Source: an uncultured Gammaproteobacteria bacterium
Lineage (GTDB): Bacteria; Pseudomonadota; Gammaproteobacteria; Arenicellales; JAANXG01
Length of the DNA: 64,000 bases
NCBI GenBank assembly: GCA_947258975.1
Contig: CAMYKK010000018.1
Coordinates: 46,115-110,114, forward strand
Reading direction: 5' to 3'
Shown piece by piece: positions 1 through 64,000 of the stretch. The position numbers and the translations under genes are program-made. The notes beneath the pieces are model-generated. The model made no database searches. It was not told the origin of the DNA and saw only the letters and a program-made list of their open reading frames with translations. Each line of letters starts with the position of its first letter. Within the stretch, counting starts at the first letter, position 1.

Positions 1-302
1 CACGCGCTGAAGGTGATGTTTTCGTACAGCGCGAGATCCGGTACCCTTTTGGATACCGGGCTCTTGGGCGTCAACAGGCTCAGCCCCGGCCCGTAGGCGA
101 CGATTTCGATCTCGATGTCATCGCCCAGCGCCTTTTGCAGGTTGACCGCGTTGTTCAAGGCGATGTTTTGGGTGCGTACATCGTCGGTGCTCACCTGGAT
201 CACCAGCTTGTGTTTGGCATCCGCGAACGCGGGGCTCTGAAAACCAGCCAGCATCAACAGCATCGCGATCGCCAGGCCTGCGGAAAGTCTAAGATTCTTC
301 AT
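1..302 (-). CDS. Secreted DsrE-family protein, partial (C-terminus beyond window)
   Basis: The first 100 codons are visible on the minus strand. The start ATG at 302 follows a strong ribosome site (AGGAGGGAGC). Residues 1-27 form a Sec signal peptide ending around AFA-D, so the protein is exported. The mature part begins with a strand rich in K/L/V/I, then a helix with NNAVNLQKAL and a strand IEIVAYGPGLSLL, the pattern of small DsrE/YchN-like domains. The reading stops at ..ITFSA followed by a codon beginning TG, which fits the cysteine common at this place in the family. The same pattern recurs in the C-terminal domain of the neighbouring anti-sigma factor (441-1157), so the two are probably paralogous. 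DsrE-fold proteins handle sulfur or bind small ligands; the substrate here is unknown. Confidence is good for the fold family, low for function. Confidence 0.75.
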   Translation of the reverse strand, partial: MKNLRLSAGLAIAMLLMLAGFQSPAFADAKHKLVIQVSTDDVRTQNIALNNAVNLQKALGDDIEIEIVAYGPGLSLLTPKSPVSKRVPDLALYENITFSA

Positions 303-396
303 CAATGCTCCCTCCTCGAGAACAATTAAACCAGTTTTAATACGCGCGTCGCGCGTCATGTTGAGTTGCGGCGATTATTCCGCACTCGGTGATATG

Positions 397-423
397 AGAC
401 GTGGTGGGCGGTAATATTATTCC
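397..423 (-). promoter_or_regulatory. Candidate ECF-type promoter for the secreted DsrE gene
   Basis: On the minus strand GGAAT (419-423) and CGTCT (397-401) are separated by 17 bp, about 95 bp upstream of the start at 302. The same pair occurs upstream of the ECF sigma gene with a 16-bp gap. This matches the general GGAA..-16/17-CGTC layout of ECF promoters. A second copy of the -35-like element (TGCGGAATAAT on the minus strand) lies nearer the gene around 375-385. The assignment is inference from motif similarity. Confidence 0.45.
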
Positions 424-440
424 CCGCACGAGCGAGACGG

Positions 441-1157
441 TCAGATCGGCATGTACCGCCAACCTTGCTCCTGCAGTTCGAGCAGTTCGATCACCCCGGA
501 ATTCACCATGAATACCTCGGGTAATAGTTCAATGCTTTCGCCGCGTTCCCGCTTCATACGTTTGCGGGTCTGGGAGCACCCTGCAAATACCACGTGGTTT
601 TTGTGCTGCGCATTGAGCCGCTGAATCCGGTTTTTGAACGGCGAAGTGCGGGCGCTCAACAGGTACAGGCCCTCGCCGTTGGCGACGATCCGCACCAGGT
701 TGGCGGCACGGCCGCCGTGGTTGGCGCGGAGCAGGGTCTCCGCTTCATCCAGAATCTGGGCAAACGCGTCCGCGTCGTTGCGACTGGCATGAAACACGAC
801 CCTGATTCTCGATGCCGATGGATCGTCCACGCCCGCCACCAGCGCCGACGTAGCCGGCGGTTGCCAGAGGGGATGGGCCAGCCAGCCCAGTAATCCCCCT
901 GTCGATAGTAACGCCACCGCCGCCGCCAATCCCCATGTCGGCGCCCTTGAGGGCAGCCGCTGGGTCTTGCCTAACGGTGACGTAACCCGATAGGCGCTGC
1001 GCACCAGATCACGGGTTGCGCGTAACTCACATACGTGAGCGCGCAGGTCGGCGTCTTTCGACATTGTCATGTAGATCTGCATCATGTCGTCGTCGGACAA
1101 TTCGTGATCGATGAATGCGTTGAGCATTTCGTCCGAAATCTTATCTGTCTCAGTCAC
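441..1157 (-). CDS. Membrane anti-sigma factor with C-terminal DsrE-like domain
   Basis: A 238-residue protein starting at GTG, whose first bases overlap the stop of the sigma gene (GTGA), so the two are translationally coupled. Residues 1-70 resemble the N-terminal helical domain of ECF anti-sigma factors (acidic start, ISDEMLNAFIDHELSDDD), but without an obvious zinc HxxxCxxC motif. Around residues 73-98 is one membrane segment (WGLAAAVALLSTGGLLGWL). Residues 115-238 resemble DsrE/YchN domains: RIRVVFHAS, an amphipathic helix, LVRIVANGEGLYLL, then VVFAGCSQT with a single cysteine, and a C-terminal VMVNSGVIELLELQEQGW-like end. Predicted topology places the sigma-binding part in the cytoplasm and the DsrE-like sensor outside. 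The sensor looks like the secreted DsrE protein at 1-302, which suggests both bind a common ligand or partner. The fusion is directly visible; the signal sensed is unknown. Confidence 0.75.
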   Translation of the reverse strand: MTETDKISDEMLNAFIDHELSDDDMMQIYMTMSKDADLRAHVCELRATRDLVRSAYRVTSPLGKTQRLPSRAPTWGLAAAVALLSTGGLLGWLAHPLWQPPATSALVAGVDDPSASRIRVVFHASRNDADAFAQILDEAETLLRANHGGRAANLVRIVANGEGLYLLSARTSPFKNRIQRLNAQHKNHVVFAGCSQTRKRMKRERGESIELLPEVFMVNSGVIELLELQEQGWRYMPI

Positions 1158-1708
1158 TTTATTCTCCGGATGCGTGCCGTATTCGACGTACTTTGAGCGC
1201 CCGGGTCGGCCGCGGTCAGGATTCCCCGCAATCGTGCGCGGGCACGCGACAAGCGGCTCATGACAGTGCCCACCGGCACCCCCAGGATCGACGCGGTTTC
1301 GACGTAAGAGAATCCTTCCAAGTCGACGAGCGTCAAGGTTTGGCGATGGGTTTCGGGCAGCGCTTGGACGGCGTCGCGCACCATGCGGATCAGCTCCCGC
1401 TCCCCGCTTTGGGTTTCCGGCGTGTGCTCATCAATCAACTCATGATTGTCGATGTCATCGGTGGCTGCTTGTTTGCGAAAGTGGTCGTGCCGGCAATTCG
1501 TCATGATGCGAAACAACCACGCATCCAATGCCTTGAGATCACGCAGATGTCGCGCCCCCTGCAGCGCTTTTACGAGTGTATCGTGGGTGAGGTCTTCGGC
1601 CAGGTCCCGGTCATGGGTCCAAGCAAAAGCGGTGCGATACAATCGTGGCCTGATTGCCGACAGCCGCTTTCTGATCTCACTATGACGCACGAAATGAAAG
1701 GGATTCAT
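1154..1708 (-). CDS. RNA polymerase ECF sigma factor
   Basis: A 184-residue ECF-type sigma-70 factor. Region 2 is at about residues 20-90 (YRTAFAWTHDRDLAEDLTHDTLVKAL, then DAWLFRIMTNCRHDHFRK, the -10 recognition helix). Region 4 is at about 115-170, with LPETHRQTLTLVDLEGFSYVETASILGVPVGTVMSRLSRAR, a clear helix-turn-helix for -35 binding. Sequences are quoted here as fragments of the protein. It lacks regions 1 and 3, as ECF factors do. The following gene encodes its cognate anti-sigma factor and overlaps by 4 bp. A candidate self-regulated promoter lies just upstream at 1739-1764. The ribosome site before the ATG at 1708 is weak. Likely to control the secreted DsrE gene and its own operon (inference). 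Confidence 0.9.
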   Translation of the reverse strand: MNPFHFVRHSEIRKRLSAIRPRLYRTAFAWTHDRDLAEDLTHDTLVKALQGARHLRDLKALDAWLFRIMTNCRHDHFRKQAATDDIDNHELIDEHTPETQSGERELIRMVRDAVQALPETHRQTLTLVDLEGFSYVETASILGVPVGTVMSRLSRARARLRGILTAADPGAQSTSNTARIRRIK

Positions 1709-1738
1709 GGGTGTTTCGCGTGGATGCCTTGAGTGTCA

Positions 1739-1764
1739 AGACGGGTTGGGTGGGATTTTATTCC
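1739..1764 (-). promoter_or_regulatory. Candidate autoregulated ECF promoter of the sigma/anti-sigma operon
   Basis: Minus-strand GGAAT (1760-1764) and CGTCT (1739-1743) are 16 bp apart, 31 bp before the sigma start. The -35 side is embedded in a small inverted repeat (GGGATT..AATCCC), which could also act as the end of the upstream hypothetical gene. The pair matches the motif in front of the secreted DsrE gene (397-423), as expected if one ECF factor drives both. Confidence 0.45.
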
Positions 1765-1798
1765 AATCCCGCCGACATGGCGCGGTGCGATAGTCGGA

Positions 1799-2173
1799 CT
1801 ACTCCGGCAGCGGGAGCGTGAAGCGCCGTCCACCGTAGTCATGCACACTGTCATGGGCCTCGATCAATACATGATCGATACCGGGCGGGATGCGGACCTG
1901 GCCGAGGCTGCGGGTAAACGGTTGTTCGTTCTCGTGGGGATGATGTAAGACTCGAATGGCGATTTCCTTGCCCCCGGGGGTTAATACCCGCCAGTGGTTG
2001 GCGTAGTGGTCCCAGCCGGTGTCGTCATGGCGCACCGTTGCTGATATCGTGCACACGCGCTGGCTACAACGGGCCTTGGCGTCGACGACTTCCGCTTCCC
2101 CGGCCCGAAGCGGTGCGGTGCCTAGCGATGACAGGACGGCACAAATGACGATTGCAGGGATTCCCGCGCGCAC
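1799..2173 (-). CDS. Small secreted protein of unknown function
   Basis: The open frame extends upstream to a TTG at 2212 inside infA, but a GTG at 2173 with GGTGG upstream gives a protein of about 124 residues starting directly with a signal peptide (hydrophobic AIVICAVLSSLG, cleavage near LRAGEA). The mature part has two cysteines (ARCSQRVCTI) that may form a disulfide, and reads like a small beta-rich domain (WDHYANHWRVL, KEIAIRVLHHPHENEQPF, VRIPPGIDHVLIEAHDSVHDYGG). Proteins with this wording are often found as uncharacterised periplasmic proteins; I do not recognise a named family. It follows infA on the same strand and may be co-transcribed with it. Confidence 0.6.
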   Translation of the reverse strand: MRAGIPAIVICAVLSSLGTAPLRAGEAEVVDAKARCSQRVCTISATVRHDDTGWDHYANHWRVLTPGGKEIAIRVLHHPHENEQPFTRSLGQVRIPPGIDHVLIEAHDSVHDYGGRRFTLPLPE

Positions 2174-2192
2174 ATTGCGCCACCGATCCCGA

Positions 2193-2411
2193 TCAACGGC
2201 TGCGGTAGACAATGCGTCCTTTGCTGAGATCGTAGGGCGTCAGTTGCACCGTCACCTGATCGCCACGCAAGATGCGAATATAGTGTTTACGCATCTTGCC
2301 GGAGATGTGAGCGGTGACGACGTGTCCGTTCTCCAATTCCACGCGAAATTGCGTGTTCGGCAACGTTTCTACCACGGTGCCTTCCATTTCAATATGATCT
2401 TCTTTGGCCAC
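2193..2411 (-). CDS. infA: Translation initiation factor IF-1
   Basis: A 72-residue single OB-fold protein. The sequence begins [15 protein letters not shown] and carries the IF-1 signatures [24 protein letters not shown] and [20 protein letters not shown]-1 binds the A site of the 30S subunit and assists IF-2 and IF-3 at initiation. The start codon here is GTG with no strong ribosome site, unusual for this highly expressed gene but fixed by the conserved N-terminus. It lies downstream of bpt and aat on the same strand, the usual gammaproteobacterial neighbourhood of N-end-rule genes, though clpA and clpS are not in this window. Confidence 0.97.
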
Positions 2412-2508
2412 AGTTGGTCGTGCTTTATGTTTGAAAGTATTCGATCATGATCGGGCGGGCTGTATGATGCCGGAACGCAGTTGGGCCGTAAAGGGCTTCA
2501 ATGATTAC

Positions 2509-3225
2509 TCACCGCTCGGATAAACGCACCCAGGCGCCGTTCTTGAATCCCTCCGCCGGTTTAAATCCGGTCTTATAAGACATCTTACGGCAGTCTTCGA
2601 TCCAGTATCCGAGGTATACCCAAGGACGGGATATTTGTTTGGTATGTTGAATTTGCCACAAGATCGCGTAGGTTCCCAACCCACGGGATGAGTGCGCCGG
2701 GTCAAAGAACGTATACACGGCGGATAATCCGTCGGCAAAGCAGTCAGCGACGGCGACTCCCAGCAGTCGATCGTGCACGCGCATTTCATAAAAGCGTGTG
2801 TCGGTGACGTCGCTGGCCAGGAATTTGTAGTATTTTTCGGGATCCGGATCGCACATCGTACTGTCGGGGTGGCGATTTCGCTGATAGCGAAGATAAAGAC
2901 CGAATTGTTCGTCATCGAACTCCGCCGCGGTCTCGATCACTTGAATATCTCGATTGCGCCGCCAGTTGCGCCGCTGACTGCGCGTTGCCGCGAATTCGTT
3001 GACCGGGATACGTACGGAAATACAAGCATCGCACTGCGCACATTGAGGTCTGTAGATCATGTCTCCACTGCGCCGGAATCCGTGACGCGACAGCTGGGTG
3101 AACAGCCGGTCGGTAACCTTCAGTTCCGGATCGATGATCAGCGTGGTGGCTTCCTCCGCAGTCAGGTAGGGGCAAGCGTGGGGTGTTGACACGTACAGCT
3201 TGATGGATGCCTGTGACTTGGTCAT
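2509..3225 (-). CDS. bpt: Aspartate/glutamate leucyltransferase (Bpt, arginyl-transferase family)
   Basis: The enzyme transfers leucine from Leu-tRNA to N-terminal Asp or Glu, marking proteins for ClpS/ClpAP degradation. The chosen ATG at 3225 overlaps the aat stop (ATGA) and gives 238 residues, the normal length; the frame itself extends 12 codons upstream. The N-terminal ATE domain has the expected cysteine cluster (HACPYLTAEEA, then RPQCAQCDACISVRIPV), and the C-terminal part contains RNRHPDSTM, DGLSAVYTFFDP and LGYWIEDCRKMSYK, typical of Bpt/ATE enzymes. Coupling to aat places both N-end-rule transferases in one transcript with infA. Confidence 0.95.
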   Translation of the reverse strand: MTKSQASIKLYVSTPHACPYLTAEEATTLIIDPELKVTDRLFTQLSRHGFRRSGDMIYRPQCAQCDACISVRIPVNEFAATRSQRRNWRRNRDIQVIETAAEFDDEQFGLYLRYQRNRHPDSTMCDPDPEKYYKFLASDVTDTRFYEMRVHDRLLGVAVADCFADGLSAVYTFFDPAHSSRGLGTYAILWQIQHTKQISRPWVYLGYWIEDCRKMSYKTGFKPAEGFKNGAWVRLSER

Positions 3226-3926
3226 GGCCGCGTGATCGCCATATCGGGAGGGAACTGCCACCTGCCGATCCGGTCCGGTGCATGCAACGCGGTATCCAGT
3301 TCTCTCAAAAAGTGCACCCGGGGCACCGGTTCCGCGCCGAGACGCATCACATGCGGGGACGGAACCTGGCAGTCAATAAAATGAAAATTCCACTGCTGTA
3401 CGAGGTGCACCAGGTGCACCAATGCGGTTTTTGAAGCGTCGGTCAGTGTGCTGAACATGCTTTCGCCGAAAAAAGCGGCGCCCAGTGAGATGCCGTACAA
3501 ACCACCAACCAAGGTGCGGTCATTCCAGGTCTCCACCGAATGAGCATAGCCCAACTCATGCAGCGCCAAATAGGCGGTGATCATATCCGGGGTGATCCAC
3601 GTGCCGCCGGCCTGATCTTTGGGGCGCGGAGCGGCGCAGCGGTTCATTACCTGCGCAAATGCGGTGTCTATGGTGACCCGGTATGATCGGTTGCGAAGAT
3701 TTTTCTTCAGGCTGCGGGAAATCTTGAAGTTGCGCGGATAGAGCACGGCTCTCGGGTCGGGTGACCACCACAGTATCGGTTGTCCTTGGCTGTACCAAGG
3801 AAAGATTCCGAGTTTGTAAGCCTCTAGCAGTCGTTCACTGGACAGATCGCCACCGACTGCCAGCAGGCCTTCCGGGCTGGCATGTTCGACTGGGGGGAAC
3901 CAGCGGGTTTTAGATTGCAGGGACAA
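3222..3926 (-). CDS. aat: Leucyl/phenylalanyl-tRNA--protein transferase
   Basis: A 234-residue cytosolic enzyme that attaches Leu or Phe to proteins with N-terminal Arg or Lys, creating ClpS-recognised N-degrons. Family motifs are clear: FPPVEHASPEGLLAVGGDLS at the N-terminus, YKLGIFPWY, PILWWSPDPRAVL, TWITPDMITAY, GYAHSVETW, LVGGLYGISLG and FFGESMFS, and near the end HFIDCQVP and HVMRLGAEPVPR. The stop overlaps the start of bpt by 4 bp. An ATG at 3926 gives the family-standard N-terminus. Confidence 0.96.
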   Translation of the reverse strand: MSLQSKTRWFPPVEHASPEGLLAVGGDLSSERLLEAYKLGIFPWYSQGQPILWWSPDPRAVLYPRNFKISRSLKKNLRNRSYRVTIDTAFAQVMNRCAAPRPKDQAGGTWITPDMITAYLALHELGYAHSVETWNDRTLVGGLYGISLGAAFFGESMFSTLTDASKTALVHLVHLVQQWNFHFIDCQVPSPHVMRLGAEPVPRVHFLRELDTALHAPDRIGRWQFPPDMAITRP

Positions 3927-4005
3927 AGGCGCTATGAATGGTTGCCGTCATGGAGAGATATTGTGCGGCCAACGAGAACAGCCCGCAACTGTCAGCGATG
4001 TCTCT

Positions 4006-5154
4006 TTAATATTCGCGACGATACGGTGAGTGGGAGTGCAGTACTTGCGTGTAACGATGCAGCTCCTGCGTCTCCCGGTCCAGGGATTCCGCAACCGCAT
4101 TGGCGAACCGTGGATCTCTAAGCCAATGCAGCGAATACGTCTGGGTAGGAACCAATCCACGGCTTATTTTGTGTTCGCCTTGTGCGCCGGCCTCGAACCG
4201 CTGTAACTGATGCTGGATGCAATATTCGATGGCGCTGTGGTAGCAGGTCTCGAAGTGCAACCCGTCGAAGGTCTCCAGCGCTCCCCAATAACGCCCAAAC
4301 AGGGCGTTCTCGCCTTTGAAATTCAAGGCGCCGGCGACATAACGAGATCCTTGCCGGGCGAGAATCAGCACCACGGCTGGCGCCATCTCGCCGGCCAACC
4401 AATCGAAGAAATCGTGGTTGAGATAGGCGTATGCACCATGGTTCATAACCGTGGACCGATAAAAGCGGTGCATCAGATTCCAGTGCTGCGGTGTCAAAGC
4501 GTCGCCAGTGAGCTTTTCGATGCGTATCCCCGCGTCACTGATCCGGCGCCGTTCCCGCTTGGTCTTCTTACGGTTCTTGGCATTGAAGGCCGTCAAAAAC
4601 TGGTCGAAATCCTGATAATGGTTGTTGTGCCAGTGAAACTGGTTGCCGATGCGGACCATGAATTCCCGATCACGGAGCGCGCGAGTGCTCTCGTCATCGG
4701 TGAACAGCCAATGCAGGGACGACACATTCAGTGAGCGCGCATGGTCGTGAACCTTCTCGATGAGCGCACCGGATACCGACTTGCGCTGGGCCGTGGTTCC
4801 CGTCGTCAGCAGCCGGGGGCCGGTCACCGGAGTGAAGGGAATCGCTACCAATAACTTGGGATAATAGTCCAGCCCGGTACGATCATAGGCGTTGGCCCAC
4901 GACCAGTCGAAGACATACTCCCCATAGGAGTGAAATTTGAGGTACAGCGGCACAGCACCAATCAGATCGCGCCGCGAGGAATCACGATAAGCGAGCACAT
5001 GCTGCGGCGACCACCCGGTGGCCTCGCATACGCATCCGGTGCGTTCGAGCCCATACAAAAACGCATGAGTGAGGAAAGGGTTATGATGGTCCGTCAATGC
5101 ATCCCAGTCCTTGGCGCCAACCGCTGAAATGCTGTCGATTATTTCAGTATACAT
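4006..5154 (-). CDS. FemAB/GNAT-like N-acyltransferase (DUF482-type)
   Basis: A 382-residue soluble protein without signal or membrane segments. Sequence features such as NPFLTHAFLYGLERTGCV, YRDSSRRDLIGAVPLYLKFHSYGEYVFDW, NAYDRTGLDYYPKLLVAIPFTPVTG and LHFETCYHSAIEYCI match the widespread 'peptidogalycan biosynthesis/FemAB-like' family (PF04339), which has two GNAT-like folds and often follows aat in proteobacteria. FemAB relatives use aminoacyl-tRNA to add residues to peptides, which makes the neighbouring tRNA-dependent transferases notable, but the substrate of this family is not established. It is separated from aat by 80 bp and could share its transcript. Confidence 0.8.
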   Translation of the reverse strand: MYTEIIDSISAVGAKDWDALTDHHNPFLTHAFLYGLERTGCVCEATGWSPQHVLAYRDSSRRDLIGAVPLYLKFHSYGEYVFDWSWANAYDRTGLDYYPKLLVAIPFTPVTGPRLLTTGTTAQRKSVSGALIEKVHDHARSLNVSSLHWLFTDDESTRALRDREFMVRIGNQFHWHNNHYQDFDQFLTAFNAKNRKKTKRERRRISDAGIRIEKLTGDALTPQHWNLMHRFYRSTVMNHGAYAYLNHDFFDWLAGEMAPAVVLILARQGSRYVAGALNFKGENALFGRYWGALETFDGLHFETCYHSAIEYCIQHQLQRFEAGAQGEHKISRGLVPTQTYSLHWLRDPRFANAVAESLDRETQELHRYTQVLHSHSPYRREY

Positions 5155-5257
5155 GGGCCGAGTTTAACATTCCGTATGGCGGGGATTTTGATTGAATCGA
5201 ATAGTTCGCTGACAATAGGCTTGGACACCACTCGTATTTACAGCAAAGAGGGTACTC

Positions 5258-6895
5258 ATGGCTGATAAGCTGTCCATCGCGATCGCGCAAGTCAATATGA
5301 CGGTGGGCGACCTCGCCGGTAATGCAGAGCGCATCATCGCAACTGCCGTGCGCGCACGAGATGAATTGGGGTGCCACTGTGTGGTGTTTCCCGAACTCGC
5401 CATCACCGGTTACCCGCCCGAAGACCTGCTGCTGCGGCCCGCGTTCGTTGAGCGCGTTCGTCTAGAAGTGGATCGAGTGCGGGCGGCGGTCTCAGGCATT
5501 GCGCTGGTGGTGGGCTATCCACTGCGCGCAGACGGACGCCTGTACAACGCGGCGTCGTTGATTCATGCCGGCGAGGAGTTGGGTACGTACCGCAAGCAGT
5601 GTTTGCCGAATTACAGTGTGTTCGATGAAAAACGGTATTTTGTCCCCGGCGACGCGCCTTGCGTCGTATCTCTCGAGGGTGTCCGCATCGGTATCACCAT
5701 CTGTGAGGACATATGGCAAGACGGTCCCATTGAGCAGGCCAAACGCGCGCAGGCAGACCTGGTGGTGAACGTCAACGCTTCACCTTTTCATATCGAACGG
5801 CCCAGCGAGCGTTTCGATATCGTGTCGCGCCGGGCGCGTAAAAACGCATTGCCGATCGTGTATGTGAATATGGTGGGCGGCCAGGACGAACTGGTCTTCG
5901 ACGGTGCGTCGTTCGTCGTGGATCGGCATGGCGTCCTGACGCAGCGCTGTGCGCATTTCGATGAAGCTTTGGTGCGGGTGGATTTTGCAACACGTCCGGT
6001 TTTGACCCAATGTGCAGCCGACATCGTTCCCGAGGAGCCGTTGGAGCAAAGTGTGTACCGGGCGATCGTATGCGGCGTTCGCGACTATGTGACCAAAAAC
6101 GGATTCAAAGGCGCCGTCATCGGTCTATCCGGCGGCATTGATTCTGCGCTGACCCTGGCGGCGACGGTCGACGCGCTCGGCGCGAGCAACGTGGAGGCGG
6201 TAATGATGCCGTCACGCTATACGGCTGATATAAGCATTGCCGATGCGAAGTCCGAAGCCGAAGCGCTGGGTGTTGCGTACCATGTCATCTCAATTGAGCC
6301 GATGTTTGAAGCCTTTTTAGCGCAATTGAATCCGGTTTTCGGCAAGCGGCCCATGGATGTGACCGAGGAAAACCTTCAGGCCCGCTGTCGCGGCGTGTTG
6401 TTGATGGCGATCTCGAACAAGACCGGCAAGATCGTCATTACCACTGGTAACAAGAGCGAAATGGCGGTCGGTTATGCCACGCTGTACGGTGATATGGCGG
6501 GTGGTTTCGCGGCGATTAAGGATGTGCCTAAAACGCTGGTGTATAAATTGGCGGCTTACCGAAACAGAATCTCGCCGGTTATCCCCGCGCGTGTATTAGA
6601 ACGGCCACCCTCGGCGGAGTTGGCGCCGGAGCAAAAGGATGAAGACACACTACCGCCTTATGAAATTCTGGATCCCATACTTGCACGCTACATCGAACAG
6701 GACCAATCGCCCCGGGAAATCATTGCCGCCGGCTTTGCACCGGACGTTGTCTACCGCGTGACCGCCATGGTGGATGCAAACGAATATAAAAGGAGGCAAG
6801 CCGCGCCTGGTGTGCGTATCACTCAGCGCGCATTTGGGCGCGACCGGCGCTACCCGATTACCTCGCAGTTCAGGAGTCGTCCGGACGCCGCTTGA
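5258..6895 (+). CDS. nadE: Glutamine-dependent NAD+ synthetase
   Basis: A 545-residue two-domain enzyme making NAD+ from nicotinic acid adenine dinucleotide, ATP and glutamine. Residues 1-250 form a nitrilase-type glutaminase domain with the expected catalytic set (FPELAITGYPPEDL, YRKQCLPNY, GITICEDIW with the nucleophilic Cys). Residues 265-545 form the synthetase domain with the PP-loop GLSGGIDSAL and GNKSEMAVGY, plus PSAELAPEQKDEDTLPPYE. The ATG at 5258 has AGAGGGT upstream. The gene ends 26 bp inside the convergent bamD. Together with nadC at 11.7 kb it gives two steps of NAD biosynthesis in the window. Confidence 0.96.
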   Translation: MADKLSIAIAQVNMTVGDLAGNAERIIATAVRARDELGCHCVVFPELAITGYPPEDLLLRPAFVERVRLEVDRVRAAVSGIALVVGYPLRADGRLYNAASLIHAGEELGTYRKQCLPNYSVFDEKRYFVPGDAPCVVSLEGVRIGITICEDIWQDGPIEQAKRAQADLVVNVNASPFHIERPSERFDIVSRRARKNALPIVYVNMVGGQDELVFDGASFVVDRHGVLTQRCAHFDEALVRVDFATRPVLTQCAADIVPEEPLEQSVYRAIVCGVRDYVTKNGFKGAVIGLSGGIDSALTLAATVDALGASNVEAVMMPSRYTADISIADAKSEAEALGVAYHVISIEPMFEAFLAQLNPVFGKRPMDVTEENLQARCRGVLLMAISNKTGKIVITTGNKSEMAVGYATLYGDMAGGFAAIKDVPKTLVYKLAAYRNRISPVIPARVLERPPSAELAPEQKDEDTLPPYEILDPILARYIEQDQSPREIIAAGFAPDVVYRVTAMVDANEYKRRQAAPGVRITQRAFGRDRRYPITSQFRSRPDAA

Positions 6896-7706
6896 ACATG
6901 CGGGACATCCACGAGTCCCGCTGCGTTGCGTAGTTTCCGGCAGTGATTTGCGGGATGTACTCGCTTTCGGGGAAATTGATTTTGAGGACGCGCAACGTAT
7001 CCTGGGCAAGCTCATTCATTCCCATGCGTTGATAGGCCACCGCCATCAATCCGAGGGCATCTTCGACCGCGTAAGTCTGCTGATACTCTTCAATGACGTT
7101 TTTACAACGATTCACCACGGCGACATAAGCGCCCCGCTTAAAATAATACTCGGCTACGTTGATGTCGCTCATCGCCAGGATATTGAGTAGATGTTTCATG
7201 CGCTGCCTGGCATTCTCGGTGTAAGGACTTTCCGGATAACGGTTAACGAGTTCACGAAACGCCAAGAACGACTCGCGCGCGGCGTGTGGGTCACGATCGC
7301 TGACATCCGACGCCCCCATCCAGCGGTCGAGAAAATTGCGATGCTCGTTGAAATTGACGAGGCCCTTCATGTAGTACGCGTAGGCCACTCCGGAGTGAGC
7401 CGGATGTAAGCGGATAAAGCGGTCCGACGCGGCGATGGACGATTCGGGCTCCTCCTTCTTGTAATAGGCATAAATGGCGTCGATATGCGCCTGGTCTGTA
7501 TACGGACCATAGGGGTAGCGTGCTTCGAGGGCCTGATAGAACTCCAGGGCAAGTTCCCAGCGATTTTTACTTAAGGCTTGTGTGGCTTCGCTGTAGAATT
7601 TCTCTACCGGCCAGTCGTCGCGAGCCGACTCGGATTTTAGGTTCGCACAGCCACCGGTAACAGCGATCGCCATCGAGACCGAACACAATACTCTAAACCA
7701 CTTCAT
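6870..7706 (-). CDS. bamD: Outer membrane assembly lipoprotein BamD
   Basis: A 278-residue lipoprotein of the BAM complex, which inserts beta-barrel proteins into the outer membrane. The open frame runs much further upstream, but the ATG at 7706 starts a lipoprotein signal (MKWFRVLCSVSMAIAVTGGC, Cys20; the -3 position is Thr, slightly atypical). Tetratricopeptide-like repeats follow (EFYQALEARYPYGPYTDQAHIDAIYAYYK, RFIRLHPAHSGVAYAYYMKG, FRELVNRYPESPY given as fragments), and the conserved segment DRDPHAARESF is present. It is divergent from rluD, the classical arrangement. Its 3' end overlaps nadE. Confidence 0.95.
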   Translation of the reverse strand: MKWFRVLCSVSMAIAVTGGCANLKSESARDDWPVEKFYSEATQALSKNRWELALEFYQALEARYPYGPYTDQAHIDAIYAYYKKEEPESSIAASDRFIRLHPAHSGVAYAYYMKGLVNFNEHRNFLDRWMGASDVSDRDPHAARESFLAFRELVNRYPESPYTENARQRMKHLLNILAMSDINVAEYYFKRGAYVAVVNRCKNVIEEYQQTYAVEDALGLMAVAYQRMGMNELAQDTLRVLKINFPESEYIPQITAGNYATQRDSWMSRMFKRRPDDS

Positions 7707-7775
7707 GAGACATGACTTGCAGTTCCGACAATAAGCCCGGAGCATAACCCGATTTGTAGGGAGGGGAAAGGCGCT

Positions 7776-8741
7776 TTGCGTGCCGTCGCGAAACAGATAA
7801 CCGTTCATATTCCCGAGGATTTCGCCGGAAAGCGTCTCGACAAGGCGTTGGCGGAGTTGTGTCCGGAATACTCGCGAAGTTCCATTCAAAAATGGCTGCG
7901 CGATGGTTTGGTGCTGTTGGATGACGAGGTGCCCAGGCAGCGGGACCGGGTCACCGGCGGGGAACAGATCGAGGTTGCAGTGCCTGAAGCGCTGGTGCCG
8001 GATTGGCTCCCGGAACCCATCGAGTTGGACGTGCGGTATCAGGACCAGCATTTGATGGTCATCAATAAGCCGGCCGGTTTGGTGGTGCATCCCGGCGCCG
8101 GTAACGACCACGGCACGATGTTGAACGCGCTGCTGTTCGCAGATCCGAATCTCGCGGTGCTACCGCGGGCCGGCATTGTACACCGGCTGGACAAAGACAC
8201 CTCCGGCCTGCTGGTGGTGGCGCGCAGCGACATTGCTCGCAACCGTTTGATTGCGCAGTTGTCCCAGCGCAGCTTGAAGCGAGGATATCTTGCTTTGGTG
8301 TGCGGCGTGATGATTTCCGGCGGCACGGTGGAGGAGCCCATCGGCCGGGATCGGCACGACCGGCGTCGCATGACCGTGACCGAACGCGGTAAACCCGCGC
8401 TCACTCATTTTCGCATCGCGCAAAGATTCCGCGCGCACACGCTGTTGCGCGTGGCATTGGATACCGGCCGCACGCATCAGATCCGGGTGCACATGAAATA
8501 TTTAGGCTTTCCCTTGTTGGGCGACCCGGTGTATGGCGGCCGCCTGCGCATCCCGGCGCATGCGACCGGCAGGTTGCGCGAGGCCTTACAGGGGTTTCGG
8601 CGTCAAGCGCTGCATGCGAGCGACCTGGAACTGGCGCACCCGGTGACCGGCGAAACTTTGAATTGGAGACAACCGCCGCCGCCGGATATGTCGCGGCTTA
8701 CCGAGGCGCTGGATGAGGACACCAGGCGGCACGGTGGGTAA
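7776..8741 (+). CDS. rluD: 23S rRNA pseudouridine synthase (RluD type)
   Basis: A 321-residue RluA-family synthase that modifies helix 69 of 23S rRNA. Residues 17-75 are an S4 RNA-binding domain (RLDKALAELCPEYSRSSIQKWLRDG). The catalytic motif HRLDKDTSGLLVVA carries the essential Asp. The C-terminal GRTHQIRVHMKYLGFPLLGDPVYG is standard for the family. The start is TTG at 7776, supported by GGGAGGGGAAAG upstream. Divergent from bamD and followed at once by pgeF, a conserved gammaproteobacterial trio. Confidence 0.94.
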   Translation: MRAVAKQITVHIPEDFAGKRLDKALAELCPEYSRSSIQKWLRDGLVLLDDEVPRQRDRVTGGEQIEVAVPEALVPDWLPEPIELDVRYQDQHLMVINKPAGLVVHPGAGNDHGTMLNALLFADPNLAVLPRAGIVHRLDKDTSGLLVVARSDIARNRLIAQLSQRSLKRGYLALVCGVMISGGTVEEPIGRDRHDRRRMTVTERGKPALTHFRIAQRFRAHTLLRVALDTGRTHQIRVHMKYLGFPLLGDPVYGGRLRIPAHATGRLREALQGFRRQALHASDLELAHPVTGETLNWRQPPPPDMSRLTEALDEDTRRHGG

Positions 8742-8819
8742 CCGGTGTATTCCGCCAGTGTGCGCACGGCGTCCCCGCCACGATTCGCCGGATGCGGCGC
8801 ACAATTCATCGCTCCAAAG

Positions 8820-9572
8820 ATGCCTGCAGAACGGTTGAAGGTCATCCCTGCGCGCTGGCCGGCACCGCAACGGGTGCGCGCGTTTACGACCACGCGGGCC
8901 GGCGGTGTCAGTGGGGGAGCCTTCGCCGAGTTGAATCTTGCTGATCACGTTGGTGACGATACACAGAGGGTGGCGGAGAACCGCCGCCGCCTGGTCCGCG
9001 TGGGCGGCTTGCCGGGTGAGCCGTTGTGGTTGACGCAGGTGCATGGAAACCGTGTCGTCAAAGCAACCGCGACGGCGCAAAATGCGCGGGCAGATAGCAG
9101 CTTTGTTGATCGAACCGGGGTGGTATGCGCGGTGTTGACTGCTGATTGCATGCCTGTATTTCTGTGTGACCGCTTGGGCAACCGGGTCGGCATCGTTCAC
9201 GTAGGGTGGCGCGGGCTGGCGGCCGGCGTATTAGAGAACACCCTCGAGCAGTTTGCGGTGGCACGTTCCGAGGTGCTCGCATGGTTGGGACCGGCAATCG
9301 GACCACGGGCTTTTGAAATCGGCGCAGACGTAATAACCGCGCTGTACGACGGGCAGCCCGGTTTCGAATCCTGTTTCACTCAAGCCGAACAGGCACAAAA
9401 ATGGATGGCGAACCTTTACGCGCTGGCGTGCCGGCGATTGCGTTATGCTGGGATCGAAAACTGTTTCTGCGACGAATCGCTGTGCACGTTCAGCCAGCCC
9501 GACCAGTTTTTCTCGTACCGCCGTGATCGCGATTGCGGACGCATGGCATCCGTGATCTGGATCGATCCTTGA
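8820..9572 (+). CDS. pgeF: PgeF/YfiH laccase-domain protein (peptidoglycan editing factor or purine-nucleoside enzyme)
   Basis: A multicopper-laccase-fold protein of the YfiH/DUF152 family. Metal-site motifs are visible: THVHGN-type segment (LTQVHGNRVV), VLTADCMPVFL, IVHVGWRGLAAGVLENTL and LGPAIGPRAFEIG, with a C-terminal CTFSQPDQFFSYRRDRDCGRM. The frame is open from 8745, only 3 bp after rluD, but the ATG at 8820 gives 250 residues, close to the E. coli protein, and puts the family-typical beginning near the N-terminus. Members were reported to clear wrongly linked peptidoglycan and to act on purine nucleosides; which applies here is not decided by sequence. Confidence 0.88.
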   Translation: MPAERLKVIPARWPAPQRVRAFTTTRAGGVSGGAFAELNLADHVGDDTQRVAENRRRLVRVGGLPGEPLWLTQVHGNRVVKATATAQNARADSSFVDRTGVVCAVLTADCMPVFLCDRLGNRVGIVHVGWRGLAAGVLENTLEQFAVARSEVLAWLGPAIGPRAFEIGADVITALYDGQPGFESCFTQAEQAQKWMANLYALACRRLRYAGIENCFCDESLCTFSQPDQFFSYRRDRDCGRMASVIWIDP

Positions 9573-9589
9573 ATCGGCCAACGCCGATT
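9572..9589 (+). terminator. Stem-loop after pgeF
   Basis: A perfect 7-bp stem AATCGGC/GCCGATT with a four-base loop begins at the pgeF stop codon. No T-tract follows, so termination is only suggested by position. Confidence 0.3.
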
Positions 9590-9721
9590 GGGTCCTCCGG
9601 CGCTCGCATCTGGCCCGGAACTCTAACCAGGGGCCCTGTGTTAGTATCGTCACGCTTTTTTTGGCTGGCAAGAACAGAACATCAGATTAGCATTCACAGT
9701 GCGCTAAGGCCGCGAGAAAAG

Positions 9722-10480
9722 ATGCACATTACCCATCAATTGTTACTTCGCTGGTTGTTGTTTGTGACCGCCGTCGCCGTCGGCCTGACGGTGGCCTGGC
9801 ATCAGGGCCTATTCCATATCTTGTTCAAAAATGACGCCAGCAGGTTGTCCATTGTGATTGTCGGCGTATTTGTAATGTCGTCAATTCATGCAGGCTGGTT
9901 GATACTACGATTGTCAAGGCACATCAACCACGTCAATACGATTGCGCAGTTGTTGGACCGGGATCAACAATCGCAGATTGTGGTGAAAAACAGTGAGGTG
10001 GTCTTTGGATATTCAGCCGTGCTGCCGGACGGACCGTTGACTGAGCATATTCACAATCTAGCGCGCCGCCTCAGTAATTCAGCAGCAACCCACCCTTTCG
10101 CAAACGATCAAAGCCAATTATTGGACGCATTGTCGAAGCGAATTAGGTCACCGCAACAACTTGGTTGGCTGATCGCGGATTTGATGATTAAGCTCGGTCT
10201 TCTTGGCACCGTGATTGGATTCATCTTAATGCTTCAGTCCGTGCCCACCGTAGAGGATCTGGACATTTCCGCGATACAGACGATGTTGTCGAAGATGAGC
10301 GACGGCATGCGCGTCGCGTTGTTTACGACATTGTGCGGTTTGATCGGCGGCGTACTCGCCGGGATCCAGTATCATATCGCCGATCGCGGTGCCGATGAGT
10401 TGATAGCCGGCATAACCGAGGTGTCCGAGATCCATGCAGCGCCGCGGCTTGCCAGCGGAAACGAGATCCAGCGGTATTAG
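9722..10480 (+). CDS. MotA/TolQ/ExbB-family proton-channel subunit
   Basis: A 252-residue inner-membrane protein with four predicted helices: about 6-32 and 42-66 near the N-terminus, then after a cytoplasmic stretch of ~85 residues about 158-182 and 200-230. The last pair carries the family core (KLGLLGTVIGFILML and MRVALFTTLCGLIGG), matching the GLLGTV..G and AL.TT..GL signatures of MotA/TolQ/ExbB channels. The ATG at 9722 is preferred over the upstream frame, which has no coding character. The next two genes encode single- and double-pass membrane proteins in the same transcript; no tolR, tolA, tonB or flagellar gene is nearby, so the complex is neither Tol, Ton nor flagellar on present evidence. 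Confidence 0.8.
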   Translation: MHITHQLLLRWLLFVTAVAVGLTVAWHQGLFHILFKNDASRLSIVIVGVFVMSSIHAGWLILRLSRHINHVNTIAQLLDRDQQSQIVVKNSEVVFGYSAVLPDGPLTEHIHNLARRLSNSAATHPFANDQSQLLDALSKRIRSPQQLGWLIADLMIKLGLLGTVIGFILMLQSVPTVEDLDISAIQTMLSKMSDGMRVALFTTLCGLIGGVLAGIQYHIADRGADELIAGITEVSEIHAAPRLASGNEIQRY

Positions 10481-10484
10481 TGCC

Positions 10485-11078
10485 GTGCACAACCACCGTT
10501 ATCTAACCGACCCATTCACCGATCTCCTTTTCAACGCCCTGTTGGGGTTCACGTTTCTTTTCCTAGTGGCGATCATGTTGGTTAATCCGGTCAACAAAAC
10601 CGGGGTGGTGGATCCAAAGGCGGAGTTCATTATCACCGCGAGCTGGCCCGAGGACCGGGCGGATGATGTGGACCTTTGGGTGGAGGATCCACACGGCGAG
10701 ATCGTGTCATATTTGCAGCGGGATGCGGGATGGATGCATTTGGACCGGGACGACCGTGGTGAGATCAACGACACCGTGGAGATAGACGGGCGCACGGTGG
10801 TGTATCCCATTAATCAGGAAATCGTCACGCTAAGGGGCACCATTACCGGTCAATATGTTGTCAATGTGTACTATTATCAATCAGTCCGCGGGGAACCGGT
10901 TCCGGTCACCCTTAAGGTCGAACGCGTCAACCCGGAATTCAAACTTGCCTTCGTCGATAAGGTCGTGCTGGAGGCGCAGGATGTGGAGAAAACGGTGGTT
11001 CGGTTTACCGTGACCAGCGATCGCGAAATCAAGGACATCCGGCGCACGCCGAAGGTGCTGACACCGTATTTCTTATGA
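10485..11078 (+). CDS. Single-pass membrane protein, MotB/ExbD-like anchor with DUF2135-like outer domain
   Basis: About 197 residues from the GTG at 10485; the frame is open from 10434 inside the previous gene, so the start is uncertain and no good ribosome site is visible. Residues 8-33 form one membrane helix preceded and entered by acidic residues (TDPFTDLLFNALLGFTFLF), the arrangement of the proton-accepting Asp in MotB, ExbD and ZorB. The rest (~160 residues) should lie in the periplasm. It contains DVDLWVEDPHGEIVSY and GQYVVNVYYYQ, resembling DUF2135-type beta-sandwich domains, and no OmpA peptidoglycan-binding motif. Its stop overlaps the next ATG (ATGA). The combination looks like a force-transducing stator subunit with an unusual outer domain; that role is inference. 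Confidence 0.65.
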   Translation: MHNHRYLTDPFTDLLFNALLGFTFLFLVAIMLVNPVNKTGVVDPKAEFIITASWPEDRADDVDLWVEDPHGEIVSYLQRDAGWMHLDRDDRGEINDTVEIDGRTVVYPINQEIVTLRGTITGQYVVNVYYYQSVRGEPVPVTLKVERVNPEFKLAFVDKVVLEAQDVEKTVVRFTVTSDREIKDIRRTPKVLTPYFL

Positions 11079-11596
11079 TCACCGCGATCATTGGCTTGGT
11101 GACGCTGGTTCTGGTCTTATCGTTGCTGCTGTTGAGCCTAAACGTCGGCACCACTTGGCCATGGCAGATCAAGGCCGGCGCGATTGTCGCGACGATGTTA
11201 ACCGTGGTCATGAGCTACTTCGCCCTGCATGAGTTGCTGGGATGGCCGACCGGCCAAGATATGCCCGGCAACATGCGAATACTCTCGGCAGATATTGTCG
11301 AACCGAGAAAGGGCAGCAATGAGAAGGGCGCGATATACGTCTGGGTGAAACCGATTGGCGACAACAACGCGCTGCCGCGCGCTTACGAGCTGCCATACGA
11401 TCCGGACTTTCATGAAATGATCATCGCTGCGTTGGCAAGGTTGAGCCAGGGAATCAAACAGGGTGTGCGTCGCAATCCGGATTATGATGAGATCACGTCC
11501 GGCCAGGGCCGCGGTTTGCCGCTGAACTTTTTCGACATTAAACCACTCCGGCTGCCTGCGAAAACCGGTCAACGATTGCGTGAAGAGGCTCGTTAA
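11075..11596 (+). CDS. Two-helix membrane protein of the motor-like triad, unknown function
   Basis: A 173-residue protein with two helices at about 2-22 and 33-55, the second ending FALHELLG. A soluble domain of ~115 residues follows, with KGAIYVWVKPIGDNN, an acidic YDPDFHEMIIAALARLSQGIKQG helix, and a basic C-terminus. I recognise no family. It overlaps the upstream gene by 4 bp, so it is translationally coupled and probably part of the same complex as the MotA/ExbB-like protein. The gene ends in a TAA that belongs to an inverted repeat shared with the convergent nadC. Confidence 0.6.
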   Translation: MITAIIGLVTLVLVLSLLLLSLNVGTTWPWQIKAGAIVATMLTVVMSYFALHELLGWPTGQDMPGNMRILSADIVEPRKGSNEKGAIYVWVKPIGDNNALPRAYELPYDPDFHEMIIAALARLSQGIKQGVRRNPDYDEITSGQGRGLPLNFFDIKPLRLPAKTGQRLREEAR

Positions 11597-11671
11597 CCCG
11601 CATATCGGACCGGGCGCACCATCGCGATTCCTGCGCCATCATCCTGGATCCGGGTGCAAGATACGGGTTAA
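11593..11671. terminator. Inverted repeat containing both convergent stop codons
   Basis: TTAACCCG (11593-11600) and CGGGTTAA (11664-11671) are perfect inverted repeats; each holds the TAA stop of one of the converging genes. Inner partial pairing (GCACC with GGTGC) could make one long hairpin acting as a bidirectional terminator. There is no T-tract, so this is tentative. Confidence 0.3.
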
Positions 11672-12531
11672 CGCTGCGTGAATTCCAGAGAGAGGTCGAT
11701 GGCCCGCAGGTGTTTGGTCAACGCGCCAATGGAGATGTAGTCGACACCGGTAGCGGCAACGTCGCGCACGTTATCCACATTGATATTTCCGGATGCTTCC
11801 AGCTTGGCGCGCCCATTGTTAATGGATACCGCCGCACGCAGTTGTTCGATAGTGAAGTTGTCGAGTAATACCCGTTCGCCTCCCGCATCCAAGACTTGCT
11901 TCAGCTGTTGCAGTGTATCCACCTCAATCTCGATCATGATTCCTTCGGGTGCCTGTTCCCGGGCCCGCACCAGCACCGAGTCGATGGAGTCGCTGCTGCG
12001 CAGATGGTTCTCCTTGATCAAGATGCCATCGTAGAGTCCGACGCGATGGTTGTGCCCGCCGCCGCAGCGAACGGCATATTTCTGGGCCAGACGCAGACCC
12101 GGAATGGTCTTCCGGGTGTCCAGGATTACTGTTGACGTGCCCTTGATCCGGTCGACATAGCTGCGCGTCAAGGTCGCGGTGCCGGACAGCGTTTGCAGCC
12201 AGTTGAGTGCGGTTCGCTCTCCGGTGAGAATCGATGTTGCCGTACCCCTTAAACGACAGAGCTCTTGATTTTCATCTACGCTGTCGCCGTCGTGAACCTG
12301 CCAATCCACGGAAATTTCCGCATCCAATTGCTGAAATACCTGGTCAAACCATGCGGTCCCGCACACTACGGCGCGTTGCCGGCTGAGCAGCGTTGCGTTA
12401 ACCATGCGCTCCGTATCGATTAGTGATGCGGTAAGGTCACCACCACCGATGTCTTCCATCAGGGTTTGCTGGACCGCTCGCTGTATGTCCTGCCTCGATA
12501 TCAATGAAATATTATTCTGAGCCGGTGTCAT
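11668..12531 (-). CDS. nadC: Nicotinate-nucleotide diphosphorylase (carboxylating)
   Basis: A 287-residue quinolinate phosphoribosyltransferase converting quinolinate and PRPP to nicotinate mononucleotide. The open frame begins further upstream, but the ATG at 12531 gives the usual length. Signatures: LMEDIGGGDLTASLID, ERTALNWLQTLSGTATLT, DTRKTIPGLRLAQKYAVRCGGGHNHR (in parts), GLYDGILIKENHL, IEIEVDTLQQL, GGERVLLDNF, LEASGNI and GVDYISIGALTKH. All the basic residues that hold quinolinate and PRPP in this family appear present. It is monocistronic here and convergent with the motor-like triad. Confidence 0.96.
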   Translation of the reverse strand: MTPAQNNISLISRQDIQRAVQQTLMEDIGGGDLTASLIDTERMVNATLLSRQRAVVCGTAWFDQVFQQLDAEISVDWQVHDGDSVDENQELCRLRGTATSILTGERTALNWLQTLSGTATLTRSYVDRIKGTSTVILDTRKTIPGLRLAQKYAVRCGGGHNHRVGLYDGILIKENHLRSSDSIDSVLVRAREQAPEGIMIEIEVDTLQQLKQVLDAGGERVLLDNFTIEQLRAAVSINNGRAKLEASGNINVDNVRDVAATGVDYISIGALTKHLRAIDLSLEFTQR

Positions 12532-12714
12532 GGACGCTGTATCCGCAAAAGATTTGATGAACCATTGTTCCGCCCGCATAATAACGAATTCGAAATCACA
12601 ACGATACTCACAGCTCAGCAGGGGAAATGCGCCGCGCCGCAGCACCTGAGACGGTAGCGATGTCCGATCATGAAATCCACTTCCGCCATGCGCGTGTCCG
12701 CGTCAGAGGACCGC

Positions 12715-13683
12715 ATGAATATTCACAAACCGCGGGGAGGCGGCGCGAAATCTAATCTCGCGGAAGATGTCCGCGCCGGCTTAACGGCGGCAAGGAAGAT
12801 GCTGCCGGCAAAATATTTCTATGACGAGATCGGCTCGGATCTGTTCGAGCAAATCTGTGCAACACCGGAGTATTATCCCACCCGCGTCGAGCATGGTCTG
12901 CTCGAAGATGTGGTCGACGAGGTGGTGGATCTTGCATGCCCCGAAGTAATCGTCGAATTGGGGAGCGGATCATCGAAGAAGACCGAACTTTTGTTGCAGG
13001 CCGCTCTCTCCGTGCAGCCATCGCTTCGCTATGTGCCGATAGACGTGTCGGAGACCGCCTTGGCCGATGCGGGCGGACGGTTGGTGCGGCAGTTTCCACC
13101 TTTGACCGTCGACGCCTTGTTGGCGGATTACGAGGCGGGGCTGGAGCACGAGCGTGTCGGCGAACAGCAAGCGAGCAAGTTGTTCGTGTTTCTAGGCGGC
13201 ACGATCGGCAACTTCGATCATGACGAAGCCGTGGAACTGATCTCCGCGGTACGGCGCCAAATGGATGATGACGACCGCTTCCTTCTCGGCGCGGACCGCG
13301 TTAAGGACCATGAAACCTTGCGCCGCGCCTATAACGATGAACGCGGTCTTACAGCGCAATTCAACTTGAATGTACTGCGCGTCATAAATAGGGAACTGGA
13401 TGCAGCCTTTGACTTACGGGCCTTCGAGCACCATGCGTTCTATGATCCGGCATTGTCGAGGATTGAGATGCACCTGATATCGAAAGCGGCTCAAAAGGTG
13501 CCCATCGAGTCCTTGGGTCTCACCGTCGAGTTCGACCGGCGAGAAAGCATATTGACGGAGATCAGCCGCAAATTCACGGTGCCGGGTTTGGCACAACTTA
13601 TCGACGCGGCGGATATGGTCGTCGAGCGTCATTACGAACCGGAGAATGGCTATTTCTCGCTGATTTTTGCGCGGCCCGCCTAG
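12715..13683 (+). CDS. egtD: L-histidine N-alpha-methyltransferase (EgtD-like)
   Basis: A SAM-dependent enzyme that makes hercynine (trimethylhistidine), the first step to ergothioneine. The frame is open from 12670, but the ATG at 12715 has AGAGGA five bases upstream and gives 322 residues, the family size. Motifs: MLPAKYFYDEIGSDLFEQIC and ATPEYYPTRVE (family-specific N-terminal part), VELGSGSSKKTELLL (SAM site), YVPIDVSE, FLGGTIGNF, LLGADRVKD, and C-terminal RKFT and ENGYFSLIFA. The partner egtB is not adjacent, so ergothioneine production depends on genes outside the window, or the enzyme serves another methylated histidine product. Confidence 0.9.
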   Translation: MNIHKPRGGGAKSNLAEDVRAGLTAARKMLPAKYFYDEIGSDLFEQICATPEYYPTRVEHGLLEDVVDEVVDLACPEVIVELGSGSSKKTELLLQAALSVQPSLRYVPIDVSETALADAGGRLVRQFPPLTVDALLADYEAGLEHERVGEQQASKLFVFLGGTIGNFDHDEAVELISAVRRQMDDDDRFLLGADRVKDHETLRRAYNDERGLTAQFNLNVLRVINRELDAAFDLRAFEHHAFYDPALSRIEMHLISKAAQKVPIESLGLTVEFDRRESILTEISRKFTVPGLAQLIDAADMVVERHYEPENGYFSLIFARPA

Positions 13684-13732
13684 CCCGCATTTCTCACCAG
13701 GCGGCGCCAAACTCTGAGTGCGTCGTGAAACT
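13684..13732 (+). repeat. Interspersed repeat, copy 1
   Basis: This 49-bp stretch starts immediately after the egtD stop. It is nearly identical to 42806-42854 (core CATTTCTCACCAGGCGGCGC in both; four or five differences overall). A diverged copy in inverse orientation is at 28692-28716. The element has no coding capacity and may be a terminal remnant of a mobile element or a small genomic repeat family. Confidence 0.7.
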
Positions 13733-13796
13733 CAAGGCATTGGGTCGAATTTGCGAACTGCTGGTTTTGGCCAAGACAGAAACATAATTCCCGAAC

Positions 13797-15347
13797 ATGT
13801 CCGAAAATCTATGGTCGTTGGCCGGTGACGCGCTGCAGAGCCGCGCCAATCATCTGGCTTGGGTGCGCCGGGTAGGCAAAGGTCAGCGTGAGGAATATAC
13901 CTATCGCCAGGTGTACTGTTTTTCTCTCAACCTCGCAAAGAAACTGCGGAATCTCGGGGTCGAAGCCGGAGATCGGATTGGTGTCTTGTGCGCCAACGGA
14001 CCCGAGTGGGGGGCAAGCGCGTTTGCGGCGTGGAAGTTGGGCGCGGTGCTCGCACCGTTGCACATCGGGAACAGCGATGACGAACTCAAGACCCAAGCGC
14101 AGGCGCTTGCGCCGAAGCTCATTCTCTATCATGGCCCTGATCGCGGCCTGAATAACACCGAGATGATTGAACTTGATGATGCATTGGATGCATCAGAGGA
14201 TGCGCGTGACTCGCCTGCCGCAGCGAGCGATGAAGCGGTGCGCATATACACTTCCGGCAGCACCGGCAATCCGAAAATGGTGAAATTGTCCCACAATAAC
14301 ATCATGTCCAATGTGCTCGCTGCCGCCAGCATCGACATCCACATCGGCGCCAAGGACCGGTTCTTGTCGTTGTTGCCGCTGTCCCACGCGATGGAACTGA
14401 CCGGTGGCATGCTGCTGCCGTTATACCAAGGATCGACGATAGTCTTGCCGCGAGTTCTAGCGGCGAATGAGATTCTGGAGGCGATGGTTGACGAGAAGAT
14501 TACGTTGGTAATCGCAGTACCACGGCTTTTTCGCAATATCATGCTGAACATGAAAAAGCGCTTCCATGAGGGCGGCATCGCGCTCGGGGCGTACCTGGCA
14601 TTGTTGCGTTTCACTCCATTGCGTATGCGGCGCGTTTTGAATTGGCCGATTCGCAGGAAGGTCGGAGGAGACATCAAATGCTGGTTGAGCGGCGGCTCGC
14701 GGTTGGACCCGGAGATAGGCCAGTTTTTCCGGGATCTCGGTTTGCCATTGATTCAAGGATATGGGCTCACCGAATGCGCGCCGGTGGTGAGTGTGCAAGA
14801 ACAGGGCGACCCGCTGGTTGACAGCGTGGGTAAGCCATTGCCGGGTGTGAGCGTGAAGATCCATGCAGCCGATATCAATGGCGCTGGTGAACTTTGGGTG
14901 TCCGGTCCCAACGTGATGCTGGGATATGTCGATGACATCCAAACTCGGGAGACAATGGAAGATGATTGGTACAAGACCGGCGACATCGCTCGTCTGGTGG
15001 ACGGCAAAATCGTTATCACCGGGCGCAGCAAGCGTTTGATCGTTACCGAGTCCGGCAAGAATGTTTATCCCGAGGATCTGGAAGTGTTACTGGAACGTGA
15101 TCATGAGTTAAAAGAGGCAGGTGTGCTCGAAGTCGACATGCGGCCTGCGGCGGTGCTGGCGGTTGACCCTCCGGACCAGGAAATGAAGGCGAAAGAGATC
15201 ATCAAGCACTTCAATGCGCGTGTCTCGAGTCACAACCAGATCGTTCGCTATGCAGTGGTTGAGGAGTTGCCCAGAACGCCGTTGGGGAAAGTGGCGCTTA
15301 AGGATTTACCCAAGATTTTCGGGCAATTCGAAATCCGTAAGGGTTGA
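13797..15347 (+). CDS. AMP-dependent acyl-CoA/acyl-ACP ligase
   Basis: A 516-residue ANL-superfamily enzyme, probably activating a fatty acid. Motifs: YTSGSTGNPKMVKLSHNNI (phosphate-binding loop), GYGLTECAPVV, the adenylate-binding YKTGDIARL and hinge region GRSKRLIVTESGKNVYPEDLE, and the catalytic Lys in PRTPLGKVALKDLP. It is shorter than classical FadD and resembles the long-chain ligases often paired with an acyltransferase. The next gene, a PlsC-type acyltransferase, starts within about 20-60 bp, which suggests activation of an acyl chain followed by transfer to a lipid. Chain length and acceptor are unknown. Confidence 0.88.
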   Translation: MSENLWSLAGDALQSRANHLAWVRRVGKGQREEYTYRQVYCFSLNLAKKLRNLGVEAGDRIGVLCANGPEWGASAFAAWKLGAVLAPLHIGNSDDELKTQAQALAPKLILYHGPDRGLNNTEMIELDDALDASEDARDSPAAASDEAVRIYTSGSTGNPKMVKLSHNNIMSNVLAAASIDIHIGAKDRFLSLLPLSHAMELTGGMLLPLYQGSTIVLPRVLAANEILEAMVDEKITLVIAVPRLFRNIMLNMKKRFHEGGIALGAYLALLRFTPLRMRRVLNWPIRRKVGGDIKCWLSGGSRLDPEIGQFFRDLGLPLIQGYGLTECAPVVSVQEQGDPLVDSVGKPLPGVSVKIHAADINGAGELWVSGPNVMLGYVDDIQTRETMEDDWYKTGDIARLVDGKIVITGRSKRLIVTESGKNVYPEDLEVLLERDHELKEAGVLEVDMRPAAVLAVDPPDQEMKAKEIIKHFNARVSSHNQIVRYAVVEELPRTPLGKVALKDLPKIFGQFEIRKG

Positions 15348-15363
15348 TTGGCGTCCATTTCCA

Positions 15364-16068
15364 TTGTTAGACCATTACGCAACTTGGGCAGGAATTCTTA
15401 TTGCTGTGATCGTCGCGGTGTCGATTTTGCGCTGGGCGGTCGGGCACTGTGACCGCGCCAATGTCGCCGACTGGGGCAACAAGTGGCTCAATCGGCTAGA
15501 CGGCCTGAACCGCATTTTCTGTTATCGGTTCCACCGTCTCAAAGCGGATGCTATTCAGCTTCCCGGCAGCGGCGGCGCACTGCTTGCCGCCAATCACGTT
15601 TCCGGTTTGGATCCACTGCTGATGATAGCGTCGTGTTCGCGCCCGTTGCGATTTATGATCGCCACCGAGGAATATAATCGATGGTGGCTCAAGTGGCTGG
15701 TCAGGCACATCGGTTGCATTCCGGTAGACCGTGCGGGTCAGCCGGAGAAGGCGTTCCAGGCCGCTCTGCGGTCATTGGATGTTGGCGAAGTGATCGGCGT
15801 GTTTCCCCAAGGTCGCATTCAGGCGCCCGGCGAGGGTCCCGTGGCATTAAAACGCGGCGTCGTGGCGCTGGCGCATCTTGCGGATGTCCCGATTGTGCCG
15901 CTGCACATATCGGGAGTTGGCGGCGCTGGCCACATCATACTGGCGCTGTTCCTGCGCAGCGAGGCGCGGATCAATGCGACGTGTGCGATCAATGTGTCCG
16001 CTACCAAGGACGAGGACGCGCTGTTGGAACTCAGTGAATTTGTTAATCGTGGTGCCGCAAGCGCTTGA
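15364..16068 (+). CDS. PlsC-type 1-acyl-glycerol-3-phosphate acyltransferase
   Basis: A membrane-anchored acyltransferase of about 234 residues. An N-terminal hydrophobic helix (YATWAGILIAVIVAVSIL) is followed by the family motifs NHVSGLDPL (the HX4D motif, His and Asp catalytic), FPQGRIQAPG (glycerol-phosphate binding) and VPIVPLHISG. No ATG exists at a sensible place: the frame is open back to 15214 inside the ligase gene, and TTG at 15364 or GTG at 15406 (with AGGA upstream) are the best starts. I chose TTG because it keeps the whole helix. The stop codon is part of the clpB heat-shock promoter. Confidence 0.8.
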   Translation: MLDHYATWAGILIAVIVAVSILRWAVGHCDRANVADWGNKWLNRLDGLNRIFCYRFHRLKADAIQLPGSGGALLAANHVSGLDPLLMIASCSRPLRFMIATEEYNRWWLKWLVRHIGCIPVDRAGQPEKAFQAALRSLDVGEVIGVFPQGRIQAPGEGPVALKRGVVALAHLADVPIVPLHISGVGGAGHIILALFLRSEARINATCAINVSATKDEDALLELSEFVNRGAASA

Positions 16069-16092
16069 ATCTTATCGAAGTTCGCCCCATGT
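16064..16092 (+). promoter_or_regulatory. Heat-shock (sigma-32) promoter of clpB
   Basis: CTTGAA (16064-16069), a 15-bp spacer and CCCCATGT (16085-16092) match the sigma-32 consensus CTTGAA/CCCCATnT perfectly. The -10 lies 35 bp before the clpB ATG. The -35 element contains the TGA stop of the acyltransferase gene. Confidence 0.9.
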
Positions 16093-16127
16093 AGTCGTTA
16101 ACCGAAAAAACTTTGGGAGTGCCCGTT

Positions 16128-18728
16128 ATGCGGATGGACAAACTCACCACTAAATTCCAGATGGCGCTGGCGGACGCGCAGAGTATCGCCGTCGGCCGTG
16201 ACCATCAGATTATAGAGCCCCTGCACGTGTTGACCGCTTTGCTGGATCAGGAAGGCGGTACCGTGCGCCACCTGTTGATGCAGGCGGATGTCAACGTCAA
16301 CAAACTCCGCTCGAGCTTGGGTGATGCCTTGGATCATCTTCCGCAGGTGCAGGGGCAACAGGGCGAGGTCCACATATCCAATGAACTTGGGCGGCTCCTC
16401 AACCAAACCGATAAACTCGCGCAACAACGCCAGGACGCCTATATTTCCAGCGAACTGTTTGTCCTCGCAGCCGCTGATGACAAGGGTTCGCTTGGGGATA
16501 TGCTGCGTGACGCCGGCGTTTCTAAGGTCGCGCTCGAGAAAGCCATCGATGACATGCGCGGCGGTCAGAAGGTCGACGATCCCAACGCCGAGGAACATCG
16601 ACAGGCGCTGAAAAAATTCACCATCGACGTCACCGAGCGCGCGGAGCAGGGCAAGCTCGATCCCGTCATCGGAAGGGATGATGAGATTCGGCGTGTGATT
16701 CAGGTGTTGCAGCGGCGGACCAAGAACAATCCGGTCCTTATCGGCGAGCCCGGAGTCGGCAAAACGGCGATCGTCGAGGGGCTTGCGCAACGCATCGTCA
16801 ACCGCGAGGTGCCCGATGGGGTCAAGGGCAAACGCCTGTTAGCGCTCGATATGGGCGCGTTGATCGCCGGCGCCAAGTTCCGTGGTGAATTCGAAGAACG
16901 CCTCAAGGCGGTGCTCAACGATCTCGCCAAACAAGAGGGCCAGATCATTTTGTTCATCGATGAGCTCCATACCATGGTGGGGGCCGGCAAAGCGGAAGGC
17001 GCCATGGATGCGGGGAATATGTTAAAGCCGGCGTTGGCGCGGGGCGAATTACACTGCGTTGGTGCAACGACTTTGGATGAATACCGCAAGTATGTTGAAA
17101 AAGACGCGGCGTTAGAACGTCGCTTTCAGAAAGTGGTCGTTGACGAGCCGAATGTGGAGGACACCATCGCGATCTTACGTGGGCTCAAAGAGAAGTACGA
17201 AGTTCATCATGGCGTCGATATCACTGATCCCGCAATCGTCGCGGCGACCATGCTGTCGCATCGTTACATCACCGACAGAAATCTACCGGACAAGGCCATC
17301 GATCTGGTCGACGAGGCGGCCAGCCGTATCCGCATGGAGATCGATTCCAAACCCGAGGAAATGGACAAGCTCGATAGGCGCCTGATTCAACTCAAGATCG
17401 AGCGCGAAGCGCTGAAAAAAGAGACTGACGAGGCATCGAAAAAACGCCTTGGCGACCTGGAATCGGAAATTTCGACTCTGGAAGGGCAGTATTCGGAACT
17501 GGAGGAGATCTGGAAGGCCGAGAAAGCGGCGGTCCAGGGTGCCCAGCACATCAAAGAGTCCCTGGAACAGGCGCGTCAAGAGCTGGAGACCGCGCAGCGC
17601 GCTGGTGATTTGACTCGCATGTCGGAACTGCAATACGGACGTATTCCGGAACTCGAAAAGCAGCTCACCGCAGCGCAGGAAATCGAGCAGGCGGAAACAC
17701 GCTTGTTGCGGAACAGCGTCACTGAAGAAGAGATCGCCGAAGTGGTCTCAAAGTGGACCGGAATTCCGGTGTCGAAGATGATGGAGGGCGAACGGGACAA
17801 GCTGCTGCGTATGGAAGATGAGCTGCATCAGCGCGTAGTTGGTCAACAGGAGGCGGTTGCTGCCGTGTCCAACGCCATCCGCCGTTCCCGCGCCGGCTTG
17901 TCCGACCCCAATCGTCCGTACGGGTCGTTCATGTTTCTGGGTCCGACCGGCGTCGGCAAGACCGAACTGTCCAAGGCTTTGGCCAGTTTCTTGTTCGATA
18001 CCGAGGATTCCATGGTGCGTATCGACATGTCGGAATTTATGGAAAAGCATTCCGTCGCGCGGTTGATAGGTGCGCCTCCCGGGTATGTTGGCTATGAAGA
18101 AGGCGGTTATCTCACCGAGGCGGTGCGGCGTAAGCCGTATTCCGTGATTCTCATGGATGAGGTGGAGAAGGCCCATCCGGACGTATTCAATGTGCTGCTG
18201 CAGGTGCTCGATGACGGGCGGTTGACCGATGGCCACGGGCGCACCGTAGACTTTCGCAATACCGTCGTGATTATGACATCGAACCTGGGATCACAGGTGA
18301 TACAAGAGTTGGCCGGCGAGGAAAATTATGAGCAGATGAAATCCGCGGTGATGGAGATCGTGAGCCAGCAATTCCGGCCGGAGTTCATCAATCGCGTGGA
18401 TGACTTGGTGGTGTTCCATCCGCTGGCTCGCGAGCAGCTGCGCGAGATCGCGAAACATCAAGTTCAGTATCTGCGTGATCGACTAAGGAGCCGCGAGATT
18501 GGTTTGCAGTTCACCGAAGCCGCACTCGACAAGCTGGCGACGGTGGGTTTTGATCCGGTGTACGGTGCGCGGCCATTGAAGCGCGCCATTCAGACGATGA
18601 TCGAAAATCCTCTGGCGCAGCAAATTTTGAGCGGAGAATTCGCCGCCGGTGACAACATCAAAATTGATGTCAAAGACGATGCGTTTGAATATCACAAATC
18701 GGGTCTGAATGAAGCAAAGGTCGCTTAA
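16128..18728 (+). CDS. clpB: ATP-dependent disaggregase ClpB
   Basis: An 866-residue Hsp100 chaperone that, with DnaK, extracts and refolds aggregated proteins. The ATG at 16128 follows GGGAG and gives the standard N-terminus [11 protein letters not shown]. Order: N domain with two Clp repeats (1-145), first AAA+ domain with Walker [16 protein letters not shown], coiled-coil middle domain (about 400-540, rich in E/K/Q heptads), second AAA+ domain with [15 protein letters not shown], and C-terminal D2-small domain. A perfect sigma-32 promoter lies just upstream, so expression should be strongly heat-induced. Confidence 0.98.
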
Positions 18729-18835
18729 CCGGCAAACGCGAGTAGGATCAGACCCGAATGGCACTTACTTAAGGGATCACGACACGCTGAACCGAGTGAC
18801 GATTCCCGGGACACGCCGTCAATATATCCATACAG

Positions 18836-18861
18836 GCCCGGCGCCAGCATCCTTGCCGGGC
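18836..18861. terminator. Hairpin between clpB and the convergent stalk-like gene
   Basis: A perfect 7-bp stem GCCCGGC/GCCGGGC with a 12-base loop lies between the 3' ends of two converging genes. It lacks a clear T-tract. Confidence 0.4.
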
Positions 18862-18871
18862 TCGTCAATAT

Positions 18872-19207
18872 CTAACTTGGATCGGCCTGCGGCCAGAGAT
18901 CCTTGAAGATGCCCGCGACAACCTGATCGAAGTGGGCATCCAGTAGTGCCTGCTCCCCCGCCAGCTTAGCCGCCAACTTCTGGCGCAGTGCGTGGGATTG
19001 GAGCTTGCGCAGTTTTGACTGTTGCTTTTCATACCGCTCCACCGCCCGTTGCGTGCGGTTTTCGTTTCGCTGCAGGATGATTGGGGCTTGTTGTCTCGCC
19101 TCGGTGACGGCCGCCTCAGCCGCTGCCTGCGCGGCGGCTATTTCTGCTTCCGCGGCGCGTTCCGCTTCGAGTACCTGCTGAATCGGGTTTGCTAATTTTT
19201 TCACCAT
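18872..19207 (-). CDS. Coiled-coil protein, probable V/A-type ATPase peripheral-stalk subunit (G/H-like)
   Basis: A 111-residue, almost wholly helical protein. The first half is rich in Ala and Glu (IQQVLEAERAAEAEIAAAQ) and resembles the N-terminus of V-ATPase subunit G or archaeal subunit H, which starts with a similar I..LL.AE..A...I..A pattern. The second half is basic and ends with a short hydrophobic LDAHFDQVVAGIFKDLW. A/V-type enzymes need such a subunit to pair with subunit E, and no other candidate exists in the operon at 19.4-27.3 kb. It is transcribed divergently from that operon, with a 194-bp shared upstream region. Assignment rests on pattern and context. Confidence 0.6.
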   Translation of the reverse strand: MVKKLANPIQQVLEAERAAEAEIAAAQAAAEAAVTEARQQAPIILQRNENRTQRAVERYEKQQSKLRKLQSHALRQKLAAKLAGEQALLDAHFDQVVAGIFKDLWPQADPS

Positions 19208-19401
19208 GGTGCCTGTGGTGAGCTAACCGCCCGCTGTCGTGTCTGCTGCCGGTCTGCCGCAGCGGGGCGCGAGTACGGTCATGGAAGATATTGTAGGACC
19301 TGGGACGGTGCCACTATTTGATCCGGATCATAGTTATGCCAGATGACTCGGGACACAATCTAAGTCTTTGATCACACTGTGTTAAAAGGCCGGGATTCGA
19401 A

Positions 19402-20211
19402 ATGGGTATAGCGCGCAGTCTCGAATATGCCGATGCCCAGGCGCGGGCGCGCGCACGCATTGGAGCGATGCCCGACGAGTCCGCGTGGCGGTATATGGCC
19501 GCTGCCACCGATTTAGATAATGCGATTGCCAGAATGCGGGCCAGCGGCCTCGGGCATTGGGTGGCGGCGCTGCCTCGATCCCCGGATACAGCTACCCTCG
19601 AGCACCAGCTTGCTGACCGCCTGCAGGGCTTGATTGGGTCTATTGTTCGACTGCTGCCCGGTCGTTGGCAGGGATTGAAAGGCTGGTTGCGGGAGGGAGC
19701 AGAATTGGTTCAATCACGGCTGTTGATGTCATCTACGGATGGTGGCATCGCGCAAACCAGCAGTGATGGTCACCTCCGTGCGTCCCATTTACCGGACCGG
19801 GGCGCGCTCAACCGTGGGCCAAGGATCCGGCAGAAGGATGACCCGGACGGGATGACGGCGGCATTTGATCTATGGATGGCAGATTTCGCGCAGCGCTGCC
19901 CGAGAGTGACAGGCCGCGAGCGTTACGTTGTGCGGCGCATCCGTCGCATCGTCAGCGATCATCTGCAACAGATCGTGTTGTTGCGCGAACTTGCGGCGCG
20001 GAGCGAGCTAATTGACATCAACGTACAATGGCGCTTGCGACATCAGCTTGCCAACGACCTGCGCTCACTGTTGGGAGGGGACCCCTTTCATGCCGGTGTG
20101 ATTCTAATCTATGGCTTACTGGAACTGCTCCAATATGAAAAGTGCCGCGCGTTGCTGATTGCTCAGTCCCGTCACTGGGGTGCGGCGGAGTGGATGGCGG
20201 GTGGCGGGTAG
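19402..20211 (+). CDS. Divergent V/A-type ATPase subunit C (AtpC/d-like)
   Basis: A 269-residue soluble helical protein, first of the ATPase operon, abutting subunit I with no gap. Its beginning (LEYADAQARARARIGAMPDE, then DLDNAIARMRASGLGHWV) follows the Y-x-x-ARVRAM pattern of the C/d subunit, which caps the rotor ring and couples it to the central stalk. The remaining sequence is rich in R and L but too divergent to identify by eye, and is shorter than usual C subunits (about 330-350). Gene position before I-K fits bacterial operons in which C is near I and K. No strong ribosome site is visible before the ATG at 19402. Confidence 0.6.
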   Translation: MGIARSLEYADAQARARARIGAMPDESAWRYMAAATDLDNAIARMRASGLGHWVAALPRSPDTATLEHQLADRLQGLIGSIVRLLPGRWQGLKGWLREGAELVQSRLLMSSTDGGIAQTSSDGHLRASHLPDRGALNRGPRIRQKDDPDGMTAAFDLWMADFAQRCPRVTGRERYVVRRIRRIVSDHLQQIVLLRELAARSELIDINVQWRLRHQLANDLRSLLGGDPFHAGVILIYGLLELLQYEKCRALLIAQSRHWGAAEWMAGGG

Positions 20212-22119
20212 ATGTTCCGGCCGGTCGAAATGATCTGGATCGATATCCTTGTGGACCGGGAGGCGGTGTCTACTGCCTTAGATGTACTGGGGGAAATGGG
20301 AGTGATCGAGCTTCAGCAGTACGATCGCACCGAACCGCCGTTCGAGGTCGAACAAGACGGCCGCCACCTGGAGCGTTTGCTCGCATTGGGGCGCGAATTG
20401 GACGACATCAAGCTATACCTGCCGGAGCCGGATGTCGAGGCGGTAGAGCTGCGTTTTCGCAGTTTGCCGACCAGCGTATTGCTGCCTGGCTTGGAACAAA
20501 GACTCGACCTTTGGCTGCGCGCGGCGCGGCCAATCACCGAGCGGTTGCATGAGGTTGCATCCCGTCTCGAGGAACTCTCACTATTGTCAACCTGTTTGCA
20601 GGCCCTTCCCGACGATGAGCTCGATATGGAATTGGCGTCCGGTAAGTGGTCACGAAAATTCCCGCCGTTTCTGGCGATGGGACGAGCAAGCGACGTCGAT
20701 GTCCTCGATGCGGCTGATGGCCACATTATCGGGCGAGCTTACCCCCTCAAGACATCCAGCGCTGACGATGAGTTTGCGGATAAACGCGTGCTGGTTGTCG
20801 GGGTTACCGATGGCGGTGTGCTGAGTGATCTCGAGCGGCGTTTTCACAGCCGCGGTATGCGCTTTGTACGCGTGCCTCCCACCATTCAGGGATCCAACAG
20901 CATCGCGTTGCGGCAGGTCGATGCCATGATCGAAGCACAAAAGCGCGTTCGTGATCGATTGCTGTCCAAACTCAACGAACTGAATCGGCGCACGCAGGTC
21001 GCGGGTGATGTGTGGTTGTTAGGGCGACATCGATGGGTCAACGAGGTGTTGGCCGATTCGCTGACCGGGCGGCGCTTTGTGTGGCTCGGAGGATGGGCGT
21101 CGGCGGTGCGTTACGGCGAAATAATAGAGAATCTGCAACGCAAGGACGTGCCTTTTCTTATCAGCAGGGAGTCCGCCAGCGCGCATGGCGACCCGCCGGT
21201 GCAGCTCGATAACCCGCGCTGGATCAAGCGGTTCGAGACGTTTGTGAGAGGTTTTGGCGTTCCCGCGGCCAATGAGGTGGATCCCAGTCCGGTGTTGGCG
21301 GTGATTACGCCGGTGATGTTCGGATTCATGTTCGGTGATATTGGCCACGGGGCAGTGTTGATGCTGGTCGGTTGGCTGGCACGAAAGCGCCTGCCGGTGT
21401 TGGAGTTGCTCATTGCAGGTGGCTTCAGTTCGATTGTTTTTGGACTCCTGTTCGGATCGATTTTCTGTAATGAATCACTACTCACCGCTATTTGGATCAG
21501 GCCCCTGGATGACCCGATGTTGATGCTTTTGTTGCCCATCGGGTTTGGATGGATAGTGATTGTATCGAGCATGCTGCTGGCCGGAGTGCAGGCACATTGG
21601 CAGGGCAGCGCGGGTCGCTGGTGGGCGTTCGGCGCACCGATTATCGTCTTGTACGGCGGCGGCGCCGCGCTCGGTTTTTCCGGGCAGGCCGCCGTAATAC
21701 TGATGGTGATCGCCTTGGTTTGGTTCTTCTCAGCGGCGGGGATCACGGGATATCTTACTGGAGGATTGACCGGTGTATTGCGCAACGGCATGAACCGCTC
21801 GTTGGAATTCATTGAGATAGTTTTTCAGCTCGCAATCAATACGCTCTCATTCGCACGATTGGGTGCGTTTGCCCTCGCACACGGCGGTTTGAGCGCCGCG
21901 GTGATTACGCTCAGCGCCATGCCGGACAGCCTGATTCTCACAAGTGTGATCTTCATTGTTGGGAACATAGTTGTCATCGCCCTCGAAGGGCTGGTGGTTT
22001 CAATTCAGACGACTCGTCTGGTGATGTTCGAGTTCTTCAGACGTTTTTTTGCCGGAGGCGGCAGACCATTTCAACCTTTACGGCTGCCCAATTATGCCCG
22101 GTCCGTGAAAGAAGCATAA
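20212..22119 (+). CDS. V/A-type ATPase membrane subunit I (a-subunit)
   Basis: A 635-residue subunit with a long soluble N-terminal arm (about 1-355, alpha/beta with coiled coil LEERLxLWLRAARPITERLHEVASRLEEL-like) and a C-terminal membrane half with six to eight helices. Family motifs: PTSVLLPG, WLLGRHRWVNEVL, NPRWIKRFETFVRGFGVPAANEVDPSP and FGFMFGDIGHGAVLML. The S-F-A-R-L-G motif places the essential ion-channel arginine at about residue 549. The arm binds the peripheral stalk (subunits E and G/H) and the membrane part forms the half-channels against the K ring. Confidence 0.92.
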   Translation: MFRPVEMIWIDILVDREAVSTALDVLGEMGVIELQQYDRTEPPFEVEQDGRHLERLLALGRELDDIKLYLPEPDVEAVELRFRSLPTSVLLPGLEQRLDLWLRAARPITERLHEVASRLEELSLLSTCLQALPDDELDMELASGKWSRKFPPFLAMGRASDVDVLDAADGHIIGRAYPLKTSSADDEFADKRVLVVGVTDGGVLSDLERRFHSRGMRFVRVPPTIQGSNSIALRQVDAMIEAQKRVRDRLLSKLNELNRRTQVAGDVWLLGRHRWVNEVLADSLTGRRFVWLGGWASAVRYGEIIENLQRKDVPFLISRESASAHGDPPVQLDNPRWIKRFETFVRGFGVPAANEVDPSPVLAVITPVMFGFMFGDIGHGAVLMLVGWLARKRLPVLELLIAGGFSSIVFGLLFGSIFCNESLLTAIWIRPLDDPMLMLLLPIGFGWIVIVSSMLLAGVQAHWQGSAGRWWAFGAPIIVLYGGGAALGFSGQAAVILMVIALVWFFSAAGITGYLTGGLTGVLRNGMNRSLEFIEIVFQLAINTLSFARLGAFALAHGGLSAAVITLSAMPDSLILTSVIFIVGNIVVIALEGLVVSIQTTRLVMFEFFRRFFAGGGRPFQPLRLPNYARSVKEA

Positions 22120-22149
22120 CGACAGAGCCAAGCTCATTGGGGTAATTCG

Positions 22150-22503
22150 ATGTTGCAGACGAAAGCCAAGGTTCTACTCGGTGCCACGGTGCTGCTGGCC
22201 GGTATGGTGACGTTGATCTACGCAAGTTTGATTTTTTTCCCGCCGGCGGCGATTGCGGCGCCCGCCACCGCGTCCGTGGACGCGTCCGTGGTCAGGTGGG
22301 GCTTTGTGGCTGCGGCAATGGCGGCCGGGTTGTCTGCCGTCGCCGCCGGTATCGCAGTCGCGGCAGTGGGTGCCGCGGCGGTGGGGGCGATTGCCGAAAA
22401 ACCCGAGTTGTTTGGACGAACTTTGGTATTGGTCGGTTTGGCCGAAGGGATCGCCATCTATGGATTGATCATTGCGATCATGATCCTGAACCGGTTGGGG
22501 TGA
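22150..22503 (+). CDS. V/A-type ATPase rotor subunit K
   Basis: A 117-residue proteolipid. It has an extra N-terminal hydrophobic segment (about 8-32, possibly a cleaved signal) and then a helical hairpin: about 48-78, very rich in Ala and Gly, and about 86-116. The second helix has the carboxylate motif GLAEGIAIYGLIIAI, the Glu being the ion-binding site. The first helix of the hairpin lacks the Gln found in sodium-binding rings, which favours protons as coupling ion (inference). One hairpin per subunit indicates a simple c-type ring rather than a doubled one. Confidence 0.88.
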   Translation: MLQTKAKVLLGATVLLAGMVTLIYASLIFFPPAAIAAPATASVDASVVRWGFVAAAMAAGLSAVAAGIAVAAVGAAAVGAIAEKPELFGRTLVLVGLAEGIAIYGLIIAIMILNRLG

Positions 22504-22506
22504 TGC

Positions 22507-22836
22507 ATGTCGTTGAAGGTAAGTTACATCGGGGATCCGCTGACTTCGACGGGTTTTGCGTTGGCCGGCGTAACGCCCTATTGCCCGTCTACCGAGTCGG
22601 CCGCAGTGTGGGACGCGGTGCTGCGGGCTCGTGAGCAATCCGATTTGGTGATCCTCAATCAGGAACATGCACATGGCGTGAAAAATCAGTTGGAGGCGTT
22701 GATTCGCCGGCGGCCGATACCACCGGTTGTCATCGTCCCCAGCATCGATGCAGACCAGGCACTGCAAGATAGCACGGTCAATACGGCACGGCGGGTGTTG
22801 GGATTGGCTGAGCTGAAAACCGATCAGACGTCATGA
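22507..22836 (+). CDS. V/A-type ATPase subunit F
   Basis: A 109-residue Rossmann-like subunit of the central stalk. It begins VSYIGDPLTSTGFALAGV, the family signature, and continues with SDLVILNQEHAHGVKNQLEALI and PPVVIVPSIDA. Three bases separate it from subunit K, and its stop overlaps the start of subunit E (ATGA). Confidence 0.85.
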   Translation: MSLKVSYIGDPLTSTGFALAGVTPYCPSTESAAVWDAVLRAREQSDLVILNQEHAHGVKNQLEALIRRRPIPPVVIVPSIDADQALQDSTVNTARRVLGLAELKTDQTS

Positions 22837-23467
22837 TTCATGGGAAGCCGGTGGACGTCGAACCGCAGCAGGTGGCGGTATTCTTGGACAAGATCACGCG
22901 AGATCGTGATCGCGACCTGCAAGATATTGAAAACCAGAAACACAACAAGATCGCACAACTGCGGCGAGAGGCGCGCGCAGCATCGCGACGCGTTCATCGT
23001 CAGGCGAGCAAGCAGGCTCGCGCCAGACAATCTCAGATGCACGATCGATACCTGGCAACCGTCACCGCCAAGCTGCGGCGGCGGCGCTGGCGGGTGCTTA
23101 CTGATCTACAGCAGCGGGTCGTGGAGGCGGTATGGGCGCGCATGATGCGAGCGTGGAGTGACCCCGAACATCAATGGAAGTGGTGCCGCGTGTGGTTGAC
23201 CGAGGCACGCAGCCGTTCCGCGTCCGCGCCGCTGCAGATCAACCTCGGGAAGAATGCGTGCCCTGATGTGAAGCGGAAAATCAACGCGATGATGGCGGAT
23301 TATCCCGGGCAATTCGAGCTACTGAAAGATGAGTCGGCGCCGGAGGGGATCATCATTCGCTGGGCGGATCATATGCTTGATGGCACCTTGCGCATGCAAC
23401 ATGAGGAAATTTCGGAGCGTGCATTGCACCGGATCACCCGGATCATCTATCCGCATCGCGAGGTACG

Positions 23468-23471
<4 letters not shown>
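22833..23471 (+). CDS. V/A-type ATPase peripheral-stalk subunit E
   Basis: A 212-residue protein with a long N-terminal basic helix (about 20-100: KITRDRDRDLQDIENQKHNKI, then ARAASRRVHRQASKQARARQ) and a C-terminal alpha/beta head, as in subunit E. It pairs with a G/H-type coil to make the outer stalk that holds the catalytic head. The sequence is unusually arginine-rich and far from archaeal E subunits. It overlaps F and A by 4 bp on either side. Confidence 0.75.
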
Positions 23472-25257
<1,786 letters not shown>

Positions 25258-25261
<4 letters not shown>

Positions 25262-26658
25262 TCGACCCCCAGCGCTGTCTGTTTCACACCGGTCTGACCA
25301 GCATCCAGGGCCCGTTGATTTTCGTACGTAACGCCCAAGGTGTCGGACTGTATGAGCGGGTTGAAGTGCGCGCCATGCACGATGATGTGCGCCTCGGCCG
25401 CGTCGTGTTGATCGCCGATGACAAGGTGATTGTGGAGGTGTTTCAGGGGACCGAAGGTTTGTCCCTGGGCGAAGCGCGCGTCAAGTTCCTGTCGGAATCC
25501 ATACTGTTGAATGTCGGACCTTCCATGCTCGGTAGAATCTACAATGGGGTGGGTGCGCCCATAGACGGTGGTCCCGAGATTGTCGCCAGACGGCGTCTGC
25601 GTATCGATGGTAATGCGATCAATCCCGTGCGCCGCGTGGTGCCCCGGGAGTTCATCGAGACCGGTGTCGCGGCCATCGATGCCATGAATTCGTTGGTGCG
25701 CGGACAAAAATTGCCGATATTTTCCGGCAGCGGTCTCAGTCATGATCGCCTGGCGTCCAATATCGCGCGATTTTCGCGCCTGCGCGGGACACAAGCCGAA
25801 AAGTTCGCGGTCGTGTTTGCGGCGATCGGCGTCACGTTCGACACCGCGGAGCATTTCCGACGGGAGATGGACGAATACGGCGCGATGCAGCGCATTGCGT
25901 TATTTTTGAATCTCGCCAGCGATCCAAGCGCGGAAAGGCTGTTGACGCCCAGGGTCGCTCTGACTGCGGCGGAGTATCTCGCCTATGAGGAAGGCCGCCA
26001 CGTATTGGTGATCTTGACCGACATGACCAACTATTGTGAGGCGCTTCGCGAGGTGTCCTCGAGTCATGGCGAAGTACCAAGCCGCAAGGGATATCCCGGC
26101 TACATGTACTCGGATCTGGCAAGTATTTACGAGCGCGCCGGCAGGATCTCCGGCCGCCCGGGATCGATCACGCAGATACCGATTCTTAGCATGCCCAACG
26201 ATGATATTACCCATCCGATTCCGGATTTGTCCGGTTATATTACCGAGGGACAGATCGTTCTGGATCGCGAGCTGGACCGCCGGGGCATCTTTCCACCGAT
26301 TAAGTTGTTGCCCTGTCTGTCGCGGCTCATGAATCACGGCATCGGTAAGAATATGACCCATGTCGATCATCCCGCCTTCGCGCAGCAACTGTATTCCTCC
26401 TATGCGCAGGCGCATCATCTACGACTGTTATCGAGTGTCGTCGGTGAGGAGGGGCTGTCTGCGGCCGACCGCCAGCTGCTGCGGTTCGGTGAACGTATGG
26501 ATGACGAATTCATTCGTCAGGACGATTTCCGGCGCACACTGGAGGAGACGTTTGACCTCGGTTGGATGCTGTTGGCCGAGCTACCGGATGAGGTCCTGGT
26601 GCGGCTGTCGGATGATCAGATTGACGAGCACATCAAACGTCACCGTCATGACTCATGA
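25258..26658 (+). CDS. V/A-type ATPase regulatory subunit B
   Basis: A 466-residue non-catalytic subunit alternating with A in the hexamer. Motifs: GPLIFVRNAQGVGLYERVEV, STEGL-like segment GTEGLSLGEARVKF, PSMLGRIYNGVGAPIDGGP, the degenerate nucleotide loop PIFSGSGLSHDRLA, and TDMTNYCEALREVSSSHGEVPSRKGYPGYMYSDLA in pieces. The P-loop lysine is missing, as is normal for B. The stop lies 11 bp inside the start of subunit D. Confidence 0.96.
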
Positions 26659-27268
26659 CAGCGCTTCCAAGACCGAATTACTCGAACACCGCGTCGAGCG
26701 GGCACTGATGCGCGAGGGCAAGTCGGTCCTCGAGGAGCGCCGTGATCTGCTTGCGCACATGATGCTCGATCAGATTCGCATTACCGAACAGTTGGTCAAA
26801 AAAGGCGAGCAGTTGTTTGCGCACGTCCGCGACCAGGTCCGGCGGGCAATGCTGCGTCATGGTGTGAACGGAATAAAACGGTTTGCTGCATCCGGCACCG
26901 GCATACCCGATGCCGGGTGGTCCATCACGAATCGTTTGGGCACACCGTGGCTTGGGCGTGTGTCTCCCGATGCATCACCGGCTCCGCTGCGCCCCGAGGG
27001 TGGTTGGGAAGTGTCCGTGGAACTCGAAGTGGCGGTGGCGGATCTCCATACATTGTTGCGGCACCTGGCCGAACTTGCGGTAGCGCAAAACAATTTGTTG
27101 CGGCTGGTTGCTGTGTTTCGCCGCACCCAACGCCGCGTCAATGCATTGGACTATATCCTGTTACCGGAGATCAATGACCGGATTCGCGGCATGGAGGAGG
27201 CGATGGATGAAATGGACCGCGATGATCTGGTGCGGACCTTATTGATCAAGAGGCGGCAAGCACAGTGA
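26648..27268 (+). CDS. V/A-type ATPase central-shaft subunit D
   Basis: A 206-residue coiled-coil rotor axle, equivalent to gamma of F-type enzymes. The open frame extends far upstream through subunit B, but the ATG at 26648 fits the family start. Two long helices are visible (about 8-55: KTELLEHRVERALMREGKSVLEERRDLL; about 130-205: HTLLRHLAELAVAQNNLLRLVAVFRRTQRRVNALDYILLPEI), with the conserved RRVNALDYILLP signature. It is the last gene of the operon; apbE faces it 70 bp away. Confidence 0.9.
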   Translation: MTHDSASKTELLEHRVERALMREGKSVLEERRDLLAHMMLDQIRITEQLVKKGEQLFAHVRDQVRRAMLRHGVNGIKRFAASGTGIPDAGWSITNRLGTPWLGRVSPDASPAPLRPEGGWEVSVELEVAVADLHTLLRHLAELAVAQNNLLRLVAVFRRTQRRVNALDYILLPEINDRIRGMEEAMDEMDRDDLVRTLLIKRRQAQ

Positions 27269-27337
27269 ATAGTCGGGTCGGAAAAATAGGGGAAAATAGG
27301 GGGTGTGCGCATAGCACGCGACTGGCGAAATTCGCCG

Positions 27338-28381
27338 TTATCGAGGCGCCTTGGTTGACAAGCGTTGTCCAAGATCGGGCGTGCTCTTTTCCGCAAAGCC
27401 GTTCTTGGTTCTCACTAGGAAGTATGCCCCGAGCTTCTGCCGGTGGGCCAGTGCATACCCGGCTTCGGGCCCTAAAACCATTAATGCGGTGGCCATCGCG
27501 TCGGCGTGCATCGCCGTCGCGCTCCATACCGTCACCGACGCGAGATTGTGGGACACGGGCAATCCGTTGATGGGGTTGATGGTATGGGAAAAGCGCCGAC
27601 CATTGTGCTCGACATAGTTCCGGTAATCGCCCGACGTCGCCATCGCGTGATCGGTGACACGCACGACTCGCTGTACGGCGCGGCCGTCGGCGTCGGGTTT
27701 TTCGATGGCTATGGTCCACGGCATGCGATCGACGTTGTGACCGTGCACCTTTAGATCGCCCCCGATCTCAATCAAATAGTTGGCGACCCGCAGGGATTCG
27801 AGATAAGCCGCAACGCTGTCCACGGCGTATCCCTTGGCAATGGCGGACAGGTCGATATATACGTTTGCCGTTGACTTTTTAATTGCCGGTGGCGAGCGCC
27901 TGATTGAGATCTTCTCGTAGCCTATGTGCGGCAGCAACTCGCGGATTTCGCGGGGTGTGGGCGGATCGTCTTTCCGTCCACCTGGCCCAAAGCCCCATAG
28001 GTTCACTAATGGACCCACGGTCACGTCGAATGCGCCATCGGTCAGCCGGCTGACGCGAGACGCGGCGGCGATGACCTCGACCAGTTCCGTTGAGGTGTCG
28101 ATCCAACCAGTAGACCTATTATCATTGAGCCGTGTTAGTTCCGAATCGGCGCGGTAAGTCGACATTTGCCGGTTGACTTGACTGAGTATCGATTCGACTC
28201 CGGCCTTGATGAGCGCGGCGTTCACGTGCGCCGGGGCAGCGACGATTTTGACGTTGTACCGGGTGCCCATGGTCGGTCCCGTGATATGCAGCAACGGATC
28301 GCTATTACCGCCGCCGCACGCTGTCAGCACAGCGATCATCAACGCCGCAAAAGTAGTGCGAATATTCCGCACGAGAGTCAT
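27338..28381 (-). CDS. apbE: FAD:protein FMN transferase (ApbE lipoprotein)
   Basis: A flavinyltransferase that attaches FMN to threonines of respiratory proteins such as Nqr or Rnf subunits. The ATG at 28381 gives a 347-residue lipoprotein with a good lipobox (AVLTAC, Cys22). Family motifs: GPTMGTRYNVK, DGAFDVTVGPLVNLWGFG, YIDLSAIAKGYAVDSVAAYL, NYLIEIGGDLKVHG, AMATSGDYRNY, FSHTINPINGLPV and the metal-binding Asp/Thr region ATAMHADAMATALMVLG. No flavoprotein target is encoded in the window. Its last bases overlap a palindrome GGCGAAATTCGCC between it and the ATPase operon. Confidence 0.94.
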   Translation of the reverse strand: MTLVRNIRTTFAALMIAVLTACGGGNSDPLLHITGPTMGTRYNVKIVAAPAHVNAALIKAGVESILSQVNRQMSTYRADSELTRLNDNRSTGWIDTSTELVEVIAAASRVSRLTDGAFDVTVGPLVNLWGFGPGGRKDDPPTPREIRELLPHIGYEKISIRRSPPAIKKSTANVYIDLSAIAKGYAVDSVAAYLESLRVANYLIEIGGDLKVHGHNVDRMPWTIAIEKPDADGRAVQRVVRVTDHAMATSGDYRNYVEHNGRRFSHTINPINGLPVSHNLASVTVWSATAMHADAMATALMVLGPEAGYALAHRQKLGAYFLVRTKNGFAEKSTPDLGQRLSTKAPR

Positions 28382-28385
28382 TATG

Positions 28386-28580
28386 CTAGCCGTCACAATC
28401 GTCCAGCAGGGCGATGACGCCGTTCTCGCTCGGATTGGCCATCGAGTGAGCTCGTGTTACGCGTTGTTCGACCGCCGAATCGTACCGCCACAGCTCATAT
28501 CGTTCCCATTCGTAACGGAACTCCGGTTCGGTCTCGAACTTCCCAAATCTGGCGCGGCAAGGGGGGCACTCCGTCTGCAC
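28386..28580 (-). CDS. Possible small CxxC protein upstream of apbE (doubtful)
   Basis: A 64-codon frame from a GTG, 4 bp before the apbE start. It has CPPC near the beginning and an acidic, aromatic middle (EFRYEWERYELWRY). The same frame stays open about 30 codons upstream (with another Cys) but without any usual start codon. Small cysteine-containing proteins sometimes accompany apbE, but the sequence does not match NqrM as I know it. It may be a decayed gene. Confidence 0.25.
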   Translation of the reverse strand: MQTECPPCRARFGKFETEPEFRYEWERYELWRYDSAVEQRVTRAHSMANPSENGVIALLDDCDG

Positions 28581-28893
28581 ACAGCCGCCCGCACGAAAGT
28601 TGATAGTTTCGTCCCCGGGTAGTGCTAGACCGAGTTCTTTTGCAGAGGTGACGCTGCGGGTCGCTCAAACGCATGCCGTAAACAGACGCGGGGCGCCTGG
28701 TGAGAAACGTGGGCCAGAAGTGATGCCGCTCAATACCTTATCGTGCCGAGGATTCACTATGCCCGCCCAACAACATAACCCGGTAGGCTGCTAATTAGCG
28801 GGATATCCTGCAACGATTAAACGCGGAAAAGTTGCCATGTCGGGACCGTAAACGGCGTATTCTTGCGGCGGTACGCACGGTATCCCGTTAGTC
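28581..28893. other. Gene-poor stretch with repeat remnant
   Basis: No convincing coding frame on either strand. The only recognisable item is the diverged repeat copy at 28692-28716. The base composition and lack of structure suggest decayed DNA between the apbE and bactofilin transcripts. Confidence 0.6.
28692..28716 (-). repeat. Interspersed repeat, diverged copy 3
   Basis: Read on the plus strand as GGCGCCTGGTGAGAAACGTG with following GGCCA; the complement of the core of copies 1 and 2 is GGCGCCGCCTGGTGAGAAAT. A 3-base deletion and a few substitutions separate them. The flanks are not clearly conserved. Confidence 0.5.
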
Positions 28894-29436
28894 CTATTCG
28901 TGGGCAAACAAATGTTCTTGAATACCGTTCTTCAGCAGCACCAGTTTATTGATTTGGAAGCCCATTAGTAATCCCTCCAGCACCTTCGGTGGATAGCGGG
29001 CGCCTTCGCGGGTGGCGGGTCCGCAGGCGTAACGGATGTACTCGCCGGAAAGCAGGTCAATCGTCGCGGGCCGGTCTGGAATCTTGCTGTGTTGGGCCAT
29101 GAGAAAATAGATCCAGGTGCCGGACCGGCTGCACTGCGTTAGCTGATTGGTTACTACGCGCAGATTTTCCGGAGTGAGGTAGTCGAGGTAATCCCAGGCC
29201 AATATCACGTCATATTCGACGCGGCTGTCGGGTAACATGCGTTGAAAATCGGACGCAGACACATTGGTCTGAGAATTCGGACCAAGAAGATGCGCACACA
29301 GACTGTCGGGAAAATTATTGTAGTACAGCCTGGTTCGCAGGCGGCTAAAAAACTGGAACTTCCGTTCTGTGGGAGGACCCAAATCCAGCACCCTGCTGCC
29401 GGGATGCTGTTGGAGCCGCTCCTCGATCAACGGCAC
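28894..29436 (-). CDS. SAM-methyltransferase-like protein
   Basis: A 180-residue Rossmann-type protein. GSRVLDLGPP corresponds to the SAM-binding glycine loop and YDVILAWDYLDYLTPENLRVV to the motif-II/III region, with a late LVLLKNGIQEHLFA strand. Only one glycine is kept in the loop, so catalytic activity is uncertain. The GTG at 29436 is used, but the frame stays open up to the bactofilin stop with no ATG, so the true start may be further upstream. It lies 88 bp behind bactofilin on the same strand, as methyltransferase-like genes often do in this order. Confidence 0.6.
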   Translation of the reverse strand: MPLIEERLQQHPGSRVLDLGPPTERKFQFFSRLRTRLYYNNFPDSLCAHLLGPNSQTNVSASDFQRMLPDSRVEYDVILAWDYLDYLTPENLRVVTNQLTQCSRSGTWIYFLMAQHSKIPDRPATIDLLSGEYIRYACGPATREGARYPPKVLEGLLMGFQINKLVLLKNGIQEHLFAHE

Positions 29437-29524
29437 GATCCCGGTGCCCAGCCGTTCCGAATAGTAACGACCGCGATCGTCCGGATTGCTCAGTCTTAAA
29501 GCGGCGTCGGTGATGGTCGCACCT

Positions 29525-30046
29525 TTAATTACTTGTCGAGCTGCCCACGCGTTTGACTTCGGTCACCGTGTCTTTGTCGCTTTGGATGGATACTTGTGCT
29601 TTGCTGGCGGGTTTGCTCTCGCCCATTTCCATGTCCACAGAACCCTTAAATTTGGCGCCATCTTCCAATACGACTCTGGGCGCCTTGATGTTACCCTGCA
29701 CCCGGCCGGAGCTGGTGATCACGATTCGTTCGCTGCCGGTCAAGTCTCCAATCACGGTACCTTCCACCGATATGCTCATGGCGTTCACGTTTGCCTGCAT
29801 GACGCCATCCGAACCGACTACCACGTTGTTCTTGGGCAGGCTGAGGGTACCTTCGACCTTGCCGTGTACCACGAGGTCTTCGTTTCCGGAGATATCGCCT
29901 TTGATTTGAATCGACGGACCGATCGATGCCGCTTGACGCGACGTTGATCGACCGCTAGTTGAGGGTGAGTCAACACGAGTATCACTGGTCATAACAGGGG
30001 TCTCCGTAGGTGTTTCTTCGTCGCCGGTTTTCTTCCACATGCTCAT
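29525..30046 (-). CDS. Bactofilin
   Basis: A 173-residue polymer-forming cytoskeletal protein. The ATG at 30046 follows GGAGG by 8 bases. Residues 1-45 are a polar, Ser/Thr-rich tail; about 48-145 form the right-handed beta-helix with short repeats (IKGDISGNEDLVVHGKVEGTL, VVGSDGVMQANVNA, GTVIGDLTGSERIVITSSGRVQGNI in pieces); the rest is a polar tail with SKPASKAQVS. Bactofilins scaffold cell-wall or polar enzymes; a peptidoglycan hydrolase partner is not adjacent. Confidence 0.93.
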   Translation of the reverse strand: MSMWKKTGDEETPTETPVMTSDTRVDSPSTSGRSTSRQAASIGPSIQIKGDISGNEDLVVHGKVEGTLSLPKNNVVVGSDGVMQANVNAMSISVEGTVIGDLTGSERIVITSSGRVQGNIKAPRVVLEDGAKFKGSVDMEMGESKPASKAQVSIQSDKDTVTEVKRVGSSTSN

Positions 30047-30825
30047 ACCATGCCTCCGAGATTTCATGCAGACATTAATATTACAACGCTATATCTTCTT
30101 TCATGCGACCCTACAGTAAATCAATTCCGCTCCGGGATAGGGAGCTGACGAACGTCGATGATGAACAGACCAAACAGCCCGATACAAATCCATCACCGAT
30201 TGCTCGCTTGATTACTGCTTTTATCCGGGCGTATTGGTGCCGCGTGTGTCCGATGGGGGCAATTGTGGTGTTAAATAGCACCGCCTGCAAGTGGAAAATC
30301 ACCTTTTGACGCGCGGACGCACATCGTGGCTGCATCACGAATCGGTCGCCAGAGTGGAATTTGTTGCAAGTGCATGGTTTTGGTTGGCGGTTGAATCAGC
30401 GGGTAACGGGTGCCCTGAAGTGCGTGCCTTGGAGGCCGCTTCCACACGATGATTTGTCTCATGGAACAGCCCGTCAGCCAGATTATTCTTGTGGGTGCCC
30501 GCGGTCCATTTATGAGGCGGGACGTGTGAAGTGGCACGACGATGCTTACGGATCAGCCGTGGATTACGCCCGGCATGGTCTTGCTCCGGCGATGTGGCGG
30601 CCGCAAAATTTGCCGCTAATTTACTGGAGATAAAGCTAAAATACGGTAGACTGAGTACGGCTCAAATAAGCTTTGGTCGCACGTGCTCTGCTTGATGAGT
30701 CGGTACGAATCGCCGCGATGCCGGTTCATCGGCACTTTAAATTGTGCCGATTGCCGTCTTAAGCGCGTCTGCGCCTTGCTGTACAATGATTCATCGCACG
30801 TGCATCGAAGGGGAATACGAACAAC
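30047..30825. other. Gene-free region of about 780 bp
   Basis: No frame here has convincing coding character on either strand; the short open frames lack family features and ribosome sites. It holds an 8-bp perfect hairpin at 30728-30751 and a TACAAT -10-like hexamer at 30782-30787 before the nucleotidyltransferase gene. A non-coding RNA or a decayed gene cannot be excluded. Confidence 0.55.
30728..30751. promoter_or_regulatory. Perfect dyad upstream of the nucleotidyltransferase gene
   Basis: ATCGGCAC and GTGCCGAT are perfect inverted repeats separated by an AT-rich 8-bp centre, 75 bp before the start at 30826. It could be an operator or a terminator for a transcript from upstream. Confidence 0.35.
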
Positions 30826-31959
30826 ATGAAAGCGATGATCTTGGCCGCGGGTAAGGGAACCCGCGTTAGGCCGCTGACGTATGAGATGCCGAAACCGATG
30901 ATTCCCATTCTTGGGAAACCGGTCATGGAATATTTGGTTGAAGACCTCGCCCGTCATGGAATCAACGAGATCATGGTCAACGTCAGCCATCTGCCCGAGC
31001 AGATCGAACGATATTTCGGTGACGGAAGACGTTGGGGTGTAAATATCGGATACTCGTTCGAAGGGCATATCGAAAACGGCGAGCTCGTAGGTACGCCGGT
31101 AGGATCCGCCGGCGGTCTAAAACGCATTCAAGACTTCAGCGGCTTCTTCGACGATACCTTTGTGGTCGTGTGTGGCGATGCCTTGATTGATTTGGATGTG
31201 ACTACTGCCGTGCGCCGTCATTGGCAGAAGGGGGCGGCGGCGAGTCTTTGTGTTCATAAAGTGCCTCAAGCCCAGGTGCCCAACTATGGTGTGGTGGTGT
31301 GCGATGCGGACGATCGCATCACGTCGTTTCAGGAAAAGCCGTCGGTCACGGAGGCCCGATCGAACCTCGTCAACACCGGAATCTACATCTTCGAACCGGA
31401 GATTCTTGATTTGGTGCCTTCCGGGAAGAGCTATGATATTGGGAGTCACCTGTTTCCCGGCATTATGGATGCCGAGTTACCGTTTTATGCCATTCACGAG
31501 ACCTTTAATTGGATCGACATCGGACGTTTGAGCGACTATTGGGAGGCGAACCAGCAGATAATGCTTGGCAAGTTGCGTGATGTCCGCATGCCGGGCCAGG
31601 AGGTTCAGCCAGGGGTTTGGACCGGGCTCAATGTATCCGTGGATTGGTCCGATCTGGAGCTCATGGGCCCGGTTTACATCGGCAGCAGCTCGCGCATCGA
31701 AAGCGGCGTCAAGATTACCGGTCCGACATGGATAGGCCATGGTTGCCACGTGCAAAGCGGGGCAGATATTTCACGCAGCATTCTGTTTGACTATACGCGG
31801 ATCGGGTCTGCGGCATGCGTAAGAGACAGCGTTGTGTCGGGACGTCATTGCGTTGACAAAGAGGGTAACGCGATCCACGACCCCGACACCAAACTCGATT
31901 GGGTCGGCGACGCGCGTGCTGTAGAGCGAACCGGCACGATCGCCGCCATGGGTTGCTAG
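30826..31959 (+). CDS. Sugar-nucleotide pyrophosphorylase (mannose-1-phosphate guanylyltransferase-like)
   Basis: A 377-residue NTP-transferase. The N-terminal Rossmann-like domain has the nucleotide-binding signature MILAAGKGTRVRPLT and PKPMIPILGKPVMEY, with FVVVCGDALIDLD and FQEKPS. The C-terminal part is a left-handed beta-helix (MGPVYIGSSSRIESGVKITGP, GCHVQSGADISRSI), as in GDP-mannose or glucose-1-phosphate pyrophosphorylases. No sugar-pathway neighbours help to decide the sugar. The last 4 bp (CTAG) are shared with the convergent htpG, giving a TAG stop on both strands. Confidence 0.85.
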   Translation: MKAMILAAGKGTRVRPLTYEMPKPMIPILGKPVMEYLVEDLARHGINEIMVNVSHLPEQIERYFGDGRRWGVNIGYSFEGHIENGELVGTPVGSAGGLKRIQDFSGFFDDTFVVVCGDALIDLDVTTAVRRHWQKGAAASLCVHKVPQAQVPNYGVVVCDADDRITSFQEKPSVTEARSNLVNTGIYIFEPEILDLVPSGKSYDIGSHLFPGIMDAELPFYAIHETFNWIDIGRLSDYWEANQQIMLGKLRDVRMPGQEVQPGVWTGLNVSVDWSDLELMGPVYIGSSSRIESGVKITGPTWIGHGCHVQSGADISRSILFDYTRIGSAACVRDSVVSGRHCVDKEGNAIHDPDTKLDWVGDARAVERTGTIAAMGC

Positions 31960-33863
31960 GGTTCGGTGATAATGACGGGCTTGGATGCGATACGTTGGGT
32001 GAGCAGCTGGTTCACGCGGCGCACATAAACCGCGGGCTCGTTTATCTGCGCGCCTTCGCTCAAGGCCGCTTGATCGAATAACACATACGCCCAATCCTCC
32101 ATGTCTTTGCTGTTCGGGTCTAAATCACTGATCATTGGATGATCCGGATTGAGTTCGAGGATCGGCTTGTGTTCCGGCGCGGACTGTCCGATCGATTTCA
32201 GGATGCGTTCTAAATTCGTGCCGATATCGTTTTCATCGGCGACCAGGCACGCCGGGGAGTCGGTGAGACGATGGGTGACTCTCACATCCTTGACCTGATC
32301 TTTGAGTATCTCTTTGATTCTATCCAAGATCGTTCCGTACTCCTTTTCCCGGCGGTCTTTTTCACCCTCGTCAATCACCTGATCCAGATCCAGCGCTCCT
32401 TTGGCCACGGACTTCAGCGGCTTGTCGTTGTACTCCGTCAAGTGGGTGACTACCCACTCGTCGATGGGATCGGACAGCAATAGCACCTCGATATCGTTTT
32501 TGCGGAATATCTCCAGGTGGGGTGATTGGGTCGCGGCGCGGTAGGTGTCGGCGGTAAGGTAATAAATCGCTTTTTGGCTCGCGGGCATGCGGTTCACATA
32601 GTCATCCAAAGCCACCGTCTGCTTATCTGTCCCGTCTTTGGTGCTGGCAAAACGCAACATTTTGTTTATCGTTTGCCGGTTGTCGTGATCCTCAATTACG
32701 CCTTCCTTGAACACGCGGCCGAACTGTTCCCAATATGCCGCATAATTTTCCGGCTCCTTGGTCGATAACCGCTTGAGTTCGGCGAGGACTTTTTTTACCG
32801 ATCCGGCTCTTATTTTGTCGATCTCTTTGTTCTTTTGCAGGAATTCACGGGATACATTGAGTGGCAAGTCAGCCGAATCCACCACGCCGCGGACGAATCG
32901 CAAGTAAGCGGGCATGAGCTGTTCGGCGTCGTCCATGATGAAGATGCGGCGCACGTACAACTTCACCCCGTGACGGCGTTCGCGGTCCCACAGGTCAAAT
33001 GGCGCTTTGGAGGGGATAAATAGCAAGATGGTGTATTCGAGCTTCCCCTCCACTCGGTTGTGTATCACCGACAGCGGCGGCTCGGGGTCATAGGAGAGGG
33101 TGGTGTAAAAGGCTTGATAGTCGTCTTGGGAGATGTCCTTCTTATTTCGTGTCCACAACGCAGAACCTTTGTTTACCGCCTCCCACTCCAATTCCTTGGA
33201 CTGCTGTTTTTTGTCAGTTTCGTCTGCAGCAGGCATGCGAATCGGCAGGGAGATATGATCGGAATATTTTCCGATGATGTTGCGCAACCGAAACGCGTCT
33301 AGAAACTCTTTTTGATCGGACCTCAATGTCAGTACGATGTCGGTTCCGCGTGTATCTTTGGTGACGTTGTCGATGCTGTATCTTCCACTACCGTCAGATT
33401 CCCAGCGAACCGCATCTCCCGGTTGAGAGCCGGCTTTGCGGGTCGTTAAGACCACTTTATCGGCAACCATGAAAACGGAATAAAAACCGACCCCGAACTG
33501 GCCGATTAAATTGGCGTCCTGGGTCTGATCGCCGGTTAACGAATCAACAAATTCCTTGGTGCCGGAGCGGGCGATGGTGCCAATGTTCTCAATGACTTCA
33601 TCGCGACTCATGCCGATTCCATTGTCAGACACGGTGATGGTTTTTTTCTTCTTATCGATGCTGACATGGATGGCCAGCTCCGGTCCGTCACTGATCAAGT
33701 CGTCGTTGGTCAGCGACTCGAATCGAAGTCGGTCCGCGGCATCGGAGGCATTTGAGATCAATTCGCGGAGAAAGATCTCTTTGTCGCTGTACAGCGAGTG
33801 AATCATCAGATGCAGCAACTGCTGCACTTCGGTCTCGAACTTAAAGGTCTCGGTATCGCTCAT
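31956..33863 (-). CDS. htpG: Chaperone HtpG (bacterial Hsp90)
   Basis: A 635-residue dimeric ATP-dependent chaperone. The N-terminal ATPase domain carries ELISNASDAADRLRF, VSDNGIGMSRDEVIENIGTIARSGTKEF in pieces, and LIGQFGVGFYS. The middle domain has the catalytic loop region LPLNVSREFLQ, and the C-terminal dimerisation domain ends LLTQRI. A sigma-32 promoter at 33945-33973 drives it, so it is heat-induced. It converges with the nucleotidyltransferase gene over a shared CTAG. Confidence 0.98.
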   Translation of the reverse strand: MSDTETFKFETEVQQLLHLMIHSLYSDKEIFLRELISNASDAADRLRFESLTNDDLISDGPELAIHVSIDKKKKTITVSDNGIGMSRDEVIENIGTIARSGTKEFVDSLTGDQTQDANLIGQFGVGFYSVFMVADKVVLTTRKAGSQPGDAVRWESDGSGRYSIDNVTKDTRGTDIVLTLRSDQKEFLDAFRLRNIIGKYSDHISLPIRMPAADETDKKQQSKELEWEAVNKGSALWTRNKKDISQDDYQAFYTTLSYDPEPPLSVIHNRVEGKLEYTILLFIPSKAPFDLWDRERRHGVKLYVRRIFIMDDAEQLMPAYLRFVRGVVDSADLPLNVSREFLQKNKEIDKIRAGSVKKVLAELKRLSTKEPENYAAYWEQFGRVFKEGVIEDHDNRQTINKMLRFASTKDGTDKQTVALDDYVNRMPASQKAIYYLTADTYRAATQSPHLEIFRKNDIEVLLLSDPIDEWVVTHLTEYNDKPLKSVAKGALDLDQVIDEGEKDRREKEYGTILDRIKEILKDQVKDVRVTHRLTDSPACLVADENDIGTNLERILKSIGQSAPEHKPILELNPDHPMISDLDPNSKDMEDWAYVLFDQAALSEGAQINEPAVYVRRVNQLLTQRIASKPVIITEP

Positions 33864-33944
33864 GGCTGATCGGTCAGTTGTCTGCAGTCTAAGGTCAATA
33901 TTGGCTGGTGGCCCACGTTGCGCCGGTATTATTCGGGATTATAT

Positions 33945-33973
33945 ATATGGTGAAAGAATTCTCCGTATTCAAG
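33945..33973 (-). promoter_or_regulatory. Heat-shock (sigma-32) promoter of htpG
   Basis: On the minus strand CTTGAA (33968-33973), a 15-bp spacer and CACCATAT (33945-33952) match the sigma-32 consensus in all but one position. The spacer length equals that of the clpB promoter. The -35 holds the TGA stop codon of folD. The start codon of htpG is about 80 bp downstream. Confidence 0.85.
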
Positions 33974-34832
33974 AGGCGTCTGGATCGCGGTTCTCGGCGG
34001 CCTGCAGGGTGTTCTCGAGCAAAGAGGCAACCGTCATCGGCCCGACGCCGCCCGGAACCGGTGTAATCCAAGCGGCCCGCTGCCGGGCCGCCTCGAAGTC
34101 CACGTCGCCGACGAGACTGCCGTCGTCCAGCCGATTGATGCCGACATCGATTACGATCGCCCCGGTTTTTACCCAGGAACCCTGGACAAAGCGCGGTTTG
34201 CCCAGGGCAGCAACGATCAGATCCGCGTTGGCGACCTTTTCCGGCAATTCCCGGGTACGGCTGTGGCACACCGTAATAGTGGCGCCGGCATGCAGTAATT
34301 CCAGGGCCATCGGCCGCCCAACGATGTTCGAGCGGCCCAGGATCACGGCGTCCTGACCGTCGATCTCGATGCCGCTGCATTGCAGCAATGTCATGACCCC
34401 CCGTGGCGTGCACGGGCGCAAACCCGCCAGTCCCAACATCAACCGACCGATGTTATATGGATGGAATCCGTCTACGTCCTTTGATGGATCAATGCGATCG
34501 GTGACCGCATCGCCGTCAATATGGCCCGGAAGGGGGAGTTGCACGAGGATGCCGTCGACAGCGGGGTCGCTGTTCAAACGGTTAATGAGCGCCACGAGGT
34601 CTGATTGTGAAGTCGAAGCCGGGACCTCATGAGAATAAGAATTCACCCCGGAACGTTCACAGGCCTTGAGCTTATTGCGGACGTATATGCGTGATGCGGC
34701 GTCCTCGCCCACCCGTATGACTGCCAGGCCCGGCGCCGCTTTGCCGCGATCACGGCGTGCCGCAACGCGCAGTGCGACCTGTTCAATGATGTGCTGGGAG
34801 ATCTGTTTACCGTCGATTAATTTAGCCGTCAT
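33969..34832 (-). CDS. folD: Bifunctional methylene-THF dehydrogenase/cyclohydrolase
   Basis: A 287-residue enzyme that interconverts methylene- and formyl-tetrahydrofolate with NADP. The ATG at 34832 gives the usual N-terminus ([14 protein letters not shown]). Motifs: [14 protein letters not shown] with the catalytic Lys, [50 protein letters not shown] and [19 protein letters not shown]. The stop codon is embedded in the htpG heat-shock promoter. It is divergent from the tRNA cluster. Confidence 0.97.
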
Positions 34833-34878
34833 AGATTGAGCTAGTTGTTTGTATTGTTTCAGTTCTTTGCGCCGACGC

Positions 34879-34912
34879 ACGCGTTGACGGTGTGTGGGTC
34901 AACGCGTATAGT
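34879..34912 (+). promoter_or_regulatory. Sigma-70 promoter of the tRNA cluster with operator-like dyad
   Basis: TTGACG (34884-34889) and TATAGT (34907-34912) are 17 bp apart, a good sigma-70 promoter facing tRNA-Pro. A perfect 10-bp dyad, ACGCGTTGAC (34879-34888) and GTCAACGCGT (34898-34907), spans the -35 and runs into the -10. This could be a repressor site or chance. Confidence 0.65.
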
Positions 34913-34919
34913 CAGTTTA

Positions 34920-35026
34920 AAACCAGATACTAGAACACAAAGAATCGATCATTTTACACCCAATGCGCGTGGGACGCGGGTGTCGCGGCCATGGGATTGG
35001 TTCTTTATCTCTCTAGTATCTGGTTT
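34920..35026. repeat. 15-bp terminal inverted repeats around a 107-bp element
   Basis: AAACCAGATACTAGA (34920-34934) and its exact complement (35012-35026) flank a non-coding stretch just before tRNA-Pro. Weak pairing continues inward (CAAAGAA with TTCTTT). The element is the size of a miniature inverted-repeat transposable element, or it folds into one long leader hairpin of the tRNA transcript. Confidence 0.6.
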
Positions 35027-35039
35027 CTCGTGTCTGGCC

Positions 35040-35116
<77 letters not shown>

Positions 35117-35172
35117 GTTTACAGGAGGTTGAGTCCAGACCCGGCCGATACCGGCTTGACCTCGACATCTTG

Positions 35173-35602
35173 GCGCCCGTAGCTCAACCGGATAGAGCAA
35201 CGGCCTTTGAGCGCGCGCATCATGTCGCGCGAGGGAGCCTGTGAAGGGAAATAGAACCTCCACAGTGGAGGGCACTGTATCGGTGGACCCTTAACGCGTC
35301 ACGGCGATGGTAATACCGAGGAAACCGAACCGCGTGAATACTCACCAGGGGCAATCGGCGAGGGGTAGCGCTTCGGAGGCCGCGGTCTCCGCGGGATCCG
35401 TAGAGACTATACGTGCCCCACCTGAGATGGTGAAGATATAGTCCAGGCCACAAAGGACTAAGAGGCTGTAGTTGATTGTGTGACCGCACCCGACATACCG
35501 GTGCCGGCCCGCTCATGATTGCGGTGTCTTGATCCGTGCAGCGAAAGTTGTAGTGGTAAGCTAAGCCGTAGGTTACAGGTTCGAGTCCTGTCGGGCGTGC
35601 CA
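35173..35602 (+). tRNA. tRNA-Arg (TCT), split by a group I intron
   Basis: Exon 1 is 35173-35207 and exon 2 is 35561-35602; joined they give a 77-nt tRNA with encoded CCA. The acceptor is GCGCCCG with CGGGCGT, discriminator G. The D arm is GCTC..GAGC and the anticodon arm ACGGC-CTTCTAA-GCCGT, giving anticodon TCT. The T arm is ACAGGTTCGAGTCCTGT. The sequence around the anticodon follows other bacterial tRNA-Arg(UCU) genes. The interruption falls between anticodon bases 34 and 35, so no functional tRNA forms without splicing. Confidence 0.92.
35208..35560 (+). ncRNA. Group I intron (IC3-like) in tRNA-Arg(UCU)
   Basis: A 353-nt intron. The 5' exon ends in T and the intron ends in G, as group I rules require. 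The exon bases CCTT can pair with GAGG downstream to make P1 with a T.G wobble exactly at the splice site. GACTATA (35405-35411) and TATAGTC (35437-35443) form the P7 pairing, with a CACC/GGTG helix (P8) between them. The segments GTAGAGACTA and GGTGAAG..TATAGTCCAG follow the core of the Azoarcus tRNA-Ile intron as I remember it. There is no homing-endonuclease frame inside. The ~115 nt after P7 form an enlarged P9 region. Confidence 0.9.
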
Positions 35603-35642
35603 AGTTATTGGGGTCACACGGATGCCCTGGTTGGTGTGAATG

Positions 35643-35718
35643 GTGAGCGTAGCTCAGTTGGTAGAGCTCAGGATTGTGGATCCTGCGGTCGTGGGTTCGA
35701 GCCCCATCGCTCACCCCA
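35643..35718 (+). tRNA. tRNA-His (GTG)
   Basis: Acceptor GTGAGCG with CGCTCAC, discriminator C, anticodon loop TTGTGGA (GTG), T arm GTGGGTTCGAGCCCCAT. CCA is encoded. The extra 5' G required by histidine tRNA is present at 35642. Confidence 0.96.
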
Positions 35719-35815
35719 ATGAAATGGGGATTAGGGATGGTTTAGATAAGGGATGGGATGCCAGTGAACGTGATCGCGAGCGAATTCGCTTCCCTTGGCG
35801 TCATCCCCCACCTGT

Positions 35816-35891
<76 letters not shown>

Positions 35892-35942
35892 ACATTTGTA
35901 GGCGTGTCCCCCTGCGCTGTCGCCAGCACGGGCGATTAGCGG

Positions 35943-36027
<85 letters not shown>

Positions 36028-36081
36028 TTTGCTTGACGTTGCGCGGCGTTCCGCCGGCCTTGAGTTGTTGTAGGAGATAGA

Positions 36082-37395
36082 ATGCGTGTAGCGGTAGAAA
36101 CAACGGGTGAACTGGGGCGCAAGATGACCGTGGCGATACCCGCCGATCAAGTGGAACAAGAGATCACCAACCGGCTGAAACGGTTGTCGAAAACGGTCAG
36201 ACTCCCCGGATTCCGTCCGGGAAAGGCGCCGCTCAAGATCGTCGAGGCGAAGTACGGCGCCCAAGTGCTACAGGAGGTGACGGGGCAAATGATCGAAAAT
36301 AGCCTGCGGGACGCGTTGACCCAGGAGGGATTGTATCCGGCAGGCGGGCCGGAGATCGCCCCCAAATCGCTGCACCGCGGCAGTGATCTCGAGTACGTCG
36401 CCAGTTTTGACGTGTTTCCTGAGGTCAAAAAGTTGGATCTACAGGGCGTAACCGTGGAAAGGCCGGTGTGCGCGGTCACCGATGCGGATGTGGACAAAAC
36501 CATCGCCTCGATGCGCAAACAGCGTGTGATGTGGCAGGCGGTGGAACGGTCGGCGGGGACGGGGGATCGGGTACGTATCGATTTTCACGGCACGGTCGAT
36601 GGTGAGCCTTTCGCGGGCAATGAAGCCAAGGATTATCCGGTGGTACTGGGCGAAACTAACGTGCTGGACGACTTTTCCCAGGGCCTAAATGGCGTTACCA
36701 GCGGGACCCGCAAGACGATAACTGTGCATTTTCCTCAGGAATACCACGGCACCGAGGTGGCCGGTAAACAAGTGGATTTCCAGATTGAGGTGTTGGATGT
36801 CAGCGAGCCGGAGTTGCCGGATGTGAACGAAGAATTCGCCAAATCGTTTGGTATCGCCGACGGTAGCGTCGAAAAAATGCGCCGGGAGGTACATGAGAAT
36901 CTGACGCGCGAGGGGGAAGAACAGGTGGCGCGACTAGTGCGTGAGCGGGTGATGCAGGCGCTCATCGATGTCAACCACATCGATCTTCCCGGGAAGTTGG
37001 TGCAGGAGGAGGTGCAGCGCATGGTGGAAGCGCAAAGGTCCATGCGCGAGCAGCAGGGAGTCAGTGTTGCCGAGGAGCCCGATACCGCGCAATTCGACGC
37101 CGAGGCGAGGCGCAGAGTGGCTTTGGGGTTGATAGTCTATGAAGTCGTCAACGCCAACGGGCTCAAGCCCGACAAGGCTCGGGTGCGGGCAAAAATCGAG
37201 AAAATGGCCGCCAGCTACGAAGATCCTCCGGCGTTCGTGCAGTGGTACTATGGAGACCGGAAGCGTCTGGAACAGGTAGAATCAATGGTGTTGGAAGAGC
37301 AGGTGGTCGAGACATTGCTGGCAACCGCCACCGTTACGGATCAGCCATCCAGCTTAGACGGGTTGATGTCCGGGCCGGCGTCTACCAATATATAG
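36082..37395 (+). CDS. tig: Trigger factor
   Basis: A 437-residue ribosome-bound chaperone and prolyl isomerase. The N-terminal ribosome-binding domain carries LPGFRPGKAPLKIVE, near-identical to the GFRxGK signature. A FKBP-type isomerase domain follows (about 150-240: GDRVRIDFHGTVDGEPFAGNEA, PQEYHGTEVAGKQVDF) and then the helical C-terminal cradle. The ATG at 36082 follows TAGGAGATAG. It is first in the canonical tig-clpP-clpX-lon series. No own promoter is obvious; transcription may come from the tRNA cluster. Confidence 0.97.
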   Translation: MRVAVETTGELGRKMTVAIPADQVEQEITNRLKRLSKTVRLPGFRPGKAPLKIVEAKYGAQVLQEVTGQMIENSLRDALTQEGLYPAGGPEIAPKSLHRGSDLEYVASFDVFPEVKKLDLQGVTVERPVCAVTDADVDKTIASMRKQRVMWQAVERSAGTGDRVRIDFHGTVDGEPFAGNEAKDYPVVLGETNVLDDFSQGLNGVTSGTRKTITVHFPQEYHGTEVAGKQVDFQIEVLDVSEPELPDVNEEFAKSFGIADGSVEKMRREVHENLTREGEEQVARLVRERVMQALIDVNHIDLPGKLVQEEVQRMVEAQRSMREQQGVSVAEEPDTAQFDAEARRRVALGLIVYEVVNANGLKPDKARVRAKIEKMAASYEDPPAFVQWYYGDRKRLEQVESMVLEEQVVETLLATATVTDQPSSLDGLMSGPASTNI

Positions 37396-37427
37396 AGAGA
37401 GAAAGCGTTTACCAGGCATGACAATAC

Positions 37428-38057
37428 ATGAATGATAACAGCCAAAAGTCCGGTCCCATTCCGCAAGGTATTGGCTTGGTGCCGATGGTGGTCGAGAGTA
37501 CCGGCCGGGGCGAGCGCGCATTCGATATTTATTCAAGAATGCTGAAAGAACGTGTGGTTTTTCTGGTTGGCGCCGTGGATGACCATATGGCCAACTTGAT
37601 TGTGGCCCAGTTGCTGTTTCTGGAATCGGAAAATCCGGACAAAGACATTCATCTTTACGTCAACAGCCCTGGTGGAGCAGTCAACGCCGGACTCGCCATC
37701 TACGATACGATGCAGTTCATCAAACCCGACGTCAGCACCGTTGTCGTGGGCCAGGCGGCCAGCATGGGTGCGTTGATTCTCGCCGGTGGAGCAAAGGATA
37801 AACGGCACTCCTTACCCCACGCGCGCATCATGATTCATCAGCCTTGGGGCGGTTTTCAGGGGCAAGCGACCGATATCGAGATCCATGCCAACGAGATCCT
37901 GCGGATTCGTGAGCGGCTCAACCAGATTCTGGTCACTCATACCGGGCAGCCCATGGAGACGATTTCGCGCGATACGGATAGAGATTTTTTCATGGGCGGG
38001 GAAGAAGCGGTAGAATATGGGCTTATTGACACCGTTATCAGAAACCGCGAGAAGTGA
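37428..38057 (+). CDS. clpP: ATP-dependent Clp protease proteolytic subunit
   Basis: A 209-residue serine protease forming two heptameric rings. The catalytic Ser is residue 112 ([14 protein letters not shown]), His residue 137 (MIHQPWGG) and the Asp lies in [11 protein letters not shown] short N-terminal propeptide is present, as in E. coli. It partners ClpX (next gene) and ClpA elsewhere. Confidence 0.98.
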
Positions 38058-38084
38058 CAAGCGCAGTATTTCGCGGTTTTGATG

Positions 38085-38113
38085 CTTGCAAAATTTTTAC
38101 GGAACCTGCATCT
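38085..38113 (+). promoter_or_regulatory. Weak heat-shock-like promoter before clpX
   Basis: CTTGCA (38085-38090), 15 bp, and CTGCATCT (38106-38113) resemble the sigma-32 pattern with the same spacer as clpB, htpG and lon, but three positions differ. It lies 28 bp before the clpX start. Confidence 0.3.
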
Positions 38114-38140
38114 TTGTAGCTCGGTGCTGGGTTAGAGACG

Positions 38141-39418
38141 ATGGCGGACGACAAACACGACGGCAAGAGCGAGAAACTCCTTTACTGCTCATTCTGTGGT
38201 AAGAGCCAGCACGAGGTCCGCAAGCTGATTGCCGGCCCTTCGGTGTTCATCTGCGACGAGTGCGTCGAGCTGTGCAATGACATCATTCGCGAGGAGGTGC
38301 AAGAGGGCATTGAGGAGTCCGATTCTCAAAGCAAGTTCCCCAAGCCCAATGACATCTGCCACATCCTTGATGAGTATGTAATCGGTCAGCAGGATGCAAA
38401 AAAGGTACTATCTGTCGCCGTCTACAATCATTACAAACGGATTGAACACGAGGACAAGGTCGGCGACGTCGATATCTCCAAGAGCAATATCTTGCTGATC
38501 GGACCCACGGGTTCAGGAAAGACATTGTTAGCGGAGACCCTGGCTCGTCAGTTGAATGTCCCATTCACCATTGCCGATGCAACGACGCTCACCGAAGCCG
38601 GATACGTGGGCGAGGATGTTGAAAACATCATTCAAAAGTTGCTGCAAAAATGCGATTACGATATTGAAAAAGCCCAGATCGGTATCGTTTACATCGATGA
38701 AATTGACAAGATCTCCCGGAAATCCGACAACCCGTCGATCACCCGGGATGTATCCGGGGAAGGGGTGCAGCAGGCGCTGTTGAAATTGATCGAAGGCACT
38801 ATCGCCTCGGTCCCGCCCCAGGGTGGACGCAAACACCCACAACAGGAGTTTTTGCAAGTCGACACCCGCAATATCTTGTTCATCTGCGGTGGCGCGTTCT
38901 CGGGGTTGGAGAAGATTATTCAGGATCGTTCGGAAAAGAGCAGTATTGGATTTGGCGCGGATATCAAGAGCAAGTCAGACGGCCGCAATGTTGGCGAGAT
39001 ACTGCGGGAACTCGAGCCCGAAGATCTCATCAAGTACGGCTTGATTCCCGAGTTTGTCGGACGGTTGCCTATCGTCGCGACCCTGGAGGAGCTTGACGAA
39101 GACGCCCTGGTGTCGATCTTGACCGAGCCGAAAAACGCCCTGGTAAAGCAATACCAGAAACTGCTCAAGCTGGAAGGCGTGGATCTCGAGATTCGTGAAG
39201 ATGCGTTGCGCGCAGTGGCCAAAAAAGCCATGGACCGTAAAACCGGCGCGCGGGGCCTGCGTTCAATTCTGGAAACCGCACTTCTGGACACGATGTACGA
39301 GTTACCGTCCATGGAGGGGGTAAAGAAGGTCATTGTGGATGCGAGTGTCATCACCGAGGGCGCGCGTCCGTTGTATATTTACGAAGAGGCTGAACAGAAG
39401 CAGGCCTCTACCCACTAA
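38141..39418 (+). CDS. clpX: Clp protease ATPase subunit ClpX
   Basis: A 425-residue AAA+ unfoldase delivering substrates to ClpP. Residues 12-50 form the zinc-binding domain with four cysteines ([18 protein letters not shown]). The AAA+ module has Walker [16 protein letters not shown], Walker [11 protein letters not shown], pore loop GYVGEDVE and a recognisable IGF loop for ClpP docking (SSIGFGADI). It is 83 bp from clpP. Confidence 0.98.
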
Positions 39419-39462
39419 TTTCCATATCCCGCAAGGTGTTTTACGCCACGAGTCCCGGCAGC

Positions 39463-39483
39463 GGGGGGCTCTGTCCCCGTTTT
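39463..39483 (+). terminator. Rho-independent terminator after clpX
   Basis: A GGGG/CCCC stem with the loop GGCTCTGT-like bases is followed by GTTTTC. It lies 45 bp after the clpX stop and before the lon promoter, separating the two transcripts. Confidence 0.5.
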
Positions 39484-39502
39484 CTCCACCATTTTCTCCA
39501 GA

Positions 39503-39531
39503 GTTGAATTCTCCATGGTTTCGCCCCATAG
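39503..39531 (+). promoter_or_regulatory. Heat-shock (sigma-32) promoter of lon
   Basis: GTTGAA (39503-39508), a 15-bp spacer and CCCCATAG (39524-39531) match the sigma-32 consensus except for the first base and the last base. It is ~97 bp upstream of the lon start and has the same spacer as the clpB and htpG promoters. Confidence 0.75.
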
Positions 39532-39627
39532 TTAGTCTAGGGGTTGGCCGGCGGATCTTGCGCGCACCGGTGCAGGGCACGTGCCTTAGGCGATCGTAAA
39601 TAATGTATACAACTTTCAGGTATCGGC

Positions 39628-42066
39628 ATGACTGACATGACTGGAACTTCTTCTGATCGCGAATCTCCCATCCCGGTTCTTCCGTTGCGGGACGTTGTGG
39701 TATTTCCGCACATGGTAATTCCGCTCTTCGTGGGGCGTCGGAAATCGATCACTGCTCTGGAGAAGTCAATGGAAGCCGGCAAGCATATCTTGCTGGTGGC
39801 GCAGCGTAATGCCGCGGACGATGACCCGGCGGCGGAGGATATTTATACGGTCGGCACCATAGCCAGCATACTTCAGTTGTTGAAACTGCCGGACGGTACC
39901 GTCAAAGTGCTGGTGGAGGGGGAGCAACGCGTAAGAATCGTCGACTATGTCGAGACTGATGATCTGTTCAGTGTCAACGTCACGTCGGTCGATTCCAAAA
40001 ACGTGGACGAACGCGAAGCCGAAGTGCTCATCCGGACGGTCCTCGCGGAATTCGATCAGTACGTAAAGATCAACAACAAAATTCCACCGGAGATACTGAC
40101 CTCCTTGTCGGGTATCGACGACCCCGGACGTTTGGCGGACACGATCGCGGCCCACTTGAGCCTGAAAATCGAGGACAAGCAACAGATATTGGAAATGACC
40201 GATACCCGTGAGCGGCTAGAGCATATCCTGGGCGTCATGGAATCTGAGATAGACCTGTTGCAGGTCGAGAAAAAGATTCGCGGCCGCGTGAAAAAGCAAA
40301 TGGAGAAGAGTCAGCGCGAATATTATTTGAATGAACAGATGAAGGCGATCCAGAAGGAGTTGGGTGAGATGGAGGACGGGCCCAACGAGATAGAGGAACT
40401 AGTCAGAAAGATCGAAGAGGCTGGGATGCCCAAGGAGGCCAAAGAAAAAGTTGAAGCAGAGCTGAAAAAGCTCAAGATGATGTCGCCGATGTCGGCGGAA
40501 GCTACGGTCGTTCGCAATTATATCGACTGGCTCATACAAGTGCCTTGGAAAAAGCGATCAAAGGTGCGCAAAGATCTGTCGGCGGCGGAGCAAATTCTCG
40601 AGGAAGATCACTACGGTCTGGAGAAAGTCAAAGAGCGTATACTCGAGTATCTCGCCGTTCAGCAGCGCATCAAGAAAATCAAAGGACCGATACTGTGCTT
40701 GGTAGGCCCCCCCGGTGTGGGCAAGACTTCCCTGGGCCAGTCTATCGCGCGCGCAACGAATCGCAAGTTTGTGCGTATGTCATTGGGTGGGGTACGAGAT
40801 GAGGCCGAGATCCGCGGTCACCGGCGGACCTACATTGGTTCGCTTCCCGGCAAGATTGTTCAAAACATGTCGAAGGTGAAGACGAAAAATCCGTTGTTCA
40901 TGTTGGACGAGGTTGACAAGATGTCTATGGATTTTCGTGGAGATCCATCTTCCGCATTGCTGGAAGTATTGGATCCCGAGCAAAATAACACGTTTGTAGA
41001 CCACTATTTGGAGGTCGACTACGATCTGTCCGAGGTCATGTTTATTACTACGGCCAATACGCTGAACATCCCACCGCCTTTGTTGGATCGAATGGAAGTG
41101 ATTCGATTGTCTGGTTACACAGAAGATGAAAAGATTAACATCGCGGTCAAATACCTGGTGGTCAAGCAGCGAAAAAACAACGGTTTGAAAGAAGAGGAAG
41201 TGTCAATCTCCAAGCCGGCTCTCTACGACATTGTTAGATATTACACTCGAGAAGCCGGGGTACGCGGTCTGGAACGTGAGATTTCAAAAACCTTTCGTAA
41301 GATCGCCAAGGAGCTGTTGCTGGATAAGTCCAAGAGCAAGATATCCATTTCGCCACGGAATCTCGGCAAGTACTTGGGTGTGCGCAGGTACCGCTACGGA
41401 AAAGTGGAGGATAAGAATCGCGTTGGCCAGGTAACCGGTTTGGCCTGGACCGAGGTCGGAGGTGAATTGCTGACCATAGAATCGGTCATTCTGTCGGGCA
41501 AGGGTAAGCAGATTTACACCGGTAAGCTCGGTGATGTAATGCAGGAATCAATACAAGCTGCACTGAGTGTCGTAAGGAGCCGGGCTGAAAGTTTTGCAAT
41601 TGACGATCCGCATGAGTTCTTTCAGTCCCACGATTTTCATGTCCATGTGCCGGAAGGCGCCACGCCAAAGGATGGGCCAAGCGCCGGCATCGGGATGTGT
41701 ACGGCGCTGCTGTCTGCAATTACCGGAATACCGGTCAAATCGGATGTTGCCATGACCGGTGAAATAACGCTTCGTGGCGAGGTGTTACCCATTGGCGGTT
41801 TGAAAGAAAAGCTGCTCGCCGCGCATCGCGGTGGTCTTAAGACGGTGATTATTCCCGATGAGAATGAAAAGGATCTGGCGGAAATTCCAAAGAACATCAA
41901 GGACAAGATGGACATTCGACCGGTGAAATGGATCGATCAAGTGTTGGAAATCGCCTTGGAGCGATTGCCAGACATGAAGCCAGGTGCAAAGGGCAAAGGT
42001 AAAAAGGCCAAGGCGTCCAAGGAAGTTTCCGAAAGCGGGGCACCAAAACCGGTAACCACGCACTAA
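39628..42066 (+). CDS. lon: ATP-dependent protease Lon
   Basis: An 812-residue protease. The N-terminal substrate-binding domain begins [23 protein letters not shown]; a coiled coil lies at about 200-300; the AAA+ domain has [15 protein letters not shown] and the conserved [17 protein letters not shown]; the protease domain has the Ser685/Lys728 dyad ([15 protein letters not shown]). The tail is lysine-rich (KGKGKKAKA), longer than in E. coli. Sigma-32 control is expected from the promoter upstream. Confidence 0.98.
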
Positions 42067-42091
42067 ACTTGGGTTAGAGAGCAATCCAAGT
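42067..42091 (+). terminator. Stem-loop directly after lon
   Basis: ACTTGGGTT pairs with AATCCAAGT (one G.T) with a seven-base loop, starting at the first base after the stop codon. No T-tract follows. Confidence 0.35.
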
Positions 42092-42182
42092 TCGGGATGT
42101 AGGCGATTGTTTTCGCTGGCAAGAAGATCAATTTGGCCCGATGCGGCATGCACTGAATGGTGCATCGGATCCAAGAGCATCC

Positions 42183-42212
42183 TTGACAATCCCCGTTTGG
42201 CGCTTGTATAAA
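42183..42212 (+). promoter_or_regulatory. hupB: Sigma-70 promoter of hupB with structured leader
   Basis: A consensus TTGACA (42183-42188) and TATAAA (42207-42212), 18 bp apart. An inverted repeat CCGATGC/GCATCGG (42138-42144 and 42162-42168) lies just upstream. The ~105-nt leader contains a perfect 8-bp hairpin AACAGCCC/GGGCTGTT at 42244-42266. Confidence 0.8.
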
Positions 42213-42325
42213 TCCCGCTGTGGAGGAATCTCGTTCGTCTGCAAACAGCCCGGACACAGGGCTGTTGAAGTCAGTCCTTAGATTTGAAATCTTTCCACCG
42301 CTTCAAACTACAAAGGGGAGTCACC

Positions 42326-42598
42326 GTGAATAAAGCGGAATTGATTGATATGGTCGCTTCGGCGGCGGATCTTTCGAAGTCGAGCGCGACAAACGTGGTC
42401 GATTCGGTATTCAGTGGTATCACGAATAGTTTAAAACAAGGCGAGTCGGTCACTCTCGTTGGATTTGGGACATTCTCGGTGAGCGAGCGTGCTGCTCGTA
42501 CCGGCCGTAATCCCCGCACCGGGGAGGCAATAACGATTCCCGCTGCCAGGAGTCCGAAATTCAAGGCTGGCAAAGCACTGAAGGATGCCCTAAATTAG
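42326..42598 (+). CDS. hupB: DNA-binding protein HU (beta type)
   Basis: A 90-residue nucleoid protein. It begins [11 protein letters not shown] and has the HU signature [21 protein letters not shown] and [20 protein letters not shown] in parts. The start is GTG at 42326, with AAAGGGGAG upstream. Location between lon and ppiD is the standard one. Confidence 0.97.
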
Positions 42599-42622
42599 CA
42601 CTATTCATTGCCACAGCACTGC

Positions 42623-42698
42623 GGGTGCTTAGCTCAGCTGGGAGAGCGTCGCCCTTACAAGGCGAAGGTCGGGGGTTCAAACCCCTCAGCACCCACCA
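42623..42698 (+). tRNA. tRNA-Val (TAC)
   Basis: Acceptor GGGTGCT with AGCACCC, anticodon arm TCGCC-CTTACAA-GGCGA (anticodon TAC), T arm GGGGGTTCAAACCCCTC, encoded CCA. Confidence 0.96.
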
Positions 42699-42718
42699 TG
42701 ACGACCATGGTCAAGAAT

Positions 42719-42795
42719 GGAGCGGTAGTTCAGTTGGTTAGAATACCGGCCTGTCACGCCGGGGGTCGCGGGTTCGAGTCCCGTCCGCTCCGCCA
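42719..42795 (+). tRNA. tRNA-Asp (GTC)
   Basis: Acceptor GGAGCGG with CCGCTCC, anticodon arm CCGGC-CTGTCAC-GCCGG (anticodon GTC), T arm GCGGGTTCGAGTCCCGT, encoded CCA. Twenty bases downstream of tRNA-Val. Confidence 0.96.
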
Positions 42796-42805
42796 CGATT
42801 ACTCG

Positions 42806-42854
42806 CCTGCATTTCTCACCAGGCGGCGCCAAACTTTGAATACGTCGTGAAACT
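42806..42854 (+). repeat. Interspersed repeat, copy 2
   Basis: Nearly identical to copy 1 (13684-13732) along ~49 bp. It fills the space between tRNA-Asp and the ppiD start codon at 42857, replacing the place where a ribosome site would be expected. Confidence 0.7.
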
Positions 42855-42856
42855 TT

Positions 42857-44770
42857 ATGTTAACCGAAATACGCAATCGCGCAACGGGATGGATCGCCTG
42901 GTTCATCGTGATTCTGATAACCATCCCTTTCGCCTTGTGGGGGATCAATTCCTATTTTGAGGGTGCTGATGCCATTACCGTAGCAACCGTAAACGGCGAA
43001 GACGTCGATCAGCAAACATATCGATATGCATTGGAGGATCGACGCTCCAGGTTGAACCAAATATTGGGAGCCAACGTAGACCCGAATCTGGCTAATAGCC
43101 CGGAATTCAAGAAGGGTGTCGTAAACGCTTTGATCGACCAGATATTGCTGTCTACGGACGCAGACGTACAAGGTTACCGCGTCAGCAATGAACAGCTAAA
43201 TCAATCTATACAGGCTGCACCGCAGTTTCAGCGAGAAGGAAAATTTGCGCCCGAACTCTATGAGAGTTCGGTGCGCACACAGGGATTCCAGCTCGGCGAC
43301 TTTGAGCGCCGATTGCGGCAACAACATGTGATGGATCAAATCCGCATCGGATTCACCGACTCTGAGTTCGTTACCGATGCTGACCTCAATAGTTTACTTC
43401 GTCTGGTACTGCAACGCAGGGAATTTGATTACACGATGATTCGGCCGCGGCAGTTTGTGGAGCAGATCGTGATCACGGACGCGGACATCGAAAAACGATA
43501 CCAGGAAAACCCGGAACGTTATCAACGACCAGAAAAGATCAAGGTTCAGTACGTTCGCCTGGCGGTGGACGATCTCACAAAAAACATAACTCCGCGGGAT
43601 GATGAATTACGCCAGGCATACGAGAGCAGTGAGGCCCGCTTTCAGGCGCCGGAACAGCGCAGAGTTAGCCATATATTGATTGCGGTCAAACAGGACGCTG
43701 ACGAAGAGACAAAAAATGCCGCCTTGGTCGAGGCGCAATCATTGACCGAACGGGCGCGCGCGGGTGGCGACTTTGAGGCACTGGCGAAGGAACACTCGGA
43801 CGATCCGGGCTCGGCAGCAAAAGGCGGAGACCTTGGAATAATAGCAAAAGGCGCCATGGTCAAGCCATTTGAAGATGCCGCCTATCAATTGCAGAAAGGT
43901 GAGGTAAGCGATCCGGTAAAGAGCCGCTTTGGTTATCACGTCATCAAAGTTACCGACTTGGTGCCCGCGTCCGTGAAGCCGTTCGCGGAGATCCGTGACC
44001 AGCTCGTACAGGACGAACGCAAACGTTTGGCGGAGGTTCAGTTCATTGAGCAGGCGGAAACCTTTAGGAACCTTGTGTATGAGCATCCAGACAGCCTCGA
44101 TGCGGCCGCCGAGGAGTTGGGGCTCCGGTTGCAAACCTCGGATTGGTTCTCAGCGGGAACCGGCACTGGCATCGCCGCGAATCGGCGCGTCCGCGAAGCG
44201 GCCTTCGGGGGAGAGGTCTTTATCGAAGGTCTCAACAGTGAAACCATCGAGATTGATGTCAATACCTTAGTGGCGCTGCGCAAGATCGAATCGCGGCCGG
44301 CCGCTCGGATTCCGTTAGCGGAGATTCGTGACCAGATCGAGGCGACATTACGGCAGGAGCGCGCCCGCGAACGGGTGGCGCAGCTGGGTGGCGAACTGCT
44401 GGACGCGCTGAACCAGGGGGCCGCATGGGGTACCGTGACTCAAGAACATGGTCTGGAGGTGGCCCAGTCCTCGCAAACACGGTCTGAACAGACGTCAGCC
44501 CCCGGTAGGGACGTGGTCGAGGCTGTCTTCAAGGCTAGCCGGCCGACGGCAGGTACGCCTGTTTATGGCGGGGTCACCACCGCTGTCGGCGATTACGCGC
44601 TATACCGGTTGCGCAACGTGGAAGACGGCGACCCGGCAAAGGCCGATAAAGAGGCCTTGGACCGCTATCGGGCAGTGCTGAGCCGCCGCCGCGGTTATGA
44701 CTACTTCTTGAGCTACCAGATCGGATTGCGATCCGCGGCGGAAATCAAGATTTTTCAAGAACAGCTGTGA
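42857..44770 (+). CDS. ppiD: Periplasmic folding chaperone PpiD (SurA-like)
   Basis: A 637-residue inner-membrane-anchored chaperone. Residues 12-34 form the anchor ([24 protein letters not shown]). The N- and C-terminal SurA-like helical parts flank a parvulin isomerase domain at about 265-365 ([41 protein letters not shown]). It assists newly exported proteins at the Sec translocon. The N-terminus fits the family, but the repeat before the ATG leaves no clear Shine-Dalgarno sequence. Confidence 0.95.
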
Positions 44771-44864
44771 CGTTCGGTTGCCGCGACCAGTCCGCATTAG
44801 TGCGTCTGGGAACCCGCATGCAGGCGGCGACCCGGGCGGCGGGACACCGCTGAGAAGTCCCCCG

Positions 44865-45653
44865 CTATTCTAGAAATCTGTCGCTCATGCCGACCATATT
44901 GAATCCCGCATCGACGTAAGTGATTTCACCGGTCATCCCCGACGCGAGATCGGAACACAAGAATGCGCCGACGTTGCCCACCTCATCGATGGTCACGCTA
45001 CGGCCCAGTGGTACCATCTTCTCGTAGTATTCCACCATTTTTCTAAAACCACGAATACCAGATGCCGCAAGCGTCCTGATCGGGCCGGCGGATACGGCAT
45101 TCACGCGGATGTCGGGCCCCAGGGACTGGGCGAGGTAACGCACATTGGCCTCGAGACTGGCCTTGGCAAGACCCATCACGTTGTAGCCGGGCATCGCGCG
45201 CACCGATCCAATATAGGAAAGGGTCAACAATGCCCCGTTGCGCCCAGACATCATGTCACGGCCGGCTTTGGCCAGTGCGGTAAAGCTGTAGGAGCTTATG
45301 TCGTGAGCGATTGCGAACCCTTCCCGCGTGACGGAGTCCAAATACAGCCCACTGAGTTCTTCCCGGGGTGCATAGGCAACCGAATGGACAATGATATCCA
45401 AGCCGTCCCAATAGTTGTCCAATTCCTTGAACACGTTCTCGATCTGTTCATCGCTGCTTACGTCACAGGGCAAAAAGATATCGGAGTCGACGGCGGATGC
45501 TAATTTCTCGGCTCGTGGTCGAAGCTTTTCAGTCTGGTAGCTGAAAGCAAGTTCGGCGCCCTCACGACGCATGGCTTTGGCAACTCCCCATGCGATGGAA
45601 CGATCGCTTGCGATTCCAACAATGAGCGCGCGTTTGTTGGCTAGAAATCCCAT
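44865..45653 (-). CDS. fabI: Enoyl-[acyl-carrier-protein] reductase (NADH)
   Basis: A 262-residue SDR enzyme completing each fatty-acid elongation round. The nucleotide site is [19 protein letters not shown]; the catalytic Tyr and Lys are in [14 protein letters not shown] (Y-x6-K); [16 protein letters not shown] and [15 protein letters not shown] complete the family pattern. It converges with ppiD. It is the target of triclosan-type inhibitors in other bacteria. Confidence 0.97.
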
Positions 45654-45774
45654 TGGCCTCCGTCCTCGTCAGTGAAACTTAGTTATAATCGGATCATGAT
45701 TCCGTTATTGTAAATTCCTTGTATAACATCGATAACGGTGTGTCAAAACCCATCACGAATGCGAAGTGCTTTTC

Positions 45775-47922
45775 ATGTACAGGCTGGCGTTATTAATATT
45801 TTGCGTGTCGATTTCGCCGGCATCGTTTGCACTCTGGAACAACCCCTATCCAGCCGCGCAGATCGAAGAGAACATTCTCTACTCGTCCTTTTCAGAACGG
45901 CCCAAGCATCTGGATCCGGTAAGGTCATACAGTTCGGATGAGTATGCTTTTATCGCGCAAATATACGAACCACCACTGCAATATCATTATCTAAAACGGC
46001 CGTACACGCTGGTTCCGTTAACGGCGGTGAATATGCCCCGGGTCACTTACTTCGGCGCCGACGGAAGCGTGATTCCGGGCGATGCGCCGGTAAACGATAT
46101 ATCGTTCACTGAATATGAATTCCAAATCCAGCCGGGTATTCAGTACCAGCCCCATCCCGCATTGGCGAAAAATAAGAGAGGTGAGTACCTATATCATTCA
46201 TTGAGCCGTGAGCAAGTGAGTCGGGTTCATGAGCTTAGCGACTTTGCGCAAACCGCTGCGCGTGAACTCACAGCGGCGGACTATGCGCATCAAATCAAAC
46301 GTATGGCGAACCCACAACTGCATAGTCCCATCGCCGGGGTGATGGCTCAGTATATCGTTGGATTCGAGGCATTGAGTGAAGAGATTGAAACCGTCCTCAG
46401 CGGCCTGAAAGAAGGTGCGTTTCTGGACTTGCTTGAGTTCCGGCTGGAGGGTGTGACCGTCGTGGACCGTCATACCTACCGAATCCGAATCCGGGGCAAG
46501 TATCCGCAATTTTTGTACTGGCAGGCGATGCCCTTTTTTGCTCCGATCCCCTGGGAGGCGGAACGTTTTTATGCGCAGCCGGGATTAAAGGAAAGGAATA
46601 TCGCCTTGGACTGGTATCCGATCGGTACGGGTCCATTCATGTTGACCGAGAATAATCCGAATCTGCGTATGGTCATGGCCCGTAACCCGAACTTCCACGG
46701 TGAACACTACCCGGCCACGGGAGATGAAACGGATCGCTCTGCGGGCCTGTTGGCGGATAAAGGGCAACCGATGCCGTTCTTGGATAGCGTGGTTTACAGC
46801 CTGGAGAAAGAAGCAATTCCAAGGTGGAATAAGTTTTTGCAGGGATTCTACGACAACTCGGGAATCACCTCGGATAGCTTTGATCAGGCCATTCAGTTCA
46901 ATTCCCAGGGTCAAGCTGCGTTGACAGCGGAGATGCGCGACCGTGGGATTCGCTTGTCTACTGCGGTAGCGACCAGCATGTACTACATGGGATTCAACTA
47001 TTTGCACCCGGTAATCGGAGGGAGCGGCGAACGCGCGCGCAAGCTTCGCCAAGCGATCTCGATCGCCGTTGATTTCGAGGAATATATATCGATATTCCGT
47101 AATGGCCGCGGAGTCGCTGCGCATGGTCCTATCCCACCCGGCATCTTCGGTCATCAGCAGGGGCGGGCCGGCATCAATCCTTATGTTTACGATTGGGTAA
47201 ATGGCCGTGCGGAACGTAAACCACTTGGCAGTGCCAAGCAAATCTTGCGCGAGGCCGGCTACCCCGATGGCATTGATGATGAAACCGGTAAATCCCTGGT
47301 GTTGCATTTCGAGGCAATTGGCTCCGGACCGGACGAAAAAGCGAGACTCAATTGGATACGCAAACAGTTTCAAAAATTAGGGATTCAACTGATCGTTCGT
47401 GCTACCGATTACAATCGATTTCGAGAAAAAATGCTGAAAGGGAAAAGTGAGATTTTCATGTGGGGCTGGAACGCCGATTATCCGGATCCCGAGAACTTCT
47501 TATTTCTTCTCTACGGCCCGAATTCGAAGGCGAAAAACAATGGGGAGAATGCCAGCAATTACGTGAACCCGGAGTTCGATCGCCTGTTTGAGCAGATGAA
47601 AAACATGGAAAACAACCTCCAGCGCAAGACACTTATCGATCAAATGGTCTCCATCGTGCGCCGTGATGCGCCGTGGACTTGGGGTTTTCACCCGCAGGAT
47701 TTTTCTTTGCAACATGCCTGGGTTCGCAACCACAAACCCAATCTCATGGCGAACAACACACTGAAATATGTTCGCATTGACCCGAAGATGCGCGCCACTC
47801 AACGTCAGCAGTGGAATCAACCGATACTGTGGCCACTGATATTGATTGGCGTACTCTTGGGCATTGGCGTCATTCCGGCGATCTTCGGTTTCCACCGTCA
47901 CGAGAAGAGTACCGCGCTGTGA
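45775..47922 (+). CDS. ABC transporter substrate-binding protein, membrane-anchored (family 5, oligopeptide type)
   Basis: A 715-residue solute-binding protein with an N-terminal signal (LALLIFCVSISPASFA) and, unusually, a C-terminal helix at about 685-707 (ILWPLILIGVLLGIGVIPAIFGF), so it is tethered to the inner membrane. Family-5 motifs: YEPPLQYHYLKR, DWYPIGTGPFML, RNPNFHGEHYP, LRQAISIAVDFEEYI, and the C-terminal MWGWNADYPDPENFL. The ATG at 45775 or the GTG at 45766 may be used. It starts a four-gene importer operon and overlaps the next gene by 4 bp. Confidence 0.88.
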   Translation: MYRLALLIFCVSISPASFALWNNPYPAAQIEENILYSSFSERPKHLDPVRSYSSDEYAFIAQIYEPPLQYHYLKRPYTLVPLTAVNMPRVTYFGADGSVIPGDAPVNDISFTEYEFQIQPGIQYQPHPALAKNKRGEYLYHSLSREQVSRVHELSDFAQTAARELTAADYAHQIKRMANPQLHSPIAGVMAQYIVGFEALSEEIETVLSGLKEGAFLDLLEFRLEGVTVVDRHTYRIRIRGKYPQFLYWQAMPFFAPIPWEAERFYAQPGLKERNIALDWYPIGTGPFMLTENNPNLRMVMARNPNFHGEHYPATGDETDRSAGLLADKGQPMPFLDSVVYSLEKEAIPRWNKFLQGFYDNSGITSDSFDQAIQFNSQGQAALTAEMRDRGIRLSTAVATSMYYMGFNYLHPVIGGSGERARKLRQAISIAVDFEEYISIFRNGRGVAAHGPIPPGIFGHQQGRAGINPYVYDWVNGRAERKPLGSAKQILREAGYPDGIDDETGKSLVLHFEAIGSGPDEKARLNWIRKQFQKLGIQLIVRATDYNRFREKMLKGKSEIFMWGWNADYPDPENFLFLLYGPNSKAKNNGENASNYVNPEFDRLFEQMKNMENNLQRKTLIDQMVSIVRRDAPWTWGFHPQDFSLQHAWVRNHKPNLMANNTLKYVRIDPKMRATQRQQWNQPILWPLILIGVLLGIGVIPAIFGFHRHEKSTAL

Positions 47923-48896
47923 TTGCCTACATTGTTCGGCGGACTCTGTACGCCGTGCCTATTTTAATTGGCGTTAATCTGCTGACGTTTGTTTTGTTCT
48001 TCGTGGTCAACACGCCGGATGATATCGCCCGGTCGCAACTCGGAGACCGGCGCGTTACCGTCCAGGCCATTGATACCTGGAAGCGTTCACATGGTTATCA
48101 CAAGCCTCTGTTTTTTAATGAGAACGCCTCAGGACCCGGCAAGGTGACGGATACCGTATTTTTTGACAAATCGGTGCGGTTATTCGGCTTCGATTTCGGC
48201 CGTTCCGACAGCGGCCGCGATATTTCTTACGACATCGGTCAACGCATGTGGCCCAGTCTGGCGATTGCGGTGCCGACTCTAGTCGTTGGCATCCTGGTTA
48301 ACATCACCTTTGGCCTGGTCATAGTGTTTTTTCGCGGCACGTACATTGATTTTTGGGGCGTGGTGACATGTGTGACCTTGCTCTCCGTTTCCTCCCTGTT
48401 TTATATCATCGGCGGCCAATATCTGTTGAGCAAGCTTTTTCATCTGGTTCCCATTTCCGGTTATGACACCGGCGTCAATGCGTTCAAGTTCCTGCTCTTG
48501 CCGGTTGTTGTCGGTGTCATCAGCGGCATCGGCAGCGGTACACGCTGGTACCGAACATTGTTTCTAGAAGAAATCGGCAAGGACTATGTGCGCACGGCAC
48601 GAGCCAAGGGTCTCAGCGAACAGGTAGTGTTGTTTCGCCACGTCCTGCGGAATGCCTTGATTCCTATACTCACGGGCATCGTCGTTGTGTTGCCGTTGCT
48701 GTTTATGGGCAGTCTCATCGTGGAATCATTCTTCGGTGTTCCCGGGCTTGGTAGCTATACCATCGATGCGATTCAACGCCAAGATTTTGCGATCGTGCGT
48801 TCGATGGTCTTCCTGGGATCGGTGTTGTACATCATCGGTCTGCTGCTCACAGACATTTCTTATACCGTGGTGGACCCGCGAGTTCGGCTGCAGTAA
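47919..48896 (+). CDS. ABC transporter permease (OppB/DppB type)
   Basis: A 325-residue inner-membrane protein with six helices. The start GTG at 47919 overlaps the preceding stop (GTGA). Features: the N-terminal YIVRRTLYAVPILIGVNLLTF signature of OppB, a ~75-residue periplasmic loop, and the cytoplasmic EAA loop EIGKDYVRTARAKGLSE, which contacts the ATPase. It ends DISYTVVDPRVRLQ, standard for the family. Confidence 0.92.
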   Translation: MIAYIVRRTLYAVPILIGVNLLTFVLFFVVNTPDDIARSQLGDRRVTVQAIDTWKRSHGYHKPLFFNENASGPGKVTDTVFFDKSVRLFGFDFGRSDSGRDISYDIGQRMWPSLAIAVPTLVVGILVNITFGLVIVFFRGTYIDFWGVVTCVTLLSVSSLFYIIGGQYLLSKLFHLVPISGYDTGVNAFKFLLLPVVVGVISGIGSGTRWYRTLFLEEIGKDYVRTARAKGLSEQVVLFRHVLRNALIPILTGIVVVLPLLFMGSLIVESFFGVPGLGSYTIDAIQRQDFAIVRSMVFLGSVLYIIGLLLTDISYTVVDPRVRLQ

Positions 48897-48983
48897 GCAA
48901 GAAAACGTAGAGATTCACCAGACAGCGAGATCGTACGTAATTCAAACGAATATTATTAACTTTCAATTCGAGGTCTTTGGCGA

Positions 48984-50390
48984 ATGCTGGTTTTATTTTG
49001 GACCGACGCTCTGATTTTTTTGTTGGTCGGCGTGGTTGTGGTCTTCGCACTCTATGCCCGGCGACGGGAACATCTCCGTACACCATGGCGGCAGGTCGCG
49101 CGAAGCGGGGTGGCGATGGGTTCGCTGGTCGTCTTGGGGTTTTACGTAACGATTGGACTGTTGGATTCCGTACATTTCAGATCGGCGTTGCATACCAACG
49201 GTGATCACGACCAGGTCCAATACGCCAATGAGATTCTGAGCGTCTTCGATTGGCTGGCAGCCCCGCTGCGCGCGCGGGGAGAAAAAACCTATTCGGCGCC
49301 CTTTGCCGCATACCTGTATGCGAAACAGACGATAGATCTGCCGGACGGACGCCAACAGCGTCAATTTCCGCGATTGAAATACGGTGCCCGTCATTTGCAT
49401 CACCCGGAAACCGAGAAAACCGCGGATATCTTAGTGACCGCGATGTTCGCGGCCGGCAAAGGGCTGGTGGTTTGGGGAGTGTTGTGCAGTGCGTTGATCG
49501 CCGGCCTGGGAAAGCGGCGGCAGCAGACATTTCGTTCGCTTTACGCGCGCATGTGTGCCGGCCGCACAACCACGCGTTGGCGGTCGATGCTTTTCACCTT
49601 GGGCGTGTTGATCGTGATCGCTTTCGTGGCTGCGGACCTGAGCCTGAAATATCACATTTTCGGCACCGACAAGGTCGGGGAGGACGTGTTCTATCAGGCC
49701 CTGAAGAGTATTCGTACTGGTTTGGTAATCGGCACTTTGACGGCCTTAGTCATGCTTCCGTTCGCGGTGTTGTTGGGGATTATGGCTGGTTATTTCGGCG
49801 GTTGGGTCGACGATGTGATTCAATACCTCTATACCACCTTGAGTTCCATTCCGGGAGTGTTGTTGATCGCAGCGGCCGTACTCATCCTGCAGGTGTACCT
49901 GGATAATCATGCCGATGAGTTTGCCAGTGCCGCGGAGCGTGCCGACCTGCGATTGCTGTTTCTGTGTTTGATATTGGGCGTTACCAGTTGGACCAGCCTG
50001 TGCCGTTATCTTCGCGGCGAGACCTTGAAGTTGCGCGGCAGCGATTACATTCAGGCCGCGACCGCCTTGGGGGTGCGGCACTTTACCATTATTACACGCC
50101 ACATCCTGCCAAACGTCATGCATATCGTGCTCATCACAGTCGTGCTCGATTTCAGCGCGCTGGTGCTCGCAGAAGCGGTGTTGTCCTATGTGCAGATCGG
50201 TGTAGATCCCACCATGAACAGTTGGGGCAATATGATCAATAGTGCGCGCTTGGAGATGGCGCGCGAACCGATCGTATGGTGGTCTTTGCTGTCGGCATTC
50301 ATCTTTATGTTCAGTTTGGTGCTGGCGGCAAATTTGTTTTCTGATGCGCTTCGCGACGCCTTTGATCCTCGTTTGCGGGTACAGGGTTAA
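48984..50390 (+). CDS. ABC transporter permease (OppC/DppC type) with extended N-terminal region
   Basis: A 468-residue protein, longer than usual OppC (~300). The first ~200 residues hold extra helices (about 5-25, 45-65) and a soluble loop with YAKQTIDLPDGRQQRQFPRLKYGARHLHHP; the remaining part is the standard OppC core with FGTDKVGEDVFYQALKSIRTGLVIG, an EAA loop around LRGSDYIQAATALGV and a C-terminal ANLFSDALRDAFDPRLR. A similar extension occurs in transporters paired with C-terminally anchored binding proteins. It is separated from the first permease by 87 bp. Confidence 0.9.
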   Translation: MLVLFWTDALIFLLVGVVVVFALYARRREHLRTPWRQVARSGVAMGSLVVLGFYVTIGLLDSVHFRSALHTNGDHDQVQYANEILSVFDWLAAPLRARGEKTYSAPFAAYLYAKQTIDLPDGRQQRQFPRLKYGARHLHHPETEKTADILVTAMFAAGKGLVVWGVLCSALIAGLGKRRQQTFRSLYARMCAGRTTTRWRSMLFTLGVLIVIAFVAADLSLKYHIFGTDKVGEDVFYQALKSIRTGLVIGTLTALVMLPFAVLLGIMAGYFGGWVDDVIQYLYTTLSSIPGVLLIAAAVLILQVYLDNHADEFASAAERADLRLLFLCLILGVTSWTSLCRYLRGETLKLRGSDYIQAATALGVRHFTIITRHILPNVMHIVLITVVLDFSALVLAEAVLSYVQIGVDPTMNSWGNMINSARLEMAREPIVWWSLLSAFIFMFSLVLAANLFSDALRDAFDPRLRVQG

Positions 50391-50392
50391 GC

Positions 50393-52435
50393 ATGTCCGA
50401 TGCGTTTGTGTCGGTTACTGGTTTAAGCACCCACTTGGGGAGTGACGCGCGGCCGATCCGCGCGGTGGATGGAATTAGTTTCGGGATTGAAAAAGGCGAA
50501 ACATTTGCGTTGTTGGGTGAGTCGGGTTGTGGCAAATCGATCACCGCGCTATCGCTTATGCGCCTGTTACCCGCGTCCGGTCGGATCATGTCCGGAGAGG
50601 TGCGGTTTGGCTCTCAGGACCTGTTGAGGTTGAGCGAGGCGGAAATGCGCGTGGTTCGCGGCGGTGGGATGGCCATGATTTTCCAGGAGCCGATGACGTC
50701 CTTGAATCCCGTTCTCACGATCGGCGCACAGGTTTCTGAAGCCTTACGTGTACATCCTCGGGATACTGCCACCACGGACGTGAAGCACGTGCTCGATCTG
50801 CTGCATGCGGTGCGGATACCGGATCCTGAAAAACGCATCAATGAATATCCACATCAGCTCTCGGGAGGCATGAAGCAGCGAGTCATGATCGCAATGGCGC
50901 TGGCCGGCCAGCCGGACTTGTTGATCGCAGATGAGCCGACCACCGCGCTGGATGTCACCATCCAGGCCCAGGTGTTGGATCTCATGAAGCAGTTGCAGCG
51001 GCAGCACGGGATGGCGATTTTCCTGATTACCCATGATCTGGGTGTGGTAGCGGAGATGGCCGACCGCATTGCGGTGATGTATGCGGGCCAAATTGTGGAA
51101 CAGGCCGAACGCGAGCCCTTTTTTTCCAGACCGTGCCATCCTTACAGCCGCAAGCTGTTCGAATCGCTGCCTACGATGGGCAAGCGACATCAGGCGCTAC
51201 ACGTCATTGAGGGCTTCGTCCCATCGTTACAAACCCGCTTCGAGGGATGCCGGTTTGCGCCCCGCTGCGACCGGGCGATGAACGAGTGTCACGAGCGGGC
51301 ACCTGTGTGGCATGTGGCAGGGACGCGGAAAGTGCTTTGTCATCTGTACACGCGTGGAGAGGGTGTGACGCGCCGCAATGAACCATTGAGCGTGCCGATG
51401 TCGGTGGATTCTGCTACGCGCTTGGCGGCAGAACCTGGGCCGCTGCTGGAAGTGCGGGCCCTACAGGTCCATTTCCCCATCGAGAGCGGTCTTTTCAAAC
51501 GCACGATCGGTCACGTGCGTGCCGTGGACGGCGTTGATTTGGCCATCCGCAGCGGTCGCACGCTGGCGCTGGTCGGTGAATCCGGTTGTGGCAAAACTAC
51601 CATCGGAAAGAGTATCCTCCAGTTGATACGTCCCACTGGCGGTTCGGTCAGGTTCGACGGTGCCGAACTCACAAGTTTGGCGCGCTCGGAACTGCGCCGG
51701 CGGCGATCGGATTTTCAAATTATCTTTCAGGACCCCTATTCGTCGATGAATCCACGCATGTTGGTTGGAGACATCATCGCCGAGGGCATGAAAGCGAAAA
51801 GTGCCGGAGCGACGCCGGAACGGCGCCGCGCGCGAGTGGAAAGGCAATTACAGCAGGTGGGATTAGCGGCAGACAGCGCGGCGCGTTATCCACATGAGTT
51901 CTCGGGTGGTCAACGGCAGCGGATATCGATCGCCCGCGCACTTGCCGTGGAACCAAAATTGATCATCTGTGATGAGCCAACCAGCGCGCTGGATGTCTCG
52001 GTGCAGGCACAGATCTTGAATTTGCTGCGCGCGCTGCAGGCGGAATTTAAGATTTCATATCTATTCATCACCCACAATATATCCGTGGTTTCATATATAG
52101 CCGACGAAATCGCAATCATGTATCTTGGTCGTATTGTTGAGTCGGGAACAGTTGGGGACGTGTTACTACACCCCCAGCATCCCTACACGCAAGCGTTATT
52201 GTCGGCCGTGCCGACGCTCGATTCCGAGACCAGGCGCCAAGTCATCCGTCTGGAAGGCGATATACCATCACCATCGAATCCACCCACGGGGTGTTATTTT
52301 CATCCCCGATGTCCGAAATCCATGGATACTTGCCGACAACGCTACCCACGCCGCAGCAAGATCAGTGAACAACACTTTGTCGACTGCCATCTGCACACCC
52401 GTGATGAGTCGCATCCCGGCGGGCTCAAGAGATAA
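50393..52435 (+). CDS. ABC transporter ATPase, fused DppD-DppF type
   Basis: A 680-residue protein with two ATPase domains. The first (about 1-330) has Walker [11 protein letters not shown], the signature LSGGMKQR and Walker [13 protein letters not shown]; the second (about 350-640) has [19 protein letters not shown] and [12 protein letters not shown]. Each ends with the cysteine-rich oligopeptide-ATPase tail ([14 protein letters not shown] and [14 protein letters not shown]), typical for this class and possibly binding an iron-sulfur cluster. Both halves are needed for one importer. Confidence 0.95.
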
Positions 52436-52444
52436 CCCTGTGTG

Positions 52445-53206
52445 ATGCGGCCGAAGCTTGCGGTCCGGCGCGAACATGGGCATAACGCAGCGGATGCCGT
52501 GGCGCTCTCGCGGCGACTGGGACTACCACTCATGGATGCATCGCGTGGGGAAAAACCCGAACTGATGTTGGAGTATCGCGGTGGCCGGCTGACGCTATGC
52601 GAATATCGCAGGTACCGGACGAATCCGGTGTTTGTCGATATTGACGTGTCAATCCGACGTTACCCGTCGTTGCCTGCTGCAAAGCGTGGCCCGCTTGCCC
52701 GGGCAATAGGCCGACGCACTCGCAGTATTATCGATGCCACCGCCGGTTGGGGGCAGGACCTTGGCTTGCTGGTGGCGATGGGATACCGCGTTACCGCCGT
52801 GGAGCGATCCCCGGTGATGGCCGTGCTGCTGGAGGACGGATTGTCCAGACTTGCCGTTAACTCCGATGTTCGCGGGCCCTTCGAACTTCCACGACTGGTG
52901 GTTGCCGATGCCGTTCAATACCTTTCCACTGTGCGTGAAACGCCGGATTGCGTGTATCTCGACCCGATGTTCCCGCCCAAACGCAAGCGGTCCGCGTTGG
53001 CCAAGCGTCGATTACGGTTGTTACGGGAGGTGGTGGGAGACGATGAAGATCGCGGCAAATTGTTCACCAGCGCGCTACACACGTCAACGAAACGTGTCGT
53101 GGTAAAGCGGGCTGACGAAGCGCCGCCAATTGCTGATCATCCTGACGAGACGTATACCGGGAAATTGGTGCGATACGATGTCTACCTGCTTGGATACCGG
53201 GAGTGA
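52445..53206 (+). CDS. rsmJ: 16S rRNA (guanine1516-N2)-methyltransferase
   Basis: A 253-residue SAM enzyme. Signature: PVFVDIDVSIRR, a SAM loop IDATAGWGQDLGLLVAMG, VERSPVMAVLLEDGL and the catalytic DPMFPPKRKRSA. It starts 9 bp after the ATPase gene (ATG chosen over the adjacent GTG), suggesting transcription with the importer operon without functional link. Confidence 0.85.
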   Translation: MRPKLAVRREHGHNAADAVALSRRLGLPLMDASRGEKPELMLEYRGGRLTLCEYRRYRTNPVFVDIDVSIRRYPSLPAAKRGPLARAIGRRTRSIIDATAGWGQDLGLLVAMGYRVTAVERSPVMAVLLEDGLSRLAVNSDVRGPFELPRLVVADAVQYLSTVRETPDCVYLDPMFPPKRKRSALAKRRLRLLREVVGDDEDRGKLFTSALHTSTKRVVVKRADEAPPIADHPDETYTGKLVRYDVYLLGYRE

Positions 53207-53213
53207 ATGCATA

Positions 53214-53960
53214 ATGAGTCTGCCGGTATTCTACCGTGCGTCTATTCCACCGCCGGGACAATGCACGGAACTGGACGCCAGGGAATCGAAACACGCCGCG
53301 GGTTCGCGCCGGTTGCAGGCCGATGACCGCATATCCATCATCGACGGCGCCGGAGTCGTGGCCGAGGCCGTGATTCGCGCGATGAAATCCCGCGGACACG
53401 ATATCTCCGTAGAGATCATATCCCGAACTGTTCAGCCGCTCTCCTATCCACGCGTGCACCTGGCAGTGGCGATGCCCAAGGGGGAACGCCAAAGAACATT
53501 ATTGGATATGAGTACCCAGCTTGGCATGGCGAGCTTTACGCCTTTATTGTGCACACGATCGATTGTCAAGCCCCCCGCAAGCGCGCAGGGCCGTTGGCGA
53601 AGAATTTGCGTGGAGGCGTGCAAGCAAAGCGGTCAACCTTACTTGCCGTTGATCCATGATCCCAAGCCACCGGAGGAATTTGCCGATCAGGTGCAGCGGC
53701 ACCGTGGTGGGATCTTGGTGGCGCATAAAACCGGCATACCCATTGCCGCCGTTGCTGTGCCCGCAGACGAAGTCGCGCTGCTGATTGGTCCGGAGGGTGG
53801 CTTTACAGCGCAGGAAATTAGCGCGCTACGCTCCGTGGGAGCACTGCTGACCTCACTGGGAAGCCATGTCCTCAGGGTGGAAACCGCGGCAGTCGTGGGC
53901 TTGAGTTATTTAAAAATCGGTTGCGGCCGCGGGTATGGTGTTCAGTCGAAGCGTAACTGA
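53214..53960 (+). CDS. rsmE: 16S rRNA (uracil1498-N3)-methyltransferase
   Basis: A 248-residue SPOUT enzyme. N-terminal PUA-like part (FYRASIPPPGQ, ESKHAAGSRRLQADD), C-terminal knotted domain with LAVAMPKGERQRTLLDMSTQLG, LLIGPEGGFTAQEI and LGSHVLRVETAAVVGL. The ATG at 53214 fits the family; the open frame begins earlier within rsmJ. Its 3' end overlaps the next gene by 19 bp. Confidence 0.93.
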   Translation: MSLPVFYRASIPPPGQCTELDARESKHAAGSRRLQADDRISIIDGAGVVAEAVIRAMKSRGHDISVEIISRTVQPLSYPRVHLAVAMPKGERQRTLLDMSTQLGMASFTPLLCTRSIVKPPASAQGRWRRICVEACKQSGQPYLPLIHDPKPPEEFADQVQRHRGGILVAHKTGIPIAAVAVPADEVALLIGPEGGFTAQEISALRSVGALLTSLGSHVLRVETAAVVGLSYLKIGCGRGYGVQSKRN

Positions 53961-54544
53961 CCGTTTTTCGTCCAGCTGTACACGCGGACCGGCGGAAAGT
54001 TGAGCAGTTCCAGTTGAACCCGGCTTGGTCCCAACACTTCACGGCCCAGGCTGTTGACGCGGTCGCGAAATTGATAGGCGACGAATCGGCCCTCCGGCGT
54101 GAGTAGTTCGGAAATCGACTGGATAATCGAGCGTCCGAACTCCGGTTTGATAATTGAAAAGGGGATACCCGACACCACCGCGTCGACCGGGTCGATTCCG
54201 TAGCCGGACACGATATCGACAAGATCACCGGCACAACCTTGATGGGCGATTAATCTCGGATCGTGGATGGCAGCGATGATGTTGTGGAATCGCGGATTGA
54301 TCTCGATCGTGAGCAGGGAGGCGTCGGACGGCATGGACCGCAGCAGGGCGCGGGTCGTCCCGCCGGTGCCGGGTCCCAGTTCCACGATGGCCTTTGCAGT
54401 CCTCGCTCTCGCCAAATCAACGATGCGACGCTCGAGAAAACGGGAACTCGGGATTAATGAGCCAACCTCGGCGGGATGCTTTAGAAAGCCTCTAAAAAAT
54501 GCGATGCGCCGGTCCGGCTGTAGAAGATTGTCAGATAGCTTCAT
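53942..54544 (-). CDS. Phospholipid N-methyltransferase-like SAM enzyme
   Basis: A 200-residue SAM methyltransferase. The order of motifs (FFRGFLKHPAEVGSLIPSS, IVELGPGTGGTTRALL, LLTIEINPRF, DAVVSGIPFSII, FVAYQFRDR) matches the family that includes KsgA-like and phosphatidylethanolamine methyltransferases (PmtA). The acceptor in this family is usually a phospholipid head group, but that is not proved by sequence. It converges with rsmE. Confidence 0.75.
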   Translation of the reverse strand: MKLSDNLLQPDRRIAFFRGFLKHPAEVGSLIPSSRFLERRIVDLARARTAKAIVELGPGTGGTTRALLRSMPSDASLLTIEINPRFHNIIAAIHDPRLIAHQGCAGDLVDIVSGYGIDPVDAVVSGIPFSIIKPEFGRSIIQSISELLTPEGRFVAYQFRDRVNSLGREVLGPSRVQLELLNFPPVRVYSWTKNGQLRFD

Positions 54545-54651
54545 TTCGAATTAATTGCATCCTTATTGTTTCCTATATGGTAAACCATTAGGCTGATCCG
54601 AGTCAGGTACCTTGGCGAACAAATCCCCGGGGCGCAACGCCGGCATGGATT

Positions 54652-55314
54652 TCATCCTGTATTTCCAATGTGTTCGTAGGCATCGATCGATTCATCCTCA
54701 TTCGCCGCTTCCGCCATCCAGCGCGCTATATACGGGTCTTTCATTACGGTATCAATATATTCTTGGGCGGTGCTGCCGACGGTCACACCGTAAGTGGCGA
54801 ACCGCAATGCTACCGGTGCGTACATCGCATCGGCAATGCAGAATTCGCCGAATAACCAGGGCCCTTCAGACCGCCGCAGGTTGCGGCATTGTGCCCAGAT
54901 TTCCACAATTCGGGAGACGTTTTTGCCAACGTTTGCGGTGATCGGAATGCGCCGGCGCCGGGCCCGGCAATTGAGCGGTAGTTGTTCGCGCAACGCTTGA
55001 AACCCGGCGTGCATTTCAGCGCTCACCGCGCGCGCCACAGCGCGATGGTGAGGTTCCTTAGGCCATAGTCGTGGGTTCTGTTCCGCCAAATATTCAAGTA
55101 TCGCCAACGATTCCCAGATCGTAATATCATCATCGCGGTATATCGGTACCAGGCCTGCCGACGAATAAGCGCGCAGTTTTTCCTTGTATCCGGGTGTGAA
55201 CAGGGGGATGCGCACTTCCTCGAAATCGATATGCAGATATCTCAACGCCAACCACGGCCGCATAGACCATGACGAATAATTTTTATTTCCTATTACTAGA
55301 ACGGGTTTGCTCAT
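54652..55314 (-). CDS. Glutathione S-transferase family protein
   Basis: A 220-residue protein with a thioredoxin-like N-terminal domain (KPVLVIGNKNYSSWSMRPWLALRY, ESLAILEYLAEQNP) and an all-helical C-terminal domain. The NYSSWS motif supplies a Ser as the likely catalytic residue. It lies 11 bp behind valS on the same strand. Substrate unknown. Confidence 0.85.
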   Translation of the reverse strand: MSKPVLVIGNKNYSSWSMRPWLALRYLHIDFEEVRIPLFTPGYKEKLRAYSSAGLVPIYRDDDITIWESLAILEYLAEQNPRLWPKEPHHRAVARAVSAEMHAGFQALREQLPLNCRARRRRIPITANVGKNVSRIVEIWAQCRNLRRSEGPWLFGEFCIADAMYAPVALRFATYGVTVGSTAQEYIDTVMKDPYIARWMAEAANEDESIDAYEHIGNTG

Positions 55315-55325
55315 AACGCGGGTTA

Positions 55326-58112
55326 TCAGTGCAGCTCCCGAATCTCTTCCAACTGCGCCTGCAGTTTGTCGATAGCGAGGTTGATTTCCGTGACCCGCTG
55401 CCGTTCTTTGTCCACCACTTGTCTGGGGGCTTTGCCGACGAAGCGAGGGTTCTCTAGCTTTCCATTCGCGCGCAGCAGGTCCTTGCGGTACTTCCCCAAC
55501 TCCCTGGTTAGCCTTTCCACTTCGGTGTGTTTATCGATCACTTCACCCAGCGGCACCAGCACCTTCATTCGACCGACAAGTGACATTGCGGATCTGGGAA
55601 CCATCTGTCCGGCGCTGATCTTGTCAACACTTTGGAAGCGACCGAGTTGTAGCAGATAGTCCCGGTTTCTATCCAGGTAATTCCAATCCTGATCGTGGTC
55701 GCCCTGCAACAGCACCGGGAGTTTTTTGCCGGGTTCGATGTTTCTGTCGCCGCGGATATTGCGCACGCCGGAAATAACGCCCTGGACCCAAAGCATTTCC
55801 TGGAGCGCCGGGTGGTCAATTTTTTTAGGGTCACTACTGGGATATGGCTGGGTCATGATCGTCGCGCCGTGTTCACCGGCCAATGGCGCCACTTGTTGCC
55901 AAATTTCTTCGGTAATAAACGGCATGATCGGATGTAACAGGCGTAGCGTGGCCTCTAGTACCCGCACCAGGCTGCGGCGAGTTGCGCGGTGCGTAGCGTT
56001 GGAAACTCGATCCGAATTCAGTACAACTTTGGAAAGCTCCAGATACCAACTGCAGAACTCGTCCCAAACGAAGCTGTATAGGGTGGTGGCCATATTGTCG
56101 AGCCGGTAGTCCCTCACCGCCTGTTCGACCTGCTCTTCCACCAGTTGTAGACGGGAGACAATCCATCGGTCGGGCAGGCTGCATTCCAGTTCACCGCCAC
56201 GTTGGCCGCAATCTTGACCTTCCGTGTTCATTAACACATATCTGGCTGCGTTCCAGAGCTTATTGCAGAAGTTCCGATAGCCCTCGATACGACCCAAGTC
56301 GAAGTTGATGTTACGGCCGGTGGACGCGAGCGACGCGAAGGTATATCGCAACGCGTCGGTACCAAATGGTTCGATGCCTTTGGGGTATTCCAGGCGCGTC
56401 GTTTTCTCGATTTGCGGCGCCATTTTCGGTTGCATCAGTCCCGTGGTGCGTTTCTTTATCAGGTCATCGAGTTCTATTCCGTCCACCAAGTCCAGTGGAT
56501 CGAGGATATTGCCTTTGGACTTGGACATCTTTTGACCGTGGCCATCGCGAACCAAACCGTGGACATAGACCTCGCGAAACGGGACATCGTCCATAAATTT
56601 GAGTCCCATCATGATCATTCGCGCGACCCAAAAAAAGATGATATCGAACCCGGTGACCAGTACGTTGGTGGGATAGAAGGTTTGCAGTTCCGGAGTCTTA
56701 TCCGGCCAGCCGAGGGTGGAAAAAGGCCACAATGCGGAGGAGAACCAAGTGTCCAACACATCCGGGTCCTGGTTCAGCGCCACATCGGGGCCCGCGATGG
56801 CGCGGGCCTGCTCGTATGCCTGCGCTTCCGATCGTGCCACGTACACCCGGCCTTCGGCGTCGTACCAGGCTGGGATCCGGTGCCCCCACCACAGTTGCCG
56901 GGAGATGCACCAATCCTGAATGTTGTGCATCCATTCGAAATAGGTCTTGCTCCAGTTTTCCGGGACAAACTTGATGCGGCCGTCTTCCACCGCTTGGATC
57001 GCGGGTTCCGCCAGAGTCCGGGTTTTCACATACCACTGATCGGTGAGGTACGGCTCGATCACCGCGTGGGAACGATCGCCGCGGGGGATAACCAATTTAT
57101 GCGGCCGTACGCTATCGACTAGTCCTTGTGATTCAAGATCCTTCACGATCTGATCACGTGCCTCGTAGCGATCCATCCCATGGTAAGGCGAATCGGGTAG
57201 ATTAATCGCCGCGTCGGCAGTGAATATATTGATGAGCGGAAGGTCGTGGCGAAGTCCGATTTCGTAATCGTTGAAGTCGTGAGCGGGGGTGATCTTCACG
57301 CAGCCGGAACCGAACTCCGGATCCACATAGGCGTCGGCGATCACTGGGATGTGCCGGCCGGTCAACGGCAGCTCGACCTGTTGACCTATAAGATCCTGAT
57401 AGCGCTTATCGTCGGGGTGCACGGCAACCGCTGTGTCACCCAACATCGTTTCCGGTCGCGTTGTCGCTACGGTGAGGTAACGGCCGGGATCGTCTGTGAA
57501 TGGATAACGAAGGTGCCACAGCTTACCGTCCTGTTCGTCTGCGATGACTTCGAGGTCCGAGATTGCGGTATGCAGCACCGGATCCCAATTTACCAGCCGT
57601 TTACCACGATAGATCAAACCCTCCTCGAATAAACGGATGAATACCTCTTCAACCGCCGCGGACAAGCCCTCATCCATGGTGAATCGTTCGCGGTTCCAGT
57701 CCAACGATGCCCCCATGCGCCGCAATTGTTGGGTGATTGTGCCGCCGGATTGATGTTTCCACTCCCAGACTCGCGCGACGAATGCTTCGCGTCCAAGCGC
57801 CAATCTCGTGAGGCCTTCGCTCTCCAGTTGCCGCTCGACCACCATCTGCGTGGCAATGCCGGCGTGATCGGCGCCCGCCTGCCAGAGCGTGCGGTGTCCA
57901 CGCATGCGATGAAACCGGATCAACGTATCCATGATCGTATCTTGAAACGCGTGACCCATATGTAAACTGCCGGTCACGTTCGGTGGCGGAATCATGATGC
58001 AATAACCTGGGCCGTCCCCTGACGGTGCAAACCAGCCGTCTTGCTCCCAGCGCGCGTAGATCTGGGCCTCGATGGCGCTTGGATCGTATGTTTTATTGAG
58101 TTGCGAGGTCAT
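55326..58112 (-). CDS. valS: Valyl-tRNA synthetase
   Basis: A 928-residue class I synthetase. HIGH-type motif [16 protein letters not shown] at about 40-60, the KMSKSKGN motif near 540, the editing domain with WVVT-type sequences ([22 protein letters not shown]), and a C-terminal coiled coil. The ATG at 58112 gives the standard beginning ([20 protein letters not shown]). Its order with holC and pepA is the usual gammaproteobacterial one. Confidence 0.98.
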
Positions 58113-58244
58113 AAAGCGCTGTATCCCTGACGGGGGTCAATCCCGGAGTGGTCGACATAAGCGGGTGAATTATACGCGAGGCCGGGGCGTAGGTTTAGCG
58201 ATTGAGGCGCGGAAGCGTCGGCCTCAATCCTCGGAAACGGTCCG

Positions 58245-58775
58245 TCATTTCTTGGTGGGTGGGGAAAAACGTTTGAGTAGAATTTCCTGAGTTCGGGTCG
58301 ACCAATCCTCCAAGGACGCCGACACTGCGTCCTGCAGATCCTGTGCCAGTTCAGGGTCCAGGGGTTGGCCATTGGTGTCGAGGCTATTTTCGACGGTGTG
58401 AACAAGTGTCTGTGCTATCGTCCGCTGCGCCGAATCGATTGACGAGGACGGGGTCGCAAAGGTCGTCGCTGTCGGTGTGACGCGTGGTATCGGCATGTAC
58501 ACCACATTCGTCAACAGCGGTACCTCGTCGTCAAAAGTGTTGTCCGGCATTTGATTCTCCGCCGTTACATCGGAGCCTTGCGGGGTTGCAGGCCCGTCCT
58601 CGCGGGCCTGATGATTCTCATCGCCGGCCTCCGGGAGCGCGCAGGCGGTGGATTGCTGAACGCTGTCGGCGGGCACTGGTTCGGGCGTTTCGGCAATGAG
58701 ATCCTCGAGAGAGCGCAGCGTTTCGGTGAGGACCGTCTGATCCGCGTCCGGTTGTTTCTTGCGGCGAAAGAACAT
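58245..58775 (-). CDS. Hypothetical protein between holC and valS
   Basis: A 176-residue polar protein. ATG at 58775 is 4 bp from the holC stop and gives a basic start (FFRRKKQPDADQ). The middle is acidic and low-complexity (PEPVPADSVQQ, NHQAREDGPATPQGS), and the end is a helix with DLQDAVSASLEDWSTRTQEILLKRF. I know of no function. Many relatives have an uncharacterised gene in this position. The absence of membrane segments and the linker-like middle suggest an adaptor. Confidence 0.6.
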   Translation of the reverse strand: MFFRRKKQPDADQTVLTETLRSLEDLIAETPEPVPADSVQQSTACALPEAGDENHQAREDGPATPQGSDVTAENQMPDNTFDDEVPLLTNVVYMPIPRVTPTATTFATPSSSIDSAQRTIAQTLVHTVENSLDTNGQPLDPELAQDLQDAVSASLEDWSTRTQEILLKRFSPPTKK

Positions 58776-58779
58776 GGCG

Positions 58780-59229
58780 TTACACGGAAACCTGATGGGT
58801 CTGTAGTTCGAAACCCCGCTCACGATAGGTCCGGAATCGTTTCCGGGCTGACTGCTTGTCCTGGGGGTTGTTATCCACTAATTCTGCCACCCGGTCGAAG
58901 CGATCTGCATACACGGGTACGCTCTCCAACAACGAGATCAATACATCCGCTGACAGCGTGTTCGGCGGCGGCTCATGACCGATTGTAATCGGTGCCTGTG
59001 GTTCATCGCCATGGGATTCGGCGTACCCGGAATGTCTTAGATGCGGCAGGAAGCTGCTTTCGTCAAAGGTCCACATCAATTCATCCAGAAGCTGCGCCTG
59101 ATTCTCGCTGGCTACGTGAATATACACCGACTTACCCAGAGTATAGATCTTGTGTCCCAAACGGCACGTGAATCGCATTTTGCCGTCGGCCACGTTGTTG
59201 GTAAGCACATAAAAATCAACCCGGGACAT
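58780..59229 (-). CDS. holC: DNA polymerase III subunit chi
   Basis: A 149-residue clamp-loader accessory subunit that links the polymerase to single-stranded-DNA-binding protein. The start SRVDFYVL and CRLGHKIYTLGKSVYIH match the family; FLPH and a late VPVYADRFDRVAELVDNN complete it. ATG at 59229, 18 bp after pepA. Confidence 0.92.
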   Translation of the reverse strand: MSRVDFYVLTNNVADGKMRFTCRLGHKIYTLGKSVYIHVASENQAQLLDELMWTFDESSFLPHLRHSGYAESHGDEPQAPITIGHEPPPNTLSADVLISLLESVPVYADRFDRVAELVDNNPQDKQSARKRFRTYRERGFELQTHQVSV

Positions 59230-59247
59230 GACATGTACGTGCCGGCG

Positions 59248-60732
59248 TCAGGTGCAGCGATTGATCAAAAACTGTGTCAGTAGCGGAACCACGCGCCCGG
59301 TGGCGCCCTTTTGATCGCCTTCCTGCCATGCGGTCCCCGCGATGTCCAAATGCGCCCATTTGAATTGTTCGGTGAATCGCGAGAGAAAACACGCTGCGGT
59401 AATGGCGCCTGCATAGCGGCTACCAATATTAGCCATATCCGCGAAATTGCTTTTGAGCTGCGGTTGATATTCGTCCCACATGGGTAACGGCCAGGCACGA
59501 TCGAGGCTGTCTTCCCCCGCCTCCCAAATTTCCTCGATCAGGGCTTGATCATTCCCCATCAAACCGCTGGCGTGTTTACCCAGGGCGACGACACACGCGC
59601 CGGTGAGTGTGGCAATGTCGATGACGGCATCGGGTTTGAACCGCTGGGTATAGGTGAGTGCGTCGCAAAGTATCAAGCGGCCCTCGGCGTCAGTATTCAA
59701 GATTTCAATAGACTGTCCGGACATGCTTTTGACAATGTCGCCCGGTTTGTTGGCATTGCCGTCGGGGAGATTCTCGGAGCTGGGTATCACGCCGACGACG
59801 TTGATGGGCAACTTCATCTCCGCTGCCGCCAACAGCGCGCCAACAACGCTCGCCCCGCCACACATGTCATATTTCATTTCGTCCATTTTTTCCGCCGGCT
59901 TCAACGAAATACCACCAGCGTCGAAGGTCAGGCCCTTGCCGACGAGCGCCACGGGCGCTGCATTCTTGTGTCCGCCCGCGTAACGAATAACGATCAACTT
60001 CGCCGGTTGCCGACTGCCTCTGGAAACGGAGAGCAGGGCGCCCATGCCGAGCTTTTCCATCCGCTCTTCATTGAGCACGGTAATTCTCAACGGGTGGGAC
60101 TTGCCTAGTGACTTGACCTGGTCAGCGAGATAGCTTGGGGTGCAGATGTTGCCCGGCAGATTGGCAAGATCTTTGGCAAACTTCTTACCCATACCGATCG
60201 CGCCACCGTGCTTTACACCGATCTTCAAGTCCGGCATCTGATTACGCCGGTGAATGAAAAAGTCCAGTTTCGTCAACCGGCTCTTGGCGTTGGATTTGGT
60301 TTTCAGTTGATCGAAGCGATAGACCGCATCGCTGGCCGCCTCTACCGCATGCCTCACTCTGAGGCTCATATCGGCCTCAGGGACCTCAATGTCGTGCAGA
60401 CAGAATACGCCGTTTCGGCAGTCAATCTTGTTCAACCGCATAGCGGCCGTATAGCATACCTTCCGATAGGTGGTCAGTTTCATGTCTTCGGCTTTTCCCA
60501 ACCCGACAATCAAGAGCCGCTCACAGGCCATGCCGGGGACATCACGAAGCATCACGTTCTGTGATTCCTCGCCGGTTACGTCGCCCTTTTCCATCAGCGA
60601 TGCAATGGCGCCGCCGGTAAGGCGGTCCACCTCACGCGCAACGCCGGTGAGTTTCTCCCCCTGGTGCAATCCCACCACCAGACATTCCGTGGTTTGGTCT
60701 CGAATTCCACCCAATCTAGCTGCAAATTTCAC
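59248..60732 (-). CDS. pepA: Leucyl aminopeptidase (PepA)
   Basis: A 494-residue M17 metallopeptidase. The open frame starts at TTG 60744, but GTG at 60732 with GGAG upstream gives the family beginning (KFAARLGGIRDQTTE). The di-metal site is built by VGKGLTFDAGGISLKP (Lys, Asp) and NTDAEGRLILCDALTY (Asp, Glu, Arg). In E. coli PepA also binds DNA and regulates carAB and pyrimidine genes; whether it does here is unknown. Confidence 0.95.
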   Translation of the reverse strand: MKFAARLGGIRDQTTECLVVGLHQGEKLTGVAREVDRLTGGAIASLMEKGDVTGEESQNVMLRDVPGMACERLLIVGLGKAEDMKLTTYRKVCYTAAMRLNKIDCRNGVFCLHDIEVPEADMSLRVRHAVEAASDAVYRFDQLKTKSNAKSRLTKLDFFIHRRNQMPDLKIGVKHGGAIGMGKKFAKDLANLPGNICTPSYLADQVKSLGKSHPLRITVLNEERMEKLGMGALLSVSRGSRQPAKLIVIRYAGGHKNAAPVALVGKGLTFDAGGISLKPAEKMDEMKYDMCGGASVVGALLAAAEMKLPINVVGVIPSSENLPDGNANKPGDIVKSMSGQSIEILNTDAEGRLILCDALTYTQRFKPDAVIDIATLTGACVVALGKHASGLMGNDQALIEEIWEAGEDSLDRAWPLPMWDEYQPQLKSNFADMANIGSRYAGAITAACFLSRFTEQFKWAHLDIAGTAWQEGDQKGATGRVVPLLTQFLINRCT

Positions 60733-60876
60733 GTGTATCTCCAATCCAATTGTGTTAAACGATTAACCATTTTACGCTTTCACGACGCCAATCAACGGGA
60801 GCCGCCATTGTACCCGGATGTCGATAGCCAAGTATTCCCCCCGGGATTGATCAGTCATTAATTCTGCGATTGCGCT

Positions 60877-61983
60877 ATGGGATTGATTATTAATCGAGCA
60901 CTGGTTCGGGAAGTGCTCCATACCAGTGTTGCGGTGACCTTAGTTATGCTGACCATTTTTTTGGTGGTGCGGATACTGGGTTTTCTGCACCAGGCGGCGG
61001 AGGGCGATATTCCAGTTGAGAGCGTGCTGATCCTGGTGGCGTTAAAGTTGGTCGGGTATCTGGATGTGATTCTGCCGTTGATGTTGTACATCGCCATTTT
61101 GATGGTTTTGGGGCGCTGGCATCGTGACAACGAAATGACGGTGCTGTCTGCTTGCGGCGTGGGGTTGGCTAATTTTCTCAAGCCGTTATCGTTTCTGGTT
61201 TTTTTAGTTGCCGGAGTGGTGGCGATATTTTCGTTTTATTTGACGCCCCTGTCGTTGACTGCCGGGTGGAGCTTGGAGATGGAGTACCGCAATCGCAGCG
61301 AGATATCCGGCGTCGTCCCGGGTGTATTCATGGAGACCCGTAAAGGAAAAGGTGTTTATTTTGTAGAACGTTTCGACAAGGAGGCGGATCGTTATGAGAA
61401 CGTATTCGTCTATAAATCGTCTTTTGGCAGGGAAGGGGTCGTCGTTGCCCAATATGCATACCAACGCATGGATGACCTGACCGGCGATCATTTCTTGGTG
61501 TTGAAAAACGGCACACGTTATGAGGGAAACCCCGGCGAGCCGGATTATCGTGTATTGGATTACGAAAGTTACGCGTTGCGGATTGAACCGCGCAATCAAA
61601 TTCCTGCCATGGCACCGGTAAAGGCCCGCCCGACGCCGGAGATTCTCAGATCAGATCATCCGCAGCTGGTGGGGGAATGGCACTGGCGTATTGCCAAGGT
61701 TCTGATGGTTCCCATTTTGGGTTTGTTCGCGTTGGGCTTTAGTTACGCCGGTCCTCGATCGGGCCGCGTACTCAACACCCTGCTGGCGTTCTTGATCTAT
61801 TTTATTTATACCAACTTGTTGGGATTTAGCGTCGCATTGCTAAAAAAAGGCCGTCTGGACCCCAACACGGGATTGTGGTGGATACACGGAGTGTTCCTGC
61901 TCTTGGCGCTGTTTTTGTTCTATCGGCGCGCCCAGAATCTGTCCTTGCTACCACATCTGCGCTTTCGGCTCCGGACCGGATGA
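60877..61983 (+). CDS. lptF: LPS export permease LptF
   Basis: A 368-residue inner-membrane protein of the LptB2FGC exporter that moves lipopolysaccharide to the outer membrane. Helices near 10-35, 45-80, 95-125 at the N-terminus and about 280-365 at the C-terminus enclose a periplasmic beta-jellyroll (about 140-260). The signatures LSACGVGLANFLKP and YFVERFD are standard. Divergent from pepA, as in many Gammaproteobacteria. The stop overlaps lptG (ATGA). Confidence 0.94.
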   Translation: MGLIINRALVREVLHTSVAVTLVMLTIFLVVRILGFLHQAAEGDIPVESVLILVALKLVGYLDVILPLMLYIAILMVLGRWHRDNEMTVLSACGVGLANFLKPLSFLVFLVAGVVAIFSFYLTPLSLTAGWSLEMEYRNRSEISGVVPGVFMETRKGKGVYFVERFDKEADRYENVFVYKSSFGREGVVVAQYAYQRMDDLTGDHFLVLKNGTRYEGNPGEPDYRVLDYESYALRIEPRNQIPAMAPVKARPTPEILRSDHPQLVGEWHWRIAKVLMVPILGLFALGFSYAGPRSGRVLNTLLAFLIYFIYTNLLGFSVALLKKGRLDPNTGLWWIHGVFLLLALFLFYRRAQNLSLLPHLRFRLRTG

Positions 61984-63044
61984 GAATCATCGATCTGCAT
62001 ATCGCCAAGACTATTCTGCATTACACGCTAATTGTGTTCGCTGTCCTGTTGGGACTGTTTACGTTTATAACATTTGTGGACCAGTTAAGTGATATGGGAA
62101 CCGGCCGGTTCGGCTTATGGGAGGCATTTCGTTACGTGGTGTTGTCATCGCCCAAAACCATATACGAAACCTTTCCAATGGCTGCGTTGCTGGGCTCCAT
62201 GCTGGGGCTCTCCTCACTGGCTGTAGATTCAGAGCTGCTGGTTTTGCGTGCGGCGGGTGTTTCTGTCAATCGATTAATTCTCTCGGTGCTCAAGTTTGGC
62301 GCCGTACTGGTTTCGGTTGCCATCGTAATCGGCGAAGTCGTCACGCCGATTACGGAGACCGCGGCCCAGCGTGGTCGGGCCGAGGCGCTGCAACAGAATA
62401 TAAAGCAACAGACGAACTACGGTCTGTGGATGAGGGACAGCAAGACCTATGTCAACGTCGGCGAGGTGTTGCCGGACCTGTCATTGTTGAAGGTGCGCCT
62501 GTTCGAGTTCGATGATGAAAGTCGATTACGTTCTCTGGTTTATGCAGACAGTGGAGATTATGAGAAGGATCGTTGGCAGCTGAAGGGAATCAAGCAGACT
62601 TTTATCAACCAGGAGAGCGCCGCGTCAACCACCGCTACGGCGGCATATTGGAACACCAAGGTGACGCCGCAAATTCTATCGGTTTTCTTGATCAAACCGG
62701 ATCAATTGTCGGCCTGGCAATTATGGCGATATATTAGTCATCTCGATGACAACAATCAGGATACCAGCGCATACAGACTCGCATTCTGGAACAAGATCGT
62801 TACGCCCTTCGCCACCGCGGTCATGGTCATCCTTGCTATTCCATTCGTGTTCCGTCAGATACGAAGCGGTGGCCTGGGGCGTAGCCTGTTCATCGGGATC
62901 ATGCTTGGCCTTGGATTTTTCGTGGCCGACAAAGGATTCGGGTATGTCGTGCTGGTTTACGATATTTATCCATTGTTGGGGGCACTGATTCCGACATTGG
63001 TCTTTCTTGGGGTCGCCCTGTTGATGCTGCGCCGGGTGTACTGA
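61980..63044 (+). CDS. lptG: LPS export permease LptG
   Basis: A 354-residue partner of LptF with the same fold. The ATG at 61980 overlaps the LptF stop; the frame itself is open further upstream. Motifs: YTLIVFAVLLGLFTFITFVDQLSDMG, KTIYETFPMAALLGSMLGLSSLA, the jellyroll, and a C-terminal helical bundle with GLGFFVADKGFGYV. Together with LptF and LptB elsewhere it forms the motor of LPS export. Confidence 0.95.
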   Translation: MRIIDLHIAKTILHYTLIVFAVLLGLFTFITFVDQLSDMGTGRFGLWEAFRYVVLSSPKTIYETFPMAALLGSMLGLSSLAVDSELLVLRAAGVSVNRLILSVLKFGAVLVSVAIVIGEVVTPITETAAQRGRAEALQQNIKQQTNYGLWMRDSKTYVNVGEVLPDLSLLKVRLFEFDDESRLRSLVYADSGDYEKDRWQLKGIKQTFINQESAASTTATAAYWNTKVTPQILSVFLIKPDQLSAWQLWRYISHLDDNNQDTSAYRLAFWNKIVTPFATAVMVILAIPFVFRQIRSGGLGRSLFIGIMLGLGFFVADKGFGYVVLVYDIYPLLGALIPTLVFLGVALLMLRRVY

Positions 63045-63079
63045 CCGGATTGTGCGGGAAGAAGGGGGTTGGCATGCGG

Positions 63080-63532
63080 TCAAGCCAACTTTCTCGACCG
63101 CTTCGGCAGTTCGATCAACCGTGTCTTGGAAAGGCGATCGTGCCAGGCCATGCCGGCGGGATCGATAATTACCCATAAGAAACCCAACCCCAAAGCCGTC
63201 CACGATAACATCGCGCCCAGGAAGCGTAACGCTGCCCCGGACCAACATACTGCTTGGCCGTCATGCCGGATGACACGGATGCGCCAGGCACGCATGCCAA
63301 GGGTTTGGCCGCCGTGCACCCAGAACCAGCCGAAAAAGATGTAACAACACGCCAGCAGATAGGTTTGGATCAGCAGACGCATCCACCACAGTTTTTGTAT
63401 GGATTCCGGGACCAGGGGAAGCGGGGTGCCGGCAATCATGAGCACACCCGCCAATAGCAGGGTGTCGTAGGTGATCGCCGCCAGCCTGCGGGGCAGGCCG
63501 GGTATCGCTATGTCCTTACGATCGAGGGCCAT
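63080..63532 (-). CDS. RDD-family membrane protein
   Basis: A 150-residue protein with an R-x-x-A-x-x-D motif near the N-terminus (RRLAAITYDTLLLAGV), two to three helices, and the characteristic GQTLGMRAWRIRVIRHDGQA. RDD proteins are of uncertain role; a few were linked to ion transport. It converges with lptG. Confidence 0.8.
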   Translation of the reverse strand: MALDRKDIAIPGLPRRLAAITYDTLLLAGVLMIAGTPLPLVPESIQKLWWMRLLIQTYLLACCYIFFGWFWVHGGQTLGMRAWRIRVIRHDGQAVCWSGAALRFLGAMLSWTALGLGFLWVIIDPAGMAWHDRLSKTRLIELPKRSRKLA

Positions 63533-64000
63533 AGCCGGTCTAGGGCAGCGCGAGCGCGGAATGATGTCGACGGGATAGTGCCGCCCCGATTCGCGGTATG
63601 CAATACGGTGAATGATATCTGGCCATAATCAGGGCGATTCGCTCAGGGTTTCCGGGGCTGCATACGAATTGGGGCGAACCGCCTGGGCGCGAAGTATCAG
63701 GACAGGCATCCGCCGCTACCCGTAACCCGATTGTATCGCGACATGTTCTGTCCGACCGGCCGATCTCGCGCCGCGATCAATCCGAGTTGTGCACAGGGGC
63801 TGACAGATGTTGCAAAATTGTGAAGTTTAGCGACGATTTCCTGTAGAGGACTTTAATAAACCTGTTTAACTTATTGTATTATATAAAATATTCAGATCGC
63901 TTAATAATTAATCAATATAACAGAGGGTGAGGCCAGTCGCTCAACCTAGCCATACAACAAGAGGTTATCCACAAGATTATCCACAGAAACTGTGGATAAG
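63533..64000. other. AT-rich region with three DnaA boxes (probable oriC edge)
   Basis: No gene is present. Bases 63840-63935 are strikingly A/T-rich, typical of a duplex-unwinding element. Perfect TTATCCACA boxes follow at 63965-63973 and 63977-63985, and an inverted one at 63991-63999. A dnaA gene would be expected just past the window end. Whether this is oriC or the dnaA promoter region is not decidable here; the two often coincide. Confidence 0.7.

Follow-up and report, generated by a model that had tools for sequence, protein, structure and literature searches.

A conserved three-gene MotA/ExbB-type unit with a DUF2135-like subunit, a putative ion-driven envelope complex of Proteobacteria and of Rhizobiaceae phages

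To our knowledge, few ion-driven families of the 5:2 type have been described, and each of them powers a distinct process of the cell envelope. TolQR-TolA and ExbBD-TonB combine a MotA_ExbB subunit with pore threonines, a partner with an Asp in its helix and a further membrane subunit, encoded by adjacent genes, and these features, including the register of the Asp, recur in the locus described here. Passages of the report on the TolAQR structure place TolQ T145 and T178 and TolR Asp23 at the pore (PMC12215075). The flagellar stators MotAB and PomAB are also similar, as four helices are predicted in our A subunit, as in MotA, and our B subunit has one helix with an Asp. Of the Zorya proteins ZorAB, ZorA is weakly matched by A across ~60–70 positions of its models, and an 80-residue stretch of the outer domain of B aligns with YfaP, a DUF2135 protein of Escherichia coli. 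Sections of a survey of generic ion transporters (GIT) describe non-flagellar pairs of A and B with a variety of additional domains, some of them of unknown function, and put DUF3450 and DUF2341 on A subunits; a DUF2135-like B, a third subunit C and phage copies are not mentioned in those sections (PMC12505986). No title or abstract opening found among open-licence PMC papers described such a trio, DUF2135 was mentioned in none of the papers searched there, and none was found that joined phage, ExbB, MotA and spanin. Likewise, no such protein appeared in the available portions of PMC13299392, PMC5537653 and PMC10460002, or by word search of PMC12429752.

The window, that is, the whole stretch of DNA that was analysed, comprises 64,000 nucleotides of an uncultured gammaproteobacterium (G000:C18:46115-110114; assembly of 5.49 Mb in 214 contigs). 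Hydropathy predicts four helices in the product of its gene A, one in B and two in C. The features are as follows:

9722..10480, + strand: gene A, MotA/ExbB-type subunit, 252 aa, four predicted helices (PF01618, hydropathy; own-genome match C18:56244-56522)
10208..10210, + strand: codon of A Thr163, aligned on TolQ Thr145 (hhalign; Thr in 106/110 A proteins)
10328..10330, + strand: codon of A Thr203, aligned on TolQ Thr178 (hhalign; Thr in 110/110 A proteins)
10434..11078, + strand: gene B, one N-terminal helix plus outer domain (open from ATG 10434, 214 aa)
10521..10523, + strand: codon of B Asp30, candidate ion-carrying residue (Asp in 104/112 bacterial and 26/27 phage B proteins)
10611..11054, + strand: B outer domain, DUF2135/YfaP-like (invariant residues, hhalign with YfaP, PF09906 matches)
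11075..11596, + strand: gene C, two helices plus C-terminal domain, 173 aa (no known family; loop charge pattern in 99 members)

Gene C overlaps B by 4 bases. The likelier start of B is an in-frame GTG at 10485, because its 197-aa product is closer to the usual length of the homologues (~200 aa). The frame of A is open from a TTG at 9533, overlapping the end of a laccase-domain gene (9572), and ATG 9722 was preferred because it better matches homologue lengths. Upstream of the trio are genes for an RNA pseudouridylate synthase and the laccase-domain protein; downstream are those for a quinolinate phosphoribosyltransferase and for a histidine-specific methyltransferase, and at a greater distance a ClpB-type protein is encoded. 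None of these neighbours is a gene of tol, ton, flagella or defence. The isolation from tol, ton, flagellar and Zorya genes proposed in the first-pass annotation holds for these neighbours of the window trio; in the wider family, certain clades show recurrent partners, and phages also carry the trio. A scan at the locus gave 3 promoter-like sites against 1.9 in shuffles, and 1 terminator-like site against 2.5. Against four relatives, Ka/Ks was 0.018–0.195 in 9 of 12 comparisons, the other three being saturated and several Ks values exceeding 1, which makes these estimates rough; on these values, A, B and C are taken as real genes under purifying selection. The same genome carries a second trio (contig C57, L083 14662-17278), whose B is 50% identical and which is accompanied by a DUF3108-like lipoprotein gene; a sigma-54 activator gene lies upstream of it. 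The genome has seven further MotA_ExbB matches; five ExbD matches also occur, every one of them close to one of the seven.

Subunit A matched PF01618 in Pfam with 39.6 bits (cut-off 22.9), which places it by its MotA_ExbB domain in the superfamily of 5:2 motors. Counting along the hhalign alignment, the two pore threonines of TolQ, T145 and T178, are matched by A T163 and A T203, respectively; T163 is Thr in 106 of 110 bacterial A proteins and T203 in all 110. In a quick tree with 33 of the 110 trio A proteins and two of the seven own-genome loci, the trio proteins branched apart from TolQ, ExbB, MotA and the two own-genome relatives, with a support of 82. The NCBIfam and PADLOC scans also returned a partial match of A to a HemY model (22.8 bits, cut-off 142).

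Subunit B has a single helix in 112 of 112 proteins, followed by an outer domain in which W71, D78, D80, P86, R105, D106, D107, G109, E129, R134 and G139 are invariant in the same 112. This domain had been read from the sequence as resembling DUF2135 rather than OmpA. In agreement with the first part, hhalign aligned an 80-residue stretch of B with E. coli YfaP (P 6e-5, probability 65%; in a second run 1.2e-4, 55%), while ExbD, TolR and MotB each remained below 1% (MotB 0.3%). In Pfam the resemblance is weak: PF09906 (DUF2135) was matched at E<=1 by 10 of 39 B proteins, the best at 8.8e-4, and by three of nine scanned singly; but the best score known in bits, 18.0, lies under the curated cut-off of 22, and window B itself had no PF09906 match in Pfam. 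No OmpA-like domain was matched in Pfam by window B or the 39 B proteins, and PF02472, the ExbD/TolR domain, was absent from the matches of window B (E<=10) and of the 39 (E<=1). A PDB search with B gave no clear structural relative (best E 0.49), and neither B nor C of the window had a convincing family in Pfam, NCBIfam or PADLOC. Weak matches to the B profile (E 3e-10 and 4e-4) were seen in two ORFs of ~1100 aa (L210 5083-8439 and L212 2215-5475), the second of which includes a DUF2135 match.

The Asp in the motif TDLLFNALLGF of the helix corresponds to B D30 (bases 10521-10523) and had been proposed to sit where the ion-carrying Asp of known stators does. In the best ungapped register of the helices, D30 falls on ExbD D25 and MotB D32, and 104 of 112 B proteins keep it; in TolR, however, residues 19 and 23 tie, and the other eight B proteins have Val (5) or Ala (3) instead. 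The ExbD alignment is a rough one, a frame having been obtained for 17 of 30 loci, and 15 of its 19 rows carry Asp at that position. The helix score is no better than that of column shuffles (reached by 693 of 2000 for ExbD and 187 of 500 for MotB), so it is the register that supports the likeness between the helices of B and ExbD. On plasmid records of Azospirillum, seven weak B matches (H1-H7; ~31% identity over 42–43%) start at the helix Asp.

The eight B proteins without D30 (L063 8353, L064 8563, L067 5514, L202 7795, L203 8143, L204 943, L205 7128 and L211 7673) share FD, five residues and then LFKxxQ, so that a Lys stands four positions after the lost Asp and a Gln three positions after that Lys, and their partner A proteins retain T163 and T203. 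Their complexes may use another coupling residue, may carry no ion, or may be inactive forms. The tree requires two changes for the loss of D30, and a test with the helix omitted was compatible with one origin (62 rows, p 0.51); as one origin is not rejected, no convergent loss is claimed. In the three of these loci that have YkuD/DUF302 neighbours, C is doubled in tandem (L063 7267-8309, L064 9199-10253 and L067 6137-7243).

Two helices were predicted in 98 of 104 C members, as the earlier reading of C as a two-helix protein of no known family would have it. Even with the threshold relaxed to E 0.1, seven was the most of the 77 C proteins that any one Pfam family matched, TonB_C was not among the matches listed for C, and a PDB search found no chain up to E 10. 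In 99 members, the loop between the helices has on average 2.3 Lys/Arg and 0.2 Asp/Glu, the corresponding means for the part after helix 2 being 1.3 and 1.7, and because of this charge pattern the C-terminal domain of C is probably periplasmic.

Taken against the described systems, the trio departs from each of them. Membership of Ton/Tol was rejected, since B has no PF02472 and a DUF2135-like outer domain, C has two helices, and no tonB or tolA/tolB/pal lies beside the window trio (elsewhere, chosen neighbours were scanned). Membership of the flagellar stators was rejected as B has no OmpA-like peptidoglycan-binding domain, and no flagellar genes adjoin the window trio. Zorya was rejected because A, with 252 aa, lacks the long tail of ZorA, whose models span 383–699 positions, and B matches no ZorB model in PADLOC. 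The yfaA-yfaP cluster of E. coli, in contrast to the trio, contains no MotA/ExbB gene in the stretch read. As it lacks features that define Ton/Tol, the flagellar stators and Zorya, the trio is best read as a separate, new family within the 5:2 motor superfamily, apparently used by both bacteria and phages.

Among 41 genomes of relatives, the own genome counted, 18 had homologues of B, as did 31 of 274 genomes of the class. A profile search of the phylum found them in 17 of 398 genomes, 12 of the 17 beyond the class; in one of the 17 (G453), the match lies within a 1118-aa ORF, without A or C alongside. A scan of named contigs gave 374 B relatives among 413 stretches, of which the best 80 were retained, most of them titled Gammaproteobacteria and mostly metagenome-assembled; the cultured strain Methylohalomonas lacus HMT 1 (L144) is among the bearers. 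Altogether, 130 loci were fetched, which with the window gave 112 loci with distinct B ends. Gene A was directly upstream of B (overlap or gap <150 bases) in 110 of these, and C was directly downstream in 105. The two loci without A were one whose contig begins in B (L131) and a distant one (L208). An adjacent C was missing where the contig ends (L127, L158), where C lies 3.7 kb away (L078), where a weaker C is found ~0.4 kb away (L209), and where the C match is inside an overlong ORF (L206); in L080 and L208, C was searched for and none was found. A-B-C is thus a conserved gene unit, as the first-pass annotation had suggested from one locus, and among the neighbours scanned the homologues did not cluster with tol, ton or defence genes.

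The trio is also present in phages. By tblastn, window B matched 27 of 50,697 phage records, 25 of Rhizobium and 2 of Sinorhizobium phages, and the protein of phage 16-3 as query returned 27 records again, or 19 different phages by name; the hosts are nitrogen-fixing soil bacteria. In seven phage stretches, the bacterial profiles detected A at E 2e-22 to 1e-5, and B and C at E 8e-10 to 2e-7; the genes follow in the order A, B, C, sometimes with small genes interposed. Searches of viral contigs yielded one locus from 68 stretches and 22 from 239, and none among three stretches when window B was the query. With profiles that included phage members, a complete A-B-C in order on one strand was found in 27 of 30 viral loci—some of which are one phage twice—including 16-3-like phages and Pootjesviridae of Rhizobiaceae; of the incomplete loci, L270 ends in B, L271 has no C and L272 has no C downstream. 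The annotation of the phage B genes examined is either "hypothetical" or a bare number, and two phage trios had no match in PHROG. Of 27 distinct phage B proteins, 26 retain D30 although the rest of the helix differs, and the remaining one (L270) is truncated at that site. The 26 phage A proteins have Thr (17), Asn (7) or Ala (2) at T163, Thr (20) or Ser (6) at T203, and Ser (18), Thr (6) or another residue (2) at T202.

We therefore favour, with a probability of about 0.72, a reading in which the trio would form an inner-membrane complex working like the 5:2 ion-driven motors and acting on the envelope, with C as the likely transducer. The gene unit, the families, the conservation of the residues, the partners and the phage copies are established, and an ion-driven, 5:2, envelope-acting complex is consistent with them. 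By analogy with TolQR, ExbBD and MotAB, the A subunits would encircle two B helices, and protons or another ion would pass through protonation of B D30 against the ring of A T163 and T203. The movement would then be transmitted to the DUF2135-like outer domain of B and to C, which, as the constant third subunit, may act as TonB and TolA do elsewhere. Its target would be in the envelope, for example peptidoglycan or an outer-membrane partner. The motor-like part of this reading is argued for by PF01618, the order of the trio, D30, T163 and T203 and purifying selection, and also by the phage proteins, in which D30 stays in 26 of 27 and T203 is Thr or Ser in 26 of 26; the eight of 112 B proteins without D30 and the Asn or Ala at T163 of nine phage A proteins (7 and 2 of 26) count against it. 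Action on the envelope is suggested by the charge pattern of C and by the envelope type of the partners, namely an L,D-transpeptidase, DUF302, a VWA-FHA protein with a strong helix, and lipoproteins.

These partners are specific to clades. Counting genes on the same strand within 2.5–3.5 kb in the 112 loci, with families named on examples and with short contigs possibly concealing some partners, we found YkuD, DUF302 and VWA-FHA together near the trio in 15 loci, YkuD and DUF302 in 6, YkuD alone in 4, VWA-FHA alone in 3, a DUF3108-like lipoprotein in 13 and none of the sought partners in 71. In one locus (L101 6084-10601), the genes for YkuD, DUF302, A, B, C and VWA-FHA are codirectional with gaps of less than 75 bases; in a related one, the six-gene set is near accA and tilS. 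The VWA-FHA protein of L101 consists of a VWA region, one strong helix and a C-terminal FHA domain, the last a strong match. At 70% B identity, the 70 partnerless loci form 25 clusters. With the trio and ORFs antisense to it excluded, none of the neighbours occurred in more than five of these clusters, the commonest being the gene for a DUF255 thioredoxin-like protein. FHA domains bind phosphothreonine, and 18 of 112 loci have a codirectional VWA-FHA gene no more than 3 kb from the trio, so A and B might instead sense membrane energy or the state of the envelope and relay it to partners such as the FHA domain, without mechanical work. Such a signalling complex is improbable, as 71 of the 112 loci have none of these partners and window B sits in a 56-row clade without them (support 100). 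For the same reason, the trio is taken as the core of the proposed motor-like complex and VWA-FHA is not its core output; the partners, either VWA-FHA with the L,D-transpeptidase and DUF302 or the DUF3108-like lipoprotein, would tune it in their clades.

That the trio is an ordinary energiser of the Ton/Tol type, in which C replaces TonB or TolA and an outer-membrane transporter is powered, is decidedly improbable. It would agree with hhalign, by which A aligns with TolQ (P 1e-4) and ExbB (2e-4), and with MotA at just 0.04, but a PDB profile search with A gave MotA first (E 0.0015), then PomA and then a MotA/TolQ/ExbB-domain protein, with no TolQ or ExbB up to E 1, for which reason the closeness of A to TolQ is unsure. 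In addition, no scan found an ExbD domain in B, which aligns poorly with ExbD and TolR, and C has two helices and no TonB_C among the matches listed.

Many rhizobial phages carry the trio, and A matches parts of ZorA models weakly (E 1.4e-5 in PADLOC; in NCBIfam E 0.0021 and 17.2 bits, the cut-off being 100), which would suit an origin in defence or superinfection exclusion like that of Zorya, the chromosomal copies being a domesticated phage gene set. One chromosomal trio (L209) lies beside a trypsin-like protease gene, as in phages. Against this, B and C match no PADLOC model, the window trio lies between housekeeping genes, and chromosomal trios accompany YkuD, DUF302, VWA-FHA or lipoproteins, which makes such an origin highly improbable.

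The surroundings of the phage trios are of their own kind. Among 26 viral or prophage loci, 14 have a gene of one protease cluster upstream of the trio, and 15 have a gene of one exonuclease cluster downstream of it (clusters named from representatives). A gene for a trypsin-like protease precedes A in L248, L249, L256-L263, L268, L269 and L209, and this protease may be a phage-specific partner of the trio. A VWA protein near the trio of phage I1_18 (L250) was considered as a VWA-FHA partner and rejected, since it matches an RNA-binding protein, phrog_850. The trio of phage 16-3, a classical temperate phage that infects Sinorhizobium meliloti, is p038, p040 and p042. In AP-16-3, the genes at the position of the trio occupy 24,851-26,421, before the repressor C gene (37,748-38,530). 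According to passages of a report on phage 16-3, its late region ends at a chitinase-like ORF (16,823 bp) and the boundary between silent and early regions lies between the excisionase and the repressor, and a title from 1979 that it cites refers to a long arm that is genetically silent (PMC10460002). If the excisionase lies beyond the trio, and as far as those passages go, the AP-16-3 trio is in the silent region, a position that favours an accessory role over one in essential lysis. A part in lysis as a substitute for spanins is not favoured, given that RHph_TM3_3_14B (L277) has, besides trio B, an Rz-like spanin match next to a lysozyme gene, and that the trio of two 155 kb phages (N34 and RL2RES) is near genes for gyrase A, a late sigma factor and nucleases, even though endolysin clusters, named from two representatives, lie upstream in 9 and 8 of the 26 loci. 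For the motor-like reading, the shortened version in Rhizobiaceae phages would probably be an accessory device acting on the host envelope.

Another such family, with an outer domain and a third subunit of its own, would mean that an energised process of the envelope exists that has no name as yet; in this genome, which already has five ExbD genes, the trio is under purifying selection. At slightly less than even odds, and so tentatively, many Proteobacteria and tailed phages of Rhizobiaceae may possess undescribed three-subunit, ion-driven envelope machines, the phage form altering the host envelope during infection, for example by excluding other phages, and not serving lysis. To phage biologists, a virus equipped with an ion-driven membrane complex of its own would come as a surprise, and the phage copies, such as that of 16-3, make the trio directly testable.
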